A stretch of DNA of 36,315 nucleotides from an uncultured Geobacteraceae bacterium (lineage in GTDB: Bacteria; Desulfobacterota; Desulfuromonadia; Geobacterales; CAIOGM01). Positions 1 to 36,315 of the stretch are shown one piece after another. The stretch is taken from positions 1 through 36,315 of the forward strand of contig CAIUUR010000415.1 of the NCBI GenBank assembly GCA_903902345.1. Reading direction: 5' to 3'. The position numbers were made by a program, and so were the translations under genes. Position 1 is the stretch's first letter. Every line of letters starts with the position of its first letter. The notes under the pieces are model-generated. The model did no database searches. It had not been told where the DNA came from and saw only the letters and a list, made by a program, of their open reading frames with translations.

Positions 1-912
1 ACAGTTGACCAGCTTGACCCCGGCCTCGATGGTGCAGTTCCGACCGATGACCGAGTCCTTGATGGCGGAACTCCCCAGGATCTGGGAGTTGTCGCCGATG
101 ATTACTGTCCCTTCCAGTACCGCGGAATCCGCCAATTTGACGTCCACGCCGATCCGGAGATCCCGTCCCACCACGTCCTGCTTGGATTCATCAATCTTGA
201 CATTAACCTTTCCCTTGAAGATCTCGTGATGAGCCTCCCGGTAAGAGTCGGTGTTGCCGATGTCACGCCAGTACCCCTTCACGGAGAAACCGTAGAGCGG
301 CGCCGCCATCTGCAGGAGTTTGGGGAAAAGATCCTGGGAGAAGTCGTAGTTCTCACCTTCGGGAATCAGGGCCAGCACCTCCGGCTCCAGAACGTAGATA
401 CCGGTATTGATGGTGTCGGAGATCACCTCGCCCCACCCCGGCTTTTCCAGGAACTGGATGATCTTCTGCTCCTTGTCGGTAATGACGACGCCGAACTGCA
501 GCGGGTCCTTCACCGGAGTGAGCGTGATGGTGGCCTGGGCATGATTCTCCTCATGAAAGTCCAGCACCTGCTGCAGGTTGAAGTTGGTGAGGAGATCACC
601 GCTGATTATGAGAAACCGCTCGTTCAGATATTTCTCGGCGCACTTTACCGCACCGGCAGTCCCCATGTCCTCCAGAGGGGTCACATAGGTGATCCTGACG
701 CCGAAGTCGCTCCCATCCCGGAAAAATTTCTTGATGACTTCGGGCTGGTGATACAGGAGCATGACCAGCTCGGTAATATTATGCTTCTTGAGGAGCTCCA
801 CGATATGGAGCATGATGGGGCGGTTGACGAGGGGAATCATCGGCTTCGGCATACTGGAGGTGAGGGGCTGGATACGGGTGCCGAACCCGCCGGCCATAAT
901 GACGGCTTTCAT
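1..912 (-). CDS. Sugar-nucleotide pyrophosphorylase (mannose-1-phosphate guanylyltransferase type), 3' end beyond window
   Basis: The reading frame starts at the ATG at 910-912 and stays open to the left edge (304 codons), so the C-terminus is missing. It begins MKAVIMAGGFGTR, the nucleotide-binding signature of NDP-sugar pyrophosphorylases, followed by PKPMIPL and a catalytic-core-like SGDLLTNF. The last visible ~50 residues look like the hexapeptide turns of a left-handed beta-helix (VIIGDNSQILGSS-like). The enzyme joins a sugar 1-phosphate to an NTP, giving NDP-sugar and pyrophosphate in the cytoplasm for envelope polysaccharide synthesis. In Geobacter relatives such proteins often continue into a phosphomannomutase domain; that cannot be seen here. 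An AAAGGAG sits 9 nt before the start. The exact sugar and nucleotide cannot be decided from sequence alone. Confidence 0.88.
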   Translation of the reverse strand, partial: MKAVIMAGGFGTRIQPLTSSMPKPMIPLVNRPIMLHIVELLKKHNITELVMLLYHQPEVIKKFFRDGSDFGVRITYVTPLEDMGTAGAVKCAEKYLNERFLIISGDLLTNFNLQQVLDFHEENHAQATITLTPVKDPLQFGVVITDKEQKIIQFLEKPGWGEVISDTINTGIYVLEPEVLALIPEGENYDFSQDLFPKLLQMAAPLYGFSVKGYWRDIGNTDSYREAHHEIFKGKVNVKIDESKQDVVGRDLRIGVDVKLADSAVLEGTVIIGDNSQILGSSAIKDSVIGRNCTIEAGVKLVNC

Positions 913-977
913 GGGATAGGACTCCTTTCAGACGATCTGAAGCGCACGTGAGGAGGGGCAACCACCGGTCGGGGCGA

Positions 978-1346
978 TCACCCTCGTTGGGATTTCTTGC
1001 CGAGAACCTTGCTGATCTCCGCCTTGAGATCTTCGATATTGCTGGATTTCACCACATATCCGTCCGCCAGCCAGGCGGAGAAATCGTCCTTGTAACAGGA
1101 GAAGGCCGAGCAGAGGATGACCGGGAGGTTATGCCGCTCCCTGACGATCTGCTGGAGGAGGTCCAGACCGCTCTCGCTCTTGAGTTTGATATCCAGGATA
1201 ACCAGGTCGAAGGGCTGCTCGTCCAGTCGCTGCAGCGCCTCCTTCACCGTGGCGGCGGACACCACCTCGTACCCGTCATCACCCAATTCCTGGGCGTACA
1301 GCAGACGGATATTCGCCTCATCGTCAATAACAAGTAAGCGCGCCAT
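978..1346 (-). CDS. Single-domain response regulator (CheY-like receiver)
   Basis: A 122-residue receiver domain with no output domain. The acidic pocket (IDDE near residues 7-10), the phosphoacceptor Asp in LVILDIK (about residue 52) and the conserved Lys (VVKSS, about residue 100) are present, so phosphorylation should be possible. The ATG at 1344-1346 is preferred because AAAGGAG lies 6 nt upstream; a GTG one codon earlier is possible. Its start shares a base with the stop codon of the upstream kinase gene (TGATG), so the two are translationally coupled and the kinase is the obvious phosphodonor. With no DNA-binding or enzymatic domain it must act by protein contact or as a phosphorelay intermediate. 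The usual D/E-rich loop after the Lys is unremarkable. Confidence 0.88.
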   Translation of the reverse strand: MARLLVIDDEANIRLLYAQELGDDGYEVVSAATVKEALQRLDEQPFDLVILDIKLKSESGLDLLQQIVRERHNLPVILCSAFSCYKDDFSAWLADGYVVKSSNIEDLKAEISKVLGKKSQRG

Positions 1347-2905
1347 CACTCTCTCCTTTCGATCGGGACCGTTATCCTGAAGCTGATTTCCTGTTCGGTA
1401 GTGGTTATGGTAAAGGGGATATCCTGTTTTTCCAGCAGGTTACGGCAGACCATGATCCCCAAGCCGCTCACCGTATGTCCCGACGGAACCGGCGTGGCAG
1501 AGGCTTCAAGGAGTATCCCCTGGGGAATCAGCCGGGTGGCAACCGTCACTTCGCTACCGTCGGGGAGAGAGTCCAGAAGATTGATAATGATGGTCTTGAC
1601 ACAGAAGGTTATCTGGCGGAAATCGATGAACGCCATGGGGAGGTTCTGAGGAAGATCCAACCGGACGGTAATCCCCCGCTGCACCAACCGATCCGTCAGA
1701 TCCTCGTTAACCCGGTAGACCAGCAGATTCACGTCCCACTGGTCCCGCGTGGGATAGAGGGAATCAGAAGAGGTCATTACCTCGTTGAGGACATCGTCCA
1801 ATTGCTGCGCTGCGGTAACCAGTGACTGGAGATGTTCGCGCAGGGGATCATCATCGGCTTTTTTCTTGAGGAGGGATCGGGCGAACCCCCCGATGGTCAC
1901 CAGGGGGTTCCTGATGGAGTGGGCGATGGAAGAGGTGATTTCCCCCACCAGCGCCAGCTTTTCCATCCGAACGATCTGTTCCTGCTGCTCTAGGAGCTGC
2001 TCGTTGGCATCCACCAGCCGTTCGATCTTTTCCTGGAGCTGGTCGTAGAGGGAAGCCCGTTCGATGGCAAAGGCCACCGTATATCCGAACGTCTCCAGCG
2101 ACTCCAGATCCTGACGGGTAATCGTCTTGTGGGTCACATAGTTGTCGGCGACGATGACCCCCACCGCCCGGTTCCGGCAAACCAGCGGCATGATGAGGTA
2201 ACTGTCAACTTCAAGGAGTTCCGAGAGCCCGTTGTCACCCTCCGCCGCACGAATACGGTCATCAACCATGAGCGGACGGTGACCATTGAGTACCCGGCAG
2301 AGGATATGCCCCTCTTCCAGAAGGAGGGCTCCCAGACGGGTGATAATATCGTGAAACTTGGCTTTCTCCGTCCGGAGCTTGGTGTTGAAGAATTGGGACG
2401 CCATCTCGGTGAGCGAGTAGTTGTGATGAGCAATCTCCTCCCAGGTCTGCCAGGCCTCCTGAAGGTTTCGAGGCCCGATTCCCAGGTTATGCTGGCACTT
2501 GTCGGTAAGGAGGAGAAACGCCCGGTTCATTCCGAACCCCTTGCCGGCGGTGATGGCCGTCATTGCCACGGACAGAACCTCGTCCAGGTTCATGGTCGTC
2601 TGGAGGACCTCCGCCAGTTCATGAAGGAAGCTGATCTCCTGATTCCTGCTGTCCAGAGAGCCGGCCATGGCGGCGATCTGGTTCTTCTGTTCGCGCAGTC
2701 CCTCCACAAGCAACGGAACGAACCGGGCCAAAGGCTGGTCACCCTCGGCCATGGTGCGGAGATCGTCGCGAAACCGGTCGCAGTAAAAACACTTTTCGAC
2801 GATCCGCCGCGCAGGGAGAGTGCGGAACTCATCCTCGTTTTCGTGGATGTTCGGGCACTCACCTGGTTCGATCTGTTCCTTTGTCCAGCAGCAGTTCCAG
2901 TTCAC
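1346..2905 (-). CDS. GAF-domain sensor histidine kinase with Cys-rich N-terminus and degenerate ATPase domain
   Basis: A 519-residue soluble protein with no membrane segment. The first 42 residues contain five Cys (C5, C6, C17 and a C-F-Y-C pair at 39/42), suggesting a metal or Fe-S site. Residues about 90-285 form a GAF domain, a coiled coil spans about 285-315, and a HisKA H-box lies around His329 (SSIAHSIRNPL, with Ser where most kinases have Glu or Asp after His). The C-terminal ATPase domain keeps a recognisable N-box-like region (NLLDSLPDG, about 442-450) and a GLG-containing G2 stretch (481-483). The DxGxG G1 motif and F-box are not visible: the stretch at 468-478 reads ASATPVPSGHT. 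Translation starts at a GTG (2905) with a weak AGGGA site. It is coupled to the response regulator downstream. Confidence 0.85.
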   Translation of the reverse strand: MNWNCCWTKEQIEPGECPNIHENEDEFRTLPARRIVEKCFYCDRFRDDLRTMAEGDQPLARFVPLLVEGLREQKNQIAAMAGSLDSRNQEISFLHELAEVLQTTMNLDEVLSVAMTAITAGKGFGMNRAFLLLTDKCQHNLGIGPRNLQEAWQTWEEIAHHNYSLTEMASQFFNTKLRTEKAKFHDIITRLGALLLEEGHILCRVLNGHRPLMVDDRIRAAEGDNGLSELLEVDSYLIMPLVCRNRAVGVIVADNYVTHKTITRQDLESLETFGYTVAFAIERASLYDQLQEKIERLVDANEQLLEQQEQIVRMEKLALVGEITSSIAHSIRNPLVTIGGFARSLLKKKADDDPLREHLQSLVTAAQQLDDVLNEVMTSSDSLYPTRDQWDVNLLVYRVNEDLTDRLVQRGITVRLDLPQNLPMAFIDFRQITFCVKTIIINLLDSLPDGSEVTVATRLIPQGILLEASATPVPSGHTVSGLGIMVCRNLLEKQDIPFTITTTEQEISFRITVPIERRE

Positions 2906-2959
2906 GATTCCCTGTTAACCATCCTTCACTAATTGGGCGCCGGAGTCCGGAGCGCGGTG

Positions 2960-2987
2960 ATTATAGCAGGTGAAGCAGCATTATCAA
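2960..2987 (-). promoter_or_regulatory. Predicted sigma-70 promoter of the kinase/regulator pair
   Basis: Reading the minus strand, TTGATA (2982-2987) and a consensus TATAAT (2960-2965) are separated by 16 bp. Initiation would fall near 2953, giving a leader of about 48 nt before the GTG start of the kinase. This is a prediction from sequence only. Confidence 0.55.
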
Positions 2988-3097
2988 GGCAAATCAGCGC
3001 TGCCCGGAGCGCATAATGCACACTATTTTATTAATGAAGTGTTTCACGCCGGATATCAGTTCAACGCGGCGGTGGTCATGACGAATAGGGGACTCCA

Positions 3098-3128
3098 ACG
3101 GCCTTCGTCACTACGGATCGAAGGCCGT
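3098..3128 (-). terminator. Hairpin after the RCKP protein gene, possible terminator
   Basis: A perfect 10-bp inverted repeat (ACGGCCTTCG / CGAAGGCCGT) with an 11-nt loop lies 14 bp beyond the stop of the small gene. There is no T-run on either side, so it is not a textbook intrinsic terminator; it may instead stabilise the mRNA 3' end. The rest of 2966-3141 holds no gene that I can support. Confidence 0.35.
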
Positions 3129-3141
3129 CGGGCGACGAGAT

Positions 3142-3255
3142 CTACTCCCCCTCCTCTTTCTCGAACTTCCCTTTTTCCTGACACTGGGGGCATTTCTGGG
3201 GCTTGCAGCGCCCCTCCTTGGTATAACCGCACGCAGCGCATTTCCAGTTTGCCAT
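3142..3255 (-). CDS. 37-residue RCKP-type rubredoxin-like zinc/iron ribbon protein
   Basis: A very small gene encoding a protein that starts MANWKCAACGYTKEG, continues RCKPQKCPQCQEKG and ends in an acidic/lysine tail. Two C-x2-C knuckles (C6/C9 and C21/C24) can bind one Zn or Fe, as in rubredoxin. The RCKP sequence between them matches a family of short rubredoxin-like proteins common in anaerobic Desulfuromonadota (family assignment from memory). An excellent AGGAGG site lies 8 nt before the ATG and the codons are in frame to a TAG. The role is unknown; electron transfer or metal binding in oxidative-stress protection is conceivable. It stands alone between the kinase promoter and the dctA control region. 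Confidence 0.85.
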   Translation of the reverse strand: MANWKCAACGYTKEGRCKPQKCPQCQEKGKFEKEEGE

Positions 3256-3473
3256 TTAATTTTCCTCCTCTTGACAGGTGTTAAAATTCTCCACGGTGAA
3301 CTCTCCGAGGTATGAATGTACGAAATAGCATGAGGAACTAACCAAATGCAATCTTAAAACCATAGGGCATCGTCCCTGACGCAGGCAATCCGTATACAAC
3401 GTTATAAAACAATCAAACAGGCCGCCAAAGGAGCCTCACTATGCAGAGAAGGAGAAACAACGGCACCGGCCCA

Positions 3474-3517
3474 AGGGGTATAACCGGAGTTATGGTCATA
3501 ACTCCGGTTATACCCCT
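3474..3517. promoter_or_regulatory. 44-bp perfect palindrome holding two ATAAC-N4-GTTAT operators
   Basis: Two 21-bp arms (3474-3494 and 3497-3517) are exact inverted repeats around a 2-bp centre. Each arm contains its own smaller palindrome, ATAAC-N4-GTTAT (3480-3493 and 3498-3511, 18 bp apart). A third copy lies 68 bp downstream. The position, roughly 150-180 bp upstream of a -24/-12 promoter, is typical of an upstream activator sequence for a sigma-54 enhancer-binding protein. It has no T-run, so it is unlikely to be a terminator. Confidence 0.75.
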
Positions 3518-3565
3518 ATAACACATTGCATTTCTGATAGTTACATCATATCAGAGAATCGGCGA

Positions 3566-3579
3566 ATAACCCCGGTTAT
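3566..3579. promoter_or_regulatory. Third ATAAC-N4-GTTAT operator copy upstream of dctA
   Basis: The sequence ATAACCCCGGTTAT repeats the core palindrome found twice in 3474-3517, and the following TATGACCAT also resembles the flank of that palindrome. It lies about 80 bp upstream of the -24 element. The remaining DNA from 3256 to 3759 is AT-rich and contains no gene that I can support. Confidence 0.65.
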
Positions 3580-3654
3580 GACCATTTATCGTAACTTCTT
3601 TTTCACAAAGACGAATTATCACATAATATCGCAAAAATACAAAAAATCCATTTC

Positions 3655-3670
3655 TGGCATCTCGTTTGCT
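3655..3670 (+). promoter_or_regulatory. Sigma-54 (-24/-12) promoter of dctA
   Basis: TGGCAT-N5-TTGC: the invariant GG (3656-3657) and GC (3668-3669) are spaced exactly as in RpoN promoters (consensus TGGCAC-N5-TTGC, one mismatch). Transcription would start near 3681, about 79 nt before the dctA ATG. The upstream operator triplet supports control by an enhancer-binding protein that is not encoded in this window. Confidence 0.7.
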
Positions 3671-3759
3671 TACGGTACGGTTATCCTGAAAACAAACAGT
3701 ATCTCTTTTTAACACATCCATCACCGTCAACCGGCTGCGCCACCAACGAGGAGAACGTC

Positions 3760-5082
3760 ATGGGTAAAAAAAAGTTCTACCAGCATCTCTATTTTCAGGT
3801 CCTGTTTGCCATTTCGGCGGGAATACTGGTGGGACATTTCTACCCGGGGACCGGGAGTGAACTGAAACCGTTGGGTGACGGCTTCATCAAGCTGATCAAA
3901 ATGATCATCACCCCCATCATCTTCTGTACGGTGGTAACCGGTATCGCCGGGATGGAGGATATGAAGAAGGTGGGGAGGGTCGGCGCCAAGTCGCTCCTTT
4001 ACTTCGAGATCGTCACGACCATGGCGCTGGCCATCGGACTCACCGTCGTCAGCATCATTCAGCCCGGCGCCGGTTTTAACGCCGACGTGACCAAGCTGGA
4101 CACCAAGGCCCTGGCCACCTACACCACCCAGGCCAAGGCCCATTCGACGGTAGACTTCCTCATGAACATCATCCCCAACAGCGTCGTTGACGCCTTCGCC
4201 AAGGGTGACATCCTGCAGGTCCTCTTCTTCGCGATCCTCTTCGGCGTCGCTCTCTCCGCCCTGGGTGAGCGGGGGAAGGTGGTCTTCCGGCTCATAGATC
4301 AGGCGGCCCATGTCTTCTTCGGCATTGTCAACGTCATCATGAAAGCAGCCCCCATCGGCGCCTTCGGCGCCATGGCCTTTACCATCGGCAAGTTCGGACT
4401 CGGCTCCCTCTCCAAACTCGGCATGCTCATGGGGAGCTTCTACCTCACCTGCCTCATCTTCGTATTCCTGGTTCTCGGCACCATCGCCAAACTCTGCGGC
4501 TTCAACATCTTCAAGTTCCTCCGGTACATCAAGGAAGAGCTCCTCATCGTGCTGGGAACCTCGTCGTCCGAATCAGCCCTCCCCCGGCTCATGGCCAAGC
4601 TGGAGAACCTGGGGTGCACCAAGTCGGTGGTGGGGCTGGTGGTTCCCACCGGGTACTCCTTCAACCTGGACGGCACCTCCATCTACCTGACCATGGCGGC
4701 GCTCTTCGTGGCCCAGGCTACCAACACCCCCCTGACCATGACCCAGACCCTCACCATCCTGGGGGTGCTCCTCCTCACCTCCAAGGGGGCCGCCGGTGTC
4801 ACGGGGAGCGGCTTCGTCACCCTGGCGGCCACCTTCGCCGCCATTCCCACCATCCCGGTGGCCGGACTGGCCCTCATACTGGGTATCGACCGGTTCATGT
4901 CCGAGGCCCGCGCCCTCACCAACCTGGTGGGGAACGGCGTCGCCACCGTGGTGATCTCACGGTGGGAAAAAGAGCTGGATGTGGCTCAGATGACCCGGGT
5001 CTTGAACGGCGAGACCGACACCGAGGCCGATGAGCCGGAGCTTATCATGGGGTCACCGGATCCGGTATACGAGCAGCTCTGA
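3760..5082 (+). CDS. dctA: C4-dicarboxylate transporter of the DctA (DAACS) family
   Basis: A 440-residue integral membrane carrier, the usual length for DctA. It takes up fumarate, malate or succinate with cations across the inner membrane. The family hallmarks are visible: a serine-rich re-entrant hairpin ([11 protein letters not shown], about residues 267-277) and the NLDGTSIY substrate/cation motif (about 305-312), together with hydrophobic helices along the length. The ATG has GGAGAA upstream. In Geobacter-like bacteria such carriers supply fumarate as electron acceptor and acetate co-substrates. The gene is monocistronic, preceded by a -24/-12 promoter and a triple operator, and ends only 11 bp from the convergent bzaF-like gene, with no obvious terminator between them. 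Other DAACS substrates such as glutamate are less likely. Confidence 0.93.
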
Positions 5083-5093
5083 TTACCTGCAGA

Positions 5094-6404
5094 TCAGACC
5101 TTGTCCCCCCGAAGATTTTCGGCAAAAAGTTTCGTTGCGCCACGGGACGCGCAGAAATCGCCACACATGCTGCAGCTGCGCTCGTCCTCCGGCGTGCGGC
5201 TGGCGCGAATGGCTCTGGCATCGTCCGGGTAGAGTGCCAGCTGAAATTGCCGTTCCCAATCCAGATCCCTGCGCGCCTTTGACATCTCCTTGTCACGCTG
5301 ACGACTCTTTTCCGGGTATTTGTTCATATCACCGATATAGGCCGCGATCTTGGCGGCCTTTACCCCCTGGCGGACATCCTCTTCATGAGGAAGAGCCAGG
5401 TGTTCCGCCGGAGTTATATAACAGATCAGATCCGCGCCGTGACTCGACGCATGTGCCGAGCCGATGGCGGCGGTGATGTGGTCAAACCCGGGAGCGACAT
5501 CCGTACAAATCGGCCCCAGCATATAATAGGGGGCACCGCCGCTCATCCGTTTCTGCAACTGGATGTTCCCGGCAATTTCGTCCAGGGGCACATGCCCCGG
5601 CCCTTCCACCAGCATCTGACACCCCATGTCACGACCAATTTCCGCAAGCTCACAGTTGATAAGCAACTCCTGTATCTGGGCTCGGTCGGATGAATCGTGG
5701 ATGGCCCCGGCCCGGAGACCATTGCCCAGGGAGAGCACGGTGTCGTATCTCTTCAGGATTCCCACCACCCGGTCGAACTGCTCGTACAACGGGTTTTCAC
5801 GGTTGTTGGCAAGCATCCATGCCACCATGGAGACTCCCCCCTTGGAGACCAGGCCTCCGTAACGGTATCCCTGCTTTCGCAACCGCTCGATGGTGTACAG
5901 GTTGATGCCGCAGTGGACGGCCATGAACGCCATGCCGTCGGCACACTGCTGCTCAATCAGATCGAAGAGAAGCTCTGCGTCCAGCTTGTTCGGGTCGCCA
6001 TAGCGGCGGGCGGCCTCACAGAATGCCTGGTACAGAGGGACGTTCCCCACGGGGAGTTCGACAGCGGCGATAACTTCACGCCTCACCCGGTCCAGATCGC
6101 CGCCAACGGACAGTTCCATAAGGGTGTCGGCTCCCGATTCCTGGGCGACCAGCGCCTTGCGGACCTCGGCCGGGTAGTCGATAATGTCGCTGGAGGTGCC
6201 GATGGAGGCGTTCACCTTGGTTCTGAGTCCTTTGCCGATACCGGCAATCCGCTGCGGTTTCCGGACGTGATTCCATGGTATGACGATTTTCCCTTCTGCG
6301 ACCATCGTCCGGATATATTCCGGGGGTAGATCTTCGTCACACGCCACACGACTCATCTGTTCGGTTACGGTTCCTTTTCGTGCTGCCTCAATCTGGGTGA
6401 GCAT
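5094..6404 (-). CDS. bzaF: ThiC-family radical SAM enzyme, probably 5-hydroxybenzimidazole synthase BzaF
   Basis: A 436-residue ThiC-fold protein. Conserved blocks include GIGKGLRTKVNASIGTSSD (55-73), VEGPGHVPLD, and a C-terminal C-x2-C-x3-C (C411, C414, C418) for the [4Fe-4S] cluster of this non-canonical radical SAM family. ThiC makes the thiamin pyrimidine from aminoimidazole ribotide; its paralog BzaF turns the same substrate into 5-hydroxybenzimidazole, precursor of the lower ligand of cobalamin, in anaerobes including Geobacter relatives. I choose BzaF because the leader carries a cobalamin riboswitch rather than a TPP box. Sequence differences from ThiC as I remember it agree: SLGNGLRAG replaces SLGDGLRPG, and HCGIN replaces HAGV. 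The ATG is preceded by AAGGAG. It could still be a ThiC under unusual control. Confidence 0.78.
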   Translation of the reverse strand: MLTQIEAARKGTVTEQMSRVACDEDLPPEYIRTMVAEGKIVIPWNHVRKPQRIAGIGKGLRTKVNASIGTSSDIIDYPAEVRKALVAQESGADTLMELSVGGDLDRVRREVIAAVELPVGNVPLYQAFCEAARRYGDPNKLDAELLFDLIEQQCADGMAFMAVHCGINLYTIERLRKQGYRYGGLVSKGGVSMVAWMLANNRENPLYEQFDRVVGILKRYDTVLSLGNGLRAGAIHDSSDRAQIQELLINCELAEIGRDMGCQMLVEGPGHVPLDEIAGNIQLQKRMSGGAPYYMLGPICTDVAPGFDHITAAIGSAHASSHGADLICYITPAEHLALPHEEDVRQGVKAAKIAAYIGDMNKYPEKSRQRDKEMSKARRDLDWERQFQLALYPDDARAIRASRTPEDERSCSMCGDFCASRGATKLFAENLRGDKV

Positions 6405-6421
6405 TCGCTTCTCCTTTGTCT

Positions 6422-6458
6422 GAAAAAATAAAAGCCCCTGTCGGGAATGGACAGGGGC
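6422..6458 (-). terminator. Intrinsic terminator in the bzaF leader
   Basis: On the minus strand a perfect 9-bp stem GCCCCTGTC / GACAGGGGC with a 7-nt loop is followed by TTTTATTTTTT, ending 18 nt before the bzaF start codon. It sits between the riboswitch aptamer and the gene, where it would be the expression platform: cobalamin binding favours the terminator and shuts off bzaF. Confidence 0.85.
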
Positions 6459-6524
6459 GCGAATGCCACGGAATAGAGAGAGGCCTCGGCCCCTCTTTCC
6501 ACGGAGGTTTCACAAAGCGTCGGG

Positions 6525-6690
6525 TTGGCAGGTCTCCTGGCTCCAGGGTCATCTTACTCGCCGTGCCTTCCCGGTACGTACCAGTGGCATACTACGGCTT
6601 TCATCGCCTGTTACAGTTGCGGGACAGCAAGGGATTTCCACCCTTTTCCCTATTATCCGCGACCAGGGTGGTCACGGCACCAAACCGAGT
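6525..6690 (-). promoter_or_regulatory. Cobalamin (B12) riboswitch aptamer
   Basis: Reading the minus strand, the hallmark blocks occur in order: GGTGCC near the start, GGTGGAAATCCCTTGCTG, TCCCGCAACTGTAA, GCCACTG, GGAAGGC, GATGACCCTGGAGCC and finally CCAGGAGACCTGCC (B12 box). This is a full-length Cobalamin aptamer of about 165 nt. It lies upstream of the bzaF-like gene, separated by about 70 nt and a transcription terminator. Control of a lower-ligand biosynthesis gene by adenosylcobalamin is product feedback. Confidence 0.95.
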
Positions 6691-6692
6691 AA

Positions 6693-6698
6693 ATTATA
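6693..6698 (-). promoter_or_regulatory. -10 element of the bzaF leader transcript
   Basis: A consensus TATAAT on the minus strand ends just before the riboswitch begins, placing the transcription start near 6686. No good -35 hexamer is seen 16-18 bp upstream. The DNA from 6699 to 6861 holds no gene that I can support. Confidence 0.5.
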
Positions 6699-6861
6699 CC
6701 GCAGGTTATTAGCATTCCCGCAGAGGAAAGTCAACCTCAGTCCTGATTACTACCAATCTGCGGCTACCTGAATCTCCCTCCCCCTTCAAGGGAACGAAAA
6801 AAGCCGGAGATTAGCACCAATCAGGACCTCAGTTGAGGAAGAGAGATAGTGCGTAAGGCTG

Positions 6862-8067
6862 TTACCGGCTGAGCAATTGTTGCAGAGTCTCTAGATAGGC
6901 GCGTATACCCATTGCGGTCACCCCACGGCAGAGAGGGCGTTGCCCGTCGGCCAGGCAGAGGAGCAGCCCCTCTTCGGGTTCACTCTTTTCAAACAGGGAT
7001 CGGAAACGGACCAGGCCGGAAGCCAGGGATGCAGTCGGTGTCCTGCTTAACTTTATCTCCACCGGCAACGGCCGCAGGTTTCGCCCTTCAATGATCAGAT
7101 CAACTTCCAGGCCGTTGTTGGTCCTGAGGTACGAGATCTGTGGTTGCCGGCCATGATTGGCGTAGGATTTGACCGTTTCCTGAATGCAATAATTTTCGAA
7201 CAACGCCCCCGACATCGGCCCTTCCAGCAATTGTTCCCGGTCACGCACCCCCGCAAGGTGACACGCCAGGCCGGTATCAAGAAAATAGACCTTGGGCATT
7301 TTGGTTATCCGCTTACCCAGATTATTGAAGTAGGGAGACAACAGGTAAATGATTCGACCGGCCTCCAGAACAGAGAGCCATCGCTTGATGGTGGGAACGC
7401 TCACCCCCAGATCCGTGGCAAATGAGCTCATGTTCAGCATCTGACTGCAGCGGATCGCCAGAAGCTGCATGAACCGGTGGAACTCACGCAAACTGCCGAT
7501 ATCGTAGAGACTGCGGATGTCCCTTTCGAGGTAGGTCTGGATATACGATGAATACCAGAGCCGCCGGTCGATCTTCGGTGTGGTGGCAAGCTGTGGGTAG
7601 GCGCCGGTCAGACAGGTCGTGGCAAAGAGTTCCATGCCGCTATCCATCGGCGTAACCTGTTGCAACTCGGAAGCAGCGAAGGGGAGGAGATCCAGCAGAG
7701 CGATCCTGCCGGCCAGGGAGTCGCCAAGGTTACGGATCATGCCGAACTGCTGGGAACCGGTAAAGACGAAGCTTCCATTCCGGCTTCGATCATCATCCAC
7801 TCGCATCTTCACATGAGAGAGAATGCCGGGGGCAAGTTGAATCTCGTCGATAATGCTGCGTCCACCAAGGGAGTCCAGGAAATAGACTGGATCAGTGTGC
7901 GCCAATTGAAGCACTGCCGGATCGTCCAGCGACGTGTAGTGGTACTCCGGCAGAGCGTGACGCAGAAGTGTCGATTTTCCGGACTGTCGTGGACCGGTAA
8001 CAGCCATACAGGGAAAGGTGTCAAGAATACCTGGAAGCAGGCTTTTGATGCTGCGTGGAATGTACAT
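6862..8067 (-). CDS. AAA ATPase with C-terminal DUF4143 domain
   Basis: A 401-residue protein with a Walker A motif GPRQSGKST (25-33) and a Walker B-like IIDEIQLAP (72-80), the signature of the AAA_14 group. The C-terminal half has the DUF4143 pattern, with a helical linker, KVYFLDTGLACHLAG, and a restriction-endonuclease-like stretch (NGLEVDLIIEG ... PVEIKLSRTP) with D, E and K residues of a PD-(D/E)xK fold. These proteins are abundant and mobile in bacteria and archaea, and their role is not established; ATP-dependent nucleic acid handling is a common guess. It is a single gene, transcribed towards the riboswitch, with no partner gene, so context adds nothing. The ATG at 8067 is supported by the conserved IPRSI beginning. 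Confidence 0.85.
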   Translation of the reverse strand: MYIPRSIKSLLPGILDTFPCMAVTGPRQSGKSTLLRHALPEYHYTSLDDPAVLQLAHTDPVYFLDSLGGRSIIDEIQLAPGILSHVKMRVDDDRSRNGSFVFTGSQQFGMIRNLGDSLAGRIALLDLLPFAASELQQVTPMDSGMELFATTCLTGAYPQLATTPKIDRRLWYSSYIQTYLERDIRSLYDIGSLREFHRFMQLLAIRCSQMLNMSSFATDLGVSVPTIKRWLSVLEAGRIIYLLSPYFNNLGKRITKMPKVYFLDTGLACHLAGVRDREQLLEGPMSGALFENYCIQETVKSYANHGRQPQISYLRTNNGLEVDLIIEGRNLRPLPVEIKLSRTPTASLASGLVRFRSLFEKSEPEEGLLLCLADGQRPLCRGVTAMGIRAYLETLQQLLSR

Positions 8068-8163
8068 GAATCTATGATAGGAGCGGGACCGGAGGGTGTC
8101 AATACATATTTAACATGGCAAGTTATATCTGTATCGCACTTAGAACTAATGGGTTTAAAGAAA

Positions 8164-8254
8164 TACTCAACAACATCTTAACAACTTCGAAGCCTGACCC
8201 GGCACCTTACTCAACAACATCTTAACAACTTCGAAGCCTGACCCGGCACCTTAC
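8164..8254. repeat. 44-bp tandem duplication
   Basis: The 44-bp unit at 8167-8210 is repeated exactly at 8211-8254, and the 3 bp before the first copy match as well. The unit ends in GCCTGACCCGGCACCTTAC. On the minus strand the second copy encodes the last residues and stop codon of the truncated receiver gene. CCTGACCC-type motifs recur at the edges of REP/RAYT-like relics in this group (from memory), so it may mark an old element end. Confidence 0.85.
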
Positions 8255-8705
8255 GACACCTACGGGCGTTCACTTCCATGCCGTTAAACGGCTTGGCGAT
8301 GTAATCCACGGCCCCCGCGGCGAATCCGTCGGCGATTTCCTGATGACTCTCCCCGGAGATAAGGAGAATCACCGGAATTCGGGCCGTGGCGGGATTTTGT
8401 GCAAGAATGCGGCAGAAGTTAACGCCATCCGTTTCCGCAGCAAGGAGAATGAGGTCCGGCCGGAAATCAAGAGCCAGTTTCAGTGCGGAGACCACGTCGG
8501 TGGCGGCCAGGCAGTTCTGCTCCTCCGGCAGCATCCCGCTCAAGAGCATGATGCCGGCCGGCTCATGATCTACGATAAGAATAGCGCCGACGGAGTCGAG
8601 ATCGTTCCTCTGCTCCATGGTTACGGGGAGATTCGATTGGGCGAATGGCAACGGCTCCCGGCAGGATGATTCTGACGGAGTAAGCAGGTTGTGATCAATG
8701 GTCAT
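8211..8705 (-). CDS. Truncated receiver-like protein lacking the phosphoacceptor Asp
   Basis: A 164-residue open frame with a receiver fold (AILIVDHEPAGIMLL, about 42-56; ALKLALDFRPDLILLAAE; AGAVDYIAKPF near 135-145). The segment that should read LLLDxxMP is LILLAAETDG, so the phosphoryl-accepting Asp is replaced by Ala and about three residues are missing. VDHE replaces the usual VDDE. After KPFNGMEVNAR the sequence becomes RRCRKVPGQASKLLRCC, encoded by the 44-bp duplication, and stops at once, so the normal output or histidine kinase part is lost. It is probably a decayed gene, though a pseudo-receiver with a protein-binding role cannot be excluded. The exact start is uncertain; an internal Met near residue 30 is an alternative. 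Confidence 0.6.
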   Translation of the reverse strand: MTIDHNLLTPSESSCREPLPFAQSNLPVTMEQRNDLDSVGAILIVDHEPAGIMLLSGMLPEEQNCLAATDVVSALKLALDFRPDLILLAAETDGVNFCRILAQNPATARIPVILLISGESHQEIADGFAAGAVDYIAKPFNGMEVNARRCRKVPGQASKLLRCC

Positions 8706-8783
8706 CGATTTAACCTTTTACAGTTGGCCCCATGGTCATGACGGTAGAGTATCGGTTTGTGCGCCGCCGCAGTCGACAGGCTG

Positions 8784-9689
8784 CTAGTGAGGCGCGGGAA
8801 GATTGAGCAGCATGTTCCCCCCCCCCATGACCCCCGGCATCTTGCCGTCCCACTTGGCAATCTGCTGCCGCATGATCTGAAGTTTTTCCCACTCCAGCAG
8901 CTTAGGGTCCAGGGAGGAGGCCAACGCCCGGTTGGCGGCAGCCTCGCCGTTGGCGATGGCTATCTTCTTCTTCGCCTCCGCCTCTGCCTGGCGAACTTCA
9001 TTCTCCACCTGAATGCTCTTTTGAATCGCCTGGGTCTTGGAGTTCACCGCTTCCAGGAGAGCCTTGGGGGGGCGAAGACTCCCGATGAGGCCGAACTGCT
9101 GGACGACGATGCCATAGGACTTGACGTTTTCCCCCAGCTCTTTACCGACTTTTGCCAGGAATTCCTCCTTCCTGGCGCCGTTTATGTCGTCAAAGGTATA
9201 TTCGGAACCGATCTGCGCCACGATATTCCTGGTCGTATCCCGCAAGAAACCATGGGTGAACGTGTCGATCTGATCCGCGCGAAACTTCGTGTAAAACTCC
9301 GGGACGCGGGATGACTCCAACTGGTAACTGACGGCCACGTCAATATCCACGGGAACGGAATCCTTCGTGTTGAAGGTCAGTTGCTCGTTCCTCGCCGTTC
9401 CTTCATGAACATCCTGGGTCCAGGCAACCCGCTGGATAAAGGTGGGATAAACCACGACGGTGGACTGGATCGGATTGTAGAAGACGAACCCGGTGACGAT
9501 ATCTTCCCGGGTCACGCCGCGGTTGATGAGACGATTGATCTTGATCCCCGTGTACCCCGGCTCGATGACCCGCCAATTGATAAGCGATCCCTTGGCAATG
9601 GGGACGACAAACAAGAGTAGCAGGAGAATAAAGATCCATTTCCCCTGCCCCTTCAATAAATCCATTCCCCGTTGAACATTCTGATCCAT
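8784..9689 (-). CDS. SPFH/prohibitin-family membrane protein
   Basis: A 301-residue protein with a short cytoplasmic N-terminus, one hydrophobic anchor (about residues 18-36, WIFILLLLLFVVPIAKG) and an SPFH/Band-7 domain (about 36-210). A charged Ala/Glu-rich coiled coil follows (NEVRQAEAEAKKKIAIANG, about 228-246), with a hydrophobic C-terminus. This is the layout of prohibitin/HflK/HflC proteins, which form large ring assemblies at the inner membrane and modulate proteases such as FtsH. No partner (NfeD, HflK or a protease) lies next to it. GGGAGGAT precedes the ATG. The specific role is not deducible. Confidence 0.88.
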   Translation of the reverse strand: MDQNVQRGMDLLKGQGKWIFILLLLLFVVPIAKGSLINWRVIEPGYTGIKINRLINRGVTREDIVTGFVFYNPIQSTVVVYPTFIQRVAWTQDVHEGTARNEQLTFNTKDSVPVDIDVAVSYQLESSRVPEFYTKFRADQIDTFTHGFLRDTTRNIVAQIGSEYTFDDINGARKEEFLAKVGKELGENVKSYGIVVQQFGLIGSLRPPKALLEAVNSKTQAIQKSIQVENEVRQAEAEAKKKIAIANGEAAANRALASSLDPKLLEWEKLQIMRQQIAKWDGKMPGVMGGGNMLLNLPAPH

Positions 9690-9962
9690 TCTGTATCCTC
9701 CCTTTCCGGTTATTTCAGTATTCCTGAAAAAAGCAGTTAAACTATTCGAAGCTGTTTGAGATTATTTTCAGTCACTCCGTGGCGGACTACATTTCCCGGA
9801 GTAACCCGTTGATTCTCGCGCCGACTGCGGTACAAAGTCAATTATTCTAATATAAACAGGGTGACAACCCATAAAAAAAAATGCGATAATTCTCAAAATA
9901 CTTGTATTTTGTACAATACTGTTCTTGAAGGTCACTATCCCAACTGCCGGGCACGTAAAAGC

Positions 9963-10557
9963 ATGGTAGCAAACTCCAGCGAAATAATTCAGACAATCAT
10001 GCCCGACGCCGTGCCCCTTGTTTCTGTGGTCGTTCCGGTTTTCAATGACGCCGGGTCGTTGACGACGTGCTTGCAAGCTCTGGAGCATCAGAGCTATCCC
10101 AAAAATTCATTCGAGATTTCGTCGTGGATAACGGCTCGGACCCGGGACACGACAGAGGGGAAATCGTGTCCCACTTCGGACAGGCACGAATGATTCATGA
10201 ACCTCTCCCTGGCTCCTATGCCGCTCGCAACCAGGGGTTGTCTCAGGCAAGGGGTAATATTGTTGCATTTACCGATGCGGATTGCATCCCCAATCCCGAC
10301 TGGATCGAAAAAGGGGTGCGAACTTTGCAAAAATTCCCGGAGTGCGGTCTGGTGGCGGGAAAGTTCGGGACGTAATCGCCGATTGTCTCCCGCCTGTGAG
10401 GTTTGCCTACCATGCATTTTTCGACTCTTCATTGCCCGGGGGAGATCAAAAATTGAAAGTTTGCCTCATCATGTTTTTTGTGAGATATGTGGGTCTCTGG
10501 GAAAAGCTGAGACTCAAATCGGGAATCGGTGGCGCTGAATACAGGCAAATCAGATGA
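9963..10557 (+). pseudogene. Glycosyltransferase family 2 pseudogene
   Basis: A GT-A glycosyltransferase is readable only by switching frames. Frame one gives PLVSVVVPVFNDAGSL and ends in SYPKNSFEI. Loss of one base near 10118 then shifts to frame two, which gives VVDNGSDPG, GSYAARNQGLSQARG and the metal-binding AFTDADCIPNPDW, followed by a premature TAA at about 10375. A third frame from about 10350 carries a C-terminal-like segment (RYVGLWEKLRLKSG) up to 10557. The whole is shorter than an intact member (about 300 residues), so an internal deletion is likely at the second junction. The gene is AT-richer upstream than its neighbours and isolated from other glycan genes. Confidence 0.8.
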
Positions 10558-10651
10558 GTTTTGCACCTGTGACCTGTCCCCCTTTCGGCTCCTTATCCGA
10601 CTTCTTTCATCCCGACGATGGAGCCTTCTCCTCTCGTGATAACCGTAAAAG

Positions 10652-11587
10652 CTACCGAGGGCCGAGAAAACGATCACCGTTGAAATGGATCATATGTTCC
10701 GGAATATCCGCCATCCAGACCTCCGTGTCCCATGCGATGTCTTTCATATGCTTGCGGAATTCAGCAAAATCAGGAAAAGCCGAAACAAATATCAGCCCAC
10801 ACGCTTTGCAGCCGGCAAACATTTCCTTCAATTCGATTACTCGCTTGGGAGTCATGGGGCCATGGGACGTTACAGCCTCAATCAGATAGACCCACCGTCG
10901 ACCGGAATCGTAGAGAACAACATCAGGCAGCTTGTCATGGTTTAGTTCAATGCCAAGTTCGGTAATGACTGTCTCGTTTAGGTAGAGCAGCTTATCAGCC
11001 GTATCCCCGACATATACCAGTTCTGCCCCGTGGGCAAAGGTGGCGGCAAACTGGTTGATGATAGCAACCTGAACCTCATTATGTGCTCCGGGAGACAACC
11101 TGACTTCGGTTCCGTCAGGAAGCAACAGGGGGATGGTATGCAGTCCCCGTGCAATGGCATAGGCTTCGGTGAGCAAACCGACGTTTTCAGCCCACGTCCT
11201 GACGGCTACGGCCCAACCCGGGGTTCCGTATGTCCTGATTACAGTAATCGCCTCGTCGGTAATTTTATAATGTGCTCGGGGAGAGTTGGTCGGAAGGTCG
11301 GGAATATCCGGATTGTAATCAATGAGGCGAGCTTGCATGAACTGATGCAGGAATTGACGACGGAATGTTTCGCGGGTATTCGGAGCGTACGCTTTGTTGT
11401 ACGTATCCCGCAACCAGTCCATTATATCTTTTGTTACCCTTTTGCTAACTCTTGTGGCATCCGCCCACCTGCCATTTTTAGATATTTCACAAAGCGCCAG
11501 CAGAGTGTAACAGGATATCTCATTTTGCTGTGCGGGCGGTAATCCCAGCGCCCGAAGGATTGCTTGCGCATCGTGTAGCTTTGTCAA
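10652..11587 (-). CDS. Type II restriction endonuclease, BsuBI/PstI family
   Basis: A 311-residue protein close in size to R.PstI. The C-terminal half shows the family pattern: LPDVVLYDSGRRW (220-232) leading to YLIEAVTSHGPMTPKR (234-249), then LIFVSAFPDF. An N-terminal helical domain starts DAQAILRALGLPPAQQNE. Asp222 and Glu237 are candidate metal ligands of a PD-(D/E)xK-like centre. The start is a TTG at 11585-11587, supported by GGGGAGG six bases upstream, and overlaps the 3' end of the methyltransferase gene by 68 bp in another frame, so the nuclease is probably translated after the methylase. By family, the expected target is CTGCAG, but specificity is not proven. The left flank abuts a gene remnant, consistent with a transferred unit. 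Confidence 0.85.
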   Translation of the reverse strand: MTKLHDAQAILRALGLPPAQQNEISCYTLLALCEISKNGRWADATRVSKRVTKDIMDWLRDTYNKAYAPNTRETFRRQFLHQFMQARLIDYNPDIPDLPTNSPRAHYKITDEAITVIRTYGTPGWAVAVRTWAENVGLLTEAYAIARGLHTIPLLLPDGTEVRLSPGAHNEVQVAIINQFAATFAHGAELVYVGDTADKLLYLNETVITELGIELNHDKLPDVVLYDSGRRWVYLIEAVTSHGPMTPKRVIELKEMFAGCKACGLIFVSAFPDFAEFRKHMKDIAWDTEVWMADIPEHMIHFNGDRFLGPR

Positions 11588-13169
11588 TGGTAGCCTCCCC
11601 TGATTGTACTAACATTTCAGATATCCAAGAGTCTATCTCACTAGTGGTGAGTTTCCCCTTGGCTGCTTCTTTTCCTATGAGTCTGACGATTTCCATCGAC
11701 GGCAGCGGCATAAGGCGCAGTTCCGTTGCCGACACCTGAGTATTTCCGTTATATGACCGAAAATAGGTATCAAGGAGACGGCAATTGAGAAGGGCAGCAA
11801 TACCATACGCTTCCTCTTTCGATAGCTCTCCACCCTGTCGGTATACATAGTTTAAATGGTTTTCGAATCCCACCACGTCAAAGGGTACATTGTCCGCAAG
11901 ATAGGGAGCAGCCGTCAATCGCCTCTCTTCCTCTTTAGCGCTGAACCGGCGCAGAAGCACATAGTTTTTATTTGGAAGCAGAAGAGATGCTGTTGCGTCC
12001 GATGAGATGATGTATTGCTGCTTGCGAGTGAGGACCGGCCACGTGGTGCACAACGATTTGACGTTCTGCATCCAGAGTAGCGGCACCTTGCCTGAACCGT
12101 TTTCGTTGGTGATAAATTGTGTCGCCCTGAACGGAACCACCGGCCCGGTGGAGATTTCAAGCCCATGCTTGTGCAGGCTTCCCGGCCAGCTGTTTACCAG
12201 ATGAATAATCTCCTGCTCATCGTCGCTTGTGGGAATATGTAAAAAACGGTTATGGCTCTTGACATCCATGATTTCAGATATGGGCGCCCTGCGGGCTCCA
12301 TGCGCGGCAATGTCCCTGACCCCGGCGGAAAAAGAAACCCGGACGGTGGTTTGGGTTACGTTGTCATTCCAACCGTCATCGCGAACAGCGTGTAATATTA
12401 CGTTCTCTTGCAAAACCTCCGACCGGTCAAAGGCGTCAGTGCGGCTCCCGAAGAGATGCAGCTGCAGTGGGCGGGCGATCTCAAAAAACTTCTCCCTGAA
12501 CAGCCTGAAATAAGGGCCGGCCGCAAAGCTCCGGGGAGTTATATATATCAGTTCCCCGCCCGGTTTCAGCATATGAGCGGAGACCGCCATAAATAGGGCA
12601 TAGATATTCGGCTGTCCATGTATTACCGACAGACAAGCTCTGGATCGCGGGTCATTCTTGGAAATTTTAAAGTATGGAGGATTCGAAATGATGAAGTCAT
12701 ATCGCTGGAAATCTCCGGTGTCACCGAAAAGTGTCGTTTGTCTTGGGTCCAGACATGCGGCGTTTTCGAGAATGAAGTCCGAAGCGTGAAGAGTAAAGGT
12801 AAGCTCGATACCGGCGGAAGATAACCATGATTTGAGGTATTCAAGAACTGATGACAGGTGCTTCAATAGCCCGAATTCCGTCTCGTACACGACAAGTTCG
12901 ATATCATTGGGTTTATTCCCGCAAGAAGCCAGGGATTCACAAAGCGCACATGACAAAATTCCGGAACCTGCTCCTGGATCAAGAATGTGGATAGTTTTGG
13001 AAGGAGCCGAAGCAAGGCCCGCCATAAACTCGGCAACCGCGGGTGGCGTCAAGTATTGCCCATGCTCTGATTTGTGGTCGTCCGATGTTTGATTTGCGTA
13101 CCACTCGCCGACACGGTCGGCATAGAGGGATGGTCGTTCGTTCTTTAGGGACGCTGGTGACGTTATCAT
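11520..13169 (-). CDS. Adenine-specific DNA methyltransferase of the BsuBI/PstI system
   Basis: A 549-residue N6-adenine methyltransferase. Motif I, DPGAGSG (64-70), binds S-adenosylmethionine and motif IV, NPPY (163-166), is catalytic; the spacing is that of gamma-class enzymes such as M.PstI and M.BsuBI, which are slightly shorter (about 500 residues). The remaining C-terminal two thirds would hold target recognition. It protects host DNA by methylating the site cut by the adjacent endonuclease. It is the first gene of the pair in transcription order, allowing methylation before cleavage. No ribosome binding site is seen before the ATG; a promoter placed very close suggests a leaderless message. 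CTGCAG occurs repeatedly in this window, so the genome segment depends on methylation if the system is active. Confidence 0.88.
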   Translation of the reverse strand: MITSPASLKNERPSLYADRVGEWYANQTSDDHKSEHGQYLTPPAVAEFMAGLASAPSKTIHILDPGAGSGILSCALCESLASCGNKPNDIELVVYETEFGLLKHLSSVLEYLKSWLSSAGIELTFTLHASDFILENAACLDPRQTTLFGDTGDFQRYDFIISNPPYFKISKNDPRSRACLSVIHGQPNIYALFMAVSAHMLKPGGELIYITPRSFAAGPYFRLFREKFFEIARPLQLHLFGSRTDAFDRSEVLQENVILHAVRDDGWNDNVTQTTVRVSFSAGVRDIAAHGARRAPISEIMDVKSHNRFLHIPTSDDEQEIIHLVNSWPGSLHKHGLEISTGPVVPFRATQFITNENGSGKVPLLWMQNVKSLCTTWPVLTRKQQYIISSDATASLLLPNKNYVLLRRFSAKEEERRLTAAPYLADNVPFDVVGFENHLNYVYRQGGELSKEEAYGIAALLNCRLLDTYFRSYNGNTQVSATELRLMPLPSMEIVRLIGKEAAKGKLTTSEIDSWISEMLVQSGEATIDKATRCASNPSGAGITARTAK

Positions 13170-13175
13170 GAACGG

Positions 13176-13204
13176 AGAGTAGCAGAAAACTGTATTTTTT
13201 TCAA
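13176..13204 (-). promoter_or_regulatory. Predicted promoter of the restriction-modification pair
   Basis: On the minus strand, TTGAAA (13199-13204), a 17-bp spacer and TACTCT (13176-13181) precede the methyltransferase. The -10 box ends only 6 bp before the ATG at 13167-13169, so transcription would begin at or next to the start codon. Nothing else is seen in 13205-13456. Confidence 0.5.
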
Positions 13205-13456
13205 TTGGAGACCGGAGGAACGCAAGTAAAACGCCGGGAAAAGCGGTAACCTAAAGGGGGAGGACCAGAAGGTGAAACTAACCTTCACAGACGTAGCCTC
13301 GGGGTTGTAAGAGTGCACGTCGGCAGATATCATGCGAGCGTTCCATTAAAGAGTTGCAAAAGAGAGTAAAGATCCGTAATCAGCCGCTGCTGGATTTTCA
13401 CCCACGAGTATGGTATGAAGATGGCGCAGGCATTCCCTTCCCACAAAGGATTCCCC

Positions 13457-13810
13457 ATGATAACCGGCATGAAAAATATCGTCGTCTTTGTCAATGACCT
13501 GGCTCGGGCCAAACGATTTTACGTGGAACAGATGAAACTCCCTCTGGGTCAGGAATCCATGGCAATGATGGAGCTCACCCCCCCGGGTGGAACGGTCCTG
13601 GGGGTCGCCCTGGCCCTCACCGACGATGCCCGGAGCCTGGTGGGACGACACACCGGCGTAACCCTGACGGTGCAAGGGATCGAGCAGTTCTGCCGCGACC
13701 TCACCGCCGACGGTGTCGCTTTTGCCGAACCGCTGGAAGTTTCCCCCTGGGGGAAGATGGCGGTGGTAAAAGATCCCGATGGAAACCAGTTTGCCTTGGT
13801 GGAGCTCTGA
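13457..13810 (+). CDS. VOC (glyoxalase/bleomycin resistance) family protein
   Basis: A 117-residue single-module vicinal-oxygen-chelate protein (MITGMKNIVVFVNDLARAKRFY ... VVKDPDGNQFALVEL). The beginning and the DPDGN-x-F-x-L ending are typical of the family. A divalent metal site could be formed by residues at the strand ends, but no canonical His at the N-terminus is seen. I chose the ATG at 13457 because AAAGGA lies 6 nt upstream; the frame stays open to 13415. It is separated by 2 bp from the WbuC-like gene and probably co-transcribed. The substrate is unknown. Confidence 0.82.
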   Translation: MITGMKNIVVFVNDLARAKRFYVEQMKLPLGQESMAMMELTPPGGTVLGVALALTDDARSLVGRHTGVTLTVQGIEQFCRDLTADGVAFAEPLEVSPWGKMAVVKDPDGNQFALVEL

Positions 13811-13812
13811 CC

Positions 13813-14283
13813 ATGAAACTCATTACCAATGATCTGCTGGATCGAGTCATCGAAGAGGCAAAGAGCAGCCACCGCAAGCGGAAGAACTTCAACTTTCACT
13901 CCTCCGACGAATCCCGCTGCAACCGTCTCCTCAATGCTCTGGAGCTCGGGACCTACATCCGCCCCCACCGGCACCTGGACCCGGAAAAAGAAGAGCTGAT
14001 GCTCCTCCTCCGGGGAAAGATGGGAATGATCTTCTTCGACGACGCCGGCAACGTCACAAGTACAGCCCTTCTTGCCGTGGGAAGCGACACCTTCGGCATC
14101 GATATCCCTGCCGGAACCTACCACTCGCTGGTCTGTCTGGAATCGGGAACCCTCTTTCTGGAAGCCAAGGCCGGCCCCTACCGCCCCTTTCTCCCCCAAG
14201 AGGTGGCGCCTTGGTCTCCCGCTGAACAGGAGGAGGAAGCCGCCGCCTATCGCGCGGTCCTGGAGCGACTCTTTACTCCGTGA
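13813..14283 (+). CDS. WbuC-like cupin-fold metalloprotein
   Basis: A 156-residue protein of the WbuC family. It begins MKLITNDLLDRVIEEA and has the cupin strand motif YIRPHRHLDPEKEELMLLLRG (about 54-74) with clustered His/Glu metal ligands, then IDIPAGTYHSLVCLESGT. Family members are found in O-antigen and exopolysaccharide loci; the activity is not established. Here it sits between a VOC protein and an exported protein. The downstream gene starts inside its stop codon (GTGA), so the two are translationally coupled. Confidence 0.87.
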   Translation: MKLITNDLLDRVIEEAKSSHRKRKNFNFHSSDESRCNRLLNALELGTYIRPHRHLDPEKEELMLLLRGKMGMIFFDDAGNVTSTALLAVGSDTFGIDIPAGTYHSLVCLESGTLFLEAKAGPYRPFLPQEVAPWSPAEQEEEAAAYRAVLERLFTP

Positions 14284-14855
14284 CCCCCCTCCGCCTTCTT
14301 CTCCTGGCGCTCCTGCTCCTCCCCCTGCCGGCCCTGGGCGCCCCACCACTGCGCCCTTACGCCGGCAGGGGGGTCCTGATCATCCCGGCGACGGACGTAT
14401 CCGGCGCTGTGGAACTCTACGAATACCCCGCCGTGCGCCGGAAGGGGAGCATACTGCTGACGGAACTCCCGACGTTACACCCTGCGTTACCCTCGAAGAG
14501 GGGAGAGATCGCCCTCGCCACCACCGCCCTGCGGGAAGGGTCGGCGCGGGTTTCGGTGGCGGCATCAGGAGAAGAGGGGTGGCTCATCCTCCGCCCAGGC
14601 TGGCGCTGCCTCCCGTGGGAACGGTTTCTGGTGGGACGGGTGGTCAGGTTAATGACGGGGCTGCAGGGTACGGCTTCGCAGGTACGTCAGACTCCGGCTG
14701 AATCGGGGGGGAACGTGGGCTCGATTTCCGCCGGCTCACCCCTTCTTCTGGGAGAAATCCGGGGGGACTGGGCGCTGGTCATGAAGGGAGGGACTCCCCT
14801 GGGATGGCTTCGATGGCGGGACGGCGACGGCAGGATGATGGTTGCGGTGGAATAA
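14280..14855 (+). CDS. Exported protein with SH3-like domain, function unknown
   Basis: A 191-residue product from a GTG start that overlaps the previous stop. Residues 1-21 form a signal peptide (PLRLLLLALLLLPLPALGA) followed by a small exported domain rich in beta strands. The C-terminal stretch (GSPLLLGEIRGDWALVM and GWLRWRDGDG) resembles a bacterial SH3b module. No catalytic motif is seen. As the last gene of the VOC-WbuC operon it may act in the periplasm. I do not recognise the family with certainty. Confidence 0.7.
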   Translation: MTPLRLLLLALLLLPLPALGAPPLRPYAGRGVLIIPATDVSGAVELYEYPAVRRKGSILLTELPTLHPALPSKRGEIALATTALREGSARVSVAASGEEGWLILRPGWRCLPWERFLVGRVVRLMTGLQGTASQVRQTPAESGGNVGSISAGSPLLLGEIRGDWALVMKGGTPLGWLRWRDGDGRMMVAVE

Positions 14856-14868
14856 CCTAAAAAAGCAT

Positions 14869-15004
14869 TTATCCACGAAGGACACGAAGTTTCACAAAGA
14901 AGATCGGAACGTTACAGTCCAAGGACTGTTCACCCTACCGGTTGTTCGATTCTCTTGGCATCAGCCGGGTTTTCTTGGCTTTTCTTCGTGTCCTTAGTGG
15001 ATAA
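14869..15004. repeat. Inverted repeat between convergent genes
   Basis: The 21-bp arms TTATCCACGAAGGACACGAAG (14869-14889) and its inverse at 14984-15004 differ at one base and enclose about 94 bp. The pair lies between the convergent ends of the SH3-like gene and dnaJ. The left arm and its outer flank (14853-14879) also match 28535-28562 at 24 of 28 positions, so it belongs to a dispersed repeat family. Confidence 0.8.
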
Positions 15005-15019
15005 CAACCGTTTTTGAGA

Positions 15020-16144
15020 TTAACTGAACATCCCCATGACTTTGTCCAGAAAGCTCTTCCTCTGGGGATGGCAATCTTCCCCCCCCTCGCATGCCAACTG
15101 CTCCAGAAGCTCCCGCTGGCGACGAGTGAGGTTGGTGGGTGTCTCCACCTTCACCACCACATGCTGATCTCCCCGACCATACCCCTGCAACACCGGAACC
15201 CCCTTCCCCTTGAGACGGAAGGCCTTCCCCGACTGAGTCCCTTCGGGGATCTTCAAGCTGACCTTCCCGTCAAGGGTAGGAACCTCGATCTCGGTTCCCA
15301 GGGCCGCCTGGGTGAAATTGACGGGGATCTCGCAGATGATATCGTTTCCCTCCCGGACGAAAAGGGTGTGGGCTTTGACGGTGATGGCCACATAGAGGTC
15401 GCCGTTCTGCCCCCCCTTGGCCCCCTGTCCCCCCTCGCCGGTGAGCTTCAGGCGGTTTCCCGTCTCGACCCCTGGCGGAACCTTCACGGACAGAGTTTTC
15501 CGGTCCCGAACACTCCCTGTCCCCCGGCATTCCGGACAAGGACTTTCCACAATCTTCCCTTCACCCCGGCACTGAGTGCAAGGACGACTGACGCTGAAGA
15601 ATCCCTGCTGAAAGCGGACCTGACCGGCCCCACGACAGGTGGGACAGGTTTTCGCTTCGGTACCGCTCTTGGCGCCGCTCCCCTTGCAGGAACCGCACGC
15701 CTTGGTATAGGGAATCTCGACGCTCTTCTCCACTCCGAAGGCGGCCTGCTCAAAGCTGATCTCCAGATTGTACTGTAGATCATCTCCCCGTCGTCCCCTG
15801 CCACCTCCGCTCCGTTGACGCCCGCCACCGAAGATATCCCCGAAGATGTCACCGAAGATATCCCCGAAATCGAAGCCGGCCCCGGAGAAGCCGGCCCCCC
15901 CACCGCCGCTGCTCAGTCCGGCGTGGCCGAACCGGTCGTAGGTGGCCCGTTTTTCGGCGTCGGAGAGGACGGCGTAAGCCTCGGAGAGTTCCTTGAACTT
16001 CTCTTCCGACTCCTTGTCTCCGGGGTTCTTGTCGGGATGGTACGCAACGGCTAACCGCCGGTACGCCTTCTTGATCTCCGCCTCGGCAGCGTTCTTGTGG
16101 ACCTCAAGAATCTCATAATAATCACGTTTTTCGCCGTTAGCCAA
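15020..16144 (-). CDS. dnaJ: Chaperone protein DnaJ (Hsp40)
   Basis: A 374-residue full-length DnaJ that delivers substrates to DnaK and stimulates its ATPase. It has the J domain with His36-Pro37-Asp38, a Gly/Phe region with a threefold GDIF repeat, and four zinc-binding C-x2-C-x-G-x-G motifs ([32 protein letters not shown]), followed by the two substrate-binding beta domains. I place the start at a TTG (16144) giving [13 protein letters not shown], with AGGAGG five bases upstream; the frame is open to 16213 but the extra residues are not DnaJ-like. It is the last gene of the heat-shock operon, 141 bp beyond dnaK, with a large hairpin in that gap. Confidence 0.96.
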
Positions 16145-16183
16145 AGCATCCTCCTGGCATGAGACAATGGGCGCGGGACGCGG

Positions 16184-16252
16184 GGGAAAACCGACGGCAA
16201 AAGGCGAAAGCACCCTTTTGACAGGATTCTTTCGCCTTTTGCCGGTTTTCCC
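16184..16252 (-). other. Large RNA hairpin between dnaK and dnaJ
   Basis: Arms at 16184-16210 and 16229-16252 pair over 24 bp with one 3-nt bulge and an 18-nt loop; the inner 15 bp (GGCAAAAGGCGAAAG and its complement) are perfect. On the minus transcript only CGGTTTTCCC follows, not a run of T. It could be a weak terminator, an RNA-processing site or an mRNA stabiliser that sets DnaJ levels below DnaK. Confidence 0.75.
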
Positions 16253-16285
16253 TAGCGCCTCGGGCCGAGAGCCAAGCGCCGGTTT

Positions 16286-18199
16286 TTATTTTTTATCGTC
16301 CTTGATCTCTTCAAAATCGGCGTCCACCACCTTCTCCCCCTTGGCCCCTTCCTCCTGGGGATGGGGCTCGCCCCCAGCCTCCCCTTGAGCCGTCTGGGAG
16401 TGAGCATAAACCGCCTCCGCCAGTTTGTGAGCCGACTGCATGAGGGTATCGCTCTTGCTCTTGATGGCGTCGGTGTCGTTGGCCTCCACAGACTTCTTCA
16501 GGTCGGCGATGGCGTCTTCGATCTTCTTCCGCTCGTCGGCGCCGATCTTCTCACCATATTCTTTGAGCGATTTCTCGGTCTGGTAGATGAGGCTGTCGGC
16601 CTGATTGCGAGCCTCAATGGCCTCGCGTTTTTTCTTGTCATCCGAAGCGTGGGCTTCGGCGTCACGAACCATCTTGTCTATTTCATCCTTGGAGAGCCCC
16701 GAGGAGGCGGTGATCCTGATGGACTGTTCCTTGCCGGTCCCCAGATCCTTGGCGGAGACATGAACAATACCGTTGGCGTCAATATCGAAGGTCACCTCCA
16801 CCTGCGGGATGCCGCGAGGGGCGGCAGGAATACCGGTCAGCTCGAAGTTACCCAGGGTCTTGTTATCACCCGCCATCTCCCGCTCTCCCTGGAGAACGTG
16901 GATGGTCACCGCCGGCTGATTGTCCGCCGCCGTGGAGAAGACCTGACTCTTCTTGCAGGGGATGGTGGTATTCTTCTCGATGAGGCGGGTCATGACGGCG
17001 CCCAGGGTCTCGATTCCCAGGGAGAGCGGGGTCACGTCCAGAAGGAGAACATCCTTCACGTCACCCTTCAAGACCCCCCCCTGGATGGCGGCGCCGATGG
17101 CCACCACCTCGTCGGGGTTGACTCCCTTGCTGGGAACTTTGTTGAAAACAGCCTGAACCTTCGCCGCCACCGCCGGCATCCGGGTCATGCCACCCACGAG
17201 AATTACCTCGTCGATGTCGCTGGCGGAAAGCCCGGCGTCCTTCAATGCCATGCGGCAGGGACCTTCCAGCTTGCCCAGAAGTTCGGCGCAGAGCGACTCC
17301 AGCTTGGCCCGGGTCAGCTTCAGGTTGAGGTGCTTGGGACCGGTGGCGTCGGCGGTGATGAAAGGGAGGTTGATGTCGGTCTCCATGGTGCCGGAGAGCT
17401 CGCACTTGGCCTTCTCTCCCGCTTCTTTCAGCCGCTGCAGCGCCATCTTGTCGCTACGCAGGTCGATCCCCTGCTCCTTCTTGAACTCGTCGGCAATCCA
17501 GTCGATGATCTTCTGGTCAAAATCCTCCCCACCCAGGAAGGTGTCACCGTTGGTAGACTTCACCTCGAAGACTCCGTCTCCCAGCTCCAGGATGGAGATA
17601 TCGAAGGTTCCCCCACCCAGGTCGAAGACGGCGATCTTTTCGTCTTTCTTCTTGTCCAATCCGTAGGCCAGAGCGGCGGCGGTGGGCTCGTTGATGATCC
17701 TCAGAACGTTGAGTCCGGCGATCTTGCCGGCGTCCTTGGTGGCCTGCCGCTGGGAGTCGTCAAAGTAGGCCGGCACCGTGATGACGGCATCGGTGACCTC
17801 CTCCCCCAGATAATCCTCGGCGGTCTTCTTCATCTTCTGGAGGACCATGGCCGAAATCTCCGGCGGAGAATACTTCTTGCCCCGCACGTCCACCCAGGCG
17901 TCACCATTGTCGGCCTTGATGATCTTGAACGGGGAGATGGCAATATCCTTACGCACGGCATCCGAGTCGAATTTCCGACCGATGAGCCGTTTGAGGGCAT
18001 AGAGGGTGTTTTCCGGGTTGGTAACCGCCTGCCGCTTGGCCTGCTGACCCACCGGACGCTCACCGCTGTCGGTGAAAGCAACCATGGACGGCGTTGTCCG
18101 GTTCCCCTCGGAATTGGCTATGACGACCGGCTCACCCCCCTCCATGATAGCTACGCAAGAGTTGGTGGTGCCAAGGTCGATACCGATTACTTTACTCAT
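16286..18199 (-). CDS. dnaK: Chaperone protein DnaK (Hsp70)
   Basis: A 637-residue Hsp70 from the ATG at 18199 ([15 protein letters not shown]), the conserved beginning of the family. The ATPase domain has [20 protein letters not shown] and [11 protein letters not shown]; the substrate-binding domain ([16 protein letters not shown] onward) and an Ala/Glu/Asp-rich C-terminal lid follow, ending in EEIKDDKK. It folds nascent and damaged proteins with DnaJ and GrpE. GGGAGGAAC lies about 9 nt before the start. The open frame extends 22 codons further upstream but those residues are not Hsp70-like. It is separated from grpE by 217 bp holding a heptamer array, which is unusually long for this operon. 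Confidence 0.98.
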
Positions 18200-18296
18200 G
18201 ACTGGTGTTCCTCCCTTATTCGAATCTGTTATCTTCAAGCTAGTAACTGCCGCCGGGAAAAACAAGGCCCGGGGGAAAAAAATGTTCCGAGTCCAG

Positions 18297-18380
18297 GGTT
18301 CAAGGTTCAGGGTTCAAGGTTCAGGGTTCAAGGTCCAAGGTTCAAGGTTCGAGGTTCAAGGTTCGAGGTTCGAGGTTCGA
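18297..18380. repeat. Array of twelve 7-bp repeats between grpE and dnaK
   Basis: Twelve consecutive heptamers of the form GGTTCAA / GGTTCAG / GGTTCGA run from 18297 to 18380 without a break (one has GGTCCAA). They are followed by a 10-bp-arm palindrome GTTCGAGGTT-N3-AACCTCGAAC ending at about 18395. The array is non-coding and differs from CRISPR arrays in unit size and lack of spacers. Similar GTTCAAG tracts occur in other bacterial genomes (from memory). Confidence 0.85.
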
Positions 18381-18416
18381 GGTTTTCAACCTCGAACTCT
18401 GAACGTTGAACTGATG

Positions 18417-19019
18417 TTATTGGGGCGCCTTCGCTACGGTGACCATGGCCGGTCGCAGCAGGCGATCGTTGAGCAGATATCCCTTTTGGAACTCCAGGAC
18501 CACGGTGTTGGGCTCCTGGTCGGCGGTCTCCACATGGGCCATGGCCTGGTGAAAGGCCGAGTCGAAGAGTGCCCCCTTGGTCTCGATGGTGGTGACGCCG
18601 AACTTTTTCAGGGAAGCAAGGAGCATGGCGAGGGTCATTTTTACCCCCTCTATGATGGCCGCACCGTTGTCGTCGCCGGCATGCTCCAGCGCCCGCTCCA
18701 GGTTGTCCACCGAAGGGAGGATCTCCTGGATCAGGTTCTCGTTGCCGTACTTGAAGAGATCCTCCTTCTCCTTCTGGAACCGCTTCCGGAGGTTTTCCAG
18801 GTCGGCCCGCTCCCGAAGAAACTTGTCCCAGTTGATCTTGGCCTCGGATTCTTTCTCCTCCAAGGCCGCCTGCAGTACGCTGAGGGGATCCTCCTCCACA
18901 ACGATGTGGTCCACCCCCACTCCGTCCACTATCTCCGCCAACTCTTCGTGATGCTCTTCACTATGCTTCTTGTTCACGTCCTTCTCTCCTTTGCGATTCT
19001 GCAACCAGGTTCGGAGCAC
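18417..19019 (-). CDS. grpE: Nucleotide exchange factor GrpE
   Basis: A 200-residue GrpE that releases ADP from DnaK. The acidic N-terminus is followed by a long coiled coil ([21 protein letters not shown]-like region, about 85-115) and the C-terminal beta domain with the signature [17 protein letters not shown] and [21 protein letters not shown]. The start is not settled: the GTG at 19019 has AAGGAG five bases upstream, and a second GTG at 18977 also has AAGGAG, giving 186 residues. It is 18 bp after hrcA and shares its promoter. Confidence 0.95.
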
Positions 19020-19037
19020 GGCGTCTCCTTTATGTAG

Positions 19038-20090
19038 TTAAGTGATTGCCGGCAGATGCTGCTCGCCGGAGTGGAGAAGCCTGCTCACGAGACGGGCCGT
19101 ATAATCAACGATGGGGATGACACTGGCATACCCCATCCGGGTGGGTCCGATGACCCCCAGAACTCCCAGTTTACGTGAACCGCTCCGGTAAGCGGAGGTG
19201 ATGACGCTCATTCCCCCCGGATTAAGATTGGTCTCGGTACCAATGAAAATTTGCACCCCGTCCGCCGCCAGACAGCGGTCCAGCAGTTGCAGGAGCTGCC
19301 CCTTCTCTTCGAACCCCCGAAAGAGCTCCTTCATGCGACCGGCTTCGGCAAACTCCGGCTGGTTGAAGAAGGTGGCCTGTCCCTCGATGAAGAGGTCGGC
19401 CTCGGTCTCGACGAGCGCCTGCTTGGAGAGGCGAAGAGCTTTATCCAGCAGGGCATCATGGACCACCCGGTCGTTCTGCATCTGTTCGATGAGCCGGCGC
19501 CGGACCTCGGTCATGGGAAGCCCCTGTAGAAGTGAGTTCAGGTAGTTGGTCATCCGGACCAGCTCTTCGCCGGAAATATCCTCCTGCACCTCCACCAGCT
19601 TGTTGTGCACGATGCCATGCTCCGTGACAAGAATCGCCAGGAGTCGTTTCCCCCCCAGCTTCACGAACTCCAGATGACGGAGGACGTTCTCGGTGAACCG
19701 GGGGGCAAGGACGATTCCCGCATATCGGGAGAGGGATGAGAGCATCCGGCTCGTCTCCCGGAGGATACGGGAGGCATCCCCACCCTGGAGCGGAAGGCGT
19801 TCCAGGAGCTGCTCTTCATGGTCAAAGCTGACCTTCCCCACCTGGAGCAGAGTCGTGACATAAAAACGGTACGCCCGATCGGTGGGGATCCTCCCCGCCG
19901 AGGTGTGGGGTGAGGAGAGGAACCCCAACTCTTCCAGATCGGCCATGACGTTGCGCACCGAGGCCGACGAAAGATTAACCCCAGGCCGCCGGGTAAGGGT
20001 ACGGCTCCCCACCGGTTCCGCGGTGACGATGTACTCCTCTATGATGGCCTGGAGGATCTGTCTGCTGCGGTCGTTCAGATTACCAGGCAT
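19038..20090 (-). CDS. hrcA: Heat-inducible transcription repressor HrcA
   Basis: A 350-residue HrcA starting at the ATG at 20090 (MPGNLNDRSRQIL). The N-terminal winged helix (LSSASVRNVMADLEELGFL) is followed by SPHTSAGRIPTDRAYRFYV, the family signature, and a C-terminal sensor domain ending VVDYTARLVSRLL-like. HrcA binds the CIRCE operator and represses the chaperone operon until heat stress titrates GroEL. The perfect CIRCE 19 bp upstream of the start shows autoregulation. The open frame runs further upstream through CIRCE but that part is the untranslated leader. Confidence 0.97.
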   Translation of the reverse strand: MPGNLNDRSRQILQAIIEEYIVTAEPVGSRTLTRRPGVNLSSASVRNVMADLEELGFLSSPHTSAGRIPTDRAYRFYVTTLLQVGKVSFDHEEQLLERLPLQGGDASRILRETSRMLSSLSRYAGIVLAPRFTENVLRHLEFVKLGGKRLLAILVTEHGIVHNKLVEVQEDISGEELVRMTNYLNSLLQGLPMTEVRRRLIEQMQNDRVVHDALLDKALRLSKQALVETEADLFIEGQATFFNQPEFAEAGRMKELFRGFEEKGQLLQLLDRCLAADGVQIFIGTETNLNPGGMSVITSAYRSGSRKLGVLGVIGPTRMGYASVIPIVDYTARLVSRLLHSGEQHLPAIT

Positions 20091-20108
20091 GGCCTCACCG
20101 TGTACGAA

Positions 20109-20135
20109 TTGGCACTCCCGAATCAGGAGTGCCAA
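20109..20135 (-). promoter_or_regulatory. CIRCE operator (HrcA binding site)
   Basis: TTGGCACTC-N9-GAGTGCCAA: a perfect 9-bp inverted repeat with the canonical 9-bp spacer (consensus TTAGCACTC-N9-GAGTGCTAA, with a compensating A-to-G/T-to-C pair). Symmetry extends to AATT on both sides. It lies just downstream of the -10 box and overlaps the expected transcription start of hrcA. Confidence 0.96.
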
Positions 20136-20139
20136 TTCA

Positions 20140-20168
20140 TAGATAACAACGGAGCGCCCCTTTGTCAA
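20140..20168 (-). promoter_or_regulatory. Sigma-70 promoter of the hrcA-grpE-dnaK-dnaJ operon
   Basis: TTGACA (20163-20168), exactly 17 bp, then TATCTA (20140-20145) on the minus strand. The -10 box ends 5 bp before the CIRCE operator, so HrcA would block initiation. The promoter begins 13 bp after the hemW stop codon. Confidence 0.85.
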
Positions 20169-20180
20169 GGAGATTGACCG

Positions 20181-21386
20181 TCAGACGAATTTTACGATAA
20201 TCTGGTTGGAGAGGATGAGGAGCGGGACGGGGATGGCCAGACGACTGCCACGGCGTTGGAGGAGACCGGTGGCGAGGAGGGATTCGATCTCCGGGCCATA
20301 CACCTCCCCAACGGATTCGCCGAAAGTTTCCCGAAACCGCTCCATATCCACCCCGTCTGTCGTCCTCAGACCCAGAAAAAAGGTTTCCGCCATGGCATCC
20401 TCACGGCTGAGTTCCCCACACCCTTCCGGGGGGAGCCCCCCTGCGGCAAGGAAGTGAAGATACTCCAACGGGTCATGGGGGTTGTGCCAGCGGCGGCCAA
20501 AGGAGGGAGTGGCAAGAAACGAATGGGCCGCCGCGCCGAATCCCAGATAGGGGTCCCTCCTCCAGTAAACCTGGTTGTGTCGGGAGCGGCGACCGGGACG
20601 GGCGAAACTGGAGATTTCATACTGTTCGTAGCCGGCCTCGCCGAGAATATCCGTCGTCATCCGGAACATGAGCGCCCCCGCCTCCTCGTCGGGGAGCGCC
20701 ACCCCTCCCACTTCCCAAAGGCGCTGCAGGGGAGTCCCCTCCTCCAGGGTGAGGCCGTAGGCGGAGATATGCTCGGGACCAAGCGCCACCCCCTGCCGAA
20801 GCTCCTCCCGCCACGCATCGGGTGTCTGGCCGGGAAGGGAGTGGATGAGGTCGAGGCTCAGATTATCAAAACCCGCACTCCGCGCTCCCGCCACCGCATC
20901 TACCGCCTCCCTGGCGGTATGCACCCTCCCTAGGGTCGCCAGCATCCGGTCATCGAAGGATTGGATCCCCAGTGAAATACGGTTCGCCCCGGCAGCGCGA
21001 AAGCCGGCCAGGCTCTCACCTGTCACCGTCCCCGGATTGGCCTCCAGGGTAATCTCGCCATCGGGAACAAGCCCGTAACATTCCACCGCCGTTCGGACGA
21101 AGCGGGCGACCAGTTCCGGCGGGAGGAGCGACGGTGTACCTCCCCCCAGATAAAGGGTCTCCGCCGTCATCGAACCGCCCAGTGACGCGGCCCGCAGCTC
21201 CATCTCCCGGATGACTCCGGCGCCGTACTCGTCCAGGGGAATTCCGGAATCGGCGGAGGAGGCGAAGTCACAGTAGGCGCATTTCTTCACGCAAAACGGA
21301 ATATGAATGTACAGGGAAAGGCGCTTACGAATTATGGATTGCGAATTACGGATATGCAGCGGCACTCCCTCCCTACGGGGCGACAT
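20181..21386 (-). CDS. hemW: Radical SAM heme chaperone HemW (CPO-III-like)
   Basis: A protein of up to 401 residues with the radical SAM cysteines in YIHIPFCVKKCAYCDF (C-x3-C-x2-C). LYLGGGTPSLLP, EANPGTV and NRISLGIQSFDD blocks follow, all typical of HemW/HemN-like proteins. HemW inserts heme into respiratory enzymes; coproporphyrinogen oxidase HemN would carry a longer N-terminus and different motifs. The start is uncertain: from the ATG at 21386, about 24 residues precede LSLYIHIPFC and look like translated intergenic DNA. No better ATG exists downstream; a GTG at 21365 is an alternative. It lies upstream of hrcA in the same direction but hrcA has its own promoter. Confidence 0.92.
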   Translation of the reverse strand: MSPRREGVPLHIRNSQSIIRKRLSLYIHIPFCVKKCAYCDFASSADSGIPLDEYGAGVIREMELRAASLGGSMTAETLYLGGGTPSLLPPELVARFVRTAVECYGLVPDGEITLEANPGTVTGESLAGFRAAGANRISLGIQSFDDRMLATLGRVHTAREAVDAVAGARSAGFDNLSLDLIHSLPGQTPDAWREELRQGVALGPEHISAYGLTLEEGTPLQRLWEVGGVALPDEEAGALMFRMTTDILGEAGYEQYEISSFARPGRRSRHNQVYWRRDPYLGFGAAAHSFLATPSFGRRWHNPHDPLEYLHFLAAGGLPPEGCGELSREDAMAETFFLGLRTTDGVDMERFRETFGESVGEVYGPEIESLLATGLLQRRGSRLAIPVPLLILSNQIIVKFV

Positions 21387-21408
21387 AGTAGTACCGGTTC
21401 AGGTCCAG

Positions 21409-21471
21409 GAGTCGTAGGGTGTGCATGGGGTCATCGTGTGCACCATAAACCCGGTGCGCACCCTACGACTC
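21409..21471. repeat. Inverted repeat upstream of hemW
   Basis: GAGTCGTAGGGTG (21409-21421) and its exact inverse CACCCTACGACTC (21459-21471) flank 37 bp; pairing continues inward with one mismatch (TGC/GCG). GTAGGGTGCGCAC-type palindromes are dispersed in many bacterial genomes (from memory). It lies between the toxin gene and hemW and could act as a terminator-like stem on either strand. Confidence 0.75.
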
Positions 21472-21508
21472 ACTGGGCCTACTCCACAACAGGATGACGC
21501 GGAATCGG

Positions 21509-21793
21509 TCAGATGCTATGAAGCCACTTCCGGGAGGTGTGGTATACGCGCAACACCTGAATGCTCTCTTCCTTTATCCGATAGGGAACGATGTAGGGTG
21601 TTCCGGCTACGACAAGTTCTTTGGTCCCCGGAATCCGGCCTGACCGGCCGATGCCTGGGTGGTGCGCCAGACAAGCAACAGCCTTAACAATTTCAAGCGC
21701 AACACGGGCGGCGGCAACGGGATTGTCCTTGGCAATATACTCCTCGGCGGCATCCAGATCCAGTTCTGCTTGTCTGAGCCATCTAACCCTCAA
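21509..21793 (-). CDS. ParE/RelE-family toxin
   Basis: A 94-residue basic protein starting at a TTG (21793) with GGAG upstream; the frame runs to 21814. It reads LRVRWLRQAELDLDAAEEYIA ... ELVVAGTPYIVPYRI ... IQVLRVYHTSRKW, the ParE/RelE fold with conserved C-terminal Arg and aromatic residues. Family members poison DNA gyrase (ParE) or cleave mRNA (RelE); ParE is favoured by the opening sequence. Its start overlaps the end of the antitoxin gene by 11 bp, the usual coupled arrangement. Confidence 0.85.
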   Translation of the reverse strand: MRVRWLRQAELDLDAAEEYIAKDNPVAAARVALEIVKAVACLAHHPGIGRSGRIPGTKELVVAGTPYIVPYRIKEESIQVLRVYHTSRKWLHSI

Positions 21794-22034
21794 TTTTAGC
21801 GCTCCATTTCGCAATCATATCATCTTGATCTATCCATTGGGCATCCGGGTTATCCGCTTCAGCTATGGCGTCCTGAATTCCCTTCAACTGCCATTCGTTT
21901 ACCTCAAGATACTGCTCAAGGGCTTCTTCCGTCATTGAAGATTTCGAACGTCTGGTCGCGTGGGCCAAAGCGTCCAGCCGTGTTTTCGTTGTCGGTTTGA
22001 GGCGAATTGTCAAGTTTTTTGCGGTATTGATCAT
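21783..22034 (-). CDS. Ribbon-helix-helix antitoxin (CopG/ParD-like)
   Basis: An 83-residue protein from the ATG at 22034 (MINTAKNLTIRLKPTTKTRLDALAHAT) with a ribbon-helix-helix DNA-binding N-terminus (NLTIRLKPTTKTRLDALA, RSKSSMTEEALEQYL) and an acidic C-terminal tail that would wrap the toxin. A frame extends to 22064 but GAGGAGACG before the internal ATG decides the start. With the overlapping toxin gene it forms a type II toxin-antitoxin pair inserted between proA and hemW. It should repress its own operon. Confidence 0.85.
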   Translation of the reverse strand: MINTAKNLTIRLKPTTKTRLDALAHATRRSKSSMTEEALEQYLEVNEWQLKGIQDAIAEADNPDAQWIDQDDMIAKWSAKIEG

Positions 22035-22124
22035 GGTCGTCTCCTCAACAGGCTGCGGAGTCACATGTTTCCCACGCTCCTGCGCGGGACGATAAAAATG
22101 GTCCCATTTAACCCTCCCCGAACA

Positions 22125-23381
22125 TCACTCCCTGATCTGCCCGTCGCCGTAGACGATGAACTTGGTGGTGGTGAGATCCTCCAGCCCCATGGGTCCGAAG
22201 GAGTGGAGCTTGGTGGTGGAGATGCCGATCTCCGCCCCCAACCCCAGCTGGTTGCCGTCGGCGAAACGGGTGGAGGCGTTAACCACCACACAGCTGGAAT
22301 TGACTTCGCGGATGAACCGCTGGGCATTATGGTAATCCGCAGTGATAATCACCTCCGTATGAAGCGAACCGTAACGATTGATATGGTCCACCGCCTCGTC
22401 AAAACCATCCACCACCCGGCAGGCCAGGATCAGATCCAGATACTCGGCGTACCAGTCCTCCTCGGTGGCGGTGACGGCGGCCGAGGCGAACTGCCGGAAA
22501 CAGTCATCGCCACGGAGCTCCACCCCCATCCCCGTAAGGGTGGCGGCGATGCGAGGGATGAAGGTTTCAGCCACATCCTTGTGGATGAGAAGGGTCTCCA
22601 GGGCGTTGCAGACACCGGGACGCTGGGTCTTGGCGTTGACGATGATCCGCTCCGCCATGGCGAAGTCGGCCGCGGCATCCACGAAAAGATGGCAGACCCC
22701 CTTGTAATGCTTGATGACCGGAATCCTTGAGTTTTCCACCACGAACCGGATGAGGCTCTCCCCCCCCCGGGGGATGATAAGGTCGATGCACTCCTCCTGC
22801 TTCAGCATCTCCAGCACCCCTTCCCTCTCCGTGAAGGGGATCACCGCCAGGGCGGCTTCCGGGACCCCGGCGCGGCGCAACTCCCCACGCAGGATCGCGG
22901 CGATGGCCATGTTGGAGTGAAACGCCTCGGAGCCCCCTCGGAGGATGACGCCGTTCCCCGCCTTGAGGCAGAGAGCCGCGGCGTCGGCGGTAACGTTGGG
23001 GCGCGATTCGAAGATGATGCCGATGACCCCCAGCGGTATCCGCATCTTCCCCACCATGAGTTCGTTGGGGCGTTTCCACATCTTGGTCACCTCCCCCACC
23101 GGGTCGGGGAGAAGCGCCACCTGGCGCAGTCCGTCGGCCATGGCCGCAATCCGTTTACCGTCCAGCATGAGCCGATCCAGCAGGGGGGCGGACAAACCCT
23201 TTTCCTCCCCCGCAACCAGGTCTTTCATGTTCTCCACCATGAGCGTCTCCGTGGCCGCCACCAGGGCATCGGCCATGGCGGTGAGGAGGTCGTTCTTGAC
23301 CGTAGTGGGTAGCCGGGCGATGAGATGGGAGGCGTTGCGGGCATCCCGGGCAATGACGGCAATCTGTTGGGCGATGGTCAT
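22125..23381 (-). CDS. proA: Gamma-glutamyl phosphate reductase
   Basis: A 418-residue member of the aldehyde dehydrogenase superfamily that reduces gamma-glutamyl phosphate with NADPH to glutamate semialdehyde, the second step of proline synthesis. The catalytic Cys lies in KTQRPGVCNALETLL, and IIPRGGESLIRFV and the C-terminal GLGAEIGISTTKLHSFGPMGLEDLTTTK block are diagnostic. Its start overlaps the stop of the Uma2-family gene by 4 bp (ATGA), so it is translated in the proB-uma2-proA operon. No terminator is evident after its stop. Confidence 0.97.
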   Translation of the reverse strand: MTIAQQIAVIARDARNASHLIARLPTTVKNDLLTAMADALVAATETLMVENMKDLVAGEEKGLSAPLLDRLMLDGKRIAAMADGLRQVALLPDPVGEVTKMWKRPNELMVGKMRIPLGVIGIIFESRPNVTADAAALCLKAGNGVILRGGSEAFHSNMAIAAILRGELRRAGVPEAALAVIPFTEREGVLEMLKQEECIDLIIPRGGESLIRFVVENSRIPVIKHYKGVCHLFVDAAADFAMAERIIVNAKTQRPGVCNALETLLIHKDVAETFIPRIAATLTGMGVELRGDDCFRQFASAAVTATEEDWYAEYLDLILACRVVDGFDEAVDHINRYGSLHTEVIITADYHNAQRFIREVNSSCVVVNASTRFADGNQLGLGAEIGISTTKLHSFGPMGLEDLTTTKFIVYGDGQIRE

Positions 23382-23968
23382 GGTACCGACTCCTTTGCCG
23401 CCGTGGACGGCGGCTCCTTATCAAAAATTTCCCAGAGGTTTAGTCTCAGTTCCGGAAAGGCAAATGACGTCAGGCTCTCATCCCAGTTGAAGATATCCGG
23501 CATCCCGTACCCCCCGTCCATCAGCTTATGACGCTCCACCATCTCGTCATCGGGAGAGACTACCAGATACTCCCGAACTCCGAACCGTTCGTAGAGCATC
23601 CGCTTTTCACGACGGTCTCTGAGTCGGGTAGAGGGAGAGGTAATCTCCACCACCAAGTCGGGAGCACCCTGGATATTCTCATCGGTGATCTTCTTACCGT
23701 CGCAGACCACAAACACATCAGGCTGAACGACGGTCTCTTCGTCAAGCACCACATCGGTGGGGGCGTCGAAGGGGACGCACCCCTTACCTCGGAAAAAAGT
23801 CCGCATCTCGCCGAAAAAGTTACCGGCGATACGCTGGTGCCGTATGCGAGGCGCCGGTGTCATGGCGTACGGCACGCCGTCAATAAGCTCCCACCGCTCA
23901 TCGTCGGGCCAGTTTCGGTAATCGGCATAGGTAAACCGGGGTTCAAGCTTCAGAGCGGTGGACGGCAT
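23378..23968 (-). CDS. Uma2 family (DUF820) putative endonuclease
   Basis: A 196-residue protein with the Uma2 pattern: YRNWPDDERWELIDGVPYAM at the N-terminus, VVQPDVFVVCD, GAPDLVVEITSPST and DRREKRMLYERFGVREYLVVSP. D, E and K are placed as in a PD-(D/E)xK nuclease fold. The function of this large, scattered family is not known. It is unusual here because it lies inside the proline operon: 20 bp after proB and overlapping the start of proA by 4 bp. GGAG seven bases upstream supports the ATG at 23968. Confidence 0.9.
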   Translation of the reverse strand: MPSTALKLEPRFTYADYRNWPDDERWELIDGVPYAMTPAPRIRHQRIAGNFFGEMRTFFRGKGCVPFDAPTDVVLDEETVVQPDVFVVCDGKKITDENIQGAPDLVVEITSPSTRLRDRREKRMLYERFGVREYLVVSPDDEMVERHKLMDGGYGMPDIFNWDESLTSFAFPELRLNLWEIFDKEPPSTAAKESVP

Positions 23969-23988
23969 GATTCGTCTCCTCTGTTCCC

Positions 23989-25113
23989 TTAAGCGGCCAC
24001 CACCAGGTTATCCCGGTGAATGATCTCGTCGGAGTAGCGATAGCCGAGGATCTCTTCGATCTCGCCACTCTTGTGGCCAAGAATGGCCTGAATCTCGGAG
24101 GAAGAGTAATCAACGATTCCCCGGCAGAACTCCACCTCATCCGCTCCGCAGACCCGGACGCAGGCCCCCCGATCGAAACTTCCCTCCACCCGGACGATCC
24201 CCGAGGGGAGAAGACTCCGGCCATGACCGGCAAGGGCGGCACTGGCGCCGGCATCGACGATGATCCGCCCCGTCGTCCGGAGGGTGTGGGCAATCCAGTG
24301 CTTGCGGCTGGTCAGACTCTTTCCCGCAGGGAGAAACAGGGTTCCCACCTCCTCCCCCGCCAGCACCCGGGCGATGAGCCCGGGCTGCGTGCCGTTGAGC
24401 ATGATGGTGGGAACGCCGTACTCCCCTGCCCGCTTGGCCGCCGCCACCTTGGTGGCCATTCCTCCAGTCCCCACAGTGGAACCGGTCCCCCCCGCAGCCA
24501 GTTCCACTTCCCGGGTGATCTTCTTCACGGTGTGGATGAGGCGGGCGTCAGGGTTACTCCGGGGGTCGGCGTCGTAAAAACCGTCGATGTCGGTAAGGAT
24601 CATGAGAAGTTGGGCATCGGCCAGATTGGTCACAAGGGCCGAGAGGTTATCGTTGTCCCCGAACTTGATCTCGTCCACGGCGACGGTGTCGTTCTCGTTG
24701 ATGATGGGGATTACGCCGTACCCCAGGAGGGTGTCGATGGTGGCGCGGGCATTGAGGAAGCGGTGGCGGTTGGCCAGATCGTCCCGGGTGAGGAGGAGTT
24801 GGGCCACCGTGAAGCCATGGGGGTCAAAGGCGTTTTCGTAGGCATGCATGAGCCGCGACTGCCCCACCGCGGCGGTGGCCTGTTTTTGAGGGATGGTCCG
24901 AGGGCGCTCTTCCAGCCCCAGCTTCCTCCGGCCGGCGGCGATGGCCCCGGAAGAGACGATGACGACCTCCTTGCCATCCCGCCGAAGTCGGGCGACCTGG
25001 CCGGCAAGCCCTGCCATGAGGGTATCATCCAGACCGCTCCCCTGACCGGTGAGGACTCCGCTGCCGATCTTGATGACAATCCGCCGGAAGTTTTTCAGAA
25101 GTTCGTTACGCAT
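23989..25113 (-). CDS. proB: Glutamate 5-kinase
   Basis: A 374-residue enzyme that phosphorylates the gamma-carboxyl of glutamate, the feedback-inhibited first step of proline synthesis. The amino-acid kinase domain begins [14 protein letters not shown] and includes [35 protein letters not shown] and [18 protein letters not shown]-terminal PUA domain (about 275-370) contains [15 protein letters not shown] and [10 protein letters not shown]. It lies 68 bp after obgE in the same direction and is followed by uma2 and proA. Confidence 0.97.
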
Positions 25114-25181
25114 GGGTGACGCTCTACAGGGCGTTTTTAACGAAACAAAAGTTTACCACGGCCAAAGCGGGAGTGCAAACA

Positions 25182-26198
25182 CTACCACTCCTCTTCAGCC
25201 TCTCCCCAGAGAATGCGGGCTATTTCATCCAGGAGGGGCTCGATCCCTTCGCCGGAGGCGGCGGAGATGGGAAAGAGCGGGATGCCCCGTTCCTGAAACC
25301 AGGGGAGTATTTCCTCTAGATTTTCGCGCACATGGGGTAGATCCATCTTGTTCACCACCACGATCTGCTTTTTCCGGCTCAGTTCCTCGCTGAAGAGGGA
25401 GAGCTCCCGGTTCAGAGCCTCGTACTCCCGGATGGGGTCCCGGTCGGGCATCCAGGAGAGGTCAAGAATATGGAGAAGAAAGTCGGTCCGCTCCACATGG
25501 CGCAGGAACCGCAAACCCAGCCCCGCCCCCTCGTGAGCCCCCTCGATGAGTCCCGGAATATCGGCGACAACAAAGGAACGGTAGTTCTTGTAGAGAACCA
25601 CCCCCAGATTGGGGATCAGGGTGGTAAAGGGATAGTCGGCGATCTTGGGGCGGGCCGCAGAGATCTTGGCAATGAGGGACGACTTACCCACACTGGGGAA
25701 GCCCAGGAGACCCACATCGGCCATGAGCTTCAGCTCCAGTCGGAGCCACCGCTCTTCCCCCTCCTCCCCCGGTTGAGCGAACTTGGGAGCCGTGTTGGTG
25801 GAAGAGGCAAACCGGGCGTTTCCCTGCCCTCCCCTCCCTCCCTTGAGGAGGACAATCCGCTCCCCCGCCGCGGTGAGATCAGCCAAAACCTCGCCGCTCT
25901 CGGCATCCTTGATGACCGTGCCCGGCGGAACAAGGATTGTCACCCCCTCGCCGTTGGCGCCGTGGCGGTTCTTCCCCATACCGTGATGACCCCGCTCCGC
26001 CTTCTGATGGGGGCGGTAGCGAAGGTCCAGGAGGGTGGAGATGGTGGATGTTGTCTCAAAGACAATATCCCCCCCCCTGCCGCCGTCCCCTCCGTCGGGT
26101 CCGCCGAACGGGATGAACTTCTCCCGGCGAAAGGAAACACAACCGGCGCCGCCGTGACCGGAAGCCACGAAAATTTTCACTTCATCGACAAACTGCAT
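25182..26198 (-). CDS. obgE: GTPase Obg (ribosome assembly / stress)
   Basis: A 338-residue Obg protein. The N-terminal glycine-rich Obg fold ([32 protein letters not shown]) is followed by a G domain with G1 [10 protein letters not shown], switch [10 protein letters not shown]3 [16 protein letters not shown] and G4 NKMD. It acts on the large ribosomal subunit and responds to ppGpp. The C-terminal extension found in some Obgs is short here. It follows rpmA with a 75-bp gap and belongs to the conserved rplU-rpmA-obgE arrangement. Confidence 0.97.
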
Positions 26199-26273
26199 GA
26201 TTGATCTTCCCCAAACGACAGAAGCCCGAAGCTTTACGGCTCCGGGCTCCCTGAATTCACTTCCAAGGGATTT

Positions 26274-26531
26274 CTAGTTTACGGGATAAACGGAGACTTT
26301 CTTCCGGTCCTTCCCCATCCGCTCATACTTGACAACTCCGTCGATGAGAGCAAAGAGAGTGTAATCCTTGCCGCATCCCACGTTATTGCCGGGATGGATC
26401 TTGGTGCCGTGCTGCCGGAAGATGATGTTGCCGGCTCTCACCTGCTCATCACCGAACTTCTTGCAGCCGAGTCTCTGTCCTGAGGAGTCACGCCCGTTCC
26501 TGGTGCTTCCCCCTGCTTTCTTGTGAGCCAT
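26274..26531 (-). CDS. rpmA: 50S ribosomal protein L27
   Basis: An 85-residue L27 starting [19 protein letters not shown], with the conserved [25 protein letters not shown]. Its N-terminus reaches the peptidyl transferase centre. The protein begins MAHKKAGG directly, so there is no N-terminal extension of the kind cleaved in Firmicutes. It lies 30 bp after rplU in the same operon. Confidence 0.98.
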
Positions 26532-26561
26532 ATCTGAATCCTCCTACCCTGGCGACGACGC

Positions 26562-26870
26562 TCAGGCTTTGATCTGTACTATCTTGAGAATCGTACGGGG
26601 CTGACGGTGACCGCGCAGCTTCCGGGTCCCCTTCCGGCGTTTGGACTTGAACACCAGAATTTTCTTGTCCTTCCCCTGCTGGACAATAGTCCCGACCACA
26701 CAGGCGCTGGGAACCAGCGGCGCACCGATGACGATGGAATCGCCACCTACCATGAGAACTTCGTTGAGCTCGATGCTGTCGCCGATCTCGCCCTGAAGTT
26801 TTTCCACCTTGAGAAATTCACCTTCGGAGACCTTGTACTGCTTCCCTCCGGTTCTGACCACTGCGTACAT
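26562..26870 (-). CDS. rplU: 50S ribosomal protein L21
   Basis: A 102-residue L21 from the ATG at 26870 (MYAVVRTGGKQYKVSEG), with the C-terminal KRRKGTRKLRGHRQPRT block. An AGGTGG lies 8 nt upstream. The frame is open to 26951 but the preceding residues are not part of the family. It is the first gene of the ribosomal-obgE-proBA operon and has its own promoter. Confidence 0.98.
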   Translation of the reverse strand: MYAVVRTGGKQYKVSEGEFLKVEKLQGEIGDSIELNEVLMVGGDSIVIGAPLVPSACVVGTIVQQGKDKKILVFKSKRRKGTRKLRGHRQPRTILKIVQIKA

Positions 26871-26910
26871 AAGGAATACCACCTTTTGCCGTTTTTTCGA
26901 TGAGCACCTG

Positions 26911-26939
26911 AAAATAGACAAAAACGTTGTCAACGTCAA
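26911..26939 (-). promoter_or_regulatory. Predicted sigma-70 promoter of rplU
   Basis: TTGACG (26934-26939), 17 bp, TATTTT (26911-26916) on the minus strand, giving a leader of about 35 nt to the rplU start. The -35 box lies within 20 bp of the stop of the upstream Rieske gene. Confidence 0.6.
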
Positions 26940-26956
26940 GCTTTTTTTCATCCCTG

Positions 26957-27256
26957 TCAGGAAATATCCACGAACAACTCGTCCCCCCGGAGCTCCGTGG
27001 GATAGATCTTCAGCTGAAATGCGGGTGCATCGATGCAGGCGCCACTCCTGAGATCAAACCGGAAGCCATGGCGCGGGCAGGAGATGAACCCCTCCTTGAC
27101 GATTCCTCCGCTCATGGGGCTCCCCTGGTGAGGGCACTCGTCGTCGCAGACAAAGAACTCCCCCTTGACGTTAACGAGGAGCAGAGCCTTGCCACCCAGC
27201 GTGACCCCCTTCTTGCCGAAGCTGGGAATTTCCGAGGTTTTGGCAGCGAAGATCAT
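26957..27256 (-). CDS. Small Rieske [2Fe-2S] protein
   Basis: A 99-residue Rieske ferredoxin. The two cluster-binding motifs are C-x-H (CPHQGSPMSGG, about 41-51) and C-x2-H (ISCPRHGFRFDLRSG, about 58-72), as in NirD and dioxygenase ferredoxins. No signal peptide or membrane anchor is present, so it is cytoplasmic. It lies 16 bp after purT and may be co-transcribed with it. The electron partner is unknown. Confidence 0.9.
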   Translation of the reverse strand: MIFAAKTSEIPSFGKKGVTLGGKALLLVNVKGEFFVCDDECPHQGSPMSGGIVKEGFISCPRHGFRFDLRSGACIDAPAFQLKIYPTELRGDELFVDIS

Positions 27257-27272
27257 ACATTCCTCCCAGAAA

Positions 27273-28454
27273 TCAATTATTGACTATTTTTACCGCATGG
27301 GCTGCCCGTTCCGCACGACGCCGGGCCTGATCCGTATCTTCCCCCAGGGCCAGCGCCACCCCCATTCGCCGCCCTTTGCGGGTGTCGGGCTTGCCGAAGA
27401 GCCGGATCTTCGAGTCGGGAACCGCCAGAGCGGCGTCGATCCCGTGAAAGGAGACCGACAACGACGACTCCTCCGCCAGAATGGCGTGAGACGCCCCGGG
27501 TGCAAGGAGGACAATCTCCGGCACCGGCAGGCCGAGGATAGCCCGGACATGGAGTTCGAACTCCGACAGGTTCTGGGACACCATGGTGACCATCCCCGTA
27601 TCGTGAGGACGGGGAGAGACCTCGCTGAAGTAGACGACATCACCCTTGATGAAGAACTCCACCCCGAAGAGCCCATGCCCCCCCAACGCCCCGGTGATGA
27701 CCTGGGCTTGACGCTGAGCCTCGGCCAGCGCCTCGGGCGCCATGGCCATGGGTTGCCACGACTCGTGATAGTCCCCTTTTATCTGAACATGCCCTATGGG
27801 AGGACAACAGCGGGTCCCCCCCGCATATCTCACCGTTAGGAGGGTGATCTCATAGTCGAAGGGGATGAACTCCTCCACGATGACCCGGTCCGAAGCCCCC
27901 CGCGCCCCTTCCAGGGCATACTGCCAGGCGGCGTCAATCTCGGCTCCGTCCCGTACCACGCTCTGCCCCTTGCCGGAGGAGCTCATGATCGGCTTCACCA
28001 CGCAGGGCATACCGATGGTCTCCACGGCGGAGCGAAACTCTTCCAGGGTCGAGGCGAAGGCGTAGTCCGCCGTGGGGAGCCCCAGATCCTCGGCAGCCAG
28101 GGTCCGTATCCCCTCCCGGTTCATGGTTAAATTGGTGGCCCGGGCCGAGGGGATGACGGTGAATCCTTCCTGCTCCAACTCCAGCAGGAGTAGGGTGTTT
28201 ATGGCTTCGATCTCGGGAACGATGTAGGACGGCTGCTCCAGGCGGATCACCCGCTCCAGCTCTCCCCGGTCCAGCATATTGATCACGTGGCTCCGATGGG
28301 CCACCTGCATGGCCGGAGCATCCGGATACCGGTCCACGGCGATGACCTCCACCCCCAGTCGCTGGGCCTCCAACGCAACTTCTTTCCCCAGCTCCCCCGA
28401 CCCCAGCAGCAGCAACCGGGTCGCCCCCTCCTTCAACGGTGTACCAATCTTCAT
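27273..28454 (-). CDS. purT: Formate-dependent phosphoribosylglycinamide formyltransferase PurT
   Basis: A 393-residue ATP-grasp enzyme that formylates GAR with free formate and ATP in purine synthesis. It begins [30 protein letters not shown] and has [31 protein letters not shown] and [24 protein letters not shown], all diagnostic for PurT rather than PurK. AGGGAGGGGAA precedes the ATG at 28454. Formate use suits an anaerobe. An upstream frame reaches 28496 without family similarity. Confidence 0.97.
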
Positions 28455-28534
28455 TTCCCCTCCCTCCATAAAACCCATCCGGTTACAACTCGTCACGAAT
28501 CAACCAGTTATCTTTATTCGTGTATTTCGTGTAT

Positions 28535-28562
28535 TTCGTGGTTAAAATGCTTTTTCGGGTTA
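28535..28562. repeat. Dispersed repeat copy related to 14853-14879
   Basis: TTCGTGGTTAAAATGC followed by TTTTTCGGGTTA matches the inverse of 14853-14879 at 24 of 28 positions. It is preceded by three tandem copies of a 9-bp TTTCGTGTA-like unit (28516-28540). It lies in the 164-bp gap between ubiE and purT. Confidence 0.6.
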
Positions 28563-28618
28563 CGTTTACCCTGTTTCCTCTGTTGCCATGCCGGGCGATT
28601 TAGGCTACGATGCTCACA

Positions 28619-29326
28619 CTATTTATCGCCACAGTAGATGGTGGCTATGCCCAATGTCAAGTCCCGGTGGGTGATGTTTTTGAACCCGGCACGAGCCATA
28701 AGCCCCTTGAACTCCTGACGTGAGGGAAATTCCAGGACCGAATCGGGAAGATACTGATAGGCGCTTTTCTGGGAAAAGAGCCCCCCGATTGCGGGGAGGA
28801 CTTTCAGAAAGTACCAGCCGTACAGAGCCTTGAACAGCGGGAAGACGGGAGTAGAGAACTCCAGGATGACCGCATTCCCCCCCGGCTTCAGAATCCGGCA
28901 CATTTCGGCAAGCCCCCGGGGACGATCCACGACATTTCTGATACCGAAAGCGATGGTGACCGAATCGAAGGAGCCATCGGGGTAGGGGATCTCTTCGCAG
29001 GCCGCCACCGCCAGCTCGATCCTCCCCGCATGGGGAGAAGCTGCCACCTTCTCTCTGCCGATGGCGACCATTTCCGGAGTAAAATCGATGCCGGCAATCA
29101 GCACCTCGGGCGGCGTACGGGCCGCGATGGCCAACGCCAGATCCCCGGTTCCGGTGGCAACATCCAACACCCTCCCCCGGTTGCCGCACCTGACCAACCC
29201 GACAGCAACCCGCCGCCACCGGCGGTCGATTCCCAGGCTCAGGAGACGGTTGAGAAAGTCGTAGCGGGGAGCGATTGCCCCGAACATACTCCGTATCTGC
29301 TCCCCTTTGGGGGTGATTCTGTACAT
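28619..29326 (-). CDS. ubiE: Demethylmenaquinone / C-methyltransferase UbiE (MenG)
   Basis: A 235-residue SAM methyltransferase that adds the last methyl group in menaquinone synthesis. It begins MYRITPKGEQIRSMFGAIAPRYDFLNRLLSLGIDRRW, and has SAM motif I VLDVATGTGDLAL, AACEEIPYPDGSFDSVTIAFGIRNVVDRP and GGNAVILEFSTP. The start at 29326 is chosen because the family begins here; the frame extends to 29476 over DNA shared with the cdaA upstream region. In a Geobacter-like anaerobe the likely product is menaquinone. It is divergent from cdaA. Confidence 0.95.
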   Translation of the reverse strand: MYRITPKGEQIRSMFGAIAPRYDFLNRLLSLGIDRRWRRVAVGLVRCGNRGRVLDVATGTGDLALAIAARTPPEVLIAGIDFTPEMVAIGREKVAASPHAGRIELAVAACEEIPYPDGSFDSVTIAFGIRNVVDRPRGLAEMCRILKPGGNAVILEFSTPVFPLFKALYGWYFLKVLPAIGGLFSQKSAYQYLPDSVLEFPSRQEFKGLMARAGFKNITHRDLTLGIATIYCGDK

Positions 29327-29476
29327 CGTATACGTATCCTTGTGTACTGGTAATGAGCTACGTTTTCGGCGGACGCCGACGACTCTCCAGTGTGTAGCAC
29401 AGAAACCGGCGCCCTTGCCAGCACAAATTGTCCCTGACATCCGACACCTCCGCAAGAGAAAGGAATCCATCCCCAC

Positions 29477-30895
29477 ATGTTTCCCCTGATTCGCGTTCAG
29501 GACATTGCCGACATACTCATAATGTCGTTTCTTGTCTACCAGCTCTACCGCTGGTTCAAGAATACCAAGACACTTCAGGTCCTCATCGGCCTCGGATCGC
29601 TGGCGCTACTCTATGTGGTGACGAAAAACCTGGGGCTCTTCATGACGAGCTGGATACTCCAGGAACTGGGAACCGTCTTCTTCATACTGCTCATCGTGAT
29701 CTTCCAGACCGAGATCCGCCAGGCGCTCTACCGCTTCAGTCTCTTCCGCAACCTCTTCGGCCGGGAAGACACAGGGAATTCGGTGGATTTCCTCCAGTTC
29801 AGCACCACGGTCTTCACCCTGGCCGGCTCGCGCACCGGTGCGCTCATCGTCTTCCAGCGCGACGAACCGCTGGATGAATATCTGCTCCACGGCGTCCCCC
29901 TGGACGCCCTCCTCAGTGGACAACTGGTTTCCACCATTTTCCAGAACGGCACCCCCCTCCATGACGGCGCCGTGCTGATCAAGGAAGGGCGGGTGGCCCA
30001 GGCATCCAGTCATCTTCCCCTCTCCACCAGCCCTGACCTCCCGCAGCACTACGGCACCCGCCACCGGGCCGCCCTGGGCCTCACCGAACGCTCCGACGCG
30101 GTGGTCGTAGTGGTCTCCGAGGAACGGGGCGCAGTATCACTGGTAAGGGGGGGCGAACTGGAACCGGTACAGACCCCCGAACTGCTGGCCGAGGCGCTCC
30201 ACGGCCTGCTAGCCCGAACGGTTCAGACCACCGCGGCACTGGGGAACGGCATCCGGCAGACGGTCTTTGCCGATCTTCGGACCAAGGGACTGGTGGTCAT
30301 CCTCATCACCGCCGCCTGGCTCATGATTACCGGCAGACAGGGGGAGATCATCACCGTTACCGCCCCCCTGCGCTTCCACAACCTTCCGGAAAAACTCGTC
30401 CTTATCAAGAGCGATCCGGAAACGGTGGACCTGCAGCTCAAGGTCCTCTCAAGCCTGATTCCCACCCCCAAGAGCTCCGAACTGGTTGCGGATCTGGATC
30501 TTTCCACCATCAAGGAGGGAAGCACCGGCATCACGGTGAAAAACGGTGACGTGAAACTCCCCCTGGGAGTGGTCGTCTCCGCCGTCACCCCCACCACCGT
30601 CACGGTTACCGCGGACAGAAAAGTCAGCCGGGATATCCCCATCAAGGTCACGACGGTAAAATCCCTCCCCGGACGGAGGCGACTCCGTTTACTCCGCCCC
30701 CAACCGGCAAGCATGACCGTGGAAGGGCCCCAGCGGGTGGTGGACCGGATCGACAACCTCCCCACCGAAGCGATCGATCTCAGCGGCATCACTCAGAACA
30801 GCACCCTGGAAAGAAAGGTAACTTCTCCTGACCCTTCGGTGAGAGTGTTGCAGGGCGAAAAGGTCTCCGTCACGCTGGAGATCTCCCGAAAATAG
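29477..30895 (+). CDS. cdaA: Diadenylate cyclase CdaA fused to YbbR (CdaR-like) domains
   Basis: A 472-residue protein. Three membrane helices (about 10-25, 33-50, 62-78) are followed by a DAC domain with both active-site motifs, HDGAV (162-166) and GTRHRAALG (193-201), which make c-di-AMP from two ATP. A fourth hydrophobic stretch (about 270-286) leads into at least two YbbR repeats on the outer side (about 290-470; LPEKLVLIKSDPETVDLQL, SRDIPIKVTT, VEGPQRVVDRI). In Firmicutes, CdaA and its regulator CdaR/YbbR are separate genes; here they are one chain. A weak AGAAAGGA precedes the ATG. Its downstream neighbours are peptidoglycan genes. The YbbR part was assigned by pattern and length. Confidence 0.92.
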   Translation: MFPLIRVQDIADILIMSFLVYQLYRWFKNTKTLQVLIGLGSLALLYVVTKNLGLFMTSWILQELGTVFFILLIVIFQTEIRQALYRFSLFRNLFGREDTGNSVDFLQFSTTVFTLAGSRTGALIVFQRDEPLDEYLLHGVPLDALLSGQLVSTIFQNGTPLHDGAVLIKEGRVAQASSHLPLSTSPDLPQHYGTRHRAALGLTERSDAVVVVVSEERGAVSLVRGGELEPVQTPELLAEALHGLLARTVQTTAALGNGIRQTVFADLRTKGLVVILITAAWLMITGRQGEIITVTAPLRFHNLPEKLVLIKSDPETVDLQLKVLSSLIPTPKSSELVADLDLSTIKEGSTGITVKNGDVKLPLGVVVSAVTPTTVTVTADRKVSRDIPIKVTTVKSLPGRRRLRLLRPQPASMTVEGPQRVVDRIDNLPTEAIDLSGITQNSTLERKVTSPDPSVRVLQGEKVSVTLEISRK

Positions 30896-30993
30896 TCTCA
30901 CACCGTTTTCATGATTGACAGATGAGGCAGATTGTTATATAAAATATCCTCGCCCGCGTTTTAAACAAAACAAATACAACCGGAGATCCTGAC

Positions 30994-32034
30994 ATGACGA
31001 TTCGTTTTCCGATGATCGCCCTATGCCTGCTTCTCACCTCCTTCCCCTCCCTGGCCCTTGCCGCCACGACCCATAAGGTCAAGAAAAAAGAGTCCCTCAC
31101 CACCCTTGCCAGGAAATACCATGTCTCTGTCGCCGAACTGAAGAGCGCCAATAACATTGTCAGCAATCATGTCAAAAGCGGGGATCTCCTCGTCATTCCC
31201 CCTCGCACCGTCGCCACGGCCGCTGAGGCGTCCCCGGCCCGCAGGGATACGGTCTACCGTGTGCAAAAAGGGGATACGCTGGGAGGGGTGGCCCGCAAGA
31301 CGGGGATCGCCGCAACAGAATTAAAGAAACTGAACGATCTGCGGGGAATCAAGCCCCGATTGAAGCCTGGCCAGGTTCTGGCCCTGAAGAGCAGTGAACC
31401 GGTTGCAGGGACAAGGGTAAGAACGGCAACTCTTTCCAAGGCACTCCGAAACACGGAACTCTTCTCCGAGGACGAGTTCCAGCAAAGCCTGGAAGATCTT
31501 TCCGCCGCCGACCCGTCCAAGCCGGTGGATCTGGCCTCCACCGTGGAATTGGGAAAAAACGTTGACCAGACCACCGCCTTGAAAAGAACCGCCTACACCT
31601 TTCTCGGCGCCCATTACCAGTTCGGTGGCACCAAACGCAATTCCCTGGATTGTTCCAGCTTCGTGCAGCAGGTCTTTCGCGACATGAGTGTTCCTCTCCC
31701 CCGCACCGCCCGCGAACAATTCACGGTGGGTGACGTAGTCCTCCCCACGAACCTTCAGAAGGGTGATCTGGTCTTTTTTCACACCTACGCCCGGTTTCCA
31801 TCCCACGTGGGAATCTACCTGGGTGGAAACAAAATGATTCACGCCTCTTCCCGCGACCGGAGGGTTGTGATCTCCTCCTTCAATACCCCCTATTATCTGT
31901 CCCGGTTCATCGGCGCCAAGCGGATTTCCAAGATCAATCCCGACATCTTCAACATGAGTGAGCTCCTCACCGTCGCCGAAGAGGAACATGATGAGGACGT
32001 CCTCGCCAACGATACTCTGGGCATCTCCAACTGA
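30994..32034 (+). CDS. Exported LysM and NlpC/P60 cell-wall endopeptidase
   Basis: A 346-residue exported protein. The signal peptide (1-23, ending SLALA) is followed by two LysM modules (about 26-69 and 87-132; HKVKKKESLTTLARKYHVS and YRVQKGDTLGGVARKTGIA) that bind glycan. A linker (about 135-195) and an NlpC/P60 domain follow, with the catalytic Cys220 (LDCSSFVQQ), His271 (SHVGIYLG) and His283. It would cut peptide stems in peptidoglycan. GGAGATCC precedes the ATG at 30994. It is 98 bp after cdaA-ybbR and ends before a strong terminator. Confidence 0.93.
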   Translation: MTIRFPMIALCLLLTSFPSLALAATTHKVKKKESLTTLARKYHVSVAELKSANNIVSNHVKSGDLLVIPPRTVATAAEASPARRDTVYRVQKGDTLGGVARKTGIAATELKKLNDLRGIKPRLKPGQVLALKSSEPVAGTRVRTATLSKALRNTELFSEDEFQQSLEDLSAADPSKPVDLASTVELGKNVDQTTALKRTAYTFLGAHYQFGGTKRNSLDCSSFVQQVFRDMSVPLPRTAREQFTVGDVVLPTNLQKGDLVFFHTYARFPSHVGIYLGGNKMIHASSRDRRVVISSFNTPYYLSRFIGAKRISKINPDIFNMSELLTVAEEEHDEDVLANDTLGISN

Positions 32035-32060
32035 AGAAGCCGGCAACAAAAAAGCGGCAC

Positions 32061-32097
32061 AAAAAAATCCGGCTGACAGTGCCGGATTTTTTTTTTT
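32061..32097 (+). terminator. Intrinsic terminator between the hydrolase gene and murJ
   Basis: The stem AATCCGGC / GCCGGATT with a TGACAGT loop, preceded by seven A and followed by at least ten T, is a strong plus-strand intrinsic terminator (A-T pairs extend the stem). It ends directly before AAGGAG, the ribosome binding site of murJ, leaving no room for a separate promoter unless it overlaps the hairpin. Confidence 0.92.
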
Positions 32098-32114
32098 AAG
32101 GAGCGCTACCCACT

Positions 32115-33698
32115 GTGAGTGACACCGAAAAAAAACAGATCGTCCGGGCCGCCGGAGTGCTCGGCTTTGCCACGATCATCTCCCGGATCATGGGGATGGT
32201 GAGGGACATGGTGGTATCACGTCTCTTCGGAGCGGGGCTTGCCACCGACGCCTTCTTCGCGGCATTCCAGATACCAAATATGCTCCGCCGGTTTTTCGCC
32301 GAAGGGGCGCTCACCGCAGCCTTCGTCCCCACCTTTTCCGAATACTACACCCAGCGGAGCGAACAGGAAGCCCGAGACCTAGCCAACACCTGCTTCACCC
32401 TCCTCACGATAGTCATGGCGCTCACCACCATCTTAGGAATACTCTGCTCTCCAACCATCGTGGGGATCATGTTCCCCGGCTTCAGGGAACTCCCCGGCAA
32501 GTTCGACCTGACGGTTCTACTGAACCGGCTGATGTTCCCCTACCTTTTTTTCATCAGTCTCGTGGCGCTCTGCATGGGGATTCTCAACACAGTGCGCCAT
32601 TTTTTCACCCCGGCAATATCCACCGTTTTCCTCAACCTCGCCATGATCCTCTCCGCTCTTCTCCTGCACGACCGGTTTCAGGTTCCCATTGTTTCCCTGG
32701 CGGTGGGAGTTCTGGTGGGAGGAATGCTCCAGCTCCTGCTGCAACTCCCCATGCTCTACCGTAAGGGGTTCGGCATCCGGCCCCGCCTGGATTTTCGCCA
32801 CCCCGCGGTGCGGCGGATCACCCTCCTCATGGGACCGTCCATATTCGGCGTGGGGGTCTACTACCTCAACCTCACCGTCAGCAACATCCTGGCCTCCCTC
32901 CTCCCCCAGGGAAGCATCTCCTATCTCTACTATGCCCAGCGACTCTTCGAGTTTCCCCAGGGGATCATCACCGTCTCGGTGGCCCAGGCGGTTCTCCCCT
33001 CCATGAGCCGACAGGCGGCAGCAGGGGAGATGGAACAGCTGAAAGAGTCGCTCCGCTTCGGCCTCAAGATCACCCTCTTCATCACGGTTCCGGCCATGGT
33101 GGGACTGATGGTCTGCGCCACTCCCATTTTCACCCTCCTCTTCATGGGTGGGGAGTTTGATTACCTCAAGGCGGTGAAGGCCGCCGAGGCACTCCGCTAC
33201 TACTCCCTGGGGCTGGCGGTGGTAGCCCTGGTGCGGGTCCTGATCCCGGCCTTCTACGCTCTCAAGGATACCCGAACCCCCGTGGTGACCGCCTTTATCA
33301 CCTTCCTCCTCAATGCGGGCTTCAGCCTGCTCCTCATGAAACCGCTCCTGCACGGCGGGTTGGCCCTGGCAACGACGCTGGCCTCGGGGTGCAACATGGC
33401 CATGCTCCTATTCCTGCTTCGGAAGAAGATCGGCGGCTTCGGCTGCGGCCGGGTCTTCGGTTCAGCGTTCAAGACCCTGGTTGCCGCGGTGCCCATGGGA
33501 TTTTTGGTGTGGTACGGGATGAGGCTGACCGACTGGTCCTTGGGTGGGCAGAAACTTGAAAAGATTACGGTCTTAGGGGGGAGCATTGGGGCCGGAACGC
33601 TCCTCTTCATCCTGACGGCGCATCTGCTGGGGTGCGAGGAGGTCCGCGACGCCGGAGCGCTCCTCCGGCGCAAATTCCGGAAAAAGACAAACAGGTAA
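32115..33698 (+). CDS. murJ: Lipid II flippase MurJ (MviN family)
   Basis: A 527-residue polytopic inner-membrane protein, of the usual length for MurJ. It begins with RAAGVLGFATIISRIMGMVRDMVVSRLFGAG, the conserved first helix, and has the FFAAFQIPNMLRRFFAEGALTAAFVPTFSEY block. About 14 hydrophobic helices follow. It flips lipid II across the inner membrane for cell-wall synthesis. The start is a GTG (32115); AAGGAG lies about 11 nt upstream. It comes directly after a strong terminator yet shares orientation with cdaA and the LysM hydrolase. Confidence 0.96.
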   Translation: MSDTEKKQIVRAAGVLGFATIISRIMGMVRDMVVSRLFGAGLATDAFFAAFQIPNMLRRFFAEGALTAAFVPTFSEYYTQRSEQEARDLANTCFTLLTIVMALTTILGILCSPTIVGIMFPGFRELPGKFDLTVLLNRLMFPYLFFISLVALCMGILNTVRHFFTPAISTVFLNLAMILSALLLHDRFQVPIVSLAVGVLVGGMLQLLLQLPMLYRKGFGIRPRLDFRHPAVRRITLLMGPSIFGVGVYYLNLTVSNILASLLPQGSISYLYYAQRLFEFPQGIITVSVAQAVLPSMSRQAAAGEMEQLKESLRFGLKITLFITVPAMVGLMVCATPIFTLLFMGGEFDYLKAVKAAEALRYYSLGLAVVALVRVLIPAFYALKDTRTPVVTAFITFLLNAGFSLLLMKPLLHGGLALATTLASGCNMAMLLFLLRKKIGGFGCGRVFGSAFKTLVAAVPMGFLVWYGMRLTDWSLGGQKLEKITVLGGSIGAGTLLFILTAHLLGCEEVRDAGALLRRKFRKKTNR

Positions 33699-33709
33699 GG
33701 TGATCCGCA

Positions 33710-34200
33710 ACAATAAACATACCAACCGTCTGTCATCCTGAACGACTGGTACTGAGCGAAGTCGAAGGAAGTAAAGGATCTGCTTATTGTCTAAACTGCA
33801 CTACGATAGATGAAACAAAAGGACTTCGTAAACCATACCCACCCTTGATCGGATTGGAAAGAAGGCTGTCGTCAGCCATCACCGGGAGGTGCCGTTTCGA
33901 CTGCTGAAAAGTAACGATGAACTCTCGGTTCCTCCCGACAATAATTCCGGGAGGATACCTGGGAGGACGGGCTTCCGGCCTGTCGCGGACAGGATGTCCG
34001 CGCTCCCGGGAAGGAAGCGGAAGACCTTTCGCGCCATGACAAGTGACTCTGCATGACGTATCCGCGTCTTGCGCTGTTTTTGTCATCCTGAGCAACGCGA
34101 AGGATCTGCTGTTGAATCAAACAGAAGCAAATCCTTCACTTACTTCGACTTCGCTCAGCACAAGTCGTTCAGGATGACAGACGGTTGGTATGTTTATTGT
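33710..34200. repeat. 70-bp inverted repeats enclosing 351 bp (MITE-like) and nested repeats
   Basis: Arms at 33710-33779 and 34131-34200 match in inverse orientation at 66 of 70 positions. The outer ends read ACAATAAACATACCAACCGT and each arm contains a TCATCCTGA element. A further TCATCCTGAGCAACGCGAAGGATC copy lies inside at 34083-34106, and a 44-bp REP-like unit at 33967-34010. No open frame in the interior is convincing as a gene. The non-coding DNA spans from the murJ stop to the methyltransferase remnant. Confidence 0.8.
33967..34010. repeat. REP-like unit, copy 1
   Basis: This 44-bp unit contains the stem GCGGAC-N5-GTCCGC and matches the unit at 34617-34660 at 40 of 44 positions. It is inside the MITE-like inverted repeat. 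Confidence 0.8.
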
Positions 34201-34726
34201 CGTGATTCACCTTATCCCTGACGTAAAATTCACACCGAAACCCTCCCGATTGATTCGTCACCTTTTGCAAATCGCTACAGACAAGGACTCTCTCATTCTC
34301 GACTCCTTTGCCGGCAGCGGCACCACCGGTCATGCCGTTCTGGCCCAAAATGCGGCCGATGGCGGCACTCGCCGGTTTATCCTGGTGGAGATGGACGAGA
34401 ATATCTGCCGGAATATCACCGCGCAACGACTGTCTCGGGTTATTTCCGGATATAACGGCGTCGCCGCGCTGGGCGGGGGGTTCCGCTTCTGCGAACTGGG
34501 TGAACCGCTCATTGATGAGCGCGGCGACATCCGCGCCACGGCGCCTTTTGCCGACCTTGCCCGTCATGTCTATTTTTCGGAAACGGGAGAACCCTGGAGC
34601 GGCGTCCCCTGGGAAAACGGGCTTCCAGCCCGTCGCGGACAGGATGTCCGCACTCCCAGGAAGCGGATGTCCGCGCTCCCTTTAAGAAGAACCCGCGCTC
34701 CCGGCAAAAAGGAAACGACCATATGA
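34190..34726 (+). pseudogene. Remnant of a type III (Mod-like) DNA methyltransferase
   Basis: The open frame of 178 codons begins within the inverted-repeat arm. Its central part (about codons 14-140) is Mod-like: FTPKPSRLIRHLLQIATD and DSFAGSGTTGHAVLAQN (the SAM-binding motif DxFxGSG), then RFILVEMDENICRNITAQRL. The N-terminal half including the catalytic DPPY motif is absent and the C-terminus is replaced by translated REP repeats (from about codon 143), so the gene is broken at both ends. No restriction (Res) gene is adjacent. The protein is presumably inactive as a methyltransferase. Confidence 0.82.
34617..34660. repeat. REP-like unit, copy 2
   Basis: A near-copy of 33967-34010 (40 of 44 identical) with the same GCGGAC-N5-GTCCGC stem, followed at 34663-34680 by a partial third copy (GCGGATGTCCGCGCTCCC). 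It forms the 3' end of the methyltransferase remnant frame. Confidence 0.8.
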
Positions 34727-34798
34727 TCCTGAAAAACTATCATTTGGAGGGGAGGCTACTATGGACTAAAAACTGAACGGTATCGTCAGCCAAAGCCT

Positions 34799-34882
34799 GT
34801 CATTCTGAGCAAAGCGAAGAATCTGCTTTTTGCTTTTCGGCAGTAAAATCTACAGCAGATCCTTCGCCTTGCTCAGGATGAC
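34799..34882. repeat. Palindromic GTCATTCTGAGC repeat pair
   Basis: GTCATTCTGAGCAAAGCGAA (34799-34818) continues to AGAATCTGCT, and the inverse AGCAGATCCTTCGCC...GCTCAGGATGAC lies at 34854-34882, with about 25 bp between. It is a stem-loop of the same TCATCCTGAGC family found in 33710-34200. The 34727-34907 gap contains nothing else that I can support. Confidence 0.8.
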
Positions 34883-34907
34883 AAGCCAGAGACAGAATGG
34901 CAACTTT

Positions 34908-35753
34908 TTAAAAATTGTCTCTCTGTTTTTCTCCATGCCTCAGTGCCGTGGTGCAAACGCTCTTTTCAGCAGCCTCTATCCGTTTCGCCTCTTCCCAGAG
35001 GGTGTCCATCTCGGCAAGGGTGGCGTCGGTCATCTTCCGCCCCTCACCATGGAGAGATGACTCCACATGTTCGAACCGGGCGGTGAAGCGCGACATGGTC
35101 TTTCTCAGCGCCTCCTCGGGATTGATGGCCAGAAACCGTCCCAGGTTGACGATGGCAAAGAGAAGATCCCCCAACTCCGCCTCCATCCGCTCCTGATCCC
35201 CTGCCACCATGGTCTCCTCGAACTCGTGCAACTCCTCCAACACCTTGGCAAAGACCTGATCCACGTGTTCCCAGTCGAAGCCCACCCGAGCCGCCTTCTC
35301 CGTCAGTTTTTGCGCTCGCAGAAGGGCCGGGAGCTGCGGCGGGACACCGCTCAGCGCCGATTTTCGGCTTCCCTCCTTTTCCTGGCTCTTGATCTTCTCC
35401 CAGTTCTCCACCTGTGCCTGGCTACTGTCTATGATCTGGTCGCCAAAGACATGGGGATGACGTCGAATCAGTTTTTCGTTGATTCCGGCGAGAACATCGG
35501 TGATGGCGAAATCCCCCCGTTCCGCGGCGATGGCGGCATGGAAGACCGGCTGGAGCATCAGGTCTCCCAGTTCCTCCTTCAACATCTCCGGAGAGCCGAC
35601 ATCGATGGCTTCGATCACCTCATAGGACTCCTCCAACAGGTACCGTGTGAGGCTACCATGGGTCTGTTCCGCATCCCACGGACACCCTCCCGGTCCCCGT
35701 AAACGCCCCATAATTTCCACGAGACGGTTGAACTCACTCCCCGCATCAGACAT
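34908..35753 (-). CDS. mazG: Nucleoside triphosphate pyrophosphohydrolase MazG
   Basis: A 281-residue protein with two MazG modules. The N-terminal one has GGCPWDAEQTHGSLTRYLLEESYEVIEAID and KEELGDLMLQPVFHA, with Mg-binding Glu/Asp; the C-terminal one has KVLEELHEFEETM and MEAELGDLLFAIVNLGRFL. It hydrolyses NTPs to NMP and pyrophosphate, cleaning the pool. AAGGAG six bases upstream supports the ATG at 35753; the open frame extends to 35789. It is convergent with the repeat region and divergent from lpxD. Confidence 0.95.
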   Translation of the reverse strand: MSDAGSEFNRLVEIMGRLRGPGGCPWDAEQTHGSLTRYLLEESYEVIEAIDVGSPEMLKEELGDLMLQPVFHAAIAAERGDFAITDVLAGINEKLIRRHPHVFGDQIIDSSQAQVENWEKIKSQEKEGSRKSALSGVPPQLPALLRAQKLTEKAARVGFDWEHVDQVFAKVLEELHEFEETMVAGDQERMEAELGDLLFAIVNLGRFLAINPEEALRKTMSRFTARFEHVESSLHGEGRKMTDATLAEMDTLWEEAKRIEAAEKSVCTTALRHGEKQRDNF

Positions 35754-35914
35754 GACAATCTCCTTCCTGCACGAACCGATAAGTTTCACTGAGCACCTTA
35801 CCCGATGCAGCGCTACATTTCAGCATCTAATTTTCGGTGATCGTGGTAGAATGAGAGTAATTACGACTTTTATGGCGACCAGCGAAGATTCGTTGCCGAA
35901 ACAGGAGCCCGAGC

Positions 35915-36315
35915 ATGGACAAATCGTTGCAGGAACTGGCGGATCTTCTTGGGGGACGTGTCACGGGGGATCCCCTGATCAGAATACGAGGCTTGGGAAC
36001 CCTGGAGACGGCGGGAGAAGGAGAGATCACCTTTCTCGCAAACCCCAAATACGCCGGTAAGGTGGCGACAACCAGGGCATCAGCGGTGGTCCTCTCCGCC
36101 GGCGCCAACAGCTACGGGCGCCATGGTGTCATCGTCGCCAACCCGTACTTGGCCTTTGCCAAGCTGCTGACCCTCTTCACAGAGCGTCCCCGGCGGGCGA
36201 CAGGAATCATGAAGGGGGCCCACGTGGGCGAGGGTGTCACCATGGGCGAAGAGATCTCCGTACACCCCGGGACCGTCATCGGCGACGGCGTCAAGATCGG
36301 ACACCGGGTGACGCT
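35915..36315 (+). CDS. lpxD: UDP-3-O-acylglucosamine N-acyltransferase LpxD, 3' end beyond window
   Basis: The frame from the ATG at 35915 stays open to the right edge (133 full codons). It begins MDKSLQELADLLGGRVTGDP and has ETAGEGEITFLANPKY, the LpxD N-terminal uridine-binding domain, followed by the first hexapeptide turns (VGEGVTMGEEISVHPGTVIGDGVKIG) of the left-handed beta-helix. LpxD adds the second acyl chain in lipid A synthesis. AGGAG precedes the start. The neighbours expected downstream (fabZ, lpxA) lie outside the window. Confidence 0.95.
   Translation, partial: MDKSLQELADLLGGRVTGDPLIRIRGLGTLETAGEGEITFLANPKYAGKVATTRASAVVLSAGANSYGRHGVIVANPYLAFAKLLTLFTERPRRATGIMKGAHVGEGVTMGEEISVHPGTVIGDGVKIGHRVT

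Follow-up and report, generated by a model that had tools for sequence, protein, structure and literature searches.

We propose that dctA in an uncultured Geobacteraceae bacterium would be activated in a sigma-54-dependent manner by a remote two-component system with an SBP-type sensor, encoded on contig C290 of the same genome, through a three-site upstream activating sequence, and we place the probability of this reading at roughly 0.85. The stretch of DNA analysed here, called the window, is 36,315 nucleotides long (contig CAIUUR010000415.1, assembly GCA_903902345.1) and belongs to a genome (G000) assembled in 568 contigs, with 98.1% completeness and 4.3% contamination.

Operator Sites and Promoter Upstream of dctA

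The region preceding dctA carries three copies of ATAAC-N4-GTTAT and a -24/-12 element (Table 1). Allowing one mismatch at most, the motif is found five times in the window, as against 0.26 on average, and never more than 2, in shuffled sequences. The original prediction had placed two such sites within an inverted repeat, a third copy 68 bp downstream, and a TGGCAT-N5-TTGC element with exact sigma-54 spacing beyond them, and all three held: site 3 starts 68 bp after site 2, and the element has the GG-N10-GC spacing. The same prediction described the repeat as a perfect 44-bp palindrome, which needs correction, as its two central positions (GT) are unpaired.

The element TGGCATCTCGTTTGC fits the sigma-54 consensus (TGGYRY-N4/5-TTGC, GG-N10-GC) and is conserved in register, and the three sites, held at fixed spacing, fall within the ~80–200 bp from the start that characterise sigma-54 activator sites. 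The first site lies 174–175 bp from the -24 element, the value depending on the counting convention. RpoN is encoded in the window genome (TIGR02395, 442.5 bits, above the cut-off). Nothing unusual was found in the structure of the predicted dctA leader RNA, and no IHF consensus lies between operator and promoter in the promoters scanned.

Two further features were observed on the minus strand of the window: at 978–2905, genes for a GAF-containing histidine kinase and then a receiver-only response regulator, found beside dctA in G000, G002 and G003 and not in other genera; and at 3142–3255, an ORF of 37 aa whose four cysteines form CxxC pairs (MANWKCAACGYTKEGRCKPQKCPQCQEKGKFEKEEGE), which by eye resembles a rubredoxin-like zinc ribbon and has no Pfam match.

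Table 1. Features of the dctA regulatory region and of the candidate regulator. Positions are those of the window unless a contig is named.
Feature	Position	Strand	Remarks
Operator site 1, ATAACCGGAGTTAT	3480–3493	n/a	Exact ATAAC-N4-GTTAT match; centre ~-194 from predicted start
Operator site 2, ATAACTCCGGTTAT	3498–3511	n/a	Exact match; 4-bp linker from site 1
Operator site 3, ATAACCCCGGTTAT	3566–3579	n/a	Exact match; conserved part is the promoter-proximal half GTTAT(GACC)
Near-palindrome enclosing sites 1 and 2	3474–3517	n/a	42/44 positions
Sigma-54 -24/-12 element, TGGCATCTCGTTTGC	3655–3669	+	GG-N10-GC spacing; TGGYAT-N5-TTGC conserved at fixed distance in 50+ promoters
Predicted transcription start	3681	+	Placed from sigma-54 promoter geometry, ~12 nt past the -12 GC
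Ribosome-binding site GAGGAG	3748–3753	+	From sequence
dctA, C4-dicarboxylate:cation symporter, 440 aa	3760–5082	+	Pfam SDF, E=9e-116; NCBIfam DctA models above cut-off
Histidine kinase, SBP_bac_3 sensor	G000 contig C290 (locus L066), 8936–10672	-	
EBP, receiver-AAA+-Fis	G000 contig C290 (locus L066), 7521–8939	-	

Specificity and Conservation of the Operator

The exact 14-mer occurs seven times in the 4.9 Mb of the window genome: three times at dctA, three times within coding sequence (infB and the genes of an SDR and a chemotaxis receptor), and once near a restriction-modification gene. A pattern scan of this genome finds the operator combined with a -24/-12 element in the observed geometry only at dctA, and the operator therefore looks dedicated to that gene. 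The suggestion that the motif may define a regulon thus appears not to apply within the window genome, where dctA alone seems to be served; it stands at the level of the order, where paralogous systems (dctA, dcuB and NAD-glutamate dehydrogenase) use the same grammar.

Among the 141 genomes of the order, 70 encode a full-length DctA and 63 contain the paired, abutting TAAC-N4-GTTA pattern, the reversed control giving none. After removal of two reverse-strand duplicates, 65 promoters were classified, and the gene downstream is dctA in 54 and dcuB in five, with two running off a contig end and four preceding other genes. The motif is conserved ahead of dctA orthologues, so the original prediction withstands its own refuting condition of random genomic positions without such conservation. 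The four other targets are NAD-glutamate dehydrogenase at three loci and an amino-acid-type ABC transporter ATPase at one (L097, L098, L135 and L134 taken together), which suggests a glutamate branch of the family.

The layout varies little. The linker between the first two sites is 4 or 5 bp, the first site lies 175–184 bp upstream of the -24 TGG in 62 of 64 promoters, and the third site, a full palindrome in the window, is mostly reduced in relatives to the half GTTAT(ACC) (GTTATACC), at -83 to -79 from the -24 TGG. Just 15 of 64 promoters have a site 1 N4 that is fully reverse-complementary to the N4 of site 2, while the individual 14-mers persist; the conserved unit is each 14-mer and not the whole 44-bp palindrome. 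The two N4 spacers within one promoter are more similar than in shuffles, by a statistic that ignores kinship, and this similarity carries no weight in the present argument. In several genera a small ORF (MEWID..TPYEIFG..THWMPLP; L009, L011, L013, L017) separates dctA from the sigma-54 promoter; it is probably co-transcribed with dctA and leaves the enhancer–promoter geometry unaltered. In genus g13 another sigma-54 promoter is conserved, which combines TAACTTTCGTTA with a GTTATACC half-site downstream of it (G046 C1:201297, G047 C6:50841, G048 C2:45509 and others).

Of the 70 genomes encoding dctA, seven show no such operator in pattern searches, among them G007 and G032, which encode family EBPs of other types, so dctA can also be wired otherwise. 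A phylum-wide sample of 395 genomes yielded eight with the paired pattern, five of them order members already counted; of the remaining three, two come from a sister lineage within the class and adjoin an EBP of the same family, and the one that has no such neighbour is probably a chance match. Some 40 dctA loci, from Betaproteobacteria and a few others, show no paired site. Plasmid pGJ3-1 of Photobacterium sp. GJ3 (L250) carries a distant copy of the kinase/EBP pair, its EBP 61% identical, alongside an SDF-family transporter gene and another whose translation reads by eye as aspartate ammonia-lyase; half-sites are present there at a spacing that matches the Geobacterales layout, which suggests horizontal spread of the system beyond the order.

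Operator Type and Enhancer-Binding Protein

In most relatives, dctA is directly preceded by genes for an SBP_bac_3-sensor histidine kinase and an NtrC-type enhancer-binding protein (EBP) of receiver-AAA+-Fis architecture, and an EBP of this family is encoded upstream, on the same stretch, at 58 of the 65 promoters. Comparing these proteins with their promoters, we distinguish three operator types:

(i) ATAAC-N4-GTTAT, found at dctA and some dcuB genes, accompanies EBPs with 447T and 457Q (40 of 40).

(ii) TTAAC-N4-GTTAA, found at dctA in parts of three genera, accompanies EBPs with 445V/G, 447A and 457A/P/G (11 of 11). The change from ATAAC to TTAAC goes with the recognition-helix differences N445V, T447A, Q457A/P/G and S461N.

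(iii) ATAAC-N5-GTTAT, found at most dcuB genes, lies in the EBP–dcuB intergenic region with the same three-site layout, a 5-bp spacer and a -24/-12 element (L146, L147, L151, L155, L156, L157, L160). N4 and N5 EBPs have a recognition helix in common; their differences lie in the dimer helix before it (L421F, R423E/D, E432A/G, L433F) and at other positions.

Operator type follows the EBP clade and not the host, and several genomes have more than one type, each beside a matching EBP (for example G038, G029, G018 and G004). This amounts to a strong association between EBP sequence and operator type rather than replicated co-evolution, because each switch of type occurs only once on the EBP tree. 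Tentatively, and at somewhat less than even odds, these differences may reflect a two-part DNA code in which recognition-helix residues would decide between ATAAC and TTAAC at the outer base and Fis-type dimer-helix residues would set the spacer (4 bp at dctA, 5 bp at dcuB), so keeping paralogous systems apart.

A Remote Kinase/EBP Pair as the Candidate Regulator

The window contains no kinase/EBP pair of the SBP_bac_3 family, and its local response regulator has no DNA-binding domain, in agreement with the earlier statement that the regulator is not encoded there. A whole-genome search of G000 recovers a single family EBP, on contig C290, where it is encoded with its kinase and is 71% identical to a dctA-adjacent EBP. 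In a tree built without the DNA-binding helix, it groups with the dctA-adjacent EBP of the congener G001 (SH-aLRT 100). The orphan locus on C290 is syntenic in the congeners G001–G003, and G001 has both a copy of this locus and a dctA-adjacent EBP copy. The C290 EBP carries the ATAAC/N4 residue set, matching the window, with T in place of the usual R at residue 423. The system shows the features of the dctA branch of a Geobacterales family, namely an SBP-sensor histidine kinase with an NtrC-type EBP, an ATAAC-N4-GTTAT triple site, a sigma-54 promoter and a dctA or dcuB target, the pair here being remote from dctA.

As the EBP gene does not adjoin dctA in the window genome, the link between the two rests on orthology and elimination, and a different EBP could in principle bind the sites, the C290 pair serving another target. 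A search with S. meliloti DctD finds 23 AAA+ regulators in the genome, and a second family EBP could be missing from an assembly as fragmented and incomplete as this one. We nevertheless consider a different EBP unlikely: no other EBP of the genome exceeds 42% identity to the family query, full-length ones reach at most 38% (the next best 36–38%), the C290 EBP is of the ATAAC-N4 type by its recognition- and dimer-helix residues, and no operator was found at the C290 locus itself. The C290 pair is most likely the regulator of the window dctA.

Proposed Mechanism

Under C290 control, activation of dctA may proceed as follows. The kinase would sense a periplasmic C4-dicarboxylate, or a related acid (aspartate, for example), through its SBP_bac_3 domain, a ligand proposed solely from the targets of the family, and would phosphorylate the EBP. 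EBP dimers would then occupy the two abutting sites at about -194 and -176, together with the proximal site or half-site at about -108, and the resulting oligomer would loop to a closed RNAP–sigma-54 complex on TGGCAT-N5-TTGC, where ATP hydrolysis by the EBP would drive transcription, presumably as activation rather than repression. Support from sequence extends to the sites, their spacing and conservation, the EBP–operator association and the presence of RpoN. Control of a sigma-54 dctA promoter by an EBP through a non-DctD operator, as first proposed, is consistent with all the comparative evidence.

Perfect palindromes are also typical of repressor sites, and the operator might instead belong to a repressor or a sigma-70-type regulator, the -24/-12 match being fortuitous. 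We regard this as quite improbable: the sites lie 76–175 bp upstream of the -24/-12 element, too far for simple repression, that distance is fixed in dozens of genomes, and the adjacent gene encodes an EBP at 58 of 65 promoters. Control by the local kinase/receiver pair is more improbable still. It is the regulatory pair nearest to dctA and keeps that position in G002 and G003, but its response regulator consists of a receiver without an AAA+ or DNA-binding domain, its kinase carries GAF domains but lacks an SBP sensor, and the pair is missing beside dctA in other genera, which retain the operator; for want of an output domain it was rejected. The chance that the 44-bp repeat acts as a DNA or RNA hairpin (terminator, cruciform or attenuator) is negligible despite its 42/44 symmetry in the window, and the terminator and cruciform readings were rejected, since the whole symmetry is seldom conserved (15/64) while the 14-mers are, the repeat lies upstream of the promoter, the adjoining gene reads away from it, and there is no T run.

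Comparison with Known C4-Dicarboxylate Systems

The C290 system, acting on dctA as we propose, invites comparison with DctB/DctD of Rhizobium and Sinorhizobium, which likewise pairs a kinase with an NtrC-type EBP, a sigma-54 promoter, at least two upstream binding sites and a dctA target (PMC11077940; S. meliloti locus L251). Three differences separate them. The DctD operator is of the type TGTGCG-N5-CCGCACA (PMC11077940), whereas that of the window is ATAAC-N4-GTTAT; read by eye, the region upstream of the window dctA lacks the DctD operator, which is present upstream of S. meliloti dctA as a control. The sensor of DctB is dCache_1 (slightly under the Pfam cut-off in the S. meliloti kinase), whereas that of the C290 kinase is SBP_bac_3. 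The C290 EBP is 35% identical to DctD and comes 20th of the 23 in a reciprocal search with S. meliloti DctD, 19 other EBPs of the window genome matching better, and DctD orthology was rejected on both counts. Judged by EBP orthology, sensor domain and operator alike, the window system would work like DctB/DctD but is not of that family.

Further parallels are found within Geobacter. The dcuB gene of G. sulfurreducens (GSU2751) has a paralogous kinase/EBP pair, with the EBP gene upstream, and an RpoN-dependent promoter mapped by primer extension (PMC2725144). The dcuB promoters of relatives share the three-site layout of the window dctA and differ in their 5-bp spacer, ATAAC-N5-GTTAT, and in their target, a fumarate/succinate exchanger. 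No operator description for the G. sulfurreducens dcuB promoter was found in the literature searched. In G. bemidjiensis, the order kinase, response regulator, dctA (Gbem_3228/3227/3225) was noted in 2010, and 65–69% is given between paralogous regulators; the available part of that account covers genes only (PMC2996986). The pair stands beside dctA in G. bemidjiensis, a place that it has left in the window genome. No description of an ATAAC-N4-GTTAT operator was found in the freely accessible literature searched.

Significance

In Geobacter-like bacteria, which have numerous EBPs, the analysis assigns an operator and a likely activator to dicarboxylate uptake; in G. sulfurreducens, RpoN could not be deleted (PMC2725144). 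In the window genome the regulator appears to have left its target, yet EBP and operator have kept their match. The family also provides naturally occurring paralogues whose base preference and spacer length appear to be governed by separate protein residues. If the two-part code is true, the dctA, dcuB and glutamate-catabolism circuits would be insulated from one another despite near-identical recognition helices.
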